DNA of 54,335 nucleotides from Akkermansia muciniphila (GTDB lineage: Bacteria; Verrucomicrobiota; Verrucomicrobiia; Verrucomicrobiales; Akkermansiaceae): contig CAMCYK010000009.1 in NCBI GenBank assembly GCA_945883695.1, positions 1-54,335 of the forward strand, read 5' to 3'. Shown piece after piece: positions 1-54,335 of this stretch. The first letter of the stretch is position 1. Each line of letters begins with the position of its first letter. Both the position numbers and the translations under genes were made by a program. The notes beneath the pieces were generated by a model. That model was not told where the DNA came from. It saw only the letters and a list, made by a program, of their open reading frames with translations, and did not search any database.

Positions 1-1
1 C

Positions 2-850
2 AAGGACCTGCGCGCTCTGGAGCCGCAGACCCCGCGGATCGCCATGGCCTTTTCGGACGAGTTGATCGACTCGTTCGAAAGCCGGACCGTCCCCGCCAAG
101 CACCGCGTCGCCCTGCTCACCGGCTGCGTCCAGGACCTGGTCTTTTCCGGCATCAACCGCGACACCGCCGACGTCCTGCTCGCCAATGGCTGCGAGGTCC
201 ACACCCCGCCGTTGCAACCTTGCTGTGGCTCACTGCACGCCCACAACGGCGCGCTTGAACCCGCCCGCGAACTGGCCCGCCGCTTGATCGAACTGCTCCC
301 GCCCGACCACTCCGACGCCATTATCACCAACTCCGGCGGCTGCGGCTCGCACCTCCGCCACTACGGCAAGCTGCTCGCCGGCGATCCGGCTTACGCCGCC
401 CGCGCCCGGCTGTGGGACTCCAAGCTCCGCGACATCCACGAGTGGCTGATTGAAACCGGCTGCCGCCCGCCGCTCGCCGCACCGCAGGCCACCCCACTGA
501 CCGTCACCTACCACGACTCCTGCCACCTCGCCCACGGCCAGAAGGTCGTCCGCCAGCCGCGCGAGCTGTTGGATCGGATCCCCGGCGTCACCACCGTGCC
601 CCTGCCCGAGGCCTCGTGGTGCTGCGGCAGCGCCGGGATTTACAACATCACCCGGCCGGAGACCTCCGCCGCGCTGATGGAGCGCAAGGTCGGCCACGTG
701 ATCGCCACCGGCGCCAGCCACCTCGCCACCGCCAATCCCGGCTGCCACCTGCAGCTCGCCCGCGGCCTCGCGGCGGCCGGCTCGCCGGTCGAACTGATCC
801 AACCCGTCACCCTGCTCGCCCGGGCCTACCGGCGCGAATCCCTCACATGA
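2..850 (+). CDS. glcF: Glycolate oxidase iron-sulfur subunit GlcF-like, 5' end outside window
   Basis: This is the C-terminal part of a (4Fe-4S) electron-transfer subunit of a glycolate/lactate-type oxidoreductase. The frame is open to the left window edge, so the first ATG at 44 is internal and the true start, with the ferredoxin-like cysteine clusters, lies upstream. Two cysteine-rich CCG domains are visible: the first has CVQDLVF followed by PCCGSLHAH, the second has HDSCHLAHGQ followed by WCCGSAGIYN and NPGCHLQLARG. That doubled arrangement is typical of GlcF and related heterodisulfide-reductase-type subunits. In the family the protein passes electrons from the FAD subunit (GlcD) to the quinone pool. 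The stop overlaps the start of the next gene (ATGA), so the two are translationally coupled. The exact substrate cannot be told from this fragment. Confidence 0.85.
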   Translation, partial: KDLRALEPQTPRIAMAFSDELIDSFESRTVPAKHRVALLTGCVQDLVFSGINRDTADVLLANGCEVHTPPLQPCCGSLHAHNGALEPARELARRLIELLPPDHSDAIITNSGGCGSHLRHYGKLLAGDPAYAARARLWDSKLRDIHEWLIETGCRPPLAAPQATPLTVTYHDSCHLAHGQKVVRQPRELLDRIPGVTTVPLPEASWCCGSAGIYNITRPETSAALMERKVGHVIATGASHLATANPGCHLQLARGLAAAGSPVELIQPVTLLARAYRRESLT

Positions 851-1980
851 AAAACATCCCCGTCGGCATCATCGGTGGCGGCCTCATGGGCCGCGAAATG
901 GCCAGCGCCTTCGCCCGCTGGTGCGCTCTAACCGACGTAAGCGCCCGCCCGGTCCTCACCGCGGTCGCCGACCTCAATCCGGACACCCTTTCCTGGTTCA
1001 CCCGCATCCCAAGCTGCACCCAGCTCGTCGCCGACTACCGCGAACTACTACAAAACCCGGAGATCGAGGTCGTCTACGTGGCGGTCCCCCACCACCTGCA
1101 CGAGGCGATCTACCTCGACGTGCTCGCCGCGGGAAAGGACCTGCTCGCCGAGAAGCCGTTCGGGATCGACCTCCCCGCCGCCCGCCGGATCGTCGATGCC
1201 GCCAAGGCCTCCGGCCGCTTCGTCCGCTGCTCGTCGGAAATGCCCTTTTTCCCCGGCGCGCTGCGCGCCTTCGAGCTCGCGCGGTCCGGCACACTCGGCC
1301 GTCTGTTAGAGGTGACCAGCGGCTTCCATCATTCGAGCGACCTCGACCCCGCCAAGCCCGCCAACTGGAAGCGGCTGAGCGCGATTTGCGGCGAGGGCGG
1401 CGTGCTCAACGATCTCGGCATGCACGCCTGCCACGTCCCGCTGCGGCTCGGCTGGAAACCCAAGTCGCTGTTCGCGCAGCTTCAGAAGGGCTACCCGGTC
1501 CGCCCCGACGGCAAGGGCGGCACGACGGCCTGCGACACCTGGGACAACGCGATGCTCCACACCTGGATCGAGCACGACGGCAGGGACGTCCCGATGCGGC
1601 TCGAAATGAAACGCCTCGCCCCCGGCGCGACCAACACCTGGTTCCTCGAGATCCTCGGCACCGACGGCGGCGTGCGATTCAGCACCGCGGAACCGAAGAC
1701 CCTGCACGTCTTCGAGCGCGGCAAGGAGCAGTGGTGGAAGCGCACCGAACTCGGATTCGGCACCGGCTTCAAGACGGTCACCGGCGGCATTTTCGAGCCC
1801 GGCTTTCCCGACGTCATCCAGCAGATGTGGGCGGCTTACCTGGAGGAACGCGCAGGCAATCTCGGCGACCGCTTCGGCTGCACGACCCCGGAAGAAGCCC
1901 TCGCCAGCCATGAGATTTTCGCCGCGGCCCTCGAGTCGCAACGGCAGGGACAAGCCGTCACTTTGGGTGACCTTGGGTAA
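847..1980 (+). CDS. Gfo/Idh/MocA family NAD(P)-dependent oxidoreductase
   Basis: A 377-residue dehydrogenase of the Gfo/Idh/MocA family. The N-terminus has the Rossmann nucleotide-binding signature VGIIGGGLMGREMASAF, and the motif AEKPFGID near residue 100 contains the EKP lysine that the family uses in catalysis. The C-terminal half has the usual alpha/beta substrate domain. The family oxidises or reduces sugars, inositols or their derivatives with NAD(P). The ATG at 847 was chosen because it overlaps the glcF stop by four bases and places the Rossmann motif at the N-terminus; the frame is open further upstream but that part is the other gene's shadow. Co-translation with a glycolate-oxidase-type subunit suggests a shared catabolic role, which is inference. 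Substrate unknown. Confidence 0.9.
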   Translation: MKNIPVGIIGGGLMGREMASAFARWCALTDVSARPVLTAVADLNPDTLSWFTRIPSCTQLVADYRELLQNPEIEVVYVAVPHHLHEAIYLDVLAAGKDLLAEKPFGIDLPAARRIVDAAKASGRFVRCSSEMPFFPGALRAFELARSGTLGRLLEVTSGFHHSSDLDPAKPANWKRLSAICGEGGVLNDLGMHACHVPLRLGWKPKSLFAQLQKGYPVRPDGKGGTTACDTWDNAMLHTWIEHDGRDVPMRLEMKRLAPGATNTWFLEILGTDGGVRFSTAEPKTLHVFERGKEQWWKRTELGFGTGFKTVTGGIFEPGFPDVIQQMWAAYLEERAGNLGDRFGCTTPEEALASHEIFAAALESQRQGQAVTLGDLG

Positions 1981-2205
1981 GCCACCCTCCTTGGCAAGCC
2001 AGTCGTCGAACGCCTGCTGCGGATCGGCTCGGTCTTGAAGAAGGCCCTCGACGTGCTGGAAGACCCGGAGGTAGTCCGCCGCTGGATGACCCAGCCGAAG
2101 CGCGCGCTCGGCGGCATCACCCCGCTGCGCGGCTATGACACGGACGTGGGAGCCCGGGAAGTCGAGGCACTGTTAGGTCGCATCGAGCACGGCGTCCTCT
2201 CCTGA
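1981..2205 (+). pseudogene. Remnant of an MbcA/ParS/Xre antitoxin (DUF2384 toxin-binding domain)
   Basis: Directly after the stop of the oxidoreductase, and in the same reading frame, 74 codons read as the C-terminal domain of MbcA/ParS-type antitoxins. The helix ERLLRIGSVLKKALDVL is followed by RRWMTQPKRALGGITPL and by VEALLGRIEHGVLS before TGA, a pattern characteristic of DUF2384. In intact systems this domain follows an HTH region and is paired with a RES-domain toxin that degrades NAD. Here there is no upstream start, no HTH and no RES gene downstream, so it is most likely a decayed fragment. The only in-frame ATG (2083) would discard a third of the domain. The call depends on recognising the motif by eye. 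Confidence 0.65.
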
Positions 2206-2338
2206 TTTCCGCGTTCCGGATCTGCAGGACGTGGCACCTCGCCACGGCGCTGAGCGCTCGGGGTCGGGAAGGATCACGTCGCGGCCATCCATCGGGGGCC
2301 GCGGGCGCGCTGCCAATCCAAAAGGCCGTGGGCAGGGT

Positions 2339-2498
2339 CCTTGGACTGCGGGCAGCCTGCTGCCGCTCTCCCTTCGCCAGCCTGCTGGCGAAGGGAGGAG
2401 TGACGAGGTCCGGGCGTCAATGGTGGACACTCGCTTTCCCCGGACTCGCCAGCAGGCTGGCGGTCCGAAGGCGGCAGCGGGCTGCCCGCAGTCCAAGG
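2339..2498. repeat. 160-bp palindromic (BIME/REP-like) element
   Basis: The outer arms at 2339-2367 and 2470-2498 are reverse complements at 27 of 29 positions. Between and inside them lie four short-loop hairpins: 2351-2364 (GGCAGC/GCTGCC, loop CT), 2368-2397 (CTCCCTTCGCCAGC, perfect 14-bp stem, loop CT), 2447-2462 (CGCCAGC/GCTGGCG, loop AG) and 2473-2486 (GGCAGC/GCTGCC, loop GG). Nested stems of this kind resemble REP/BIME elements mobilised by IS200-like transposases, one of which is encoded at 15897-16979. Whether that enzyme recognises this element is unknown. Confidence 0.7.
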
Positions 2499-2567
2499 CC
2501 GGCGTTCCAGACTCGCCGGGATTTTCCACGTGCGGGATGCCGGGAGGGTTTGTCATCCTGCGCGGCG

Positions 2568-3101
2568 ATGAAGATCACCAAGGTTTGTTGCCAGGGCTGC
2601 GGGGCGGACTTGCAGGTGGACGAGACCGTCCGCTACGTGACCTGCAACTACTGCCATGCCCGGCTGGAAGTGGTGCACGATCCCTCGGTCACCCACACCC
2701 GGCTGATGGAGAAGCTGGAGAAGTCCACCGAGCGGATGGCGGACAATCTGCGGGTGATCGAGCTGCAGAACGATCTGGCGCGGATGGACCGCGAATGGGA
2801 GCAGCGCAGGGAGAACTTCATGGTGACGGGAAAGCATGGGCATCGCTCGCTTCCGACTACCGCGGGCAGTGCGGTTGGCGGACTGTTCGCCGCGGTTTTC
2901 GGGGTGATCTGGATCGGTGCCGCGGGCTCGATGGGAGCGCCGGCGCCATTCGTTCTGTTCGGAGTGGTGTTCGTGGGGTTCGCGATTTTCAGTGCGGTGA
3001 ATGGCGCGTCGAAAGCGAACGCCCACCAGAGCGCCGATGCTCTGCATCAGCGCCAACGGGCCGAAATAATCCGTAAGATCGAGGCGGCGCGGCGAGAGTG
3101 A
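2568..3101 (+). CDS. Zinc-ribbon membrane protein, function unknown
   Basis: A 177-residue protein starting with a four-cysteine zinc ribbon (CCQGCGADL, then CNYCHARL) in the first 35 residues. It continues with a charged helical stretch rich in Glu, Arg and Leu (about residues 45-90), then two hydrophobic segments around residues 100-145 and a charged C-terminus. This architecture, a rubredoxin-like ribbon joined to a membrane hairpin, is common in uncharacterised bacterial proteins and gives no specific function. The ATG at 2568 puts the ribbon at the N-terminus; the longer open frame upstream runs through the palindromic element and is unlikely to be coding. The gene stands alone, with gene fragments on both sides. 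Confidence 0.75.
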   Translation: MKITKVCCQGCGADLQVDETVRYVTCNYCHARLEVVHDPSVTHTRLMEKLEKSTERMADNLRVIELQNDLARMDREWEQRRENFMVTGKHGHRSLPTTAGSAVGGLFAAVFGVIWIGAAGSMGAPAPFVLFGVVFVGFAIFSAVNGASKANAHQSADALHQRQRAEIIRKIEAARRE

Positions 3102-3162
3102 ATCAGCCCGGCGCACGAAGGCTTCACGCCAGTTTTCCCCGGATTTCCTCTAACAACCCGGC

Positions 3163-3279
3163 TCAGGCATCCTCCACCAGATCCGCGACCTCCTCGAATC
3201 CTTGCTGTCCGCCGTAGTAGGGATCGGGGACATGGTCTGCTCCCTTCCCGACGAAGCGGTCGACCAGCAGGCCCCCCCC
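3163..3279 (-). pseudogene. C-terminal fragment of a low-molecular-weight protein-tyrosine phosphatase
   Basis: On the minus strand, codons ending at a TGA (3163-3165) read as the end of a low-molecular-weight tyrosine phosphatase. The segment LLVDRFVGKGADHVPDP is followed by YYGGQQGFEEVADLVEDA. The aspartate of the DPYY loop is the general acid in this family, and the GF-E-V-DL-ED tail is strongly conserved. Nothing upstream on this strand encodes the N-terminal P-loop (CxxxxxR-S) that carries the nucleophile; the sequence beyond about 3280 degenerates into a poly-C tract and unrelated codons. The fragment therefore cannot be active. Its left boundary is approximate. Confidence 0.65.
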
Positions 3280-3417
3280 TTTCCCCCGCCCTCCGGTCCG
3301 GCCCACCGGCTGTTTCAGGAGCATGCCGCCAGAAGCAAATTCCTGGCCGCCAGCCCGAAGGTCCAGCCCGGTGCCGCCCGCACGTTCCGCCCGGACCCGC
3401 GCTTGATCCGCTGAGAT

Positions 3418-4206
3418 TTAGCGGGCCGGTGCCGCCGCCTGCTCCACGGTCTCGCGGACGAACGACGCGTGGAGGACCGTCCCCAGCCCCAGCGGATGGC
3501 GGATGGTCCGGTCCTCATATTCGCTTTTCAACTTGTCCACGTGATGATGCTGCGAAATCACGATGCCGGTGATCAGCGGCTTCTTGTCGGCGGTCTCGAT
3601 GAACACCGGGCCGCCGCTATCCCCGGCGAAGGTGGTGAAGTCGGCGAGGTAGGTCGGATGGGCGGGCACCGGCAGCAGCGGCGGACTCGCGAAGATGCCC
3701 TGCCGCGCGACCGGAAATCCCGCGCCGTTCGCTTCGAAGCGCTGCGGGTAGGTCAGGACGAAAAGCGGGCTGCAAATGTGAACGCCGGACGATTTCAAGG
3801 TCGCCTCGTCCGCCAGAACTTCCGCCGGCAGAACTTTCACCGGGACCGGCAAGGGTTTCACCAAGCGCAGCACCGCGACATCCTGCTTTTCATGGCGCGT
3901 CCACAAGGGCTTTTCCCCATCGCGGATCTCGATGGTGTAGTCATGCCGTCCATACGATCCGTCGGCCTTCGGCTCCCGCAGCACGAGGATCGCGGTCTTG
4001 CCCTTCATCCGCTCCACGGTGTGGGCGGTGGTGACCAGATAGGTCGCCTCATCGGGAGCCTCGCGTTTGACCAGGAAACAGGTGGAGGTGGAATCCGGGT
4101 GGAAGATCTTGAAGGTCGCCTCCATGACCTGGGTGGCGAAATCGGCGGCCCACGCCGATTGAAAGGAAAAGCAGGCAAGAAGCAGGGAAAGGACGAGCGG
4201 TTTCAT
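3418..4206 (-). CDS. Secreted trypsin-like serine protease
   Basis: A 262-residue protein with a Sec signal peptide (MKPLVLSLLLACFSFQSAWA, cleavage after A20) and a chymotrypsin-fold protease domain. The catalytic triad can be placed: His62 in TTAHTV, Asp109 in KQDVAVL and Ser197 in GDSGGPV. The oxyanion glycines around the serine are intact, so the enzyme should be active. There is no PDZ domain, unlike DegP/HtrA, so it is a stand-alone periplasmic or exported protease of the trypsin-like peptidase group. The start is an ATG giving a well-formed signal peptide. It follows 4305-4847 on the same strand, but a strong terminator between them points to independent transcription. Confidence 0.85.
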   Translation of the reverse strand: MKPLVLSLLLACFSFQSAWAADFATQVMEATFKIFHPDSTSTCFLVKREAPDEATYLVTTAHTVERMKGKTAILVLREPKADGSYGRHDYTIEIRDGEKPLWTRHEKQDVAVLRLVKPLPVPVKVLPAEVLADEATLKSSGVHICSPLFVLTYPQRFEANGAGFPVARQGIFASPPLLPVPAHPTYLADFTTFAGDSGGPVFIETADKKPLITGIVISQHHHVDKLKSEYEDRTIRHPLGLGTVLHASFVRETVEQAAAPAR

Positions 4207-4246
4207 GGCGGAAGCAGGCTTGGAGGATTCTCCTTGCGTCGCGTGA

Positions 4247-4285
4247 AAACGAAAACTCCCGGCAGGGCGGGCCCTGCCGGGAGTT
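4247..4285 (-). terminator. Rho-independent terminator after the 4305-4847 gene
   Basis: A perfect 14-bp stem AACTCCCGGCAGGG/CCCTGCCGGGAGTT (4254-4267 and 4272-4285) with a four-base loop, followed on the minus strand by TTTTCGTTTT. It lies about 20 bases beyond the stop of the minus-strand gene ending at 4305. Confidence 0.85.
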
Positions 4286-4304
4286 CCGGAAAGATACGGA
4301 CGAA

Positions 4305-4847
4305 TCAGGCGCGGATGCCGGCGAGTTCGAAGAACTTGTCGAGCGGCATGGCGACCTGGATCTGCGGGGAGGTCTGGATGACGTGGATGCCCGAGGCATT
4401 GCCCGGAATCGCGCCGAACTGGAGTTCCAGCTTGCGGATCGGCTCCGGGATCTGGGTCTGGATCTCGCCGGTGAGCAGATCCTGGGTGATCTTCACCGCG
4501 AAGCCCTTGCCGTGGAGCACCTTGTAAAAAACGCTTTCGTCGACCTTGCCGGCGACGGGAGCCACGGCAGGCCTTGGAGCGGTCGCCTTGGGAACCCGCG
4601 GCACCGCTTTGTCACGGCCCTGGTCGGCTTCGCCCGATGCCGGGCAACTGCCGTAGGACGATAGATACTTGCCGGACACCCAGAGCGGCGAGGCTCCGGC
4701 GCGGCGGTAGCGCGGCGTGTCACTCAGGGTCCACTTGCACTTCGACTTCTCGAGATCGGCGTACACCGCGGCTTCCGTGGCCTCAAGGCCGTTGTTCCTG
4801 CGCAATTCCAGAATCCGGGAGAGTGTTTCTGATGGGATCGTTTCCAT
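4305..4847 (-). CDS. Uncharacterised protein
   Basis: A 180-residue protein of unknown function. The N-terminal 60 residues look helical and polar (METIPSETLSRILELRRN...), with a single cysteine in a KSKCKW context. The middle is a Pro/Ala/Lys-rich linker, and the last 80 residues form a compact domain ending PLDKFFELAGIRA. No signal peptide or membrane segment is seen and I recognise no family. I chose the ATG at 4847 because the 19 codons upstream are Arg/His/Thr-rich and look non-coding; the ATG at 4904 remains possible. A rho-independent terminator follows. The upstream gene (4911-6311) is on the same strand about 60 bases away, so they may be co-transcribed. Confidence 0.65.
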   Translation of the reverse strand: METIPSETLSRILELRRNNGLEATEAAVYADLEKSKCKWTLSDTPRYRRAGASPLWVSGKYLSSYGSCPASGEADQGRDKAVPRVPKATAPRPAVAPVAGKVDESVFYKVLHGKGFAVKITQDLLTGEIQTQIPEPIRKLELQFGAIPGNASGIHVIQTSPQIQVAMPLDKFFELAGIRA

Positions 4848-4910
4848 ATGTCGTGGGGAATGTGAGCGACCCGCCCCGGTCCGGCAAGTGGGATTTGAAG
4901 CCACCGCGAC

Positions 4911-6311
4911 TCATGGAATCCTCGACGCCGCCCCGTTGTGCCCCGCGTGGAGGGCCGAGCGGTGGGCCACCGCGGGGACATAGTCCTTCCAGATCTCGTC
5001 GCCGGTCTCGATCATCCCCCGGATGTCGCGGCCGGTGAAGCGCATCAAACCCTCGTCGCCCGCCGCCACCGGCCGGATCCGGCCGGTCTCGATGAAGTGG
5101 CGGTAAAGGCTGCGGCAGTCGTCCGGTGGCTGGAAATTGAGGGCGTCGACCAGTTCGCCGGTCCGGCGGTTCTTCCACGGATAGACGTAGAGCGTGACCT
5201 GGTTCTTGAACAGGCGGCCGAAGGACTCCAGCAGGCCGCCCGCGAGGTTCTCCGACCATTTCGCTTTGAACAACTCGTTGAGCAGCCCGATGCTCAGGAC
5301 AATCCCCACCGGCCGCTCGGTCGAGCGGCTGAGGTAGGCGGCGATCCGGTGGAACTCGGCGTGGCGCGAGACCAGCACGGTCTTGCCGAGCGCCTGCAGG
5401 GCATCGCAGCGGTCGATGAAATCCACGTGGTCGACCGCCTTGCCCCGCAGCAGGTTGGCCATGGTCATCTCACAGAGTTCGATGGTCTTTTCCAACTCAC
5501 CCGGCTCCAAGGTGGTCGCGAAGACCGAACGCGCCTGCTCCATCATCTGGAGGTGGAGTTTGCAGACCGGGTCGAAGCTGCCCCGCAGCAACAGGATCGG
5601 GCGCTTGTAAAGAGCCTCGGCCGCCTGGACGACCTCGCCGTCGGGGAGGAACATCGCCGCTTCGGTCAAACCGGCTTCGACCAGCGCGAGCGAGCACAGT
5701 CGGTTGTCGAAGAAGCCATAGCCGTGACCGTGGAACTTCAGCATGTCGATCTCCACGCGGCCCGGCCGCAGGTTCTCGGTAAGGGCGGCAACGAAGGGCG
5801 CAAGATGGCCGCGCTGGCGGAAGGCGGCGTGGATCAGGTTCACGCCGACCACGCCGAGGGCTTCCATCTGGTCGGAATTCGAGGCATCGAGCAGGCGGAC
5901 GTGGGCGAACAGGTCGGACGGCGGGTCGCCCGGCTTGAGCTGGAAGCGCAAGCCCAGCCAGCCATGGCACTCGCCGGTATCGAGGTAGCCGCGGGCCCGC
6001 ACGGTGTTGCAGAACGAGAAGAACGTGGTGTTCTCCCCGCGCTTCGGCCCCAATCGCTCGAGCAGGATGGAGAACTCGTGGTCGAGCATCTGGCGCAGCC
6101 GCATCCGCGAGACATAGCGGTCGCACTTGCCATAGATGGCATCGCTCATCGTCATGTCATAGGCCGAGATCGTCTTGGCGACCATGCCGGCCGATCCGGA
6201 GGCGCGGAAGAACCAGTTCGCGGTCTCCTGTCCGGCGCCGATCTCGGCGAAGGTGCCGTAGATCGAGCTGTCCAGATTCAGCTCCTGGGCCTTGTCGAGG
6301 GTGCTGGTCAT
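4911..6311 (-). CDS. Conserved hypothetical protein with a nucleotidyltransferase-like GSFDP motif
   Basis: A 466-residue soluble protein without signal peptide or membrane segments. It starts with a well-ordered region (SSIYGTFAEIGAGQETANWFF, then AYDMTMSDAIYGKCDRYVSR) that I associate with a conserved but uncharacterised protein found in scattered bacteria. Around residues 244-254 lies LLRGSFDPVCKLHLQM, which resembles the (T/G)GSFDPxxxGHL motif of nucleotidyl/nicotinate adenylyltransferases, but the second histidine context differs, so enzymatic activity is not established. The frame also permits a TTG start nine bases upstream; ATG at 6311 is preferred. The gene lies just downstream of the zinc-ribbon gene 6321-7379 (nine bases), so the two are probably co-transcribed. 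Confidence 0.75.
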   Translation of the reverse strand: MTSTLDKAQELNLDSSIYGTFAEIGAGQETANWFFRASGSAGMVAKTISAYDMTMSDAIYGKCDRYVSRMRLRQMLDHEFSILLERLGPKRGENTTFFSFCNTVRARGYLDTGECHGWLGLRFQLKPGDPPSDLFAHVRLLDASNSDQMEALGVVGVNLIHAAFRQRGHLAPFVAALTENLRPGRVEIDMLKFHGHGYGFFDNRLCSLALVEAGLTEAAMFLPDGEVVQAAEALYKRPILLLRGSFDPVCKLHLQMMEQARSVFATTLEPGELEKTIELCEMTMANLLRGKAVDHVDFIDRCDALQALGKTVLVSRHAEFHRIAAYLSRSTERPVGIVLSIGLLNELFKAKWSENLAGGLLESFGRLFKNQVTLYVYPWKNRRTGELVDALNFQPPDDCRSLYRHFIETGRIRPVAAGDEGLMRFTGRDIRGMIETGDEIWKDYVPAVAHRSALHAGHNGAASRIP

Positions 6312-6320
6312 GGCCGACAA

Positions 6321-7379
6321 TCAAGGATTCGCGGGTTCCGCCTGATCCACCCAGCCGTGGCCGGACACGGCCTCGATGATCACCTGATTACCGGACGCGG
6401 CATCGGGCGGGAACTTCAGCTTCAGCAGCAATCTGACCTTCCCGTTCTCGTCGATCGGCCGGATTTTCTCGTCCATGGCACCGGCCCGCGGGACATAGCC
6501 ATACAGCGAGTTGTTGCCTTCGGGCGAATCCAGCCGGTAGGACACCCACTCGGTCTCGTCCTTGAACGCGAAGTTATAGTAAACCACGCGGGACAGGGTG
6601 ACCCGGAACCACTTCCCGTCGACCGGCCGCTCGCGCTGGAAATCCTCCCATGGCATCTCCGACCAACCGACCCAGCTCTCCCAGTCGACCTTGAGATTCC
6701 CCTCGCCGCCGAGCAGCACGATCTCCCGCAGTTCGAAATCTCCGGTGCGGACCTTGACGCTCAGAATGCTGCCGCCGCCGGTGGTGGTGACGGAGTCGGC
6801 CAGAATCTCCCGGAAGCCGGGGGCGGCGAAGGGCTCCCCGCCAAGCCGGACTTTCAGCATCGGCGCGATCCGTTCGGGGTCCCGCACGTGGCGGAGCATG
6901 TCTTCCGGAGTCGGAGCCTCGAGGAAGCCCTTCACCACCGACTCCACTTCGCCGATCAAGGTTTTCACGGGAGGGACGGCCGCCACCTCGGCGGGCCGCG
7001 GCGGCGCGGCCGCCGGCAACGAAGCCGCCACCGGAGGCTTCGAAGGGTCGGGCAGCATCCACCACGCGAACAAGCCGAGCAACACGAGTGCCGGCACCGC
7101 CAGACCCAGCAGAAACCGCAAGTTACCGCGACCCGGATCGGCCGGAAAATCGCCGTCGTCCTCGGTTTCGATCTCTTCCGGCAGGTCGTCCGATCCGTCC
7201 CGCGCCGGGCTAACCAAAGGCGGCGGAGCGTCTTCGGCCCCGGGCAAGCGCAGCATGATCCGGCAAGCCGGACAGACCACGCCTTTGCCATCATGGTCCT
7301 GCGGCACCCGGAACACGAAACGGCAGCCGGGACAGACGAAACTGTTCCAGCGTCTGGCGGGGTTCAGCGTATCCGACAC
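6321..7379 (-). CDS. Zinc-ribbon, single-pass membrane protein, function unknown
   Basis: A 352-residue protein with three parts. The N-terminus is a zinc ribbon (FVCPGCRFVFRVP, then VVCPACRIMLRLPG) of the type that begins many PVC-group membrane proteins. After an acidic linker comes one transmembrane helix (about residues 90-108, LRFLLGLAVPALVLLGLF), then a Pro/Ala linker and a large C-terminal domain of about 220 residues, probably periplasmic, that I cannot assign to a named family. A GTG start is used; no ATG gives a complete ribbon. It is followed after nine bases by 4911-6311. The topology suggests a cytoplasmic sensor-like ribbon tethered to an external domain, which is inference. Confidence 0.75.
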   Translation of the reverse strand: MSDTLNPARRWNSFVCPGCRFVFRVPQDHDGKGVVCPACRIMLRLPGAEDAPPPLVSPARDGSDDLPEEIETEDDGDFPADPGRGNLRFLLGLAVPALVLLGLFAWWMLPDPSKPPVAASLPAAAPPRPAEVAAVPPVKTLIGEVESVVKGFLEAPTPEDMLRHVRDPERIAPMLKVRLGGEPFAAPGFREILADSVTTTGGGSILSVKVRTGDFELREIVLLGGEGNLKVDWESWVGWSEMPWEDFQRERPVDGKWFRVTLSRVVYYNFAFKDETEWVSYRLDSPEGNNSLYGYVPRAGAMDEKIRPIDENGKVRLLLKLKFPPDAASGNQVIIEAVSGHGWVDQAEPANP

Positions 7380-7476
7380 GCGGCGACAGTGGTCAGGGGC
7401 CGGGAGGGGTGCAAGGACGGAGCGCGGTTTCCGGCCCGGCAGGGCTGACCCTGACGCGGGAGACCTGCCGTTCCCC

Positions 7477-9909
7477 TCACTCCGGAAAAATTTCCAAGCG
7501 CTCCGGCCAAGGGAGCTTCAAGGGTTCCTCACCGTCGCCGAGATCGAAGCTGTCGAGCACGTTCGCCCGGTTGCGGGTCGTCGCGGGTTGATCGCCATCC
7601 ATCAGGATCTGTTCGGTGAAATACGGATCTTCCCCGAGCAGCACCGGGGCCTTGGGCCGGACCGGCGTCGTGTCGATCACCGCCAGCGCTCCCAGCCCCA
7701 TCGCGGCGGATCCGTCGTTGCCGCCGGCGGCAGCTCCGGAATGAAGCGAGCAAAACGGCAGGTTCTCGGTGCCTTTGCGGAAGAATTCCAACTGCGAAGC
7801 CGGCCGGGTGCGGGGGCGGCCGGTCGACGGGTCGGCCACGGTCTCGTAGCAATAGGGCGTCGCCCGCTGTCCGGTCACCCGGCACACCTGCCCCTCGACC
7901 ACGCTCTCGGGTTGGGCGATCCCCTTTCCCCCGAAGGCCGGCGCGGCGGCATTCATCGCCTCCTCCCACACCGGCATCGCAAGATCCCTCGAAAACGCCC
8001 CGCCGTAGATCGTCTTGCCGGGCTGCAAGAACCCGACCCACACGCCGCAGGCCACCCGGCCATTGTAACCAAGGAACCAGTTGTCCGAGAAATCGTGGGT
8101 CGTTCCAGTCTTGCCGGCACCGGTGAAGGGCTTTTCCACCATGCGGTCGGCCAGGCCGGCCGCGCTGCCCTGGTCCATGCTGCCCCGCATCATGCTGTGG
8201 ACCATGAAGGCGGTCGCGTCGTCGGTGGCGCTCAACCGCACCGGCTGCAGGCGGAGATCCCGCTCGTAGCGCGGGCGTCCCTCGGCATCCTCCACCTTGT
8301 TGACGTAAGTCAGCCGCCGCGGCGCGGTCTGGCCGCCCCGCGCGAAGGCGGCGATGCCGCCCACCGCCTCTTTCAACGAGGCGGCCTCCCACCCGGCCGC
8401 CAGCCGCGGGAGCAGCTCGGCGTCCTTCATCGGCAGCCCGAAGCGCTCGGCGCCCTGGATCACCTTTTCCAAGCCGGCCATCCCGGCGAGGCGGACCGAC
8501 GCCCCGATCTTCGAACTCTCCAAAGCCCGCCGCACGGTGATCTTGCCTTCGTAAAGCGGTCGCGGCACTTCCATCCCCCACTCCGGGACAATCCCCTGGC
8601 GGCCGCCGATCATCACCGAACGGTTGTCCATCGGCTCGTCCTCCAGAATCGTCGCCGGGGTCAAGCCCTGCTCCAGCCCCACCGCGAACAGGAAGGGCAG
8701 GAACGCGGTCCCGAGCGGCCGGCGGCCCAGCTCGATCACATCGTAGGGCGCGTCGGCGTAATCCCGCCCGCCGACATGGGCGATCACCTCGCCGTTGCCG
8801 TGATCGATCATCAGCCCGGCACCTTGCAGATACTCGGGTGCCACGCCGGACGACTTGCGGTATTCGGCAAGCCTCGGGTTGGCGTAGCCGGGCTGATGCT
8901 CGGCCCGCTCGAAGCTGCGCTGGAGCGAGCTTTCCATCGAGCGCTGCACTTCCGCGTCGATCGAGGTGTGGATGCGGAATCCGCCCTCCGCCAGCGCGTC
9001 CTCGCCCATCTCGCGGCGGATCTCGTCGGCGACCCGCTCGTAGAGGTGGGTCGTGCCGCGCTTGAGCGGCCGCGGATCGAGCTTCAGCGTCCGGTTGACG
9101 AGCTCGGAGGCTTGCAAGCGGGTCAGCGCGCCGAGATCGACCATCCGCCCCAACACCAGGTTGCGCGAGGTCTTGTTGCCGGCCGGATTGTTGATCGGCG
9201 AGAGATTGCTCGGATTCTTGATGCACCCCACGATGGCCGCGCTCTCCAAGGCATCGAGGTCCTTCGGTTCCTTGCCGAAATACCCGAGTGCGGCCGAGCG
9301 GATCCCGTAGTATCCGCTGCCGAAATAAATCCGGTTCAGATAGAACTCGAGGATCTGCGGCTTCTTGTAGCGCTTCTCGATCCGTTGCGCCAGGAAGGCT
9401 TCGACGATCTTGCGCTCCATGCCTTCCTCGCCGCGTTTCTTCCGCTCGGCTTCCAGATCGTAGGCGTTGCGCGCGAGCTGCTGGGTAATCGTGCTGGCTC
9501 CCTGGGTGGTCTCACCGGCTTTCCAGTTCAAGTAGTAGGCCCGGACCACGCCAATGTAATCGACCCCGTCGTGGCTGTTGAAGCGCTGGTCCTCGCCGGC
9601 GCGCAGTGCGTCCTTGAAAATCTCCGGCACCTCCGTGATCGGGATCACGCTGCGGTTCTGCACGAACACCCGGCCGATTTCCTTGCCGTTGCGGTCCAGA
9701 ATCAGGCTCGGGATTTCCAGCTCGTTGATGCGCTCGAGGTCATAGGTCATCGCCCGCTCCCGGTAGGGCCGGGTGTAGCGCTCCGCCGCCAAGTAAGCGC
9801 ACCAGGCGGCCACCAGCGCGATGCCCGCCAGCACCAGCCAGAAGCGTTTGCGCTTGTAGAATCGTCGCTTCCTCAGCTTGTTGGGCTTGTGTGTTTGACT
9901 CGTGGCCAT
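7477..9909 (-). CDS. Class A penicillin-binding protein with intact GT51 but degenerate transpeptidase motifs
   Basis: An 810-residue bifunctional-type PBP: basic cytoplasmic tail, one membrane anchor (residues 23-41), GT51 glycosyltransferase domain (about 85-260) and a penicillin-binding transpeptidase-fold domain (about 365-700). The glycosyltransferase signatures are complete: AGEDQRFNSHDG (catalytic Glu106), QGASTITQQLARN and ERKIVEAFLAQRIE. In the transpeptidase fold the SxxK position reads TAFL (residues 401-404, in RRPLGTAFLPF), so both nucleophile serine and general-base lysine are replaced, and the SxN position reads SKI (466-468). Only KTGT (600-603) is kept. The protein is predicted to polymerise glycan strands but not to cross-link or bind penicillin. 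Its ATG shares two bases with the ATG of the divergent gene at 9908. Confidence 0.9.
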   Translation of the reverse strand: MATSQTHKPNKLRKRRFYKRKRFWLVLAGIALVAAWCAYLAAERYTRPYRERAMTYDLERINELEIPSLILDRNGKEIGRVFVQNRSVIPITEVPEIFKDALRAGEDQRFNSHDGVDYIGVVRAYYLNWKAGETTQGASTITQQLARNAYDLEAERKKRGEEGMERKIVEAFLAQRIEKRYKKPQILEFYLNRIYFGSGYYGIRSAALGYFGKEPKDLDALESAAIVGCIKNPSNLSPINNPAGNKTSRNLVLGRMVDLGALTRLQASELVNRTLKLDPRPLKRGTTHLYERVADEIRREMGEDALAEGGFRIHTSIDAEVQRSMESSLQRSFERAEHQPGYANPRLAEYRKSSGVAPEYLQGAGLMIDHGNGEVIAHVGGRDYADAPYDVIELGRRPLGTAFLPFLFAVGLEQGLTPATILEDEPMDNRSVMIGGRQGIVPEWGMEVPRPLYEGKITVRRALESSKIGASVRLAGMAGLEKVIQGAERFGLPMKDAELLPRLAAGWEAASLKEAVGGIAAFARGGQTAPRRLTYVNKVEDAEGRPRYERDLRLQPVRLSATDDATAFMVHSMMRGSMDQGSAAGLADRMVEKPFTGAGKTGTTHDFSDNWFLGYNGRVACGVWVGFLQPGKTIYGGAFSRDLAMPVWEEAMNAAAPAFGGKGIAQPESVVEGQVCRVTGQRATPYCYETVADPSTGRPRTRPASQLEFFRKGTENLPFCSLHSGAAAGGNDGSAAMGLGALAVIDTTPVRPKAPVLLGEDPYFTEQILMDGDQPATTRNRANVLDSFDLGDGEEPLKLPWPERLEIFPE

Positions 9910-11026
9910 GCCGGAATCCGTTCGTGACAATTCCCGGATCCTGTCCGGTGCCCCATCCGCATACCTGCCTGACCGGGAGGATGCAACCCCGGGCTTGGCG
10001 GATCGGCTGAAGGATAAAATACGTCGCGACGGCCCCCTGCCCTTTCCAGATTTCATGGCCGCCGCCCTTTACGATCCGGCGGACGGCTACTACGCCCGGC
10101 CCGCCGGCCAGGTCGGACGGGGCGGCGACTTCTTCACCAGCGTCAGCAGCGGCCCCTTGTTCGGCCGCCTGCTCGCCCGCCACATCGCCGGATGGCATCG
10201 CCAAGCCGGCTCACCGGACCGCTGGCGGATCGTCGAATGCGGCGCGAACGACGGATCGCTCGCCGCCGACATCCTCGCGGCCCTCGGCGCGTCACCCGGT
10301 CTCGAATACGCCATCGTCGAGCCGCTCCCGCTGCTCGCCGCGGCCCAGCGCGAGCGCTTGCCCGCCGCCCGGGTCTTGGCATCGCCGGAAGCCCTCGCCA
10401 CCGATCCCCTGCCGTCCTTCGTTTTCGGCAACGAGGTGGTCGACGCCTTGCCTTTTCACGTCATCGAATCCGATGGCCACCGCTGGCGCATCCACGGTGT
10501 GACCCTCTCCCCCGACGGCCGCTTCGTCTGGGCCGACCTCGGAGAAGCGGCGCCGGAACTCGTCGCCGGAATTCCTACCCGCCCCGCCGGCTACCGCAGC
10601 GAAGTCCGCGGCGGCGTGCCCGCCTTCCTCGCCCCGCTCGCCGCAGCGATGAAGGGCGGCCGCATGCTGTGGCTCGACTACGGCTTCGAGCGCGACGACT
10701 ACTACCACCCATCCCGCACCACCGGCACCCTGCGCACTTTCTCCCGCCACCGCGCCGCGGAAGACCCGCTGGAGTCACCGGGGGAGATCGACATCACGGC
10801 CCATGTCGATTTCACCGCGCTGTCCGCCGCGCTCGTCCAAGTCGGCGGCACCGTGCTCCGCTTCGAACCCCAGGGCCGCTTCCTGACCGAGGTGGCCAGA
10901 CCCTGGCTGCTCGAACTCGAAGGCCGCACCGACGAGGCCACGCGGAAAGACCTCCGTGCCTTCCAAACCCTCACCCACCCAGGCCACCTCGGCTCGAAGT
11001 TCCATGTCATCGAGGCGGCATTTTAG
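9908..11026 (+). CDS. SAM-dependent methyltransferase, MidA/NDUFAF7 family
   Basis: A 372-residue protein of the class I SAM-dependent methyltransferase group related to mitochondrial MidA (NDUFAF7). The typical N-terminal block is present (GPLPFPDFMAAALYDPADGY, then GGDFFTSVSSGPLFGRLL). It is followed by the SAM-binding loop (RIVECGANDGSLAADIL), the downstream motif FVFGNEVVDALPFHVI, and the C-terminal DITAHVDFTALSAAL and LGSKFHVIEAAF. In eukaryotes the family methylates an arginine of a complex I subunit; the bacterial substrate is not established. The start is uncertain: ATG 9908 overlaps the divergent PBP start, and the first 30 residues are unlike the family, so a TTG near 9996 is possible. 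It converges with 11044-11748 across 17 bases. Confidence 0.85.
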   Translation: MPESVRDNSRILSGAPSAYLPDREDATPGLADRLKDKIRRDGPLPFPDFMAAALYDPADGYYARPAGQVGRGGDFFTSVSSGPLFGRLLARHIAGWHRQAGSPDRWRIVECGANDGSLAADILAALGASPGLEYAIVEPLPLLAAAQRERLPAARVLASPEALATDPLPSFVFGNEVVDALPFHVIESDGHRWRIHGVTLSPDGRFVWADLGEAAPELVAGIPTRPAGYRSEVRGGVPAFLAPLAAAMKGGRMLWLDYGFERDDYYHPSRTTGTLRTFSRHRAAEDPLESPGEIDITAHVDFTALSAALVQVGGTVLRFEPQGRFLTEVARPWLLELEGRTDEATRKDLRAFQTLTHPGHLGSKFHVIEAAF

Positions 11027-11043
11027 GTCGCGGTGAAGCGCCG

Positions 11044-11748
11044 CTAACCCTCCACCGGCGACCATTTCCCGCCCAGCGAGCGGCCGAGGAGGAAAGCGTC
11101 GTGAAAGCCCCAGGCGACCAGCAGATCGCGCGTTCCGGCGCTTCGAGCCATGGCCGCACCCAGCACGATGCCGGAGTAGCCGAGGAAAACCGCGTAGTCG
11201 CAGAAGTCGGACCACGGCTCCCATTCCGGAGAGGAATACACCGCATGCATACCCACCAGCCCGCGGATCAGATGATCGTCGCCGTAGTCGAGGTCCTCTT
11301 CCAGCCAGGACTCGTCATGGTCGACGGGATCGCACTGGTCACTGCCGGCAAACTGGACATTCGTGCCTCGTCCACCCTCCATGTTGAGGGTATCCAAGCC
11401 GAGAAAGATCCCCTTCGCCGTCGGCAGGTCCTTGAGTTCCGCAGCCAGCCATACGGCTGCCGCGTTCACGTCCCGGTCAATATCGGGCGAAGGGAGTCTC
11501 TCCCAGGGTGCCGCGGGCAGCTCCTTGCGAAAGACCTCCAGCATCCGCTGCCATTGCGCGGCCGGAGCGGGTTCCTCTCGCGCGATCATCAGCAAGAGAG
11601 GATGCACATGGTCGAGCGGGTCGTCTTCGTTCATACTGTTAGAAGGTGCGGAGGACTCTCCCGACGGCTTGCCGCATCCGGTAAGCAAGCCCGCAGCCAA
11701 GCCAGCGGCCCCGGCAAGAAACTCCCTGCGAACTACTGAAATTGACAT
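11044..11748 (-). CDS. Tat-exported lipoprotein, function unknown
   Basis: A 234-residue protein whose N-terminus has a twin-arginine motif (VRREFLAG) followed by a hydrophobic stretch and a lipobox (GLLTGC, Cys about residue 25), so it is predicted to be exported folded and lipidated. The mature part is acidic and Trp-rich ([31 protein letters not shown]), with no family I recognise. The ATG at 11748 is chosen because it creates the Tat/lipoprotein leader; the ATG further upstream adds 16 codons and the internal MNEDD methionine would remove the leader. It is divergent from pdxH with 96 bases between starts. Confidence 0.75.
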
Positions 11749-11844
11749 CGCCGACAAGCTACCAATCGTTCGGATCCGAGGCAAAACACTTTCCACCGCC
11801 CCGGCAGCACTTGCACGCCATCCCGACCCGGACTATCCCCGCCC

Positions 11845-12480
11845 ATGGATTTGTCCGACTTTCGCAAGGAATACTCCGACCGCGGCCTGCACCGCGAGGA
11901 CCTCGCCGCCGACCCGATGCATCAGTTCGAGCAGTGGTTCCACCAGGCGATCGAGCTCAAGCTCCACGAACCGAACGCGATGAGCCTCGCCACCGCCGAC
12001 GCCGCCGGGCGACCCTTGCTGAGGACCGTCCTCCTGAAGTATTTCGATGCCTCCGGCTTCGTTTTTTTCACCAACTACGAAAGCCGTAAGGCGCGCCACA
12101 TCGCGGAGAACCCCCACGTTTCGCTGTTGTTCCCGTGGATCGTCCTCGAACGCCAGGTCATCGTGCAAGGCCGTGCCGAGAAGATCTCCGCGGCCGAATC
12201 GTTGAAATACTTCACCTCCCGCCCCCGCGAATCCCAGCTCGGGGCCTGGGTCTCCAGCCAGAGCTCGGTGATCTCCTCCCGCAAGCTGCTCCTCCAGAAG
12301 CTCTCGGAGATCCGCGACAAGTTCAGCCACGGCGAAATCCCCCTGCCCTCGTTCTGGGGCGGCTTCCGGGTCGTCCCACAAAGCCTCGAGTTCTGGCAAG
12401 GCGGCTCCGCCCGCCTGCACGACCGCTTCCACTACGAGCGGCAAGGCGCGGGCTGGTCCATCGAGCGGCTGTCGCCATGA
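11845..12480 (+). CDS. pdxH: Pyridoxamine 5'-phosphate oxidase
   Basis: This FMN-dependent enzyme oxidises pyridoxine or pyridoxamine 5'-phosphate to pyridoxal 5'-phosphate, the last step of vitamin B6 synthesis and salvage. The 211-residue length matches the family. Characteristic blocks are present: [20 protein letters not shown] and [16 protein letters not shown] for FMN binding, [14 protein letters not shown], the [16 protein letters not shown] substrate segment, and the conserved C-terminal [20 protein letters not shown] followed by [10 protein letters not shown]. The ATG at 11845 gives the usual N-terminus. The gene stands alone and converges with the PEP-CTERM gene across a terminator. 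Confident assignment. Confidence 0.95.
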
Positions 12481-12543
12481 ATCCCTTGTCGAAAGCACGC
12501 GTCCGTCGCGGCCTCCCTGCTGCGGGACCTCGATGTTGACTAA

Positions 12544-12577
12544 GAAAAAGCCTTCTTGGAACGGGGTCCAAGAGGCT
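12544..12577 (-). terminator. Rho-independent terminator after the PEP-CTERM gene
   Basis: Stem AGCCTTCTTGGA (12549-12560) pairs with TCCAAGAGGCT (12567-12577) with one bulged base and a six-base loop. On the minus strand the hairpin is followed by TTTTTCTT. It lies about 35 bases beyond the stop at 12613. Confidence 0.75.
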
Positions 12578-12612
12578 GTTTCAGAGGGGCGTTCGAACTG
12601 CTTCGACCCGGG

Positions 12613-13602
12613 TCAGCCCGCCGTGGGACGGCGGTTCCGGAAGAATGCCCCGCCAAGCATGAGACCCATCAGCGCGGCCGTGCCGGAAGGTTCCGGGATG
12701 GTGACCAGATTGGGACCGCTATACTGACCTACGAGCGAATCGTTACCACACTCCTGGGTGAGATAGAAATAACTCCCGTTCGTAATACCAATGCCCTCCA
12801 AATTGAACCCGGCGACGTAATTGTTCACACCGAAACTCTGAAGACCACCGTAGGCGGGATCATCCATCTGCAGCGCTGTTTTCAACGAGACGCCCGCGTT
12901 CTGTTGCGCCACGGCAATCGTGTTTACCTGGTTATCCTCCGGGAGATACGCATAAGGACCCGCCTCATCATTTTCCCCATAGTAGGGCATGCGGAGGACC
13001 GAATTTGCATTCAGTTCATAGATAATATAATCCAGCGTTCCCGCGGCACCTGTCCGCAAGGTGATGGCATAATCAAAGCCTCCACCGCCGAGCGCCCCGT
13101 TGGAAAGGGTGCCGTAATTTCCGTTCGTCGCCGGAGTAGTGGAATTGTTGCTCCAGATGGGAGGCTCGAAACCGGCGGAAGCGCCATCATCGCTGCCCAA
13201 TTTGAGGAAAATCGAGCCGATGCCAAAATACTGATGATTGGTCTGGTTCGACAAATTAACAGAAGAATTCAAACTTTGAGCATCATTCACATGCTCTGAA
13301 GCGATATTCATTCCTCCCTGATAAATCAACTTTTTGGTGACAGGATCAAAGCCGAATGCACGAAGATCCCAACTCGCGTTCTCGACATTCCCGTTCTCGA
13401 CCTCGTTAAACTCGCCCATTTTGGGTTGCCCGGCAAATCTCGGATCCGTGGATGATCCGAAAAGACCGTTCGAACCGCTGCTGCCGCCAGGACTATCGGC
13501 GAGCAGACCGTCGAAGATGGTGATGTCCGTAATGGCGGCTTGGGCCAAGTTGGACGCTAGGATGAGCGATCCGGCAAATGCGATTGCATTTCGTTTTTTC
13601 AT
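12613..13602 (-). CDS. PEP-CTERM sorting-domain secreted protein
   Basis: A 329-residue exported protein with a Sec signal peptide (MKKRNAIAFAGSLILASNLA, cleavage near AQA-A). Its C-terminal sorting signal has three parts: the motif IPEPSG, a hydrophobic helix (AALMGLMLGGAFF) and a basic end (RNRR). In organisms with exosortase this tail is cut and the protein is retained at or exported through the outer envelope, usually in connection with exopolysaccharide. The middle is Asn/Gly/Ser-rich with no recognised enzyme domain. GC content is visibly lower than in the flanking genes and codon use is more relaxed, typical of fast-evolving surface proteins. The ATG at 13602 is preferred over upstream starts because it begins the signal peptide. 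No exosortase gene is in this window. Confidence 0.85.
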   Translation of the reverse strand: MKKRNAIAFAGSLILASNLAQAAITDITIFDGLLADSPGGSSGSNGLFGSSTDPRFAGQPKMGEFNEVENGNVENASWDLRAFGFDPVTKKLIYQGGMNIASEHVNDAQSLNSSVNLSNQTNHQYFGIGSIFLKLGSDDGASAGFEPPIWSNNSTTPATNGNYGTLSNGALGGGGFDYAITLRTGAAGTLDYIIYELNANSVLRMPYYGENDEAGPYAYLPEDNQVNTIAVAQQNAGVSLKTALQMDDPAYGGLQSFGVNNYVAGFNLEGIGITNGSYFYLTQECGNDSLVGQYSGPNLVTIPEPSGTAALMGLMLGGAFFRNRRPTAG

Positions 13603-13973
13603 GGGGAGGCGGGGGGTGCTTGGTTTCGGGGGATGTCTTCCCCTCCAAGGCAAACCACGCGCCGCCGCCAAAACAATTGGCGATCGGCAAGGGGGAAATC
13701 CGGGGGGGGATGACGAAGTGAACCGTAAGAAAGACGCGGTGTCAATGACCTTTCCCTGTTTTTTCCTTTGGCCCGGTTAACGGGAATCCAAGCCGGATCC
13801 CGGATGCGCCTCCGCCCTCCCAAATGGTCTGCGGCGAAGTTCTGAGAGCGCGGTGCCGCTTGCGCCTTTTGAGGCTTGCGGCGAGACGCCACTGGAACGG
13901 GTTTGCGCCCCCGCGAGTCACCCATCTGTTATGGGAATCGGGGGCGTCGGCGACAACTGCACCCTCACCGCCA
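13603..13973. other. Intergenic region without a recognisable gene
   Basis: These 371 bases separate two minus-strand genes. I find no credible reading frame. The stretch 13838-13905 has weak nested symmetry (CCGC...GCC facing GGC...GCGG around TTTT), which may be part of a dispersed repeat but is not convincing alone. The part nearest 13603 should contain the PEP-CTERM promoter; no clear -35/-10 pair stands out. Confidence 0.4.
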
Positions 13974-15539
13974 TCATAGCCCCATCACGATCTCGCAGTC
14001 CGGCAGCTTCTCCTGGAGCGCCTTGACCCCGGCCTCGTCGACCTTGGTTTGCCAGAGGTAGAGCTTCTTCAAGCTCGGCAAGGCTGCCAGCTTCAGAATG
14101 CCCTGATTGGTCACCTGAGTGCCGTAAAGGTTCAGCGATTCGAGCTTCGACAGCTTCGCGAGGGCGTCGAGGCCGGCGTCGGTGAGGGCGGTTTCGGACA
14201 AGCGCAAGGTCCGGAGTTCGCCGGCGCTCTCCAACAGCTTCGCCCCCTCGTCGGTCACCGTGCAGGACGACAGGTCGAGCGAGACCATCGCCGGCATCAC
14301 CGGGCTGAGCTTGGCCAGGTCTTCGTCGCCGAAGTCCTTGCGCATGCTCACCGCGGTGAAAGTCACGCCGCTCGATGCCTGGGATTCGAAATTCAGGGCG
14401 GCCGGGAACTCCTTGCGCAAGCGTTCCACCTCCACCTTCACCGATTCGCGTTTCTCCGCGGCCTGCTTGACCTCGTCTTCGGCGGCGGCTTTCTGCTGCG
14501 CCAGCACTTCGGGCGGCACCAGCTTGGAGATCGCCTCTTTCACGGCGTCCGGAGCCTCCAGCTCGCCCAGCTTGGCGTCCTTCGAGGCACCCTTGTCGAT
14601 CCACCACTTGACCAGCACCACTTCGTGTTCTTCCAGATCTTTCTTCCCTTCAGGTGGCATGTGCTCGTCGTCATCCTCGGGCAGGTCCATGCGGATGATG
14701 ATGTTGCTGTCGTCCACCTTGCCGTGGACGATCCCGTCTCCCTCCTTGCCACCCTTCACCAGGAGGTCATACTCGTCCATCCGGTATTTGCCCTTCTGCT
14801 TGTCGGCATTGTGGCACGAATAGCACTTCTGCTCGAGAATCGGCACGATGAGGTCGGTGTAAACGACCTGCTCCGACGGGTCCTTGGCCACCACCGGGGC
14901 ACCCGCCCGGTCGGCGGCGGCCTTCCCGGGCTTCTCCTCCCGCAGCGGCAGACCGATGACCTGGCGGATCGAGTTCGGGGCATACCGGGTGAGATAATCC
15001 TCGCCGTGGGTCAGCGAGGCGCCGTCGTGGCTGGTGAAGCCCATCACCCCGGCGCTGCCGAGCAAGGTGAGCCAATAGAGCCAGGCCCCCTTGCCTCCCG
15101 CCACGTCGACCCAGACCTTGATGATGAACGCGGCGACGGCCCCGCAGGCGAAAATGAGCCCGCCGTTCAAGTGGCGTTGGGCGAGTTCCGTCCCGTAGTC
15201 GCCGGGCATCGAGTAATAGAGGATGAAGCCCAGCAGCACCGCGACCACGGCGGAGGCGGCCGCGAAAAACATCGCGACCTGGGTGGAGCTGCCTGGCTTC
15301 CTTCTCGAGAACAAGCGGCCGGTTTCCAGCACCAGCACCAATGCCAGCATGCCGATCGGCAGGTGGAGCATCACCGGATGGAAGCGGCCGACAAATTTCG
15401 CCATGTCAGGCAGGCCCTCCTCGGGCGGAGGACCGGCCCAGAACGGAAGAATGGCCAAGGCGGCGATCACAATCAGCCCGATCAAGGTCAGGAAGACGGG
15501 GCCCTTGATGGAGCGGCGGGGTGTGTCAGAATCGATCAT
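13974..15539 (-). CDS. Membrane-bound c-type cytochrome with leucine-rich repeats
   Basis: A 521-residue protein. The first 175 residues hold about five transmembrane helices, including FHPVMLHLPIGMLALVLVLE, which resembles DUF2231-type membrane domains. A Planctomycete-type cytochrome c domain follows, with one haem-binding site C239-Y-S-C242-H243 and a later EHMPPEGK segment that could offer the methionine ligand. After a helical linker the C-terminal 140 residues form leucine-rich repeats (LRTLRLSETALTDAGLDALA and similar units). This combination is common in planctomycetes and verrucomicrobia, where it is thought to act in electron transfer linked to catabolic dehydrogenases; the partner is unknown. 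It probably forms a unit with the small membrane gene 15597-15830. Confidence 0.85.
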   Translation of the reverse strand: MIDSDTPRRSIKGPVFLTLIGLIVIAALAILPFWAGPPPEEGLPDMAKFVGRFHPVMLHLPIGMLALVLVLETGRLFSRRKPGSSTQVAMFFAAASAVVAVLLGFILYYSMPGDYGTELAQRHLNGGLIFACGAVAAFIIKVWVDVAGGKGAWLYWLTLLGSAGVMGFTSHDGASLTHGEDYLTRYAPNSIRQVIGLPLREEKPGKAAADRAGAPVVAKDPSEQVVYTDLIVPILEQKCYSCHNADKQKGKYRMDEYDLLVKGGKEGDGIVHGKVDDSNIIIRMDLPEDDDEHMPPEGKKDLEEHEVVLVKWWIDKGASKDAKLGELEAPDAVKEAISKLVPPEVLAQQKAAAEDEVKQAAEKRESVKVEVERLRKEFPAALNFESQASSGVTFTAVSMRKDFGDEDLAKLSPVMPAMVSLDLSSCTVTDEGAKLLESAGELRTLRLSETALTDAGLDALAKLSKLESLNLYGTQVTNQGILKLAALPSLKKLYLWQTKVDEAGVKALQEKLPDCEIVMGL

Positions 15540-15596
15540 GAAGTTTGTTTCTTACGGAGAATCGCGGCGGTTTTTTCGTCGGCAATCCCGGAAAGA

Positions 15597-15830
15597 TCAA
15601 ACATCAACCACGGGCCCGGGCGGTTTCGCCGCTTCCTTGGACTTTTTTCCCAGAAATGGAACGAATCGGCTGAGGTCGATCCCCAGAACCGCCAGAGATT
15701 TGACGAAAATCAGCAGGGCGGTGGCCTCGTCGATGATCGGGATTGGATCGAGCGGCCCGATCATCGGACCCCAGATCAGCAGGTAGAGGCCGGAGACCAT
15801 GGCGAAAATCGCGGCGATGAACTTTTTCAC
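15597..15830 (-). CDS. Small membrane protein
   Basis: A 77-residue protein with two hydrophobic segments (residues 3-22 and about 35-50) separated by GPLDPIPIIDEATALL, and a basic C-terminal tail. The DPIP turn between two helices recalls small DUF1232-like membrane proteins, but I cannot make a firm family assignment. A GTG start is used. It is read in the same direction as the cytochrome/LRR gene 57 bases downstream, so the two may share a transcript. Function unknown. Confidence 0.65.
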   Translation of the reverse strand: MKKFIAAIFAMVSGLYLLIWGPMIGPLDPIPIIDEATALLIFVKSLAVLGIDLSRFVPFLGKKSKEAAKPPGPVVDV

Positions 15831-15896
15831 GCCCCAAACTACGCTCGTCCCGCGTTTGTTCTAGCTCTGATCGCACGGACGCGTTTTGCCCGCGAT

Positions 15897-16979
15897 TTAT
15901 CCGAACACGCCCTTCCGGAGCTGGCGCAGGTTGAACAAGCGATCTTCAGCCCGGCCCGTGTTCTCAAGGCCCCGCAGCGGCCGCGCGCCGTTCTTGCGCT
16001 TCGGGCCGAAGCGTTCGCGGCAGGCTTGGAAGATCCCTTCGACGAAGTTCTTCCCGCCCAGCACCGCGCCGTCGCTGAAGTAGCGGACCTTGCAGCGCAG
16101 GTAGTCGGCTTGCGACAGCTTCCCACCCTGCGCCAGCACCTCCAGCGCCTTGTCCCGCGGGATCCGATCCCGGAACACCTCGGCCATCCCTTGCTTGGCC
16201 GCCAACTCCGCCTGCCGTTCCTCGCTTTCCGGGATCCCGAAGAGATGGCAACGCCAGCGGCGCAGGGCTTCCTTGGGCTCCGCGGCGGCGCCCTCCGGCT
16301 TCATCCCGCCGTGGGGATTGAGGGCGGCCAGCCAGGTCACCGCGGCGCGGGCTTCCATGCCGCCGGCCACCGCCTCGGCGTAGCCGCACCAGCGGTAATC
16401 CTTCGGATCGTCGCAGAGCTTCGCTCGGACCGGGTTGAGGTCGATGTAGGCGGCCATCGCCCGCAGCGCTTGGCCAACGCCTTCCACCAGCACCGAGCGG
16501 TAGCGGTCCTCCCACAAGGTTCCGCGGCGGGCGTGCCGGCCGTTGAACCACTGGGAAAAGCGCTGCTTGAGCACCTTCATGGAGGTGCTGACGTTCCACA
16601 TCCGCCCGAACCAGCTTTCGCGCAGGGCATCGGCGGCTTCGAGGTTCCCCTGGCTCCGGTGATGGGAAAGTTCCCACTCCAAGCCGTTGGCGAGCTTGTC
16701 GCCGAGGCAGTCGCGGACCTTGGCCACCAGCGCCGCGTCATCCGGCAGATCCGCGGCCGCCGGCCGCCGGGGGACTTCCACCAGGATGTGGAAGTGGTTC
16801 GACATCATGCAGTAGGAAAGCACGCGCAGGCCGTAGAGCCGTTCGTAGGTGCGCATGTATTCCACCAACTTGTCCTTCTCCGCGTCGCCCAGCACGAAGT
16901 CGCGGTTCACCACGCGTGAAACGCAGTGGTAATAGGCCACCGGGTGGGACGCGGGAGCTTTCAGACGGGGCCGGCGCAT
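15897..16979 (-). CDS. REP-associated tyrosine transposase (IS200-like, Y1/HUH family)
   Basis: A 360-residue single-strand DNA transposase-like protein. The N-terminal block (HPVAYYHCVSRVVNRDFVLG), the region LRVLSYCMMSNHFHILVEVP with the HUH pair His62/His64, and the segment MKVLKQRFSQWFNGRHARRG followed by GTLWEDRYRSVLVEG are typical of RAYT proteins. The C-terminal half (AAYIDLNPVRAKLCDDPKDY onward) is also family-typical. Related enzymes cut and join REP palindromes and are usually single-copy, domesticated genes. In the helix where many IS200-like enzymes carry the catalytic tyrosine I read Phe (QRFSQWF), so which residue serves as nucleophile is unclear. The ORF is intact. Its start codon is only 15 bases from a large repeat array, which suggests that the array is its substrate or by-product. 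Confidence 0.88.
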   Translation of the reverse strand: MRRPRLKAPASHPVAYYHCVSRVVNRDFVLGDAEKDKLVEYMRTYERLYGLRVLSYCMMSNHFHILVEVPRRPAAADLPDDAALVAKVRDCLGDKLANGLEWELSHHRSQGNLEAADALRESWFGRMWNVSTSMKVLKQRFSQWFNGRHARRGTLWEDRYRSVLVEGVGQALRAMAAYIDLNPVRAKLCDDPKDYRWCGYAEAVAGGMEARAAVTWLAALNPHGGMKPEGAAAEPKEALRRWRCHLFGIPESEERQAELAAKQGMAEVFRDRIPRDKALEVLAQGGKLSQADYLRCKVRYFSDGAVLGGKNFVEGIFQACRERFGPKRKNGARPLRGLENTGRAEDRLFNLRQLRKGVFG

Positions 16980-16993
16980 GTCAAGAGCATGAC

Positions 16994-17525
16994 GGGACGG
17001 TGCATAGAGGCAAGCATCTTCTCCGGAGGGACGGGCATTTTAAAAGACCTGGACGGTGCATAGAGGCAAGCATCTTCTTCGGAGGGACGGGCATTTTAAA
17101 AGACCTGGCTTCGGAGGGACGGGCATTTTCATCTTCTTCGGAGGGACGGGCATTTTAAAAGACCTGGCTTCGGAGGGACGGGCATTTTAAAAGACCTGGC
17201 TTCGGAGGGACGGGCATTTTAAAAGACCGGCTTCGGAGGGACCGCTTTGGAGGGACGGGCATTTTAAAAGACCGGGCATTTTAAAAGACCGCTTCGGAGG
17301 GACCGCTTTGGAGGGACGGGCATTTTAAAAGACCGTAAAAGACCGCGGGACCGTAAAAGACCGCGGAGGGACCGCTTCGGAGGGACGGGCATTTTAAAAG
17401 ACCGGGCATTTTAAAAGACCGGGACGGTGCATAGAGGCAAGCATCTTCTTCGGAGGGACGGGCATTTTAAAAGACCGGGCATTTTAAAAGACCGGGCACT
17501 TTAAAAGACCGGCACTTTAAAAGAC
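16994..17525. repeat. Nested tandem repeat array upstream of the transposase gene
   Basis: About 530 bases built almost wholly from one core, GGGCATTTTAAAAGACC, preceded by CTTCGGAGGGAC. I count roughly 14 copies of the TTTTAAAAGACC core (the last two as CACTTTAAAAGACC) plus shortened pieces such as CCGTAAAAGACCGC. Three copies are embedded in a longer unit that begins GGACGGTGCATAGAGGCAAG and runs through GCATCTTCT (starting near 16994, 17051 and 17421). Spacing is irregular: full copies about 32 bases apart alternate with 18-base truncated copies, and one copy is cut at 17130 and fused to the middle of the long unit. The pattern is that of repeated partial duplication, not a CRISPR. The core contains the palindrome TTTTAAAA. 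Confidence 0.9.
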
Positions 17526-17819
17526 CCCCGACGCGATATATTTCCCGTTTTCCGGCCAGTAGATGTTGAAACCAAGCCTCGGCCAATTGTGGTCGTATTT
17601 CCCGTTTCCCGGCCAGTAGATGTTGAAACCAAGCCTCGGCCAATTGTGGTCGAGTGACATGCCGGCGCCGTTGGTGCCAAAGATCGCGGTCGCAAGCTCC
17701 CCGGATCCGTTCACCACCTCGGGGCGGCCTTTGGTCGGATCAGCAACCCCGATCCCCACGTTTTGCGCGAAGAGAGGCCCAGGCAGAACAAGCAGGCTGT
17801 CGAGGAATTTGCACATCAT
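17517..17819 (-). pseudogene. Truncated tail-fibre-like secreted protein, cut off at the repeat array
   Basis: The open frame encodes 100 residues: a short hydrophobic leader ending FAQ, then NVGIGVADPTKGRPEVV and FGTNGAGMSLDHNWPRLGFN, which resemble the start of tail-fibre-like surface proteins (NVGIGT.P...LEV type). The frame then holds two near-identical 19-residue units (DHNWPRLGFNIYWPGNGKY and the same with one Gly-to-Glu change) and stops a few codons later at a TAA supplied by the repeat array. Proteins of this type normally continue for hundreds of residues, so this is the 5' end of a gene broken at the array. It might still be expressed as a short secreted peptide. The family resemblance is by eye. 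Confidence 0.6.
17539..17652. repeat. 57-bp tandem duplication at the array edge
   Basis: Positions 17539-17595 and 17596-17652 are direct copies that differ at a single base (CGTTTTCC against CGTTTCCC). The unit is in frame (19 codons) inside the truncated tail-fibre-like gene and lies directly beside the nested repeat array. Confidence 0.92.
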
Positions 17820-18185
17820 CGCGGGGGATTTTCAGATGCCGGGACGATCCGGGCACGGCCGCCGGTGCCGGCCGGAGGGCTGGAGAACAGCGGGCCGGAG
17901 CAAGGTCCGGCCCGCGATGACCGCGTTCGCCTGTTCAAAATTTTCAAGATCTCGCTAACCAGGCTTTTCCCAACGAAAAGCCAAGAACTCTTTTGCTCAC
18001 GGAGATGGCCTTTCCGGGGCGTGTGGCTTGAATTTTGCGGTGCTCGCCATGGCTTGCAAGTTGGCCGGGCCGCACGAGGGAGCAGTCGAATGCCCGCGCC
18101 GGATCGCCATCAATGCTCCAGACGCGGATCGTGGCTGCCGCGATTCGGGCGTGACGCGCCGCCGCGGCTGTGGCGGCCTGCGGGG
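17820..18185. other. Intergenic region with one strong hairpin
   Basis: These 366 bases lie between the divergently read truncated gene and gntP. Apart from the hairpin at 17890-17915 I see no gene; the open plus-strand frame here is an upstream extension of gntP with no transporter-like residues. The gntP promoter should lie in the somewhat more AT-rich part around 17935-18000, but no clear -35/-10 pair is visible. Confidence 0.4.
17890..17915. repeat. Perfect 10-bp hairpin
   Basis: GCGGGCCGGA (17890-17899) and TCCGGCCCGC (17906-17915) with a six-base loop. No T-run follows on either strand, so it is more likely a REP-type palindrome than a terminator. Confidence 0.7.
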
Positions 18186-19535
18186 ATGCTGGCCGACCAT
18201 CCCCTGCTCGCGGTCGCCACCGCGGTGGCCCTCCTGCTCGTCATGATCCTGCGGCTGCGCTGGCAGGCTTTCATCGCCTTGTTATTGTCCAGCCTGATCT
18301 TCGCCGCGCTGGTCGGCATGCCGGTCGATACCATCCCCACGACGGTGGTCAACGGGATGGGCAAGTCGCTCGGCCTGGTCGCCACCCTGGTTGGTCTCGG
18401 CGCGATCTTTGGCGCGATGCTGGAGCGCTCCGGCGGGGCGCTCGCCCTCGCCCGGTGGATGATCGGCATCACCGGCATCAAAGGCGCGCCCTGGGCCCTG
18501 ACGGCGGCCGGCTTCCTCATCTCGATTCCCGTTTTCCTCGATGTCGCGCTGGTCATCCTCTGCCCGCTGCTGATGGCGCTCGGCCGCAGCCAGGGGAAGC
18601 CGGCCTACTGGTTCGGCCTGCCGCTGCTGGCCGGGCTGGCGGTCTCCCATGCCTTCATCCCGCCGACCCCGGGCCCGGTGGCGGTCGCCGAGCTGTTCGG
18701 GGTGTCGCTCGGCCCGGTCATCCTGATGGGCGCCGCCTGCGGCCTGCCCGGCGCCATCCTCGCCGGACCGATCTTCTCGCGCTGGATCGTGCCGAAGCTG
18801 AAGTTGCCGGTCCCGGAAGCCAGCGGCGACGACGAGGACCCGGTCTACGACAAAAGCATGGCCTGGATCACCCTGCTGCTGATCCTCGCCCCGATCGCCC
18901 TGATCCTCGCCGGATCCCTCGCCGACTTGCAATGGGGCAAGCTCAACCGCGGCGGGTTTCACGCCGCGCTCGCCTTCCTCGGCCACCCGGTGATCGCCCT
19001 GCTGCTGACCACGCTGGCCGCGATGGCCGTGCTCGCCTTCCGCACGGGTGCCGGGAAGGCTGAACTCCAGGAGCTGGCCACCGCCGCCCTCGGGCCCGCC
19101 GGCATCATCATCCTCGTGACCGGCGCCGGCGGGGTGTTCAAGGAAGTCCTCGTCGAAAGCGGCGCGGGCAAGGCGATGGCCACCGACCTGCTGCACCGCT
19201 TTTCCCTCGGCCCGGTGTTCCTCGCCTGGTTTCTGGCCATGGTGATCCGCGTCAGCCAGGGCTCGGCCACCGTGGCCATGGTCGCCGCGGCGGGACTGAT
19301 GTCGCCGATTCTCGAGAATGCCGGCTTCAACCCGATGCAACTCGGCCTGCTGGTTGCCGCCATCGCCGCCGGGGCTTCGACCGCCTCGCACGTGAACGAC
19401 AGCGGCTTTTGGATGGTCAGCCGCTACCTCCAGCTCACCGAACGCCAGACCCTCCAGTCGTGGACCGTGGTCGAAACCATCATCTCGCTGGTCGGCCTCG
19501 CGATGGCCCTGCTGCTCTGGCCGGTGATGGCTTGA
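18186..19535 (+). CDS. gntP: Gluconate:H+ symporter family permease (GntP)
   Basis: A 449-residue inner-membrane transporter with about 12 hydrophobic segments. Family signatures include LVATLVGLGAIFGAMLERSGG near residue 75, ISIPVFLDVALVILCPL and SHAFIPPTPGPVAVAELFGV, and the C-terminal RVSQGSATVAMVAAAGLMSP and ASHVNDSGFWMVSRYL. GntP proteins import gluconate and similar sugar acids (also D-serine or fructuronate in relatives) with protons; the substrate here is unknown. The ATG at 18186 was chosen because the first helix starts directly after it and the length matches the family. No kinase or sugar-acid catabolic gene sits beside it, so there is no contextual clue to the substrate. Confidence 0.9.
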   Translation: MLADHPLLAVATAVALLLVMILRLRWQAFIALLLSSLIFAALVGMPVDTIPTTVVNGMGKSLGLVATLVGLGAIFGAMLERSGGALALARWMIGITGIKGAPWALTAAGFLISIPVFLDVALVILCPLLMALGRSQGKPAYWFGLPLLAGLAVSHAFIPPTPGPVAVAELFGVSLGPVILMGAACGLPGAILAGPIFSRWIVPKLKLPVPEASGDDEDPVYDKSMAWITLLLILAPIALILAGSLADLQWGKLNRGGFHAALAFLGHPVIALLLTTLAAMAVLAFRTGAGKAELQELATAALGPAGIIILVTGAGGVFKEVLVESGAGKAMATDLLHRFSLGPVFLAWFLAMVIRVSQGSATVAMVAAAGLMSPILENAGFNPMQLGLLVAAIAAGASTASHVNDSGFWMVSRYLQLTERQTLQSWTVVETIISLVGLAMALLLWPVMA

Positions 19536-19555
19536 AGGCCAACACAATGACCCTG

Positions 19556-19589
19556 TCAAAAAGGCCCGCGGGACGAATGCCGCGGGCCT
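19556..19589 (-). terminator. Rho-independent terminator after the redoxin gene
   Basis: Stem of 10 bp (AGGCCCGCGG at 19562-19571 with CCGCGGGCCT at 19580-19589), loop of eight bases, followed on the minus strand by TTTTTG. It ends the minus-strand gene that stops at 19607 and sits between convergent genes, so it may also serve gntP. Confidence 0.85.
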
Positions 19590-19606
19590 GGTAGGTGGGG
19601 CTCACC

Positions 19607-20200
19607 TCACTTCGCGTACTTCACCCCGCAGCCGTAGGGCTTGGTCTTGGCGAGTTCGACGGTCTTGCCTGCCAGCACGGCGTCCAAGGCGGCGACGACA
19701 TGCTTGTCGGCCTTCTCGACATCCGCCGCGTCGGTCGAGTTGATCGAGTCGATCGCGCCGTTGTAGGCGACCTTGCCATCCTTGCCGATGACGACCATCT
19801 GCGGCGTGGTCAGCGCGCCGTAGGCCTTGCCGACCTTGCCGTCTGGATCGAGCACGACCTGGCTGGCCTTGCTGCCTTCCTTGGTCGAGCGCGCGGCCAG
19901 GTCGGAGGCATTGACCCCGGCGTTGGAGTTGACGGAAATCCACACCACGTCCTTGGCGGTGTAGGTTTCCTGGAGCTTCGGCAGGTTGCCGCTGCCGTAG
20001 TGCTTCTTCACGTAGGGGCAATCGTGGTTGAGCCACTCGAGGACCACCACCTTGCCCTTGTGGTCGTCCAGCGAGACTTCCTCGCCCTTCACGTTCTTCA
20101 CGGTGAAGGCGGGGGCGGCTTCGCCGGGCTCGATCGCGTGGGCGGTGGCGCTGCAGATGATGGCACCGAGGATGGCACCGAGGAATGTGGTGTGCTTCAT
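19607..20200 (-). CDS. Exported redoxin/thioredoxin-fold protein (AhpC/TSA type)
   Basis: A 197-residue protein with a signal peptide (first 22 residues, ending ATAHA) and a redoxin domain: PGEAAPAFTVKNVKGEEVSL, then KVVVLEWLNHDCPYVKKHY with the active cysteine C61, and TPQMVVIGKDGKVAYNG with the cis-proline. Instead of CxxC the active site has DCPYV, so it works with one N-terminal cysteine, as in peroxiredoxin-like proteins; another cysteine near the C-terminus (PYGCGVKY, about residue 192) might be its partner. The family reduces peroxides or handles thiols in the periplasm. It lies just downstream of a DsbD-N-like gene on the same strand (69 bases), which fits a periplasmic redox pair. 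Confidence 0.88.
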   Translation of the reverse strand: MKHTTFLGAILGAIICSATAHAIEPGEAAPAFTVKNVKGEEVSLDDHKGKVVVLEWLNHDCPYVKKHYGSGNLPKLQETYTAKDVVWISVNSNAGVNASDLAARSTKEGSKASQVVLDPDGKVGKAYGALTTPQMVVIGKDGKVAYNGAIDSINSTDAADVEKADKHVVAALDAVLAGKTVELAKTKPYGCGVKYAK

Positions 20201-20269
20201 GGTTTTCGATGGGTAGGGGTTGAAATTTGAACCTGTCGAGGAGCGGCGGGCTGTCCAATGGAAATCCGC

Positions 20270-21067
20270 TCACTCTTTCGCACGCCACGACACGACGAGG
20301 GGCCGCTCGAGCTTCCCGCCGGACAGGACGATGTCCAATTGAGTCGCGGGGCCCTCGGCATATTCACTTTTTTTGACGGATGCCAGCCATGCATCGCGGG
20401 TCTTGCCGATCTTGATCGGATCTGCGGGATCGACAACGTCGGGGGTCGCGGGAAAGGCGGACACGTTGGACAGATCGATGTCATCGGCATCTATAAAAAG
20501 CAGGGTCATCTGGTCTCCGTTTTCGCGAACCATGAAACCCAACTCCTTCTTGGCCGGAATCTTTTGTTCCGCGGCTTTGACCCGTTCCGAATCTTTTCCC
20601 GGCTTCCCATCCCCCGCCGGCAGCGTCACCGAAAGCTCCGCATCCCCCGGCACGCAGGCGCTGTCGTCGCAGGTCAGCCAGGCCAGCTTCACCTTGCACT
20701 CCGCCTCGCCCGTCGCGCCGGCGGGCGGGGTGAGATCGACCAGGAACACCGCCTCGCCCTCGTAGCCGAAGCCGGGCAGATCGCCGGTCATGAAGCGCTT
20801 CGGGACCGGCTGCTGGAGCTCGCCGGCCGTCCAGCCTTCGGGCAGGGTCCAGGTCGCCTTGAGCGGCATGCCGCCGACGCCGGGATTGATCCAGTAGCTG
20901 TGCCAGCCGCGATCGATTTTCAGGCGGACCGCCACCGGAAAGGCCTTGCCGGCCTGATACGAAGACACACCGGCGATCAGGTCGGCTTCGGCGTGACCGG
21001 ATTTCACGCCGGCGGACAGCGGGGCGACCAGCGGCAAGCCGGCGGCGAACAGAATGGAAAACTTCAT
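20270..21067 (-). CDS. DsbD N-terminal-domain-like periplasmic protein
   Basis: A 265-residue protein with a short signal peptide and a domain matching the N-terminal (alpha) domain of DsbD: GWHSYWINPGVGGMPLKATW, PKRFMTGDLPGFGYEGEAVF, and the disulfide pair LTCDDSACVPGDAEL (C133 and C138), spaced as in DsbD. There are no transmembrane helices and no C-terminal thioredoxin domain, so this is the free-standing alpha domain instead of the full thiol:disulfide interchange protein. In DsbD it passes electrons to periplasmic partners; here the redoxin at 19607-20200 is a likely partner (inference). The ATG at 21067 is preferred to one nine bases upstream; both are possible. Confidence 0.85.
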   Translation of the reverse strand: MKFSILFAAGLPLVAPLSAGVKSGHAEADLIAGVSSYQAGKAFPVAVRLKIDRGWHSYWINPGVGGMPLKATWTLPEGWTAGELQQPVPKRFMTGDLPGFGYEGEAVFLVDLTPPAGATGEAECKVKLAWLTCDDSACVPGDAELSVTLPAGDGKPGKDSERVKAAEQKIPAKKELGFMVRENGDQMTLLFIDADDIDLSNVSAFPATPDVVDPADPIKIGKTRDAWLASVKKSEYAEGPATQLDIVLSGGKLERPLVVSWRAKE

Positions 21068-21117
21068 CCCCGCCATCTAAGCGGGAATCCCCGCCGCCGC
21101 CACCGGATTTCCGCGGG

Positions 21118-21882
21118 CTAGCGCGGCAGCGGCTTCCCTCCCCCGCCCCGCTTCTCGCGGCGGTAGGCGGTCGGTGCCTGGCCCATGTGCTTGCGGAACT
21201 GGCGGGAGAAATCGCTGTGATCGTAAAAGCCGGACTCGAGGGCGACCTCGGTGATCGGCAGGTTGGTGCCGGCCAGCAGCTCGCAGGCTTTGATTACCCG
21301 CATCCGCATCAGGTAGCTGCGCGGCGTGGTCTGGAAGGTCTTGCGGAATTTCCGCTCGAACTGCCGCACCGACAGGCCCGCGATTTCCGCCAGCTCGGAC
21401 ACCTCCAGCCGCTCGCGGAAGTTCGCCTTGAGATGCTCCGCCACCTCGGCGAGCTCGAGGTACGGTTGGATCGCCGCGCGCTGTTCCTCGTAGCTGCGGA
21501 CCGTGCCGCAGAGGCCGCAGACGCCGCCGTTCTTGTCGAACAAGGGCAGCTTGTCGGTGATGAACCACTCCGGCCGCCCCTGGGAATTGGGGAACAACTC
21601 GATCAGCCCGAGCATCGGCTGGCGGGTCGTGATCAATTTCTCGTCGTCGCGGTGATATTTCTCCGCCAGCCGCGGCGGGAAAATCTGGTGGTCGGTGAGC
21701 CCGACGATCTGTTCTTCCTTCGTGAATCCGCAGCGCTTCACGAACGCCGGATTTCCCGCCATCAGCCGGCCTTGACGGTCCTTGGCAAAGAACAGGGTCC
21801 CCGGAAGATGGTCGAACAGGTGGCGGAATTGCCCGGCCGGGATCTCCTCCATCCAGTTGCGGCGCTCGCTTGCTGCATCCAT
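21118..21882 (-). CDS. AraC-family transcriptional regulator with PAS sensor domain
   Basis: A 254-residue regulator. The N-terminal part (about 10-130) is a PAS domain (FRHLFDHLPGTLFFAKDRQG, then NPAFVKRCGFTKEEQIVGLT, typical PAS wording), and the C-terminal 100 residues form the AraC double helix-turn-helix (VSELAEIAGLSVRQFERKFR, then LPITEVALESGFYDHSDFSR and QFRKHMGQAPTAYR). It probably binds a small ligand in the PAS pocket. The longer frame would start at 21933, but the ATG at 21882 is preferred because it leaves the TACAAG direct repeats (21894-21920) outside the coding region. It is divergent from the ThuA/dehydrogenase fusion at 22008, its likely target. Confidence 0.88.
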   Translation of the reverse strand: MDAASERRNWMEEIPAGQFRHLFDHLPGTLFFAKDRQGRLMAGNPAFVKRCGFTKEEQIVGLTDHQIFPPRLAEKYHRDDEKLITTRQPMLGLIELFPNSQGRPEWFITDKLPLFDKNGGVCGLCGTVRSYEEQRAAIQPYLELAEVAEHLKANFRERLEVSELAEIAGLSVRQFERKFRKTFQTTPRSYLMRMRVIKACELLAGTNLPITEVALESGFYDHSDFSRQFRKHMGQAPTAYRREKRGGGGKPLPR

Positions 21883-21893
21883 TGGTAGAAACA

Positions 21894-21927
21894 TACAAGT
21901 CTCTCCCGCAATCCTACAAGCTCTCTC
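21894..21927. promoter_or_regulatory. Putative AraC-type operator: TACAAG direct repeats 21 bp apart
   Basis: TACAAGTCTCTC (21894-21905) and TACAAGCTCTCTC (21915-21927) are direct repeats whose start points are exactly 21 bases apart, two helical turns. AraC-family regulators bind such paired direct half-sites. The repeats lie between the regulator's start (21882) and the divergent gene (22008), where they could control both. Confidence 0.5.
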
Positions 21928-22007
21928 GTCCATTCTGAGTCAGCTTGAAAACCCGCCCGCTTGAGGCACGTTGCCACCGCGACCCGATCCACCCGTAATC
22001 CAAGTTC

Positions 22008-25000
22008 ATGCAAGCGCTCCGACTCTCCATCCTCCTGCCGCTCGCCGCCCTCGGCGCGCTGCTGGCCAAACCGCTGGTCACTCCCCAGCCCGAAGCCAGG
22101 CGCCTCGAGGTCCTGTTCTTCGGCGCCCCGACCGCCAACGGGCCCCACCACGACCCGGTGACCCGCTACCGGATGATCAAGAAGCACCTCGGCACCGAAG
22201 GGATCGACTTCACCTACACCCAGGACCCGGCCGAGGCGTTGAACGCGGCCACCCTCGCGAAATACGACGCCTTGCTGATGTATGGCAATTGGGAGCAGGG
22301 CGGACCGATGCCGGCCGATCAGCTCAAGGCCCTGACCGGCTACGTCGAAGGCGGCGGCGCGTTCCTGCCGATCCACTGCGCGTCGGCCTGCTACGGCGGC
22401 TCGCCGGAGTTCATCAAGCTGGTCGGCGGCCGCTTCAAGTCGCACGGCGGCGAGGAGTTCAAGGTCACCAACGTCAACCAGAACCACCCGATCATGCGCA
22501 CCTACGGCGGCTTCCGGGCGTGGGATGAAAGCTACGTGCACGACAACCACGGCGACGACCGGGTGATCCTCGAGAAGCGCGAGCAGGAGCCCTGGACCTG
22601 GGTCCGCGAGCAGGGCAAGGGCCGCGTGTTCTACACCGCCGCCGGCCACGACCACCGTGTCTGGGACCTCCCGGAATTCCAGGATTTCATCAAGCGCGGC
22701 ATTTTCTGGAGCGTCGGACCCGAGAAATACCAGCAGCTGCAAGCCCTCAAGCTGCCGAAGCTGGAACAGGAAAAGGTCGAGCTTCCCGGCTACCTGAAGC
22801 GCCAGTTGATCACGGAAGCGCAGAAACCGCTCTCGCCGGAGGACTCGATGAAGCTGGCCCAGGTCCCCGCGGGCTTCGAGCTGTCGCTGTTCGCCGCCGA
22901 GCCGGACATCGTGAACCCGATCTTCGTCAACTGGGACCACCGGGGCCGCGCCTTCATCATCCAGACCACCGACTACCCGAACAACCTCCACGCCGGCAAC
23001 CTCGGCAACGACAAGATCATCATCGCCGAAGACACCAACGGAGATGGCCGCGCGGACAAGTTCACCACCTTCGCCGACAAGCTCTCGATCCCGACCTCGC
23101 TGGTCTTCGCCAACGGCGGGGTGATCGCCACCAACGGCACCGAAATGCTCTTCCTGAAGGACAGCGACGGCGACGACAAGGCCGACATCCGCAAGGTCCT
23201 GTTCAGCGGGTTCAACATGGGCGACACCCATGCCGGCGTGTCGAACCTGCGCTACGGCCACGACGGCTGGATCTACGCCACCGTCGGCTACTCCGGCTTC
23301 CGCGGCATGGTTGGCGGCAAGGAGCACCAGTTCTCGACCGGGGTGTTCCGCTTCAAGCCCGACGGCTCGGCGCTGGAGTTCCTGCAAAACAGCACCAACA
23401 ACACCTGGGGCCTCGGCACCACCTCGGACTTCGACGTGATGGGCTCCACCGCCAACGGCAACCCGTCGTTCTACCTGACCCACTCCCAGGCCGCTTACGC
23501 CGCCGCCGGGATGGAGGCGCCGCGCACGCCGCGGGCCGATGACAATCCGCTCTTCAACCCCAGCTCGGCCGATATCCGGCAGGTCGACCAGTTCGACCGC
23601 TACACCGCGGCCGCCGGCCACGCGTTCTACACCGCCGAACGCTTCCCCGCCCCGTGGCGCGAGAAGACGGCCTTCGTCACGGAAGGCACCGGCAAGCTGG
23701 TCGGGATTTTCGACGTCAGCCGCGACGGCGCCGGCTACAAGTCGGTGCAGCGCTTCAACAACCTCTACAACAGCGCCGACGCCTGGTCCGGCCCGGTCTG
23801 CGCCGAAACCGGCCCGGACGGCGCGGTCTGGATCTGCGATTGGTACAACCTGATCATCCAGCACAACCCGACCCCGAACAAGGCGGGCTCCGGACTCGAC
23901 GCCCGCAACGGCAAGGGCAACGCCTACGAAACCCCGCTCCGCGACAAGCAGCACGGCCGCGTTTACCGGGTCTATCCGAAGGGCACGCCGGATGACAGCA
24001 ACCCGGGCCTCGACCCCGCCAAGCCGGACACCCTGATCGCGGCGCTCGACCACCCGAACCTGTTCTGGCGCCTGCATGCCCAGCGCTTGATCGTGGAAAG
24101 CGGCGACAAGTCGCTCGCGCCCCGGCTGGCGGCCCTGGTTCCCGCCGGCGGACGCGCGGCCGCCCACGCGGTCCACGCCTTGGCCGGGCTCGTCGCCCTC
24201 GATTCCGCCACGGTCAGCGCCGCCCTCGCCTCCGAGGTCCGCGCCGTCCAGCGCGCCGGGATCGCCGTGGCCACTCCTTACCAGTTGAAGGACAGCTTCC
24301 TCGCCGACGGCAAGATTCAGGTCGCGGACGACCGCGAACTGGCGGAAATCCTGGTCGGCCTGGCGAATCTGCCCGAAGACGCCGATCTCGGCAAAGCGCT
24401 GTTCACCCTGCTTGCCACCGAGGAATCCCGCGTCACCGGCGACACCACGCTCCAGCACGCGTGGCAGATCGCCGCCAACCGCCACGCCGCCAGCGTGACC
24501 GCCGCCGCCAAGGCCGCGGGCTTCGTCGGCGATACGACCGCCCCCGCGATGCCGAACCTGCTGCCGAATCCGGCCTTCAGCGAGGTCGCGAACGGCCAGC
24601 CGGCCGGGTGGACCGATCTCCGCACCTACGGCGGGGCCGGCCCGCGCGAGGTCAAGGTCACCAGCTCGCCGCAAGGCCGGGACGGCTCCGCCTGCCTCTC
24701 CATTTCCTCCGCCCGGCCGACCGACAGCGGCATCGCCGTGACCGTACCGGTCAAGCCACGGACCCGCTACCGCCTGGCGGCGTGGCTCAAGGCGCTCGAT
24801 CACAAACCGAGCGGCAACGGCCCCGGAGCCATGCTCAATATCCACATGGGCGAGCGCACCAACAGCGTCAAAGGCAGCACCGACTGGACCGAGGTTTCGA
24901 CCGAATTCGATTCGGGCGACCGCTCCGAACTGCTGATCCACTGCCTCTTCGGCGGCTATGGCGGGGCCACCGGGACGGTGCTGTTCGACGACATCTCGCT

Positions 25001-25490
25001 CACCGAAGTCGCCGGGGGCAGCGGAGCCAAGGGGATGATCGCCTCCCTCGCCAGCCGCGCCGGCAAGGCCCCGGCCCCGGTCGCGCCACCGAAAGACAAG
25101 AAATTCAAAGCCGACCCGGCGGTCCACGAACGCGGGCTCGCGGTTTACAGTCTGACCTGCGTCGCCTGCCACGGCCCCGACGGCAGAGGAGTCCCCGGCG
25201 CCTTCCCGCCGCTCGACGGCTCGGAGTGGCTGCCCGGAGACCTCTCGGTGCCGGTCCGGATCGTGATCAACGGCATCCAGGGGCCGATCAAGGTCGCGGC
25301 CCAGGATTACAACAACGTGATGCCGCCCCACGTCGACCTCGACGACCAGAAAATCTCCGACGTCCTCACCTACGTCCGCCAGAGCTGGTCGAACGACGCC
25401 GCCGCGATCACCCCGGCCGAGGTCAAGGAGGTCCGCGCGAAATACAAGGACCGCATGACGCCCTGGACGGCCCAGGAACTCGGCCACTGA
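22008..25490 (+). CDS. Secreted fusion: ThuA-like domain, PVC-type dehydrogenase propeller, carbohydrate-binding-like module and cytochrome c
   Basis: A 1160-residue exported protein. After a signal peptide (about 20 residues) comes a ThuA-like domain (30-245, with FFGAPTANGPHHD and FLPIHCASACYGGSPEF), which in relatives acts on trehalose or other sugars. Next is the 'putative membrane-bound dehydrogenase' beta-propeller of PVC bacteria (about 285-650, e.g. AEDTNGDGRADKFTTFADKL, NNTWGLGTTSDFDVMG), then a helical HEAT-like stretch (about 660-845). A carbohydrate-binding-type beta domain follows (PNLLPNPAFSEV through LFDDISL, about 850-1005), and finally a cytochrome c domain with haem site C1051-V-A-C1054-H1055. 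This points to a periplasmic sugar-oxidising enzyme passing electrons to its own haem; substrate unknown. It is divergent from the PAS-AraC gene. Confidence 0.85.
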   Translation: MQALRLSILLPLAALGALLAKPLVTPQPEARRLEVLFFGAPTANGPHHDPVTRYRMIKKHLGTEGIDFTYTQDPAEALNAATLAKYDALLMYGNWEQGGPMPADQLKALTGYVEGGGAFLPIHCASACYGGSPEFIKLVGGRFKSHGGEEFKVTNVNQNHPIMRTYGGFRAWDESYVHDNHGDDRVILEKREQEPWTWVREQGKGRVFYTAAGHDHRVWDLPEFQDFIKRGIFWSVGPEKYQQLQALKLPKLEQEKVELPGYLKRQLITEAQKPLSPEDSMKLAQVPAGFELSLFAAEPDIVNPIFVNWDHRGRAFIIQTTDYPNNLHAGNLGNDKIIIAEDTNGDGRADKFTTFADKLSIPTSLVFANGGVIATNGTEMLFLKDSDGDDKADIRKVLFSGFNMGDTHAGVSNLRYGHDGWIYATVGYSGFRGMVGGKEHQFSTGVFRFKPDGSALEFLQNSTNNTWGLGTTSDFDVMGSTANGNPSFYLTHSQAAYAAAGMEAPRTPRADDNPLFNPSSADIRQVDQFDRYTAAAGHAFYTAERFPAPWREKTAFVTEGTGKLVGIFDVSRDGAGYKSVQRFNNLYNSADAWSGPVCAETGPDGAVWICDWYNLIIQHNPTPNKAGSGLDARNGKGNAYETPLRDKQHGRVYRVYPKGTPDDSNPGLDPAKPDTLIAALDHPNLFWRLHAQRLIVESGDKSLAPRLAALVPAGGRAAAHAVHALAGLVALDSATVSAALASEVRAVQRAGIAVATPYQLKDSFLADGKIQVADDRELAEILVGLANLPEDADLGKALFTLLATEESRVTGDTTLQHAWQIAANRHAASVTAAAKAAGFVGDTTAPAMPNLLPNPAFSEVANGQPAGWTDLRTYGGAGPREVKVTSSPQGRDGSACLSISSARPTDSGIAVTVPVKPRTRYRLAAWLKALDHKPSGNGPGAMLNIHMGERTNSVKGSTDWTEVSTEFDSGDRSELLIHCLFGGYGGATGTVLFDDISLTEVAGGSGAKGMIASLASRAGKAPAPVAPPKDKKFKADPAVHERGLAVYSLTCVACHGPDGRGVPGAFPPLDGSEWLPGDLSVPVRIVINGIQGPIKVAAQDYNNVMPPHVDLDDQKISDVLTYVRQSWSNDAAAITPAEVKEVRAKYKDRMTPWTAQELGH

Positions 25491-25527
25491 GGCAAACTTC
25501 CACCGCTTCGGGGAAAGCCCCGCTTCA

Positions 25528-25566
25528 ACGGCATGGACCGATCCACGGTTCATGCCGTCTTTTTTT
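25528..25566 (+). terminator. Rho-independent terminator after the ThuA/dehydrogenase gene
   Basis: Stem ACGGCATGGACCG (25528-25540) pairs with CGGTTCATGCCGT (25546-25558) with one G-T pair and a five-base loop, followed by CTTTTTTT. It lies 38 bases after the stop. Confidence 0.9.
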
Positions 25567-25682
25567 GCCCCCCCGAGCCCGACTTCACGCTCCGCCCGAC
25601 CGCCCGCCCACCTCGCCTTGCAACCCGCCTAAATCGGAGCCTCCACCAGCTTGGCGATCAGCATTACCGTAAGGGGAGTTTT

Positions 25683-25705
25683 TCAAGAAAGTAAAACTAT
25701 CTTGA
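25683..25705. promoter_or_regulatory. Inverted repeat in an AT-rich upstream region of the M50 protease gene
   Basis: TCAAGAAAGT (25683-25692) and ACTATCTTGA (25696-25705) are inverted repeats matching at nine of ten positions with a three-base spacer. They sit 34 bases before the start at 25739 in the only AT-rich stretch of this gap (25670-25725), so they may be an operator or promoter part. Confidence 0.4.
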
Positions 25706-25738
25706 TTTTCATAAAAAATCACGGAGAACTCCTCCCAG

Positions 25739-28615
25739 ATGCTGTCCGGATTTCCAGGGATGTCGATTGGGCTTGCCATGCTGGCACTGGCGTTCGCCAT
25801 CGGGCTGCCCTTGCTCTGCGGCTTCATCGCGCTGGCCAACGTCCGCAAGTACCGGGTCAAGGCCCACCCCGGCGATCCGTCGATGATCCCTCCGGACATC
25901 CGACGCCGGATCGCCCCGTGGTTAAACCGGATGGGCCATTTCGGCTTTCGCCAGATGTTGATTTTCCGCCTCGACAGCACCGGCTACGCGGAGGCCTACC
26001 GCTGGATCCTGGTCAATGAGGAGGAGAAAACCTTCTCGACCCTCGAGTGGACCGTGCCGGTTTCCGGGGCGGGCCCGCGGGTGTCGCTCTCCCTGTTCAC
26101 CGCCTTGCGCGACGGCACCCTGATCGTCACCCTCGACCGCCGCGTGACCCGTCACCCGCCCACCTGGTGGCTGGACGTCCAGCGCTACTTCGGGACGGTG
26201 ACCGCGCAGTGGAAGCATCACTATTCGAGGATCCGCGGCGAACAGGGCCGCATCCTGCCCGCCCTCGACCAGCTCACCGAAATGCTGGCGGCCGACGAGG
26301 AAGCCCGTTACGAAGCCCAGCTCAAGGGCGGAGAATTCACTCCCAGCCGCCACGACCCCGACGCACCCCTCCGGCTACGCGTCGCGCGGCTGCCATCGCG
26401 GGTCCTGCCGGTCCTCGGCGATTTCTTCCGCGGGCGCTACTTCGGCTCCTGCACCCGCCGCGACGTCGCGGCACCCGCGAAAGCCAAACCCGAAGAAGTG
26501 GAGCGGATCGGCGGCGCGGTCGGGCTCTCCCTGAACCAAGCGGTGGAGCAGGATTTGACCCGCTACCGGGCCTTGATCGCGGTCCGCTCAAGCCCGCTCG
26601 ACCATTTCCGCCGGATCCTCCTGCTGCTCGGCACGGTCGCGCTTTTCATCCTGATGTTCGGCCGCGAGCAACCGCTGCAGACCGCGTTCACGGTGATCTT
26701 TCTCGCCGCCCTGCACGAAGCCGGCCATTGGCTGCCGATGCGGCTCTTCGGCTACCGCGGCACCCCCCCGGTCTTCATTCCCTTCACCGGAGCCACCGAG
26801 CGGGCCCGCAAGCTCCACGCCCCGGCCTGGCAGCAACTGACCGTCCTCCTCGGCGGCCCCTTGCCCGGTCTGATCGCCGGACTGGCGACCCTCGGCTACG
26901 GCTACTTCTCCCCCGAAACCCCGCTCTGGTTGCTCGATGCCGCCGGCATGGCGGTCGCCCTCAACGCCTTGCACCTGCTGCCGGTGCTGCCGATGGACGG
27001 CGGAAAAATCATCGACCTGCTGGTCTTCCGCGACCTCCCGCTGCTGCGGCCGTTCTTCACCGTCACCGCCTCGCTGTCGGCCTTCGCCGCGGCGCTCGTC
27101 TTGAAATCCCGGGTGCTGCGCTACATCGCCATGGCCATGTTCGGCGGCGTGATCTGGGACGTCCGGACCATCCAGGTGGTGCGCGGCGCGCGGCGGCTGC
27201 CATGGGCCGGCGAGGTGAACGACGAGGCCGATGCCCTCCGCCGGATCTTCCGGGGACTTCGCCAGGAAGGCCAAGGGGCCTTCATCGGGAGCGATGGCTG
27301 GCACCGGAAGATCGAAGCCCTGGTGATGGAGGTGATGCGCAAACGGCCCTCCGTCGTGACCCGCTTCGCCGGTGGAACCATGCTCGCCGTGGCGGGCGCG
27401 GTCCCCGCCCTGCTGTTGGTCGGGGTGCTGCTCGGTCCGGTCCTCGGCGACGCCGGACGGATGGTCCGCACCGCGGAACACGTGACGGAATTCCGAAAAA
27501 TATTCCCCAAGGAAAGCCGCACCCTTTCAGCCGAGGACCAGCTTTCCCTGGTCAACCTGGCCGCCGAAACCGAATCCGGTGTCGCGACCACCGCGACCAC
27601 CGCGCGAGATCGCCCGCGCCAGACCGCCGAGCTGGTTCGCCATCAAATCGCCGGTCGCCTCGACCACCTGGATTGGCAAAAAGCCAACATCGCCTCCCGC
27701 AACAACGTCATCGGAGCCCAGGTCCTGCCGGTCTGGGTGGAAGTCCAATGCGGCCAGATGGAGCGCGCGGCTCTCGACGGCGACTCCGTGCAAGCGCTCC
27801 GGCGCGCGGAATCGATGCTGGAAATCCTCTCGGCCGTCGAACCCGCGACCAGTCTGGAACGCCGCGAATTGCTGTCCGGCATCGAACTGCGGGTCCTCGG
27901 CCTGATCGAACAGGAGTCCGCGTCGGGCCGGATGACCCCGGCCGATCTTTTGCGATTCGAACAGCGCATCCTCGCCCGGAACCTCGCCCCGAATCCCGAG
28001 GTGGAGGGATTGCTGTTGGTGGCCGCGTGGGCCGATCGCACCCACTTGTCCGCGATCTCCGATGCCGCCGCCCAGGCATCTCTCGACCCACGTTTCTGGC
28101 GCGACCTCTATCCCCGGATCCGCACCGTCCGCCGCCTGCTGGCCGAACAGAATTCGTCCAATCCTCCGGCTTCCGTCGCCCTTGCCCGTTACTGGAGATC
28201 CACGCGACGGGTCGGCGATCTTCCCCCGCAGATCGGGGTGTCGGTTTCGGTAGCTCCCGGCGAGGCGTCGCTCATCCTCAATTTCTGCGAAGAACACCGC
28301 CGCCTCGGCTGGCGGCGGCAGACCACCCTCTCCGCGCTGCGCCTGGAGAGCTACCGCCAGAGGCCGAAGCCCGAGTCGGGGCCGGGCACCTTCCCTGAAC
28401 TATGGAAACATAGCGTCCGGGACGGAGCCATGATGGAATTGGTGCATAAAGGCGGGCCCCTGCTGCGGCTCACGGATATTCGGGAACAACTCCGCAACCG
28501 GATCCCCTTCTGGCTCACGCCGGCCAGCCTGCCGATGCCGCCGTCCACTCCGGCGCTGGACTACGACTGCCTGCTCTTCGGAGCGCCGCCGGTGACCACC
28601 TTGTCGGCCCATTGA
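25739..28615 (+). CDS. Site-2-type (M50) membrane metalloprotease with long extensions
   Basis: A 958-residue protein. One hydrophobic helix at 8-32 is followed by about 250 residues of soluble domain. The M50 core lies at about 292-470, with the zinc-binding motif ALHEAGHWL (His326, Glu327, His330) in a membrane helix and the third ligand motif LPMDGGK (Asp420). Another hydrophobic helix lies near 555-580 (GTMLAVAGAVPALLLVGVLL), and the last 370 residues are soluble, helical and of no family I know. Site-2 proteases cut within membranes, often to free regulators. Ordinary members have about 350-450 residues, so the two large extra domains set it apart. Preceded by an AT-rich region with an inverted repeat. 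Substrate unknown. Confidence 0.82.
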   Translation: MLSGFPGMSIGLAMLALAFAIGLPLLCGFIALANVRKYRVKAHPGDPSMIPPDIRRRIAPWLNRMGHFGFRQMLIFRLDSTGYAEAYRWILVNEEEKTFSTLEWTVPVSGAGPRVSLSLFTALRDGTLIVTLDRRVTRHPPTWWLDVQRYFGTVTAQWKHHYSRIRGEQGRILPALDQLTEMLAADEEARYEAQLKGGEFTPSRHDPDAPLRLRVARLPSRVLPVLGDFFRGRYFGSCTRRDVAAPAKAKPEEVERIGGAVGLSLNQAVEQDLTRYRALIAVRSSPLDHFRRILLLLGTVALFILMFGREQPLQTAFTVIFLAALHEAGHWLPMRLFGYRGTPPVFIPFTGATERARKLHAPAWQQLTVLLGGPLPGLIAGLATLGYGYFSPETPLWLLDAAGMAVALNALHLLPVLPMDGGKIIDLLVFRDLPLLRPFFTVTASLSAFAAALVLKSRVLRYIAMAMFGGVIWDVRTIQVVRGARRLPWAGEVNDEADALRRIFRGLRQEGQGAFIGSDGWHRKIEALVMEVMRKRPSVVTRFAGGTMLAVAGAVPALLLVGVLLGPVLGDAGRMVRTAEHVTEFRKIFPKESRTLSAEDQLSLVNLAAETESGVATTATTARDRPRQTAELVRHQIAGRLDHLDWQKANIASRNNVIGAQVLPVWVEVQCGQMERAALDGDSVQALRRAESMLEILSAVEPATSLERRELLSGIELRVLGLIEQESASGRMTPADLLRFEQRILARNLAPNPEVEGLLLVAAWADRTHLSAISDAAAQASLDPRFWRDLYPRIRTVRRLLAEQNSSNPPASVALARYWRSTRRVGDLPPQIGVSVSVAPGEASLILNFCEEHRRLGWRRQTTLSALRLESYRQRPKPESGPGTFPELWKHSVRDGAMMELVHKGGPLLRLTDIREQLRNRIPFWLTPASLPMPPSTPALDYDCLLFGAPPVTTLSAH

Positions 28616-28745
28616 TCTGCTTGCGGGTTCCGACTCCTCCGCCCGGACGGGGAAGCTGGCCGAATCGGCGGAGCAAATTTCCCCTTGATAGCCAGCAGGC
28701 TTTCATCTAACACGCGTGCGGCAATTTATGCCATCCCCCCATAAC

Positions 28746-29216
28746 ATGAAAAAACTGCTGCTTCACGCGTTCGCGCTGATCACCACCCTGCTCCCCCTCC
28801 AAATGGCTCACGCCGCCCCGAAGCCCCCGCCGGTGTTCGGCGGCTGGTCGCCCGGCAAGACCTTCACCTTCACGGTGGCCACTGTCATTTCTTCCGGCAC
28901 CCAGGGTGCCCAGATCATCAATCCGGCACCGATTCCCAATGGCGTGCCGTTCCTCACGGCCGGCCAAGCGGTGACTTTCACGATCGGCAAGAAGGGCGAG
29001 CTGACCGCACCCGGCATCAAGATCGCCTTCCAGGCCGACGGCGGGTCCGCCAATGTCTTCATCAACAAGCCGAAGAAGGGTGCCCAACCGGTCACCGCCT
29101 CGGTCTTCAAGAACCCCGAAACCGGAGAACCGCTCGGCGTCGCCTTGAGCTTTTTCACTTTCAAGCTCACCAAGCGGGTTCCCAACGTCAACACGGTCTA
29201 TTACACGTTGAATTGA
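28746..29216 (+). CDS. Small secreted protein, function unknown
   Basis: A 156-residue protein with a clear Sec signal peptide (MKKLLLHAFALITTLLPLQ, ending MAHA-A near residue 23). The mature part is rich in Thr, Val, Phe and Pro and looks like a small all-beta domain (FGGWSPGKTFTFTVATVISS at its start, TFKLTKRVPNVNTVYYTLN at the end). No cysteines and no recognised family. The ATG at 28746 is preferred because it begins the signal peptide. It follows the M50 protease gene after 130 bases and is convergent with folC across a hairpin. Confidence 0.7.
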   Translation: MKKLLLHAFALITTLLPLQMAHAAPKPPPVFGGWSPGKTFTFTVATVISSGTQGAQIINPAPIPNGVPFLTAGQAVTFTIGKKGELTAPGIKIAFQADGGSANVFINKPKKGAQPVTASVFKNPETGEPLGVALSFFTFKLTKRVPNVNTVYYTLN

Positions 29217-29240
29217 CCGTCGGCGTCCCGACCTGATCTT

Positions 29241-29269
29241 GTGAAGGAGGGCCTCCCGCCCTCCTTCAC
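29241..29269. terminator. Hairpin between convergent genes, possible bidirectional terminator
   Basis: A perfect 12-bp stem GTGAAGGAGGGC/GCCCTCCTTCAC with a five-base loop. It overlaps the folC stop codon (29266-29268) and lies 25 bases after the stop of the plus-strand gene. There is no T-run on either side, so intrinsic termination is uncertain. Confidence 0.5.
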
Positions 29270-30486
29270 TGCGTACTCGACTGGAACCCGCCGCCGGCCA
29301 TCCACGCCCGCGCCTCGCCCACGAGGAACAGCGATCCCGCCACCAGCACCGGCCCGCCCCCCGCCAAGGCCGCCGCGAAGGCTTCTTCGAACGATCCGTG
29401 CAACACCGGTGAAGGCAGCCCGGCGGGCAGGAAGCCGGCGAGGTCGGCCGCCGCCACCGCCCGCGGGGTGTCGACCGGACACAGATGGATGACCTCCGCC
29501 AGCGGCCCCAGCACGGCGAGCATCCCCGCGATGTCTTTCGCCGCCACCGCGCTGAACACCAGCGTCGCCTTGCGCGACCCGAACTCGGCCCGCCAGGTCG
29601 CCGCCAGCACCCCGGCTCCCTGCGGGTTGTGCGCGCCGTCGAGCACCACCACACATCCCTCGTGTTCCACCCGTTCAAAGCGGCCGGGCCAGCGGACCGA
29701 CGACAAGCCGTGCAGCACCACCTCGTAATGGAGCCGGATTCCCGCCGCGTGAAGGCACTCCAGCGCCAGCGCGGCATTCCACCGCTGATGCTCCCCGGGC
29801 AGGGCGATGGGATATCCTAACAGCGGCTCGAGGATGAATGACAAGGGCGTCCGCCGTTCGTTCGCCTCGCGCTTCAAGACCGTTGCCACGCCGTCCGTCT
29901 GGGGCGCGGAAAGCGCCGGCTTGCCCTCGAGGAAAATCCCGGCCTTCTCCGCGGCGATCTGTTCCACCGTGTCGCCCAGCCACTGCATGTGGTCGAGTCC
30001 CACCGGCGTGATCGCGCAGACATCGGCCGGCACCGCGGTGGTCGCGTCGAGCCGCCCGCCCATGCCGGTTTCCAGCACGATCAGCTCGCACTCCCGCTCG
30101 CGGAACCAGCGCATCGCCAGCGCCAGGCTGATCTCGAAGAAGGTCGGATGGGGATCGAGCGCCTCGCAGAGCCCGCGCAACTCGCTCAGGCCCGCCGCGC
30201 ATTCCTCCTCCGGAATGTCCGCGCCGGACACCCGGATCCGCTCGCGGTAGTCGACCAGATGCGGCGAGGTGAACAGTCCGGTGCGGCAACCCGCCGCGCG
30301 GGCCACCGCGTCGATCATCGCGCACGTGCTCCCCTTGCCGTTGGTGCCGGCCACGTGGATCACCTTCACGCCGTGGGCCGGAAAAGCCAGGTAGTCCTTG
30401 AGCAGCCGCCGCGGCCCGTCGAGCCCCAGCTTGATGCCGAACATCTGGGTCGAAAACAGCCAATCGATGGACTCGCGATAGGTCAC
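29266..30486 (-). CDS. folC: Bifunctional folylpolyglutamate synthase/dihydrofolate synthase
   Basis: FolC adds glutamate to dihydropteroate and then to reduced folates, using ATP, in the cytoplasm. The 406-residue protein has the ATP-binding P-loop VIHVAGTNGKGSTCAMID, followed by TGLFTSPHLVDYRERIRVSG and the Mur-ligase-type motifs VLETGMGGRLDATTAV and ITPVGLDHMQWLGDTVEQIA. It ends with the glutamate-ligase domain (VVLDGAHNPQGAGVL). A GTG start is used, with a G-rich ribosome binding site (AAGGGGG) about five bases upstream. It lies ten bases downstream of accD; the accD-folC order also occurs in E. coli. It is the last gene of the cysS-to-folC run. Confidence 0.95.
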   Translation of the reverse strand: MTYRESIDWLFSTQMFGIKLGLDGPRRLLKDYLAFPAHGVKVIHVAGTNGKGSTCAMIDAVARAAGCRTGLFTSPHLVDYRERIRVSGADIPEEECAAGLSELRGLCEALDPHPTFFEISLALAMRWFRERECELIVLETGMGGRLDATTAVPADVCAITPVGLDHMQWLGDTVEQIAAEKAGIFLEGKPALSAPQTDGVATVLKREANERRTPLSFILEPLLGYPIALPGEHQRWNAALALECLHAAGIRLHYEVVLHGLSSVRWPGRFERVEHEGCVVVLDGAHNPQGAGVLAATWRAEFGSRKATLVFSAVAAKDIAGMLAVLGPLAEVIHLCPVDTPRAVAAADLAGFLPAGLPSPVLHGSFEEAFAAALAGGGPVLVAGSLFLVGEARAWMAGGGFQSSTQ

Positions 30487-30496
30487 GGATCCCCCT

Positions 30497-31324
30497 TCAA
30501 GGCATCATGAAGGCCAGCAAGCGGGCCAGCTCTTCCCGCAGCTTGTTCCGCGGGACAATCGCGTCCACCAGCCCGTGCTCGAGCATGAATTCGGCGGTCT
30601 GGAAGCCGGCCGGCAAGTTCTGGTGGGTGGTTTCCTTGACCACCCGCGGTCCGGCGAAGCCGATCATGCACTTCGGCTCGGCGAGGTTGACATCGCCGAT
30701 CGTCGCGAACGAAGCCGTCACCCCGCCGGTGGTCGGATGGGTCATCACCGAGATATACGGCAGCCGCGCTTCCGCCAAGCGGGCCAGCGCGCCGCAGGTC
30801 TTGGCCATCTGCATCAGCGACAGCATCCCCTCCTGCATCCGGGCACCGGACGAGGCGGAGACGATCACCATGCCGCGCTTCTCGGCGACCGCCTGTTCGA
30901 CCGCGCGGGTGATCTTTTCGCCGACCACCGAGCCCATCGAGCCGGCGAAAAACTTGAAGTCCATCACCGCGATCATCGCCGGTTGGCCGCCGATGGTCAC
31001 CCGGCCGGTCACCACGGCGTCGTCGAGACCGGTCTTTTCGCGCATCGCCGCGATCTTTTCCGGATAGTTGGCGAAGCCGAGCGGGTTGGCGGACACCAGG
31101 CCCAGACCCGTCTCCTCGAAGCTGCCGGGATCCGCCAGCAGCTCGGTCCGCTCGCGCGAATCCATCAGGAAATGGCAGCCGCAGTGATGGCAGGTCTGGA
31201 GGTGCTGCTTGAGTTCGAGCGTGTGCAGCATGGCCCCGCAATCGGCGCACTTGGTCCACAGACCTTCCGGCATGTCGTCGCGGCGCTTGAGTCGGCGGAG
31301 GGTTGGCTTGTCGAAAATGCCCAT
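30497..31324 (-). CDS. accD: Acetyl-CoA carboxylase carboxyltransferase subunit beta
   Basis: AccD forms, with AccA, the carboxyltransferase that moves the carboxyl group from biotin to acetyl-CoA, giving malonyl-CoA for fatty acid synthesis. The 275-residue protein begins with the AccD zinc finger (C26, C29, C45, C48 in CADCG...CHHCG), followed by the crotonase-fold carboxyltransferase domain (GFANYPEKI, VMDFKFFAGSMGSVVGEKI, VIVSASSGARMQEGMLSLMQ and HPTTGGVTASFATIGDV). The ATG at 31324 gives the standard MGIFDKP start; an upstream in-frame ATG overlaps comF and is unlikely. It lies between comF and folC on the same strand. Confidence 0.96.
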   Translation of the reverse strand: MGIFDKPTLRRLKRRDDMPEGLWTKCADCGAMLHTLELKQHLQTCHHCGCHFLMDSRERTELLADPGSFEETGLGLVSANPLGFANYPEKIAAMREKTGLDDAVVTGRVTIGGQPAMIAVMDFKFFAGSMGSVVGEKITRAVEQAVAEKRGMVIVSASSGARMQEGMLSLMQMAKTCGALARLAEARLPYISVMTHPTTGGVTASFATIGDVNLAEPKCMIGFAGPRVVKETTHQNLPAGFQTAEFMLEHGLVDAIVPRNKLREELARLLAFMMP

Positions 31325-31355
31325 GGTTCGCGAAAATCGGGGTTGGGACAGGAGG

Positions 31356-32108
31356 CTAGCCACGCATCACCGTGACGACAACCACCTTTTGAACGCCCGC
31401 CCGGCGCAGCATGCGGGCGCACTCGTCGGAGGTGGCGCCGGTGGTGAACACATCATCCACCACCACCGCGCCGGCGGGCTTCGCCGCGGCGAAGGTCCCG
31501 CCCGCCGCGGACAAGGCGAAGGCACCACGGAGATTCTTCAGCCGCTGGGCCCGGCTCAGCCGGGTCTGGCTGCCGGTGCTGCGGATCCGCCGCAAGGCGG
31601 GACAAAGCGGCAGCCCGGTCGCCCGCGCCAGCGAGCGGGCGATCTCTTCGGCCTGGTTGAAATAGCGCCACAAGCGCCGCCGCCGGTGCAGCGGGACCGG
31701 CACCAGCGGCCAGCCTTCCGCCAGGGCCACCGCCAGCCGCGGATCGTCGGCGAAGGCCCGGCCGGCCAGGCGGCCGAGCTCGCCAGCGAGCTCGATCCGG
31801 CGGCCGTACTTCAAGTCGTGGATCATCCCCAGCACCAGCGGGTGGTTCGGCAGCGCCGGCCGCGCGAACTCGAAGGAGAACTCGAGGTCCCGGCAATTCG
31901 GACAGTCGAAGGCCCCTTCGATCCGTCCTTCGAATTCCTCCCCGCAGCTCCGGCAAAACGGCATGCGCAGCGATGGCAAGCTGTCGCGGCAAGCTCCGCA
32001 CAGCGAGCGATCGCCCGCGATGCCCTCGCCGCAGCCATGGCACAAGCCCGGATAGACGAGGTCCAGAACCCACGACCAAAGCCCGCGCCGCTCCCCGCTT
32101 TCGTCCAT
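31356..32108 (-). CDS. comF: ComF-family amidophosphoribosyltransferase-like protein
   Basis: A 250-residue protein with an N-terminal zinc-finger region (YPGLCHGCGEG, LCGACRDSL, FCRSCGEEF, FDCPNCRDL) and a C-terminal phosphoribosyltransferase fold with the PRPP-binding loop VVVDDVFTTGATSDECARML. LVPVPLHRRRRLWRYFNQAE is the typical ComF central motif. ComF is needed for DNA uptake in naturally competent bacteria and is thought to act in the cytoplasm on incoming single strands; many non-competent bacteria also carry it. The pilus-type genes at 37256-42614 could in principle serve uptake, but no ComEA or ComEC is in the window. It sits seven bases after the CPBP gene. Confidence 0.9.
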   Translation of the reverse strand: MDESGERRGLWSWVLDLVYPGLCHGCGEGIAGDRSLCGACRDSLPSLRMPFCRSCGEEFEGRIEGAFDCPNCRDLEFSFEFARPALPNHPLVLGMIHDLKYGRRIELAGELGRLAGRAFADDPRLAVALAEGWPLVPVPLHRRRRLWRYFNQAEEIARSLARATGLPLCPALRRIRSTGSQTRLSRAQRLKNLRGAFALSAAGGTFAAAKPAGAVVVDDVFTTGATSDECARMLRRAGVQKVVVVTVMRG

Positions 32109-32115
32109 GGCGGGC

Positions 32116-33222
32116 TCAGCTCCGGTAATCCGCCGGAGCCTCCCGCGGACGGGTCATCGAGTGGATCATGATCCCGGTGACGATCACCACCGAAAGCGGC
32201 AGCAACCCTTCCAACAAGGTCATCCCCACCAGCCAGCGGACGGGCTCCGGCAATCCGATCACCGGCCAGGTCGCCGCCTTGAACAGCCCGATGCCGAGAA
32301 TCCAGCCGATGTGCAGGCCGATCGGCAACCACAACGAGGCGGTCCGGTAGCGGGCGTAGGCCAGCACCACCCCGACCGCCGCCAGGATCAGGAAGCGCGA
32401 GACCATCGACAGCGGATCGGCGAAGCGGCCGAAAATCTGGCCGAGCATCACGAAGCCCGCGTTCATCGCCTCCGGGTCCGGCACCCGCGCCATCGGCGGC
32501 GGCTGCAGGAAATGCACGAAGGCGAACAGGAACGACAACAGCGCGATCGCCGGCGCCGGCCGCATGGCCCGCAGGAAAATGCCGAGCAGCACGCCGCGAA
32601 ACAGGATCTCCTCGAGCAGCGAAACCACCAGCGCGCCCGGCAGCAGCTTGGTGAACGCCTTGGCCAGGTCGATCTCCATCAGGAACTTGTTCGGCGCGCC
32701 GCGGGTCGAAAACGGGGCGTCCCGCCACACGAAGCAGCCGGCCTGCAACATCAGCCATCCGGACAGCAGCAGCAGTCCGGCGGCGAGCACCATGCCGGTG
32801 GACAGCTGCCACCAGCCTTGCGGATTCCGCCGCAGCGGCTGCCCGCGGTCGGAGATCACCACGTTGTCCGGCAACCGCAGCGACCACGGGGTGTCGCGGT
32901 AGCTGCCCGGCGGCCGGCCGAGCTTCAGCCACGCCGTCAGCGGGAACAGCAGCACCAGCGCGGCGAGCATCACCGCGCGGTCGAAGAAGCGGGGAAACTC
33001 CGACCGGCCGGCCGCGTCGGCGACATACCGAATCAAGCCGCTGTAATCCTTTTCCTTCGACACTTCCGCCAGGCCCTTGCCGAGTTGGTATAAAAGAGGG
33101 GCGAGCACCGCACCCAATACCAAGCTCGCCGCCACATAGGCGAAGATCTTGAACACATCGCTTTCCAAGCCGCGGCGCACGGTCCGGAGGCTAGTTTCCA
33201 CCGGGAAAGTTCCAAGTTCCAA
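32116..33222 (-). CDS. CPBP family intramembrane glutamic endopeptidase
   Basis: A multi-pass membrane protein (about 368 residues) of the CPBP/Abi family. About eight hydrophobic segments are visible. The family motifs are complete: SLLEEILFRG (Glu204, Glu205, Arg209), FAFVHFLQ (His237) and a C-terminal GLHIGWILG histidine. Eukaryotic relatives (Rce1) cut prenylated CaaX proteins; bacterial ones are linked to bacteriocin immunity or remain uncharacterised. The start is uncertain: the frame opens at a TTG (33222), with a GTG at 33180 as an equally plausible start; no ATG lies upstream of the first helix and no Shine-Dalgarno is seen. It is probably co-transcribed with comF. Confidence 0.85.
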   Translation of the reverse strand: MELGTFPVETSLRTVRRGLESDVFKIFAYVAASLVLGAVLAPLLYQLGKGLAEVSKEKDYSGLIRYVADAAGRSEFPRFFDRAVMLAALVLLFPLTAWLKLGRPPGSYRDTPWSLRLPDNVVISDRGQPLRRNPQGWWQLSTGMVLAAGLLLLSGWLMLQAGCFVWRDAPFSTRGAPNKFLMEIDLAKAFTKLLPGALVVSLLEEILFRGVLLGIFLRAMRPAPAIALLSFLFAFVHFLQPPPMARVPDPEAMNAGFVMLGQIFGRFADPLSMVSRFLILAAVGVVLAYARYRTASLWLPIGLHIGWILGIGLFKAATWPVIGLPEPVRWLVGMTLLEGLLPLSVVIVTGIMIHSMTRPREAPADYRS

Positions 33223-33277
33223 TTCAGCGGGATCGACAGGAAAGCCCCGCTGACGGCTGGAAAGTTCCCGAGTCGCC

Positions 33278-34264
33278 CTATTTCAGCCACTCGGCCGCGC
33301 GCTTGGCGTAGTAGGTCAGGATCATGTCGGCACCCGCCCGCTTGATGCCCGTCAGGCTTTCCAGGGCGATCGCCTTCCCGTCCACCCAGCCGGCGGCGGC
33401 GGCGCTTTCGATCATGAGATACTCGCCGCTGACCTGATAGGCCGCCACCGGCAGCGGGGTGGCGTCGCGGACCCGGCGGATGATGTCGAGATAGGGACCG
33501 GCCGGCTTCACCAGAATCATGTCCGCGCCTTCCGCCTCATCGAGCAGGATCTCGCGGATCGCCTCGCGGGCGTTGCCGGGGTCCATCTGATAGGTTTTCT
33601 TGTCGCCCTCCTTCGGCGCGGAATCGAGCGCGCCGCGGAACGGCCCGTAGAAGGCCGAGGCATACTTCGCCGAGTAGCTGAGGATCGACACCTGGTCGAA
33701 GCCCGCGGCATCCAGCGCGCTCCGCAAGGCGGCGACCCGGCCGTCCATCATGTCGCTCGGCGAAACGATGTCCGCCCCGGCGCGGGCGTGGCAAAGCGCC
33801 TGTTCGCACAGCACTTCGATGGTCTCGTCGTTGAGAATCTCCAGTCCGCCCTTTTCATCCCGCCGGACCAAGCCGTCATGGCCGTCCGAGTTGTAGGGAT
33901 CGAGCGCGACGTCGGTGATCACGCACAGCGTCGGATGGGCCGCCTTCAAGGCCCGGATCGCGCGCGGCACCAGACCCGCGTCGTTGGAGCACTCCGCGGC
34001 ATCGGAGGTTTTCAGGTTCTCCCCGATCTTCGGGAACAGCACGACGGCCGGCACTCCCAGCGCGTGGGCTTCCCCGGCCTCCTTCACCAAGCCCGCCAGC
34101 GACCAGCGGGTGACGCCGGGCATCGAGGCGATCGGCGGGTCGACCTCGTCCTCGTGCAGGAACAGCGGCAGGATGAAATCCGCGGGCGTGAGGACGGTCT
34201 CGCGGACCAGCGAACGGATCGCGGGCGTGCGGCGGTTGCGGCGGGGGCGGATGGGAAGGTTCAT
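33278..34264 (-). CDS. hemB: Porphobilinogen synthase (delta-aminolevulinate dehydratase)
   Basis: HemB joins two 5-aminolevulinate molecules into porphobilinogen in haem synthesis. The 328-residue protein has the standard N-terminus (RPRRNRRTPAIRSLV), the two Schiff-base lysine motifs (SYSAKYASAFYGPFR and DMILVKPAGPYLDI) and the segment ADIVSPSDMMDGRV. The metal site reads DVALDPYNSDGHDG, with aspartates and alanine where zinc-type enzymes carry cysteines, so this is the magnesium-responsive, non-zinc form. Its ATG overlaps the cysS stop by four bases, so the two are translationally coupled. The cytochromes encoded in the window give an obvious use for haem. Confidence 0.96.
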   Translation of the reverse strand: MNLPIRPRRNRRTPAIRSLVRETVLTPADFILPLFLHEDEVDPPIASMPGVTRWSLAGLVKEAGEAHALGVPAVVLFPKIGENLKTSDAAECSNDAGLVPRAIRALKAAHPTLCVITDVALDPYNSDGHDGLVRRDEKGGLEILNDETIEVLCEQALCHARAGADIVSPSDMMDGRVAALRSALDAAGFDQVSILSYSAKYASAFYGPFRGALDSAPKEGDKKTYQMDPGNAREAIREILLDEAEGADMILVKPAGPYLDIIRRVRDATPLPVAAYQVSGEYLMIESAAAAGWVDGKAIALESLTGIKRAGADMILTYYAKRAAEWLK

Positions 34265-35649
34265 GACTGCGAGAGTTCGTATCCTTCCTTGCCGTCCTTC
34301 ATGTTCCAGCCGAGCTCCGTGAGCTGCTGGCGCATGGTGTCGGCCTTGGCCCAGTCCTTGGCGTTGCGGGCGGCCCAGCGTTCTTCGGCGAGGGCGCGGA
34401 TCTCGGCGGGGACTTCCGCTTCGGGCTCTTCTTCGGGCAAGGTCAGGCCGAGGGCGCGTAGCACGCGGTTGAAGGCGGCGAGCGCCCTGGCGGCCTCCTC
34501 CCCTTCCAGCTTCGCCGCTTCGCGCAGTCCGGTGAACAGGCCGCCGAGGCAGCCGGGCGTGTTGAGGTCGTCGTTGAGCGAATCCCACGCAGCTTGGAAG
34601 GGGCCGAAATCGACCGCATCGAAGCGCGTTTCGGCCGGCGCCTTCGCCGCGAGAGAGCGCGCGCCTTTCGCCAGCTTGGACATCGCCTCGCGGGCCGCGG
34701 CCAGCGACTCGAGCGTGAAATTGAGCGGCTTGCGGTAATGCGCGCCGATCAGCACGTAGCGGACGTCCATCGCGCTGAAGCCTCTCGCCGCGAGGTCTTC
34801 CAGGGTGTAAAGATTGCCGAGCGATTTCGACATCTTGCCACCGTCGACCAGCAGGTGCGTGATGTGGAACCAATGCGCGGCGAAGTGCCCGCCGCAGGCG
34901 CACTGGCTCTGCGCGATCTCGTTCTCGTGATGCGGGAACACCAGATCGACCCCGCCCGAGTGGAGGTCGAAGTCCGCGCCGAGGTATTCCTGGATCATCG
35001 CCGAGCACTCGAGGTGCCAGCCGGGCCGGCCCTCGCCCCACGGCGACGGCCAGAAGTTTTCCCCGTCCTCGGGCTTGCGCGCCTTCCACAGCACGAAGTC
35101 GGACAGGCTGTCCTTCTCGTATTCGTCGGAATTGGCGCGGGCGTTCTGGGTCTTGCCGAGTTCGAGCTCGCGCTGGTCGAGCCGCGACAGTTTTCCGTAG
35201 CCGGGAAAGGAGGCGATGTTGAAGTAGACCGAGCCGTCGTCCGACGCGTAGGCATGACCTTTTTCCAGCAGCGTCCCGATCATCGCGATCTGCTGCGGGA
35301 TGTGTTCGATCGCGCCCGGCTCGACGTGCGGCGGCAGCAGCCCGAGCGCGTCGCAGTCGGCGTGGAATTTTTCCGTCCAGAACGTCGTGAAATCCTTCAG
35401 CGACTTGCCGGCCGCCTGCGAATCGCGGATCGTCTTGTCGTCGACATCGGTGATGTTGCGGACGTGGAAAGTCCGCATCCCGCCGGTCTCCAGCGCGCGC
35501 CGGAACACGTCCTGCAGGACGAACGTCCGGAAGTTCCCGATGTGCGCGGGACCATACACGGTGGGGCCGCAGCAGTAGAACCGGAAAGTCGTGCCATCCA
35601 AGGGGCGGAGCTCCTGGAGCTCGCGGGCCAGCGTGTCGTAAAGCCGCAT
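34261..35649 (-). CDS. cysS: Cysteinyl-tRNA synthetase
   Basis: CysS charges tRNA-Cys in the cytoplasm. The 462-residue protein is a normal class I synthetase: CCGPTVYGPAHIGNFRTFV carries the HIGH-type motif (HIGN, 36-39) and a zinc cysteine. The segments GRPGWHLECSAM, HSGGVDLVFPHHENEIAQS and LLVDGGKMSKSLGN (KMSKS) follow, then the DALR-type anticodon region (NDDLNTPGCLGGLFTGL). The ATG at 35649 gives the usual MxLYDTL start. It overlaps hemB by four bases and heads the run down to folC. Confidence 0.97.
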   Translation of the reverse strand: MRLYDTLARELQELRPLDGTTFRFYCCGPTVYGPAHIGNFRTFVLQDVFRRALETGGMRTFHVRNITDVDDKTIRDSQAAGKSLKDFTTFWTEKFHADCDALGLLPPHVEPGAIEHIPQQIAMIGTLLEKGHAYASDDGSVYFNIASFPGYGKLSRLDQRELELGKTQNARANSDEYEKDSLSDFVLWKARKPEDGENFWPSPWGEGRPGWHLECSAMIQEYLGADFDLHSGGVDLVFPHHENEIAQSQCACGGHFAAHWFHITHLLVDGGKMSKSLGNLYTLEDLAARGFSAMDVRYVLIGAHYRKPLNFTLESLAAAREAMSKLAKGARSLAAKAPAETRFDAVDFGPFQAAWDSLNDDLNTPGCLGGLFTGLREAAKLEGEEAARALAAFNRVLRALGLTLPEEEPEAEVPAEIRALAEERWAARNAKDWAKADTMRQQLTELGWNMKDGKEGYELSQS

Positions 35650-35706
35650 CGCCGTGGGTCTAGCGGGTGGCCGCGATGAATTCAACCGCGATGAACACGC
35701 GAGCCG

Positions 35707-35919
35707 TCAAGGGGTGATGCGCACCTCGTGCAACCGGGGTGCCTTGCCGGCCTCGACGATCTCGACCGGAATGGTCAGGACCGCGCGCCCTGCCGGTGTC
35801 GGCATCGCCTCGCCGCGTCCTTCCGCCCGGGAAGCCGAGGCCACCGACTTCCATGCCGCTAATGAAAAGGCGGCACCGATGAGGGCGAATCCGGTATTCC
35901 TGATGCGTTGATGCCACAT
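35707..35919 (-). CDS. Small membrane-anchored protein, tentative
   Basis: A 70-residue frame with one hydrophobic segment (TGFALIGAAFSLAAW, residues 9-23) after a basic N-terminus (MWHQRIRN), followed by a short polar domain ending KAPRLHEVRITP. It fits a tiny anchored or exported protein. It lies upstream of cysS on the same strand and downstream of an AT-rich stretch that could be its promoter. No family recognised; the gene is supported only by its hydropathy and context. Confidence 0.45.
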   Translation of the reverse strand: MWHQRIRNTGFALIGAAFSLAAWKSVASASRAEGRGEAMPTPAGRAVLTIPVEIVEAGKAPRLHEVRITP

Positions 35920-35935
35920 GGGAGCCGAGGCAAGA

Positions 35936-35976
35936 TCTCAAGTTTTTAAAAAATATCAACATTATTTAATAACTTT
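35936..35976. promoter_or_regulatory. AT-rich stretch between divergent genes, probable promoter region
   Basis: A run of A and T (e.g. TTTTTAAAAAATATC, then ATTATTTAATAACTTTT), exceptional for this GC-rich window, lies between the divergent genes starting at 35919 and 36021. TATTTAATA and related words could serve as -10 elements in either direction, but I cannot assign exact boxes. Confidence 0.4.
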
Positions 35977-36020
35977 TCAGGTTCGCGGGAACGCCCCTGC
36001 CGTGCTTCCTTTCCGGTGAA

Positions 36021-36365
36021 ATGGTGCGCGACGAGCGAAAGCAGCAGGTGGTGGTGGGACTCGGGGTTTTGGCCGCGGTGGCCGGATTGATCCTGCTGAT
36101 CGCCTACGGGCGTTTTCTGCCGGGGCTGAGCGGAGAATTTTTCGCACGCCTGCTCGGAATCATCACCACCCCGTTTCTGATGGAGACCTCGTTTTTCATC
36201 CTCGGCTTGGTGGTGGTGATGACGCTCAACCTGTGGCGGCAGCGGCGGGACGGCGACGAGCTGGTCTATCTTGAGGAGATCACGGACGCGCCCGCGGGCA
36301 TGCCGGACCAGGCAATCTACCCCGAGCCACGGCTCGACCCCGAGCCACCTGCAAGTGCCGACTAG
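36021..36365 (+). CDS. Small two-pass membrane protein, function unknown
   Basis: A 114-residue protein with two transmembrane helices: residues 10-29 (VVGLGVLAAVAGLILLIAYG) and about 48-69 (TTPFLMETSFFILGLVVVMT). Both ends are polar; the C-terminus is acidic and Pro-rich (EPRLDPEPPASAD) and probably cytoplasmic. No catalytic motif. An AT-rich upstream region is a plausible promoter. It converges with 36528-37124, with a triple hairpin between them. Confidence 0.65.
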   Translation: MVRDERKQQVVVGLGVLAAVAGLILLIAYGRFLPGLSGEFFARLLGIITTPFLMETSFFILGLVVVMTLNLWRQRRDGDELVYLEEITDAPAGMPDQAIYPEPRLDPEPPASAD

Positions 36366-36419
36366 CCGTCAATGCTTGTCCGAAGTGAAGGGAATCACCC
36401 GTTTCCCCGGCCCGGCTTG

Positions 36420-36512
36420 AACCCCATCCGGGGTTCCAGGACGTCTATGTCGCCTGACCGGTGGTGTTCGCTGCGCTCGACCACCGGCTACTTGCTGGAA
36501 TCCCTCCGGGAT
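36420..36512. repeat. Triple-hairpin REP-like element
   Basis: Three hairpins follow one another: AACCCC/GGGGTT (36420-36425 and 36430-36435, loop ATCC), CCGGTGGT/ACCACCGG (36458-36465 and 36480-36487, 14-base loop) and ATCCC/GGGAT (36500-36504 and 36508-36512, loop TCC). The layout and wording resemble dispersed palindromic repeats I associate with PVC-group genomes. It lies between two convergent genes, a typical location for REP elements. Confidence 0.6.
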
Positions 36513-36527
36513 ATTGCAGTGGCGGGC

Positions 36528-37124
36528 TCAGCGGTGGCGGCGCGCCGCTTCTTCGAGGAAGATTTCCGCGAGGCGGAAACAACGGCGGGAAATCTCGCGG
36601 GCGTCGTGATCATCGATCAAGGCCAGGCCTTCTTCTCCGACTTCCGACAGGAAAATTTTCCACGCCTTCTTGGCCACCTCGTCGCCATCGAGTTTCGGAC
36701 GCGGGGCGGCGTGCATCACGGGAGCCGGCGGGGCGGCCTCCGCGACCGGTGACGGCTGGTCCGCGGCGGGCGATCCTCCATGCGACTGCGGACCCTGTCC
36801 CTGGCCTTGTCCGCCCTTTTTCTTGCGACGGCGGCGCTTCTTCGAATTGCCGGGCGGTTCCGACGAGGTGTTCTCGACGAAGAAAGGAATCGGCTCGGGA
36901 CCGGATTCGGCCGCTTCGGATTCGCGGCGCTGGGGTTCCCGCTCGCGGCGGACTTCGGCCGGCGGTGCGGCCTGAACCTCCACTTTTGCTTCCACCGGCA
37001 CGGGCGCGGGTTCGGCGGCGGCTGCCGCGGGTTTGGCCTTGGCCGCCTTGCGCGGGGCCGGGCGTTTGCGGGGGGTCTTGGTGGCGGGAACATCCGCGGT
37101 CTTGTCTTCGAAGTCGTCGCTCAT
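36528..37124 (-). CDS. Basic, largely disordered protein with a C-terminal helical domain
   Basis: A 198-residue protein. The first 135 residues are low-complexity: Ala/Pro/Lys-rich (TKTPRKRPAPRKAAKAKP), then Glu/Arg-rich, then the strongly basic patch SKKRRRRKKKGG followed by Gly/Gln repeats (GQGQGQGPQ). The last 60 residues form an ordered helical domain (VAKKAWKIFLSEVGEEGLAL, then DAREISRRCFRLAEIFLEEA). The basic patch suggests RNA or DNA binding, which is inference. The ATG at 37124 starts the protein cleanly (MSDDFEDK). It stands alone between a repeat element and the gspG terminator. Confidence 0.7.
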   Translation of the reverse strand: MSDDFEDKTADVPATKTPRKRPAPRKAAKAKPAAAAAEPAPVPVEAKVEVQAAPPAEVRREREPQRRESEAAESGPEPIPFFVENTSSEPPGNSKKRRRRKKKGGQGQGQGPQSHGGSPAADQPSPVAEAAPPAPVMHAAPRPKLDGDEVAKKAWKIFLSEVGEEGLALIDDHDAREISRRCFRLAEIFLEEAARRHR

Positions 37125-37194
37125 TTTCGGCGCTAAGAAGAGCCCCACGCGCGACCGCGTCGAGCCCAAAGGCAGGAATGCCAAAGATGGCACG

Positions 37195-37230
37195 AAAAAC
37201 GGCGTGCCCGGCCGGAACCGGAACACGCCG
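37195..37230 (-). terminator. Rho-independent terminator after gspG
   Basis: CGGCGTG (37200-37206) pairs with CACGCCG (37224-37230), with inner CCGG/CCGG pairing. On the minus strand the hairpin is followed by TTTTTC. It lies 26 bases beyond the gspG stop and closes the pilus/secretion gene run. Confidence 0.8.
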
Positions 37231-37255
37231 CAATAAGCTGATAAAGCTCCGCGAG

Positions 37256-37795
37256 CTAGAAGTTCCTGATGTCGTCCGCGCAATCCTTGTGCTTCGGATC
37301 GGCATTGGTCTTGCCATCGGCACCCATCGACCAGAGGTCGAAATCCGGATTCTGGGCACCCGGGGAATCCGCCGAACGGTAGAGCCAGAACTGGCCCCAG
37401 GGATCGACGACGCGGGCTTGGGCTCCGACGCCTTGCATCCACTTTTGACCGCTCTTGGCGTTGTTCTCGGGATCGAACTGCGGCATGTAGACCACGCCCC
37501 CGGTATCGCGGGCTTCGAAGCCATCCCAGTACAGATACTTGTAAAGCACCTCGTCCCCGCGCGCGCCCAGCGGATCCGGGTTCGGCGGGTAGGACTTGTT
37601 GTCGGAGTTGTAGGTTTCCAAGGCGGTCGAGATCAAACCGACCTGGAGCTTCGCGGTATCGCGGGCGGTCTTCTGGTTGACCAGCGAGAAGCCGCCAAGC
37701 GTCAGCCCCGCGAGGATGACGATGATGGCGACCACGACGATCAACTCCATCAAGCTGAAGCCCCGGGAGCGGGCGTGGATTCTTTGGATATTCAT
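37256..37795 (-). CDS. gspG: Type II secretion major pseudopilin (GspG-like)
   Basis: A 179-residue pseudopilin. The prepilin leader ends RGFSLMELIVVVAIIVILAG: cleavage after Gly, then Phe, with Glu at mature position 5, as needed for processing by prepilin peptidase. The C-terminal part matches the GspG fold (LQVGLISTALETYNSDNKSY, ARVVDPWGQFWLYRS, DFDLWSMGADGKTNADPKH), the last segment being the calcium-binding end typical of GspG. It assembles the periplasmic pseudopilus pushed by GspE/GspF. It is last in the run gspE-gspE-gspF-gspG and is followed by a terminator. No secretin or minor pseudopilin gene is in the window. Confidence 0.9.
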   Translation of the reverse strand: MNIQRIHARSRGFSLMELIVVVAIIVILAGLTLGGFSLVNQKTARDTAKLQVGLISTALETYNSDNKSYPPNPDPLGARGDEVLYKYLYWDGFEARDTGGVVYMPQFDPENNAKSGQKWMQGVGAQARVVDPWGQFWLYRSADSPGAQNPDFDLWSMGADGKTNADPKHKDCADDIRNF

Positions 37796-37862
37796 GGGTG
37801 CGTGCGGGGTTTTGATCCGGAAAGGCCGCGCGACCGGCGGATCGGCGGCCGGACCGGCGCGG

Positions 37863-39149
37863 TCACATGTTGCCCATTTCCGAGATGATCTTGATCAGCG
37901 GCAGGAACAGCGCGAACACCACCGCGCCGACGACCAGGGCGAGGACCACGATCATGATCGGCTCGAGGATGGAGGTAAGCGCGGTCACCGCGTTGTCAAC
38001 TTCATCGTCATAGACGTCCGCCACCTTGAGCAGCATCTCGGGCAGCTGGCCGGTCTCTTCACCCACGTCGACCATCGAAATGACCATCGACGGGAACACG
38101 CTGGAGGTCTGCATCGGGGAAACGATCGACTCCCCTTCCTTGACCGCCTCGTGCACTTTCTCGATGGCGTCGGAGACCACCACGTTGCCGGCGGTGTCGC
38201 GGGTGATGTTGAGCGCCTGGAGGATCGGCACGCCGGAGGTGACCAGGGTGCCGAGGGTCCGCGAGAAGCGGGCGATCGCCGACTTGCGCTGGATGTCGCC
38301 GAAGATCGGCAGCTTGAGCTTGGCGGCGTCGATGAAGCGGCGGCCCTTCTTGGTCTTGCCCCAGATGTTGAGCAGGAAGCCGATCAGGGTGAGCAGCAGG
38401 AACACCCAGACGATGTTGGGGATGATCCAGATGGTCGGCTTGAGGAAGAACTTGGAGGTTCCGAAGACGACCTGCGAGATCAACGGCAGCTCGGCGTCGT
38501 TGCCCATTTCGGCGAACATCGTTTCGAACGTCGGCACGATGAACAGCATCAGGAAGACCAGGATCGCCACCGCGATGAACATCACGATGATCGGGTAGAC
38601 CATCGCCGACACGATCTTGTTTTTCAGCTTGTGGGCCTTTTCCTGGTATTCCGCGAGACGGACGAGCACCACTTCGAGCACACCGCCCAGCTCGCCGGCC
38701 TTCACCATGTTGACGTAGAGCTTGTTGAAAATGCGCGGGTGCTGGGCCAGCGCTTCGGAGAAGGTGGAACCGCCCTGGACCGAATCGGCGAGCGCGCCGA
38801 TCGTCCCGCGGAGGACCGGGTTCGGCTCCTGCTTGGCCAGCACGGTGAGACCGCGCAGCAAGGGCAGGCCGGAATCGATCAGGGTCGCCAGCTGGCGGGT
38901 GAAGATCATCAGGATCTTCGGCTTGATGCGGCCGCCGGTGGAAGACTTGGCCTTCTTGGGACCGGCCGCTTTACCCTTTTTGGCTGCCTTTTTCGCGGCG
39001 AGCTTGCCCTTGCCGACCTCGACGACCTGCAGGGGATAATAACCTTGCGAGCGGAGCTGCTGGATGGCGTCGGCTTCGCTGGTGGATTCGACGGTGCCGG
39101 ACATCTGCTCGCCCTTGGCATCGGCTGCGGTGAATTGGAACTGAGGCAT
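37863..39149 (-). CDS. gspF: Type II secretion/type IV pilus inner-membrane platform protein (GspF/PilC)
   Basis: A 428-residue membrane protein with two repeated T2SS-F domains (about residues 75-200, IFTRQLATLIDSGLPLLRGL, and about 280-405, RFSRTLGTLVTSGVPILQAL). Each carries the conserved GE(x)GG or GEETGQLPEML motif, and the family's membrane helices lie around 180-200, 225-250 and 395-420. A Lys/Ala-rich linker (KKAAKKGKAAGPKKAK) separates the short N-terminal domain from the first repeat. GspF couples the ATPase to pseudopilin polymerisation. It sits 83 bases downstream of one ATPase gene and 67 bases upstream of gspG. Confidence 0.93.
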   Translation of the reverse strand: MPQFQFTAADAKGEQMSGTVESTSEADAIQQLRSQGYYPLQVVEVGKGKLAAKKAAKKGKAAGPKKAKSSTGGRIKPKILMIFTRQLATLIDSGLPLLRGLTVLAKQEPNPVLRGTIGALADSVQGGSTFSEALAQHPRIFNKLYVNMVKAGELGGVLEVVLVRLAEYQEKAHKLKNKIVSAMVYPIIVMFIAVAILVFLMLFIVPTFETMFAEMGNDAELPLISQVVFGTSKFFLKPTIWIIPNIVWVFLLLTLIGFLLNIWGKTKKGRRFIDAAKLKLPIFGDIQRKSAIARFSRTLGTLVTSGVPILQALNITRDTAGNVVVSDAIEKVHEAVKEGESIVSPMQTSSVFPSMVISMVDVGEETGQLPEMLLKVADVYDDEVDNAVTALTSILEPIMIVVLALVVGAVVFALFLPLIKIISEMGNM

Positions 39150-39232
39150 GGGGTTGTTTTTAAAACGAGTGGAACGACTGTGAAGGCGGGAAAGTCGGCT
39201 GGCGACTCAAAATTCGGGATGAAAAGATCGGA

Positions 39233-40906
39233 TCAGGTGTATTTCAAGACTTCCTCAATGGTAGTATGGCCGAGGTAAATGTTGCGCAGGCCGTCCTCGC
39301 GGAGGGTCTGCATGCCGAGTTCCATGGCCTTCTGCTTGACCACCACGGTCGGCGCGCGGTCGGTGATCAGCTCGCGGATCGGGTCGGTCACGTCGAGCAA
39401 CTCATAGAGACCCTTGCGGCCGCGATAGCCGCTGTCGCCGCAAACCTCGCAGCCGCGGCCGGTGAAGAAATCCTTGTCGCCGAGCTCGTGGACGGCCACC
39501 CCGAGCTGGGTCAGGATGCTTTCGTTCGGCTCGTAGGAAGCCTTGCAATTCTTGCAGATCGTCCGGACCAGCCGTTGCGCCAGCACGCCCTCGAGCGAGG
39601 CGGCGACCAGGAAGGGCTCGCAACCCATGTCGACCAGACGGGTGACCGCGCCGGCGGCGTCGTTGGTGTGCAGGGTGGAAAGCACCAGGTGACCGGTCAG
39701 CGCGGCCTGGATCGCGATCTGGGCGGTGTCCATATCGCGCATCTCCCCGACCATGATGCGGTCCGGGTCCTGGCGGAGGAAGGCGCGCAGGATGCGCGGG
39801 AAGGTGAGGCCGATCGCCTCGTTGACCGGAATCTGGATGATCCCGTCGATGTCGTATTCCACCGGGTCTTCCGCGGTCAGCAGCTTGGCGTCGATCGTGT
39901 TGATCCGGCTCAGCGCGGCGTAGAGGGTGGTGGTTTTGCCGGCTCCGGTCGGGCCGGTGACGATGAAGATGCCGTTCGGCTTCTCGATCGTGTCGCAGAC
40001 GTATTCATAAATCGCCGGCGGCAGCGCGAGGTTCTCGAGCGAAAGGTTGACCGATGAGCGGTCGAGCACCCGGAGCACCACCGATTCGCCGTGCTGGGTC
40101 GGCAGCGTCGAGACGCGCATGTCGACCTGGCGGTCGCCGACCTGCTTGACGATGCGGCCGTCCTGCGGGACGCGGCGCTCGGCGATGTTCATGTTCGACA
40201 TCACCTTGACGCGCGAAATGATCGGGATCGACAGGTGGACCGGCGGCGGCGCCATTTCGTAGAGCGTGCCATCGACCCGGTAGCGGATCTTGAAGTCCTT
40301 TTCGAAGGGCTCGAAGTGGATGTCCGACGCGCGCTCCTTGATCGCCTGGAACAGCACCAGGTCGACGTAGCGGATGATCGGCGCCGAGTTGGCCTCGGCC
40401 TCGAGGTCGGCGGCGTTCATGCTCGCCTCCGCGCCGGACTCGAGCTGGCTGAGGATGTCTTCCATCGCCTTTCCCTCGCCGCCGTAGCAGTCGTTGATCT
40501 TCTGCTCCACCACGTAGTCCGGGGCGATGGCGAGAACCAGCTCGCGGCCGAGGGCGAAGCGCAGGTCTTCGATGGTCTGCGGGTTCATCGGGTCGACCAG
40601 CACGATGTGGAGGCCGTCGTCGTCGAAATTCACCGGCAGGGCGCCATGAAGGCGGGCTGTTCCGGCGGGAACGAGCGCCAGCAATTGTTCCGGCGGGGTC
40701 CAGTTGCGGAGGTCGACGACCTGGGCGCCGAGCTCCGAGGCCACGACCGGCCACACGTCATCGCGATGGTGGATGACCTGGAAATCGGCGAGGATCTCGG
40801 CGGCTTCCTTGCCGCTGTTCTCCACCTCGGCCAGGATATCCTGACCGAGCGAGCGGTCGATGAGGCCGCGGCTGATGAAAACTTCTACGAGCTGGTTGCT
40901 GTCCAT
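39233..40906 (-). CDS. Type II secretion/pilus assembly ATPase (GspE/PilB), copy closer to gspF
   Basis: A 557-residue cytoplasmic hexameric ATPase. The N-terminal MshEN-type domain (about 1-150) is followed by the RecA-like domain with Walker A GPTGAGKTTT, the Asp box (LLTAEDPVEYDID), Walker B (DRIMVGEMRDMDTA), the His box (GHLVLSTLHTNDA) and the zinc tetracysteine element (CKNCKAS and CEVCGDSGYRGR). All catalytic motifs are intact. Such ATPases power pseudopilus extension together with GspF. It lies 55 bases downstream of a second, clearly paralogous ATPase gene (40962-42614). Confidence 0.94.
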   Translation of the reverse strand: MDSNQLVEVFISRGLIDRSLGQDILAEVENSGKEAAEILADFQVIHHRDDVWPVVASELGAQVVDLRNWTPPEQLLALVPAGTARLHGALPVNFDDDGLHIVLVDPMNPQTIEDLRFALGRELVLAIAPDYVVEQKINDCYGGEGKAMEDILSQLESGAEASMNAADLEAEANSAPIIRYVDLVLFQAIKERASDIHFEPFEKDFKIRYRVDGTLYEMAPPPVHLSIPIISRVKVMSNMNIAERRVPQDGRIVKQVGDRQVDMRVSTLPTQHGESVVLRVLDRSSVNLSLENLALPPAIYEYVCDTIEKPNGIFIVTGPTGAGKTTTLYAALSRINTIDAKLLTAEDPVEYDIDGIIQIPVNEAIGLTFPRILRAFLRQDPDRIMVGEMRDMDTAQIAIQAALTGHLVLSTLHTNDAAGAVTRLVDMGCEPFLVAASLEGVLAQRLVRTICKNCKASYEPNESILTQLGVAVHELGDKDFFTGRGCEVCGDSGYRGRKGLYELLDVTDPIRELITDRAPTVVVKQKAMELGMQTLREDGLRNIYLGHTTIEEVLKYT

Positions 40907-40961
40907 GGACCGGGGTTTGAAAGGTCTTGAGTTTGAAAATTCTGGAGGAGTGAACCGGCGC

Positions 40962-42614
40962 TCAATCGAGGTCCGACATGGTCACGTGGATGACTTCCTC
41001 GGGCGAGGTCAGACCGGCCAGCACCTTGCGGATCCCGTCTTCGCGGAGCGTGCGCATGCCGAGTTCCCGGGCTCTGCGCCGGAGCTGGCTGGAGGTCAGG
41101 TTCTCGTTGATCATATGCCGGACCTCGTCGTCGATCTGGAACAACTCGAACAGGCCCATCCGGCCGCGGAAGCCGTTGTTGCGGCACTTGTCGCAGCCGG
41201 CCGGGCCCATGATGGTCGAGCTGTCGTTGCGGGTGCTGTCGAAGTGGAGGGCGCGCGCTTCCTTGTCGGTCAGCAGGTGCGGCACCTTGCACACCGGGCA
41301 CAGCTTGCGGACCAAGCGCTGGGCCAGCACCGCCCGGACGGCGGACGCGATCAGGAAGCGCTTGATCCCGATGTCGGCGAGACGGGCGACGGCGGCCGGC
41401 GCGTCGTTGGTGTGCAGGGTGGAAAGCACCAGGTGACCGGTGAGCGACGCGTTGATGGCGATGTTCGCCGTCTCCGCGTCGCGGATTTCCCCGATCATGA
41501 TAATGTTCGGTGCCTGGCGGAGCATCGCGCGCAGGGCCGCGGCGAAGGTCATCCCGATGTCGGTCTTCACCATCACCTGGTTGATTCCCGGCATCTCGTA
41601 TTCGACCGGATCCTCGACCGTGATGATCTTGCGGTCCGGCTTGTTGATGACGTTCAAGCAGGCGTAAAGCGTGGTCGTCTTGCCCGAACCGGTGGGCCCG
41701 GTGACCAGCAGGATGCCATCGGGCAGGCCGATCAATTGCTCGAAGGTCGCCTGGTCATCGGAGAAGAAGCCGAGCTCCGGCAAGCCGAGCACCAGCGCCG
41801 ACTTGTCGAGAATACGCATGACGATCGACTCGCCGTGGTTCGATGGAACCGACGAGACGCGGAGGTCGATCTCCTTGTCGCCGAGTTTCACCTGGATACG
41901 GCCGTCCTGCGGCAGGCGCTTTTCGGCGATCGACATCGATCCGCTCATCACTTTCAGCCGGGCGACGATCGCCGGCAGGAGCTTTTTCGGGTGGTTGCCG
42001 GTCTCGACCAGCTTGCCGTCCATCCGGTAGCGGATGCGGACGGAAGTCTCGAGAGGCTCGATGTGGATGTCCGAGCAGCGGAGCTTCATCGCCTCCGACA
42101 GCATGCTCTGCACCAGCCGGATGATCGGTGCGTCGCCGTCCGTCACCTCGACGTCGTGCCCGCCGGAGCTGGTCATCCCGCCCGCCGAATCGGTGGCCCC
42201 GTAGAACTGTTTGAGGAAAAGATCGACCGCGTCGTAGGGCGCGCACACGAAATTCAGCTCGCGCCCGATCACGTGGGGCAGGCTGTCCATCGTCTCGAAA
42301 TCGAAGGGGTCCGCGACCGCCACCGAGAGAAAGACCCCGTCGTCCGCGACCGGAATCACCCGGTAGCGGCGGGCGATGTCATCGGGGATGGAACTGGCCA
42401 CGTCGGGCGGGATCACCATCGCACCGAGGTCGATCGCCTCGATCCCGGCATTCTGCGCCAGCACGGCGCACACCGTGTTCTCCGAGAGGTCGGTCTCGCG
42501 GATTAGTTTCTCGATGACCGAACCGCCACCGCGACGGGCTTGCTCGAGCTTGTCGGGTAAGACCACGCCTGCCTCGACGAGCAGGTCGGCCAAGTAATCT
42601 TCGTTGGAGAACAC
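40962..42614 (-). CDS. Type II secretion/pilus assembly ATPase (GspE/PilB), second paralogue
   Basis: A 550-residue ATPase paralogous to the neighbour at 39233. It has the N-terminal MshEN-type domain (YLADLLVEAGVVLPDKLEQA at the start) and a complete RecA core: Walker A GPTGSGKTTT, VEDPVEYEMPG, Walker B IIMIGEIRDAETA, GHLVLSTLHTNDAPAA and the zinc cysteines CPVC and CDKC. I chose the GTG at 42614 because VFSNEDYLADLL matches the usual GspE N-terminus; the frame opens at a TTG (42692). It is first in the run and may be transcribed from the 42615-43008 region, which it shares with the divergent tamB. Confidence 0.92.
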   Translation of the reverse strand: MFSNEDYLADLLVEAGVVLPDKLEQARRGGGSVIEKLIRETDLSENTVCAVLAQNAGIEAIDLGAMVIPPDVASSIPDDIARRYRVIPVADDGVFLSVAVADPFDFETMDSLPHVIGRELNFVCAPYDAVDLFLKQFYGATDSAGGMTSSGGHDVEVTDGDAPIIRLVQSMLSEAMKLRCSDIHIEPLETSVRIRYRMDGKLVETGNHPKKLLPAIVARLKVMSGSMSIAEKRLPQDGRIQVKLGDKEIDLRVSSVPSNHGESIVMRILDKSALVLGLPELGFFSDDQATFEQLIGLPDGILLVTGPTGSGKTTTLYACLNVINKPDRKIITVEDPVEYEMPGINQVMVKTDIGMTFAAALRAMLRQAPNIIMIGEIRDAETANIAINASLTGHLVLSTLHTNDAPAAVARLADIGIKRFLIASAVRAVLAQRLVRKLCPVCKVPHLLTDKEARALHFDSTRNDSSTIMGPAGCDKCRNNGFRGRMGLFELFQIDDEVRHMINENLTSSQLRRRARELGMRTLREDGIRKVLAGLTSPEEVIHVTMSDLD

Positions 42615-42800
42615 GGGTTTGCGGGCCTTTGGGAAATCAATTTTTGAGCTGAAACGGCGTTGTGCACGTCCCGGCTGTCGCAGATTGGTCAAGCGACTCC
42701 CCCTTTGTCAACCTGCCGACCGAGCATCGTTCAAGGAATCCGCCCTAGGTAGGCACGACGTATTGACGATGCAATGCGTGGCAACCGGATTTCGGGGAGT

Positions 42801-42944
42801 TCAGCCCAGCGGTGACCCGCAGCGCCGGCAGAACTCCGAGTCCGCCAAATGCCCGTGGATTCCGCAGGACGGACAGCCGTCGGAGCTGTCGTCACCGTCG
42901 AGTTTGGAGCAGGAAATCCTGCGGCAAGCGCGTCGATTTGGCAC
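42801..42944 (-). CDS. Tiny zinc-ribbon protein or fragment, tentative
   Basis: On the minus strand, 47 codons from a GTG at 42944 end with a convincing double zinc-knuckle: GCPSCGIHGHLADSEFCRRC followed by GSPLG and stop. The wording CPSCG...FCRRCGSPL is the common zinc-ribbon pattern of many bacterial proteins. The N-terminal 20 residues contain two further cysteines and are basic. There is no Shine-Dalgarno, so it may be the remnant of a larger gene. It lies in the gap between the divergent gspE-type gene and tamB. Confidence 0.4.
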   Translation of the reverse strand: MPNRRACRRISCSKLDGDDSSDGCPSCGIHGHLADSEFCRRCGSPLG

Positions 42945-43008
42945 GCGCGAAGCACCGGCGTTGACCCGCGGCTTTCCAAGCGCGAGAGATGGGGCGAGTT
43001 CACCAACG

Positions 43009-46000
43009 ATGACCCGCGAAGCAGATCCACCGGAAAAACCGAAGCGTGCGCACCGCCGCGGTCGCAAGCGGATCATCACGCTGCTCCTGTTCCTCGGACT
43101 GCTGCTGTGGCTCAACGGCCCCGGCTGGCGCTGGCTCGGCGGGATCGGGCTGCGCCATTCGCTGGAAAAATCCGGATTCAGCGCGGAATTCGAGCTCGCG
43201 GGGACCTTGGTCGGCGGGATCCGGGTCGAGCGGCTGGCCCTGAGCGGCGGCCCGATCCGCACCTTGGAGATCGGCTCGGCCGGTCCGGTGTACCAATTCA
43301 GACGCCTGCTGCGCGGCGAGATCGACGGCGTCGCGGTCGAGCAGGTGCACGCGGTCATCGACCTCGCCGCGCCGCCGCTCCGGAACAAGGCCGATCCGGA
43401 GTCCGCGCCCGCGGAGCCGCCGGAAACCCTGCGTAAGATCCGCGCCCTGCTGCTGCCGCTCGACCTCCGCGCGGCGGATTTCCGCTTCCAACTGGTCCGC
43501 GGCGACGAAAGCCTGCTCACCCTCGACACCAGCAATTTCACCCATGCCGCGGGCAGCAGCGATTTCCTGCTGGAACTCGGCAACCTGGCCGCCGGTCCGA
43601 AATTCCAGTTTCCCGCCCAGCAAACCGCCATCCGGTGGACCGACGAAAACCTGGTCCTGGATCGGTTCTTCCTCACCCCCCGGCTCGGCGTGCGCGACGT
43701 GCGGGTCACCTTGCCGGCCGGCGGCGAACTGGCCGCCACCTTGATCGCGGAGGTCGAGGACTCGCGGCTGGACATCGCCGCCACCCGGTCGTCCGCCACC
43801 CTCCGCCTCGGCGGGGCACCGCTGTCGGTCCGCGAGGCCGCCCGCAATCTCGCGCTCGAACTGCCGGTCGAGGCCAGCGTGGGTGCCTTCGAGGCCGAAC
43901 TCAGCGGCTTCGACCAGACCCCCGACCAATGGCAGGTCAATGCCCGCGCCGAGATCGCGGGGATCCTCTATCAAGACTGGCAGGCCAACAGCCTGGTCGC
44001 CGTGATCACCAAGGACGGCGACCAGGCCACCCTCGATGCCGCGCTCGCCGGTTTTGACGGCGAGCTCAAGGTCGACGCCGATTTCCGCTGGCGCGATCTC
44101 GCCGCCAGCGAATGGACCGACTTCGAGGCCACCGCGCGGGCCTCGCTCCCCCGGCTCGCGCCGCTCTTCGCCGCACTGAACGGAAAGCTCGGCTTGGTGC
44201 CGGCCGGCGCGGCGGGTCTGCCGGAGTCCTCGCTGACCCTCGATGCCACGGTCGACTCGGGCCCGGCCGGCCTGCGCGGCGCCGGCGGCCGCTGGCTGCT
44301 GTCGACCGAACAGGGCGCGCCGTCGATCGCCGGGGAAACCCAATGGACACCCGCCGGCAAGCTGTCGGGCAGCCTCGGCAGCGACGGCCTGCGGGCGACC
44401 TACGCCCTCGATCTCACGGCGAAGAACTACGACGCCAGCGCCACTTTCGAAGGTTTCCAACCCGAACGCCTCGCGCCGTGGGCCGCCGCGGCGGGTGTCG
44501 AGCTGCCGGCCGGCATGACCGCCACCGGCTCGTGGCAAGGCAGCGGCGAGTTCGCGCCGGAACCCCACCGCGGCACCTTCGCGATCCCGTCCTTCGAGTG
44601 GGTCCGCACGGACACGCCGCCCTTGCGCGTCCGCACCAACGGAAATTACTCGTGGCCGGAAGCGGTGACCCTCGCCGATCTCACCGCGACCGCCGACGGC
44701 CAGACGATCCACGCCGAAGCCACCCTCGCCGACCGGGTGCTCACGATCCCGCGGCTCGAGTGGATGGACGGCGCCACCCGACTGGTCGGCGGCCGGGCCG
44801 AAATCCCGGTTCCGGAGAATCCCGCCGATCTGAAGGAATTCCTCAAGCAAGAGATCCCGCTCAACGTGTTCCTCGAGTCCGAGTGGATCGATGCCGCCCG
44901 CCTGGCCGCCTGGTTGCCCGATCAAAAATCCCCGCTTTCGGAAGGCAGCGGCCGGGTCCAACTGGTCGTCACCGGCACCCCGGCCAAGCCGAAGCTCCAC
45001 CTCGAAGCCGCCCTCAGGGGGCTGCGCCTGCCTGACCAGCCCGAGGTCCCGGTGACCGATGGCACCTTGACCCTCGACGGTGCCGGCGACTCGCTGATCC
45101 TCGCCGGCGAACTGCGCCCCGCGTCGTTACCGCCGGTCACGCTGTCCGGCAGAATCGCTTTCAAGCCGGGCGAATGGGCCGACAATCCGGGGGCCGTGAT
45201 GGAGGAACGCATCGAATCCCGCGTCAACATCCCGCGCCTCGAGATCGCCACCTTCCGCAGCTTCCTGCCCGAAGCCGACCAGCTCGCCGGTAGCCTCGAA
45301 GGATTTGTCACCGCCGCCGGCACCCTCGGCAAGCCCGAGCTCGGCGGCGAACTCCGCTTCTCCGGCGGGGCCTTCGAACGGCGGGACTCCCCCGCGCCCC
45401 CGGTCTCCAACGTCAACGCCCTGGTCCGGCTCCAGGGCAGCACCGTGCGGCTCGAATCGCTCAGCCTCGAAAGCTCCGGCGGCACCTTGAACGGCCGCGG
45501 GACGATGGATCTGGCCGACATCGCCAAGCCGACCCTCGACCTCACCCTGCGCGCGCTCGCCCTGCCACTGAAGCGCGACGAGGCGATGATCATCCGCGCC
45601 GATGCGGATCTCGCGATCCGCGGCGACCTCGAACGGTCGACCATTTCCGGCACGGTCGATCTGGTCGACAGCCTTTACTACCGCGACTTCGAGATCCTTC
45701 CGGTCCGCGTCCCGTTCACCGCCCCGTCGCGGCCGCGGCTGCCGGCCATCGATGCCGACGAAACCGCCGCCGCCATCCCCGCGCCCTTTGCCAACTGGGC
45801 GCTGGATGTCCGCGTCCGCACCCGCGATCCGGTGTTGATCCGCGGCAACCTCGCCAACGGCTCCGCCACCGCCGACGTCCGTTTCGGCGGCACGCTCGGC
45901 AAGATCGAACCGCAGGGCAGCGCCGTCATCCGCGACGTCACCGCCCGGCTTCCGTTCAGCACGCTGCGAGTGAACAACGGCACCGTCACCTTCACCCCGG

Positions 46001-46446
46001 CCGGCGGCCTCAATCCCGAGCTGAACATCCGCGGCACCTCCAACATCGGACGCTTCGAAGTGAATATCTTCTTCTACGGTCCGGTCAGCGCCCCGCGGAC
46101 CGCCTTGACCTCCGACCCGCCGCTCGCGGAAAGCGAGATCATGACCCTGCTCGCCACCGGCACCACCTCCGACGGTCTCGAGGACGGCCAGGCGGCGACC
46201 ATGAAGGCCGCCCAGCTCTTCATCGAGGAATGGCGGCGCGGCCGCCTGCCCTTCGGCGAGCAACTCGCGAAAGCCCTGCAACTGCTCAACAACGTCGACG
46301 TCCGGGTGGGCGAGGACGACCCGCTCACCGGCCGGCGGCTGAACTCCGCCACCATCGAGGTCACCGACCGCATCGTCATCAGCGGCTCGGTCGACCGCGA
46401 AGGCAACACCCGCGTCCTCGGCGCCTTTGTCATCCGCTTCAAATGA
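43009..46446 (+). CDS. tamB: Translocation and assembly module protein TamB
   Basis: A 1145-residue protein: a basic cytoplasmic tail, one membrane anchor (residues 21-37, RIITLLLFLGLLLWLNG), then about 900 residues of repeating beta strands, and the conserved C-terminal TamB domain (NPELNIRGTSNIGRFEVNIF, DPPLAESEIMTLLATGTTSD, and the ending VTDRIVISGSVDREGNTRVL). TamB bridges the periplasm as a long beta-groove and, with TamA, helps insert outer-membrane proteins or move lipids. The ATG at 43009 places the anchor near the start; the open frame continues upstream but is Pro/Ser-rich and unlikely to be coding. Its stop overlaps the TamA start (ATGA), so the two are coupled. Confidence 0.92.
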   Translation: MTREADPPEKPKRAHRRGRKRIITLLLFLGLLLWLNGPGWRWLGGIGLRHSLEKSGFSAEFELAGTLVGGIRVERLALSGGPIRTLEIGSAGPVYQFRRLLRGEIDGVAVEQVHAVIDLAAPPLRNKADPESAPAEPPETLRKIRALLLPLDLRAADFRFQLVRGDESLLTLDTSNFTHAAGSSDFLLELGNLAAGPKFQFPAQQTAIRWTDENLVLDRFFLTPRLGVRDVRVTLPAGGELAATLIAEVEDSRLDIAATRSSATLRLGGAPLSVREAARNLALELPVEASVGAFEAELSGFDQTPDQWQVNARAEIAGILYQDWQANSLVAVITKDGDQATLDAALAGFDGELKVDADFRWRDLAASEWTDFEATARASLPRLAPLFAALNGKLGLVPAGAAGLPESSLTLDATVDSGPAGLRGAGGRWLLSTEQGAPSIAGETQWTPAGKLSGSLGSDGLRATYALDLTAKNYDASATFEGFQPERLAPWAAAAGVELPAGMTATGSWQGSGEFAPEPHRGTFAIPSFEWVRTDTPPLRVRTNGNYSWPEAVTLADLTATADGQTIHAEATLADRVLTIPRLEWMDGATRLVGGRAEIPVPENPADLKEFLKQEIPLNVFLESEWIDAARLAAWLPDQKSPLSEGSGRVQLVVTGTPAKPKLHLEAALRGLRLPDQPEVPVTDGTLTLDGAGDSLILAGELRPASLPPVTLSGRIAFKPGEWADNPGAVMEERIESRVNIPRLEIATFRSFLPEADQLAGSLEGFVTAAGTLGKPELGGELRFSGGAFERRDSPAPPVSNVNALVRLQGSTVRLESLSLESSGGTLNGRGTMDLADIAKPTLDLTLRALALPLKRDEAMIIRADADLAIRGDLERSTISGTVDLVDSLYYRDFEILPVRVPFTAPSRPRLPAIDADETAAAIPAPFANWALDVRVRTRDPVLIRGNLANGSATADVRFGGTLGKIEPQGSAVIRDVTARLPFSTLRVNNGTVTFTPAGGLNPELNIRGTSNIGRFEVNIFFYGPVSAPRTALTSDPPLAESEIMTLLATGTTSDGLEDGQAATMKAAQLFIEEWRRGRLPFGEQLAKALQLLNNVDVRVGEDDPLTGRRLNSATIEVTDRIVISGSVDREGNTRVLGAFVIRFK

Positions 46447-48482
46447 GAGGAGACGCAAGACTTGAAGACGCAAGACGCAAGACCGGAAGGCTCCGGAACT
46501 TGCTGCTTATCTTCGGTCTTGGGTCCTCGAGTCTTGCGTCTTTCGCGGCCGACCTCCGGGTCGAAGGCCTGCAAACGCTGAAGGAAGACGAGGTGCTGGC
46601 GCTGCTCGGCGACCGCCTCGAGCACATCCGGACCAAACCGCCGAGCCCCGCCCGCGCCGGCGACGCCGCGTTCCTGTTAGAGAACCTGATGCGCCGTCAG
46701 GGCTTCCAGAACCCGGACGTCACGCCGCAGATCTCCGGCAACACCATCCGGCTGGTCGTCGACGAAGGCCGGCGGCTCTCCATCGGATCCGTCGCGGTCC
46801 CGGGATTGCCCAGAGAGGACCAGATCCGGCTGTCCCGCCTGTTCCGCCTGCCGAGCCAAGAGCGCGTCCTCAATTTCAACCAGGACCCTCCCTTCCGCGA
46901 GGCCGACGTGGCCGAGGGCCTGTCGCTGCTCGAAGCCGATTTCCGTTCCCGCGGCTACTGGCGGGCGAGGGCGGAAGTGGAACAGCGCGGCATCACGCCC
47001 GGCACCGACGAGGTCGCCTTCATGATCCGGATCCATCCCGGCGCGCTGCACCACCTCGGCGCCCCGCGCTTCGACGGCGCGCCCGCGGAACTGCTGCCGA
47101 AACTCCGCGCGCGAACCGACCCGCATGTCGGCAGAGTGGCCGGCACCGACCTGCTCACCACCCTGCGCGCCGAGGTCGAAAGCGTGTTCCGCGCGACCGG
47201 CTACCCGCTCGAGGTGTTCAAGATGAACCGCATCCTCGGCGACGCCACCTTGACGCCGCGCTTCATCATCCAGTTCGGCACCCGCCAGCGGCTCGGCCCC
47301 GTCCGGATCGCCGGCATCGAGCGAACCAAGCCCGAACGAATCGCCCGCCGCTTCGACGCGCTCCGCGGCGAATGGTTCGACGCCGAGACCTTCGACGCCC
47401 GGATCCGGCAGCTTCTCGCCACCGGCGCGTTCACGTCGACCCGGGTCGAGAACGAGACCCATGCCGACGGCACGCTCGATGCCACCCTGCATCTGGTCGA
47501 GGGCCGGGCCCGCGGGACCACCGCCTACGGCGGCTTCGGCAGCTACGAGGGCGCGATCCTCGGCGCGAAGTACCACGACCGCAATTTCCGCGGCAACCTG
47601 TGGAACCTCAGCACCGGCATCGAGGTCAGCACGCGCGGCCTGTTAGGCGAGATCCGCCTTTCCAATCCGTGGCTCTACGACACCGACACCCACCTCGCCC
47701 TGCGGCTGTTTTCGGTGACCCGCGGCTACGAAGGCTACGAGAAATTCGAAACCGGCCTGACCGCGGAATTCTCGCGCGACGACTTCGGCGAGGACCTCGA
47801 CGCCAGCATCCTGTTCGGCGGCTCGCTGGTCAACATCACCGGGGACGGCATCCCCGCCAACGAACTCGGTGAAACCGTTTACACCCACCAGTTCATCCGG
47901 GCCAACCTCGCCTGGGACCGGCGGGACAGCCGGGTCTCCCCGACCCGCGGCTTCCACGTCAACGCCCTGGCCGAGGCCGGCCTGGTCCTTGGCGACATCA
48001 ATTCCAACTACGTCCGCTTCGACACGCTCGGCGCCGGCTACCTGCCGGTCGGCAAGAAAGGCCAGGTGAATGTCGGCGCGCGCACCGGGATGCTCTTTCC
48101 CTCCGAAGACGAGACCGGCTTCCCGCTCGACCTGCGGCTGTTCACCGGCGGTCCCGACAGCGTCCGCTCGTTCCGTTTCCGCGAACTCGGACCGCGCACC
48201 CGCAGCAACGACCCGGCCGGCGGCGAAGCCTACTGGGTCGCCAACGCCGAATACGTCCACTCCATCGCCGGCCCGCTGAAAGGGGTCGGCTTCCTCGACG
48301 CCGGGCAGCTCTCCGCCCTCGGCCAAGGCATTGATTTCGGCTCGCCCGAAATCGCCGTCGGCCTCGGCTTCCGGCTCGACCTGCCGGTCGGCCCGATCCG
48401 CTTCGAATACGGCCACAACCTGACCCGCGACGACGGCGAACCCTCCGGCACCTGGCATTTCGCCATCGGCACCGCCTTTTAG
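46443..48482 (+). CDS. tamA: BamA/TamA family outer-membrane assembly factor
   Basis: A 679-residue Omp85 protein. After a signal peptide (residues 1-36, hydrophobic core LRNLLLIFGLGSSSLASFA) come POTRA domains (about 37-350; the first begins DLRVEGLQTLKEDEVLALLG) and a C-terminal 16-strand barrel with family landmarks FRGNLWNLSTGIEVSTRG, VSPTRGFHVNALAEAG, the GGPDSVRSFRFRELGPR segment (Omp85 loop 6, here RSFRFRE) and the final strand ending in Phe (TWHFAIGTAF). It inserts outer-membrane proteins together with TamB, encoded directly upstream with an ATGA overlap. Unusually, the codons for the signal peptide lie inside an imperfect 91-base palindrome (46451-46541). Confidence 0.92.
   Translation: MRGDARLEDARRKTGRLRNLLLIFGLGSSSLASFAADLRVEGLQTLKEDEVLALLGDRLEHIRTKPPSPARAGDAAFLLENLMRRQGFQNPDVTPQISGNTIRLVVDEGRRLSIGSVAVPGLPREDQIRLSRLFRLPSQERVLNFNQDPPFREADVAEGLSLLEADFRSRGYWRARAEVEQRGITPGTDEVAFMIRIHPGALHHLGAPRFDGAPAELLPKLRARTDPHVGRVAGTDLLTTLRAEVESVFRATGYPLEVFKMNRILGDATLTPRFIIQFGTRQRLGPVRIAGIERTKPERIARRFDALRGEWFDAETFDARIRQLLATGAFTSTRVENETHADGTLDATLHLVEGRARGTTAYGGFGSYEGAILGAKYHDRNFRGNLWNLSTGIEVSTRGLLGEIRLSNPWLYDTDTHLALRLFSVTRGYEGYEKFETGLTAEFSRDDFGEDLDASILFGGSLVNITGDGIPANELGETVYTHQFIRANLAWDRRDSRVSPTRGFHVNALAEAGLVLGDINSNYVRFDTLGAGYLPVGKKGQVNVGARTGMLFPSEDETGFPLDLRLFTGGPDSVRSFRFRELGPRTRSNDPAGGEAYWVANAEYVHSIAGPLKGVGFLDAGQLSALGQGIDFGSPEIAVGLGFRLDLPVGPIRFEYGHNLTRDDGEPSGTWHFAIGTAF
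46451..46541. repeat. 91-bp imperfect palindrome inside the tamA signal-peptide region
   Basis: The left arm begins AGACGCAAGACTTGAAGACG (46451 on) and the right arm (46511-46541), read as its reverse complement, begins AGACGCAAGACTCGAGGACC; the arms then continue as CAAGAC...CCGGAAG and CAAGACCGAAG. An extra direct copy of GCAAGAC widens the left arm. The turn contains a smaller CCGG...CCGG hairpin. It resembles a dispersed palindromic element that has landed in frame. Confidence 0.85.
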
Positions 48483-48538
48483 CCCCTCCCCGCAAGTCGC
48501 GGTTCGACATTCCCGGCCGGGGCCTCATCATCCCCGTC

Positions 48539-49210
48539 ATGCACGTCTTATCCTGTGAACCCGCGACCAGTGCCGTTCCGGAATGGCACAAGGAATTGTT
48601 CCGCGGTCAGGAGGACGTCGTGAGCTCCGGCGAAGGCTGGGCACCCGGCTCGCTCAACCTCGCCCAGGCCTTCGCGACCAAGCTCCGCGCCCTGCTCGCG
48701 CACGGCGACATCACCCGCCTGCTGGTGGATTTCGGGAAATCCGCCGACGATCCGACCCGCTTCAGCCGCTTCTCCGAAACCCTCCCCGAAGACACCCGCC
48801 AGAAGCTCGACGAGCGCCATCACGCGCCCTATCTCAACCTCCTCCGCCAGCGGACCGCGGAAGAACAGCGGCGCGGCGGGGTGGCCCTCCATCTCTCGAT
48901 CCGCACCGACGCCTACCAGGGGATGCCGCTGATCGGGCTGCATCACGATCCCTCGCGCGACTTCGAATCGTCCTTCGTCGCCCGCTGGTCCGCGGCCCTC
49001 GCCGCCCAGGCGCCGGAGCTGCCGGTCACCACCGTGGCCGATCCGAACTACGGCCTGTCGGCGACCCTCCGCGGCCTGTTTCCCGAAAACTTCGGGAGCG
49101 TCTCGCTGGTGGTCGACCAGGCCTGCTTCCTCGATGGCAGGCCGATCCGCTGGGATCTGTTCAAACGCCACCTGCTCGAAACCCTGCCCGCCCCGCCGGC
49201 CGCTACTTGA
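48539..49210 (+). CDS. N-formylglutamate amidohydrolase-like protein
   Basis: A 223-residue protein resembling the N-formylglutamate amidohydrolase superfamily: HVLSCEPATSAVPEWHKELF at the N-terminus, then EGWAPGSLNLAQAFATKL, the conserved TRLLVDFGKSADDPTRFSRF and LPEDTRQKLDERHHAPYLN, and GVALHLSIRTD. Typical members read CEHxxNxVP and HxSxHSF at two of these places; here Pro and Arg replace the expected histidines, so metal binding or activity may be altered. The family breaks N-formylglutamate or related amides, for example in histidine degradation. It overlaps the convergent gene 49203-49856 by eight bases at the stops and starts 57 bases after tamA. Confidence 0.7.
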   Translation: MHVLSCEPATSAVPEWHKELFRGQEDVVSSGEGWAPGSLNLAQAFATKLRALLAHGDITRLLVDFGKSADDPTRFSRFSETLPEDTRQKLDERHHAPYLNLLRQRTAEEQRRGGVALHLSIRTDAYQGMPLIGLHHDPSRDFESSFVARWSAALAAQAPELPVTTVADPNYGLSATLRGLFPENFGSVSLVVDQACFLDGRPIRWDLFKRHLLETLPAPPAAT

Positions 49211-49856
49211 GCCATAGTTTCTTGCCCGCGTAATCGAGGATCGCCCCGTGATCCAAAAGGAACTGGCCGCCGATCACGCCGTCGATCTGCTCGAGCAACT
49301 CCTTGGGGAAATGCTCCAGCGTGAGCACATAACATTCCGGCGGAGCGAAGCTCTGGTCCTCCGTGCCGAACGACTTCGGCTGGACCGTGCCGATCACCGT
49401 GTTGCCGCCGGCCGGGCCCTGGGCGGGGACCACCGTCATCACGAGTTCGAATTTCTCCAGCGCGGCCTGCTTGATCAGCGGCACCTGCGCGCTGTTGTCG
49501 ACCAGGAATTTCCCCGGCTTGCCGTTGACCGTCGCCAGCACGAAGGTCCCCCGCTCGCCGGACTCCACGGTCAACCCGAAGTAGCCCTTCGCCGCGAGCA
49601 CCTCGCCGAGGTCGACCCCTTTCAAGCGCTCCGTCCGGGCCGCCGGATCCTCCCAGGTCTTGACGTAAAGCTGGTCGACGCCCGACAGCGAGTCGATCGC
49701 GACGTCCACGGTCTTGCCGTCCTTCAATTTCAGCTCCACCCGGGTCTCGGTCCGCGACACGATTTCCGCCTCGATCTTCTTGCCGTTCTTGCCGGTGAAT
49801 TCGCGGCCGTGCAGCAGGCCGGCCAGCAGGACCATCAGGAGGGAAATCGTCTTCAT
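49203..49856 (-). CDS. Secreted retropepsin-like protein with SHD1-like domain and degenerate active site
   Basis: A 217-residue exported protein (signal peptide MKTISLLMVLLAGLLHG). Residues 18-68 match the SHD1/SLA1-type domain frequent in PVC exported proteins (REFTGKNGKKIEAEIVSRTE, then LKLKDGKTVDVAIDSLSG). The rest has the layout of a retropepsin-like aspartyl protease (FVLATVNGKPGKFLVDNSAQ, then IDGVIGGQFLLDHGAILDYA, equivalent to the second Gly-rich flap region). At the catalytic site, where DTG or DSG is expected, the sequence is VDNSAQ, so the aspartate remains but the essential glycine is missing. Activity is doubtful. The ATG at 49856 begins the signal peptide. Converges with 48539-49210. 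Confidence 0.75.
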   Translation of the reverse strand: MKTISLLMVLLAGLLHGREFTGKNGKKIEAEIVSRTETRVELKLKDGKTVDVAIDSLSGVDQLYVKTWEDPAARTERLKGVDLGEVLAAKGYFGLTVESGERGTFVLATVNGKPGKFLVDNSAQVPLIKQAALEKFELVMTVVPAQGPAGGNTVIGTVQPKSFGTEDQSFAPPECYVLTLEHFPKELLEQIDGVIGGQFLLDHGAILDYAGKKLWLK

Positions 49857-49912
49857 GACCCTCATAGCGGCAGGCGCGGCTCCACTTGTCTAGTCCCGCC
49901 CCCCCCGGGACC

Positions 49913-49971
49913 GCCGGTCTTCAGACCGGCCCGGGATGCTTTGACCGCCAGCGCAAGCGATCGACTTGCGC
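49913..49971. repeat. Two intergenic hairpins
   Basis: GCCGGTCT/AGACCGGC (49913-49920 and 49923-49930, two-base loop) is enclosed by CCCGGG-type flanks, and GCGCAAG/CTTGCGC (49951-49957 and 49965-49971) encloses the palindromic loop CGATCGA. Neither is followed by a T-run. They lie between divergent genes and look like REP-type elements, distinct in sequence from the one at 2339. Confidence 0.6.
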
Positions 49972-50041
49972 GAAAACCAGAGCCGTCGATGGCACCCGAA
50001 GCATTTTGCCTTTCCGAAGAAACAGGCTATCCTCCCGGCCG

Positions 50042-53000
50042 ATGTTCCGGCAATTCATCCTCGCCCTGGCCCTGCTGGCCACCGCCCAGGCCCAGACGGT
50101 GACCCACCGCTGGAGCTTCAATGCCACCGGCCCGGCCACCCACGGCACGGTCATCCCGGATCTCATCGCCGCCGCCCCGGGCACCATCGTCGGCACCGGT
50201 GCCGCCCGCGACGGCAGCGTCCTGACCCTGCCCGGCAGCGGCACCGGCAACGCCTCCGCCGCCACCATTTCCGCCTATTTCGACCTGCCGAACGGGATCG
50301 TCTCGTCCAAAACCGACCTCACCCTGGAAATCTGGGCCACCGTCCACTCGGCCAGAAACTGGCAGCGGCTGTTCGACTTCGGCCGGATGAACACCGCGGG
50401 CAGCGGCGAGGTCACCAACAGCGCCGCCGCCCCGGGCGCGGGCACGGCGGCGAGCGACAACCTGATGCTGTCGGTCTCCCGCGACAACAGCCTGGCCAAC
50501 CAGCGGCTCGCCGCCCGCCTCAACGGCGCCGCCGAGTTCGGCAGCAACACCAGCCTGCCGATCACCGCCGGCACCCTCTACCACTTCGTCACCACCTTCC
50601 GCGCCGGCCTCGGCGCGAATCCCGCCACCGGCGGCCGCCTCACCTGGTACCGCAACGGCACCCAGGTCGGTTTCACGGACACCAATTTCCGCCTCGACCA
50701 GCTCGAGGACGTCAACAACTGGCTCGGCCGCTCCCAATACACCGGCGACAGCAACGCCCACATCAGCTACCACGAGGTGCGGCTTTACGACCAGGCGCTC
50801 GGCACCGCGCAAATCACCGCCAACAGCACCGCCGGCCCCGACGCGTCCTTCCCCGCGCCCACCACCACCGCCGATGCGGTGACGATGCTCCATGGCCACA
50901 AGGCCCGACTCCGGGTGCTCGCCAACGATTCCGGCGAGATCGTGCCCGCCACGCTGTCGATCGACCAGGCACCCGCGTCCGGCACGGCCACGGTCAGCCC
51001 GGACGGCTCCATTCTTTACCGCCATCTCAGCGGCAGCCCGGCATCCGATTCCTTCGTCTATCGCGTCGCCAACAGCAGCGGCCAATCGTCCACCGCCACC
51101 GTCACGCTGCTCTTTTCCAACACGCTCAAGATCGCCAACCCGGCCCTCCGGGTCCCCGCCAGCCCACCCGCCGCCGCCTTTTCCGTGCCCACCGCGCTCG
51201 GCACCCTCACCTTCACCCAGCCGGTCTGCCTCGCCACCCCGCCCGGCGAGACGAGGCGGCTCTTCGTCTGCGAAAAGACCGGCGTGATCCGGCTGGTGAA
51301 CGACGTCACCGCCGCCAATCCCGCCTCCGCGGTCTTCCTCAACCTCAAGGCGCTGGTCGACGGGCGGGCCACCGAGGACTTCGTCAACAACTCCGCGCTC
51401 GGCGACGAGTCCGGCCTGCTCGGCCTCGCCTTCCACCCGGATTACGCGACCAACCGCCAGTTCTACCTCTTCTATTCGCTCATCCGCAACGGCACCCGCC
51501 ACCAACGCGTCAGCCGCTTCACCACCCAAGCCGGCAACCCGGACGCCGCCGACACCGGCAGCGAGCTGATCCTCATCGACCAGCTCGACCAGGCCGGCAA
51601 CCACAACGGCGGCGACCTTCATTTCGGCCCCGACGGCTACCTCTACATCTCCGTCGGCGACGAAGGCAATGCCAACGACACCCTCCTCAACAGCCAGCTC
51701 GTCAACAGGGACCTCTTCGGCGGAATCCTCCGCATCGACGTCGACAAAAAGCCGGGCAACCCCGCGCCGACCTCCCATCCCGCCATCCCGACCGACGCCG
51801 GCCAGTCCCGCTTCGCCATTCCCGTCGACAACCCCTTCGTCCCGGTCGCCCTCGGCGGCGATTGGAACGGCAGCTACAACGGGACCACCGTCACCGGCAC
51901 CGTCCGCCGCGAATTCTGGGCGACCGGACTGCGCAATCCCTGGCGGATGTCCTTCGACCCGGTGACCGGCCACCTGTGGTGCGCGGACGTCGGTCAAGGC
52001 AGTTGGGAGGAGGTCAACCGGATCACCCGCGGCGGCAACTACGGCTGGGTCTTCCGCGAGGGAAATGCCACCGGCTTCCGGTCGGGCAGCCACCCTCCCA
52101 TCCCCGCGAATTTCGACGCGCTCTACCACGCCCTGCCGGTCCACCAGTACCCGCGCAGCGGCGACTTCGGCGGCTACTCGGTCACCGGCGGCCGGGTCTA
52201 TCGCGGCACCCGCATCGCCGAACTCACCGGCAAATACCTCTGCGCCGACTACGGCAGCGGCAACCTGTGGGCGATGAATCTCGACGGCACCGGGGTCCGC
52301 CGCCTGCTCGGCGAACCCGGCATTTCCGCCTTCGGGGTCGATCCCTCCAACGGCGACCTCCTGCTCGCCGACCTCGGCGACGGGCTGATCCGCCGGCTGA
52401 CCCCCTCCACTCTTGGCGGCACCTACCCGGCCACCCTTTCCGCCACCGGGCTGTTCGCCGACCTGGGCGACCTCTCCCCCTCGCCCGGCCTCGTCCCCTA
52501 CGACGTCAACCTGCCCTTCTGGAGCGACCACGCGATCAAACGCCGCTGGTTCGTCGTGCCCGACGGCAGCTCGCGCTTCACCGCGTCGGACGAAGGCCTG
52601 TGGACCCTGCCCGCCGGCACGATCTGGGTGAAGCACTTCGATATGGAAATGCAGCGTGGCGTGCCGGCCAGCAAGAAGCGGATCGAGACCCGCCTGCTGG
52701 TGAAAAATGCCGGCGGGGCCTACGGTGTCAGCTACCGCTGGAACGAGGCCGGCACCGAGGCCACCCTGGTCGGGGACGGCGGCGCCGACTTCCCGCTCGC
52801 CGTCACCGCCAATGGGACTCCCGCCCCCCAGACCTGGCGCATCCCGAGCCGCGCCGAGTGCATGGTCTGCCACACCCCGCAAGCCGGCCACGCGCTGTCC
52901 TTCAATACCCGCCAGCTCAACCTCGGCGGCTTGATGGGGGGCATCGCCGGCAACCAGCTCGCGACCCTCCACCAGCAGAACTATTTCACCGCCAACCCGG

Positions 53001-53734
53001 GCCCACCGAACCTGCTCCCCCGCCACGCGCGGCCGGACGAATCCGGCGTTTCGATGGAGGCCAAGGTCCGCTCCTACCTCGCCGTCAATTGCGCCTACTG
53101 CCACAAGTCCGGCGGCACCGCGCCCCCGTCGTGGGACGGCCGGGCCGAACTCACGCTCGACCAGACCGGCCTGCTCCTCGGCAACGCGGCGAACAGCGGC
53201 GGCGACCCCTTGAACAAGCTCGTCGTCCCCGCCGACACGACGCGCTCCATCCTCCTTCACCGCGTCGCCGCCACCCAGGGCTTCACCCGCATGCCGCCGC
53301 TTGGCAGCAACGTGACCGACAGCGCCAGCGCCGCGCTGCTCGCCGCCTGGATCAACGGCGAACTCGCCGGCCGCCAGTCCTACGACGCCTGGCGGAGCGC
53401 CCGCTTCGAGCCGGATGCCGATCCCGCCGGCGCTCCCGCTGCGGACCCCGACGGCGACAGCGCCACCAACCACGACGAATTCCTCGCCGGCACCGCTCCG
53501 CTCGACGGGGCCAGCACCTTCCGTCCCGGCATCACGGGCGATCCGCTGAAACTCAGCTTCACCCTGCCCGTGAACCGCTCGTACCGGATCGATACCTCGA
53601 CCACCCTCGGCGCCTGGACCCCCTGGGACATCCCGGGCAACCAAGGCCTCCCGGTGTCCGGCGGCCTCCTCGAGTTCGCCATCCCTCCCACCGATCCCCA
53701 GCGCTTCTTCCGGGTCGAGATCAAAGAGAACTAA
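50042..53734 (+). CDS. Secreted fusion: LamG-like domain, PQQ-type glucose/sorbosone dehydrogenase propeller and dihaem cytochrome region
   Basis: A 1230-residue exported protein. The signal peptide (MFRQFILALALLATAQA) is followed by a LamG/concanavalin-like domain (about 20-270, VTHRWSFNAT to ISYHEVRLYDQALG), an Ig/cadherin-like domain (about 285-365) and a glucose/sorbosone dehydrogenase beta-propeller (about 385-790: SGLLGLAFHPDYATNRQFYL, HNGGDLHFGPDGYLYISVGD, TGLRNPWRMSFDPV). A region with two haem-c sites follows, C940-M-V-C-H and C1017-A-Y-C-H, and a C-terminal calcium-type repeat and beta domain (DPDGDSATNHDEF, then PQRFFRVEI). Relatives oxidise aldoses with PQQ; here electrons could pass to the attached haems. 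Substrate unknown. Start chosen at the signal peptide. Confidence 0.85.
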   Translation: MFRQFILALALLATAQAQTVTHRWSFNATGPATHGTVIPDLIAAAPGTIVGTGAARDGSVLTLPGSGTGNASAATISAYFDLPNGIVSSKTDLTLEIWATVHSARNWQRLFDFGRMNTAGSGEVTNSAAAPGAGTAASDNLMLSVSRDNSLANQRLAARLNGAAEFGSNTSLPITAGTLYHFVTTFRAGLGANPATGGRLTWYRNGTQVGFTDTNFRLDQLEDVNNWLGRSQYTGDSNAHISYHEVRLYDQALGTAQITANSTAGPDASFPAPTTTADAVTMLHGHKARLRVLANDSGEIVPATLSIDQAPASGTATVSPDGSILYRHLSGSPASDSFVYRVANSSGQSSTATVTLLFSNTLKIANPALRVPASPPAAAFSVPTALGTLTFTQPVCLATPPGETRRLFVCEKTGVIRLVNDVTAANPASAVFLNLKALVDGRATEDFVNNSALGDESGLLGLAFHPDYATNRQFYLFYSLIRNGTRHQRVSRFTTQAGNPDAADTGSELILIDQLDQAGNHNGGDLHFGPDGYLYISVGDEGNANDTLLNSQLVNRDLFGGILRIDVDKKPGNPAPTSHPAIPTDAGQSRFAIPVDNPFVPVALGGDWNGSYNGTTVTGTVRREFWATGLRNPWRMSFDPVTGHLWCADVGQGSWEEVNRITRGGNYGWVFREGNATGFRSGSHPPIPANFDALYHALPVHQYPRSGDFGGYSVTGGRVYRGTRIAELTGKYLCADYGSGNLWAMNLDGTGVRRLLGEPGISAFGVDPSNGDLLLADLGDGLIRRLTPSTLGGTYPATLSATGLFADLGDLSPSPGLVPYDVNLPFWSDHAIKRRWFVVPDGSSRFTASDEGLWTLPAGTIWVKHFDMEMQRGVPASKKRIETRLLVKNAGGAYGVSYRWNEAGTEATLVGDGGADFPLAVTANGTPAPQTWRIPSRAECMVCHTPQAGHALSFNTRQLNLGGLMGGIAGNQLATLHQQNYFTANPGPPNLLPRHARPDESGVSMEAKVRSYLAVNCAYCHKSGGTAPPSWDGRAELTLDQTGLLLGNAANSGGDPLNKLVVPADTTRSILLHRVAATQGFTRMPPLGSNVTDSASAALLAAWINGELAGRQSYDAWRSARFEPDADPAGAPAADPDGDSATNHDEFLAGTAPLDGASTFRPGITGDPLKLSFTLPVNRSYRIDTSTTLGAWTPWDIPGNQGLPVSGGLLEFAIPPTDPQRFFRVEIKEN

Positions 53735-53739
53735 CGTGG

Positions 53740-53757
53740 TGCATGCCCCGGCATGCA
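53740..53757. terminator. Small hairpin after the dehydrogenase gene, weak terminator candidate
   Basis: TGCATGC/GCATGCA with a four-base CCCG loop starts six bases after the stop at 53734. No T-run follows, so its role is uncertain. The remaining bases up to 53937 show no gene. Confidence 0.35.
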
Positions 53758-53937
53758 ACAGGATCGCCGATCCATCCTATCCATCCTGGTCCATTTTCTG
53801 GCTGCGGTCCCCGATTGCCCCCTAGCGTGGCACCCCTGCTCCCCGTCCGCATAAAAAATCCGTGCCTCGCCCCGCGCGAGTCGCTTCACTCCCGCGCAAG
53901 GCGGAGCCCTTCCGCCACGTCTTTCCTGCCCGTCACG

Positions 53938-54335
53938 ATGTCCAGCCCCGTCCAACTTCTCCACGCCGACCGCATTCCCGCCACCGGCTGCCTCGTCATC
54001 CCCGGCCGGCTCGGCCTCTCCGAAATCCCGCAGCTCGAAAAACTCTTCGCCGGCCGCAAGATCACCTGGTTCATCGAGGAAAGCGGCAAGCTCGACCCCG
54101 CGATCCAGGCCCACCTCGAGAAATCCGGCTCCGGCGCGGTGTTCGCGGACGACGATGACGCGCCCGCCCTCGGCGAGCAACTCAAGCCGATGCTCGAAAA
54201 CGGCGGCGTGCTGATCTTCGTCCCCGGCCGCTCGGTCGCCCGCAGCGCCATCCCCTGCCACATTCCCGGCAAGACCCTGCGCACCCTCTGCGCCTTCGGC
54301 CTGCCGGTCATCCCGGTCCTCATCGACTATCCCCG
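53938..54335 (+). CDS. Acyltransferase-like protein (possibly PlsC/AMP-ligase fusion), 3' end outside window
   Basis: An open frame from ATG 53938 runs off the right edge without a stop (132 codons visible). It begins MSSPVQLLHADRIPATGCLV, then IPGRLGLSEIPQLEKLFAGR, KITWFIEESGKLDP, LENGGVLIFVPGRSVARSAI and LCAFGLPVIPVLIDYP. The sequence reads like the N-terminal acyltransferase-type half of PVC proteins in which a PlsC-like domain precedes an AMP-binding ligase (2-acyl-glycerophosphoethanolamine acyltransferase/synthetase type), acting in membrane phospholipid metabolism. That family call is from memory of similar wording and is moderate only; the downstream domain is outside the window. The codon use is normal for this genome. 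Confidence 0.6.
   Translation, partial: MSSPVQLLHADRIPATGCLVIPGRLGLSEIPQLEKLFAGRKITWFIEESGKLDPAIQAHLEKSGSGAVFADDDDAPALGEQLKPMLENGGVLIFVPGRSVARSAIPCHIPGKTLRTLCAFGLPVIPVLIDYP

Follow-up and report, generated by a model that had tools for sequence, protein, structure and literature searches.

The closest described counterpart of the locus analysed here is the TIRYT, or TIRtron (Di Nocera 2013, PMC3733652), many of whose terminal inverted repeats (TIRs) lie in dimers or clusters; 20 of 26 examples correspond to subclass 2.1 in Quentin 2018 (PMC6006769). RAYT-like (non-IS200) genes are present in more than 25% of the species analysed there (PMC6006769), and such proteins have so far been described either as not self-copying or as lacking typical insertion-sequence features. 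TnpA-REP proteins cut single-stranded DNA at CT, in one case also at CA, and at CC when the guide motif is changed; cutting forms a tyrosine-5'-phosphate link that can be resolved by another 3'-OH (PMC8266576). Arrays of left ends next to Y1 transposase genes were not found described in the accessible parts of the literature on TIRYT, TnpAREP and Verrucomicrobia.

The window (the whole stretch of DNA analysed, 54,335 nucleotides) contains an open reading frame of 360 aa with an ATG start on the minus strand, preceded by an array of repeats. The following features were delimited:

15897..16979, minus strand: RAYT-like Y1 (HUH) transposase gene, from Pfam, NCBIfam, the invariant residues H62-F63-H64 and Y178---N182-P183, and AF2/Foldseek
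Stop codon of the transposase gene (15897..16979, minus strand): right border of the dispersed unit, from the drop in identity past the stop
15878..15896, no strand: stretch from the stop codon to where homology with the equivalent intergenic region of genome G010 resumes, by eye
16993..17526, minus strand: array of left-end copies, parsed into 21 segments that mostly share one start but end at several places, from repeat search and parsing
17009..17014, minus strand: -35-like box CTTGCC, 35 nt ahead of the ATG, from counts of TTG position in 80 copies
17028..17050, minus strand: gene-proximal left end, head GGTCTTTTAAAATGCC followed by CGTCCC, from aligned left ends
17539..17652, no strand: 57-nt tandem duplication, two copies 98% alike, just beyond the array and within the adjoining ORF fragment

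The window protein matched Pfam Y1_Tnp (E = 2.2e-13) and NCBIfam REP_Tyr_transpos (E = 4.5e-15), the latter with 55.8 bits, which is under the curated cut-off of 80. The residues listed above were invariant in 44 aligned relatives, and the top Foldseek match of the AF2 model (pLDDT 87.2) was TnpA-REP (PDB 4er8, E = 2.9e-5). Having the HUH motif and Y---NP in its Y1 core, the protein belongs to TnpAY1 class 2, the RAYT-like class, on catalytic residues and fold. It thereby shares the fold and motifs of the catalytic core with RAYT/REPtron systems; unlike these, no dispersed family of hairpin repeats was found here, and self-copying, which is said to be absent from RAYT genes (PMC8049555, citing Bertels 2017), does occur. 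TnpAY1 subclass 2.3 (PMC6006769) is similar in its long protein (median 325 aa there, 360 here), in having several diverged copies per genome and in that no REP was found, recent spread being suggested there; however, that subclass is reported to prevail in Chromatiales and Alteromonadales, and no mention of left-end arrays for it was found in the accessible text of that paper. With IS200/IS605 elements (IS608, ISDra2) the locus has in common a Y1 transposase, mobility and ends that are mostly not inverted repeats; it differs in having Y---NP rather than Y---Q, a large C-terminal part, no significant hairpin at the left end and a right border at about the stop codon.

The repeat core GGGCATTTTAAAAGACC was matched 14 times with at most two mismatches, 12 of them exactly, all on the plus strand at 17033-17526 (mean of 0.00 matches in 100 shuffles). 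This bore out the initial annotation, which had reported an intact RAYT-type ORF fronted by about 14 core copies; its distance of 15 bases to the start codon holds for the inner end of the longest repeat unit (about 15 nt), whereas the nearest core is 53 nt away. When the whole assembly (6.32 Mb in 391 contigs, 92.6% complete) was searched with the same tolerance, all 14 of 14 matches were those of the array beside the RAYT-like gene, with none on the other strand and none for a reversed control. Among 214 loci, the core occurred in 17, every one a piece of the window contig, and was absent from the other 197. The array was correctly distinguished from dispersed REPs at the outset, and rightly called irregular: parsed against the gene-proximal unit it comprised 21 segments, of which 16 started at one place (within 5 nt), four at a second place and one elsewhere, whereas segment ends fell at about six places. 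This pattern of fixed start and variable end is clear in the window array, which is a stack of copies of the element's own left end, most of them beginning at the outer tip and extending inward to differing extents. The array ends an ORF fragment (17517-17819, minus strand) within which the 57-nt duplication is in frame; the fragment had no second match in its own genome, and a search of the other 17 genomes of the genus gave no match either.

Seven full-length copies were present in the same genome, i.e., the window copy and six paralogs (78-86% protein identity; 79.0-87.9% nucleotide identity within the set). Five of the six had repeated segments directly upstream, with a sequence of its own in each; the sixth is only 89 nt away from the end of its contig, where an unrelated repeat of 8 nt is present. 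Only a frame was common to the copies, and not the window core: an AT-rich head (mostly ending GCC or GTC), then (T/C)GTCCC, a purine-rich stretch and CTTGC. A strict signature of the inner left end was matched four times in the genome, each time (4/4) ahead of a paralog, against one match for a reversed control. Fragments were also numerous, often at contig ends, and some belonged to a second, more distant RAYT-like subfamily, whose identity with the window protein was mostly 36-57%; this subfamily was broken at many G000 contig ends (e.g., L050-L056 and L063-L069), as expected of a multi-copy element. In one locus (L003), a C-terminal fragment (residues 284-343) of another copy lay just beyond the left-end array.

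In comparisons of copies, the dispersed unit began about 10 nt outside (T/C)GTCCC, extended to near the stop codon and had sharp borders. Across 18 aligned left ends (including L001, anchored on a wrong CGTCCC), identity was kept from about 10 nt outside (T/C)GTCCC inward and was at background level farther out. Among 19 close copies, identity dropped from 0.72 over the final six bases of the gene to 0.24-0.29 in all bins past the stop; six pairs of 93-95% identity in one genome also diverged near the stop codon. By eye, the common part of the JAGNEJ copies ended a few codons ahead of the stop, which was supplied by the differing flanks. The unit therefore occurs as an insertion sequence does, in several copies at different places with sharp borders, except that the JAGNEJ copies L146, L156 and L164 have at least 60 nt of downstream sequence in common. 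A conserved DNA motif at the right end was considered and rejected, none being found by the codon-position test; third-position agreement at fourfold sites was 0.63 in the central part, compared with 0.52 over the first 16 codons and 0.44 over the last 16.

Left junctions could be set against uninterrupted DNA in two cases. In genome G007, after 119 identical bases, contig C13 carries on a reading frame where contig C12 has the left end. In G010, the flank corresponded to G007 at 94% over 116 nt and to G000 at 92% over 108 nt, these matches stopping 3 and 11 nt short of the set border, respectively. The head lay within the inserted sequence at both junctions, and the idea that it represents pre-existing target DNA was not supported. 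The right flank in G010 had no match to the same region, so that this was no clean two-sided empty site; for the window copy, an empty site was not found among 18 genus genomes, its right neighbour being matched in 16 of the 18 (own included) and the left ORF fragment solely in the window's own genome (1 of 18). Six contigs started 121-129 nt ahead of the left end as set, which is the size of an assembly overlap and hints at a mixture of filled and empty sites; G007 is the one confirmed case. C12 in G007 (L198; C13 is L199) is a 4.6-kb element contig with the same 119-nt flank at both ends, possibly reflecting a circle, a tandem duplication or an assembly fork. In addition, an apparent copy of the second subfamily in G010 (L173, 1-391) ended in the intergenic region equivalent to that of the window copy, ahead of the ortholog of the window's 77-aa gene; this intergenic site seems to have been hit twice within the genus.

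Two-sided TIRs were not supported as a general feature. The window copy scored 8 against a null mean of 8.3, and a score of at least 9 was obtained for 30 of 86 copies where 34.0 were expected. There were exceptions: four of 86 copies scored at least 13 (L121, L024, L029 and L152; 0.8 expected), and in L024 and L152 the repeat included the left-end motif. By eye, a GGACAGGCA-like sequence was found downstream in L041 and L078, and an inverted TGGGTGTC downstream of the Pseudoalteromonas copy L209. A right repeat may therefore exist in a minority of copies (L024 and L152; by eye, L041 and L078). Folding of left-end DNA, covering nine strands, gave no significant hairpin (best z = -1.95), so that the subterminal hairpins of IS200/IS605 elements were not seen at the left end. 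Nor did the locus have the dispersed flanking palindromes of a REP system, as the core was confined to the array, the signature stood only before paralogs and no significant hairpin was found. Given a RAYT-like protein, no REP family and the absence of two-sided inverted repeats from most copies, the element is described here as a TIRYT-like mobile element with one recognisable end. It resembles TIRYT/TIRtron systems in its Y1 HUH protein with Y---NP, in the absence of REPs and possibly in a GGGGWSAS-like motif near the 5' end, which reads GGGAC(A/G)G on one strand here; such a motif lay beside the gene in 63 of 80 copies upstream, against 9/76 and 6/65 in controls, for a motif set that was picked after reading the sequences. 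Unlike those systems, it mostly has no matching inverted repeat on the right side, is present in several copies per genome, and carries stacks at the left end only, with copy-specific heads.

Repeats upstream of the gene were surveyed in 109 distinct copies, each with its 5' end and at least 200 aa. The sources were 38 genomes at genus, family and order level, with that of the window among them and 18 of the 38 having a match at E = 1e-60 or better, together with further stretches and 80 loci kept out of 178 from a GTDB scan. The criterion was a repeated 11-mer inside a 200-nt region. For 95 copies the full 200 nt upstream could be examined, and repeats were present there in 40 of the 95, the copies being related and hence not independent draws. 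The corresponding values were 2/101 for the 200 nt downstream, 3/81 for the region 1001-1200 nt upstream, 3/109 within the gene and 41/1428 for tiles more than 600 nt distant. No upstream repeat was detected in 55 of the 95; the automatically assigned start codon of some distant copies seems to be internal, making part of the 200 nt coding, which can only hide arrays. When arranged by identity to the window protein, upstream repeats affected 12 of 20 copies at 60% or above, 9 of 18 at 45-60% and 19 of 57 below 45%. The initial annotation had proposed local amplification, driven by the enzyme or by replication, and the one-sided repeats across the family uphold local amplification and a tie to the enzyme family. 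Many copies have a head of their own; since so many heads differ, many arrays probably arose separately. A search of a phage collection gave no match. Nine plasmid records were matched, and of the four that were read, repeated upstream segments were seen by eye in L209 and L210 and none in L207 and L208.

Among 80 copies whose start codon aligned to query residue 1-6, TTG occurred at -36, -35 or -34 in 49; it started between -42 and -33 in 55 of 80, compared with 6/80 and 18/80 in two control windows. The spacing of left end, -35-like box and ATG was nearly fixed. With a -10 box near -12, the mRNA would be leaderless or nearly so, and a transposase bound at the left end, just upstream of the -35-like box, could act on its own promoter. 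The array had originally been placed over the presumed promoter; its bulk is in fact upstream of the -35-like box, which sits at the gene-proximal end.

A preferred break point was identified within the arrays, just before GTCCC. Heads ending (G/A)(C/T)C before (T/C)G(T/A)CCC, AGGCA or AGACAAA were taken as anchors, being present in 47 of 109 copies; 18 of these had further head copies upstream, 46 head copies altogether. The match to the gene-proximal copy ended 0-2 nt past the head in 27 of the 46, and at 9-10 nt in 10 more. At least one break at 0-2 nt was present in 15 of 18 arrays, and 12 distinct head ends (9 nt) were represented among these; when heads were swapped between copies, a mean of 1.8 copies had any match, so that one or two of the 18 may be due to chance. 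Shifting the anchor by -3, +3 or +6 nt left breaks 0-2 nt on in 1/38, 1/23 and 1/21 (one array each for the 3-nt shifts), while a shift of +9 nt gave 13/24, in four arrays, and shifts of +12, +15 and +18 nt gave 0/8, 6/15 and 7/12. There is thus a second cluster of breaks 9 nt farther inward, and not one site alone. The dinucleotides at the main break were C|T, C|C and C|A. In a crude test over 32 arrays, starts were fewer than ends in 8, more in 3 and equal in 21, and were not significantly better fixed than ends.

Between relatives, repeat number differed at one orthologous site. This concerned L118 and L119, the same locus in two related MAGs, where the left flank was 92.6%, the right flank 89.8% and the gene 84.9% identical; the left-end region contained a single unit in one MAG but two units and part of a third in the other, with 72 gapped bases in all. 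In L116 and L117, also from two MAGs, the gene (94.7%) and right flank (93.8%) were alike and the left flanks diverged at the left-end tip, with two left ends in one and one in the other; a chimeric contig is a possible cause of this divergence. The paralogs L131 and L132 (95.0%) differed by several small duplications inside their arrays.

The reading that we narrowly favour for these patterns is recurrent duplication of the left tip, started by the enzyme's own cutting and rejoining of its single-stranded left end. The unit is a mobile element of RAYT/TIRYT type, extending from the left end (AT-rich head, (T/C)GTCCC and promoter) to about the stop codon; its transposase would nick the single-stranded form of that left end at C|T, C|C or C|A and so leave a 5'-phosphotyrosine end. 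Were this end, with no matching right end involved, rejoined to a sister strand or a displaced one, every failed or one-ended event would add one truncated left end, and homologous slippage might afterwards expand or trim the stack. Complete transposition is left unexplained by such a model, as no conserved right-end motif was found. The main rival, which is possible and which we hold in second place, is ordinary replication slippage or template switching at AT-rich repeats near a bound protein or stalled fork, for which catalysis is not needed. The 57-nt duplication outside the left end, and the varied small tandem copies that differ between L131 and L132, indicate that some duplication needs no special site; together with the breaks at least 9 nt inward, the 57-nt pair speaks for at least some duplication being unaided. 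Furthermore, in one mutation accumulation line, five of the six copies in a REPIN cluster were lost (PMC8049555). Slippage alone, however, would not be expected to produce repeats on one side of the gene (40/95 against 2/101), nor a break point common to 15 of 18 arrays.

Other explanations carry much less weight. That arrays are kept by selection, as stacks of operators or enhancers tuning the transposase promoter, would fit the near-fixed spacing around the -35-like box, which would put a transposase bound at the left end at its own promoter; yet more than half of the copies lack a detected repeat and the sequences vary from copy to copy, making this improbable. The initial annotation took the repeats for REP-like target sites on which the enzyme acts, and tnpA-REP genes are indeed often flanked by their own REPs (PMC6006769); but the exact core is absent elsewhere in the assembly and from the 197 loci outside the window contig, left ends have no significant DNA hairpin, and the repeated unit is inserted left-end sequence in relatives with a visible junction, all of which renders target sites very improbable. 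An artefact of short-read metagenome assembly might be suspected because the window genome is split into 391 contigs and the relatives include many MAGs; repeats were also present in isolate-titled records of Roseibacillus (L105, L110), Rubritalea (L154, L168) and Verrucomicrobium (L122), so that metagenome assembly alone does not account for them, and we consider this explanation barely credible.

Returning to the enzyme-driven duplication of left tips, it is conceivable, and put forward tentatively, that a branch of RAYT-like genes consists of mobile elements with one recognisable end and a right border at about the stop codon, whose transposase stacks left ends by cutting at a fixed place. 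If so, the stack would be a record, readable from sequence, of failed or one-ended transposition events. This bears on how RAYT-like genes spread and on how short repeats arise beside them. Left-end stacks with a common break point directly predict the position at which the enzyme cuts, and they allow the birth of repeats to be followed at one locus.

Two further arrangements were recorded among the surveyed copies. In two genomes, the copies L023 and L043 (L091, L100) lay, by eye, directly past a terminator-like hairpin that follows PEP-CTERM-like genes. In L167 (Co_bin.135), about ten 11-nt units GAATGGCACGC stood in a run just beyond the left end.
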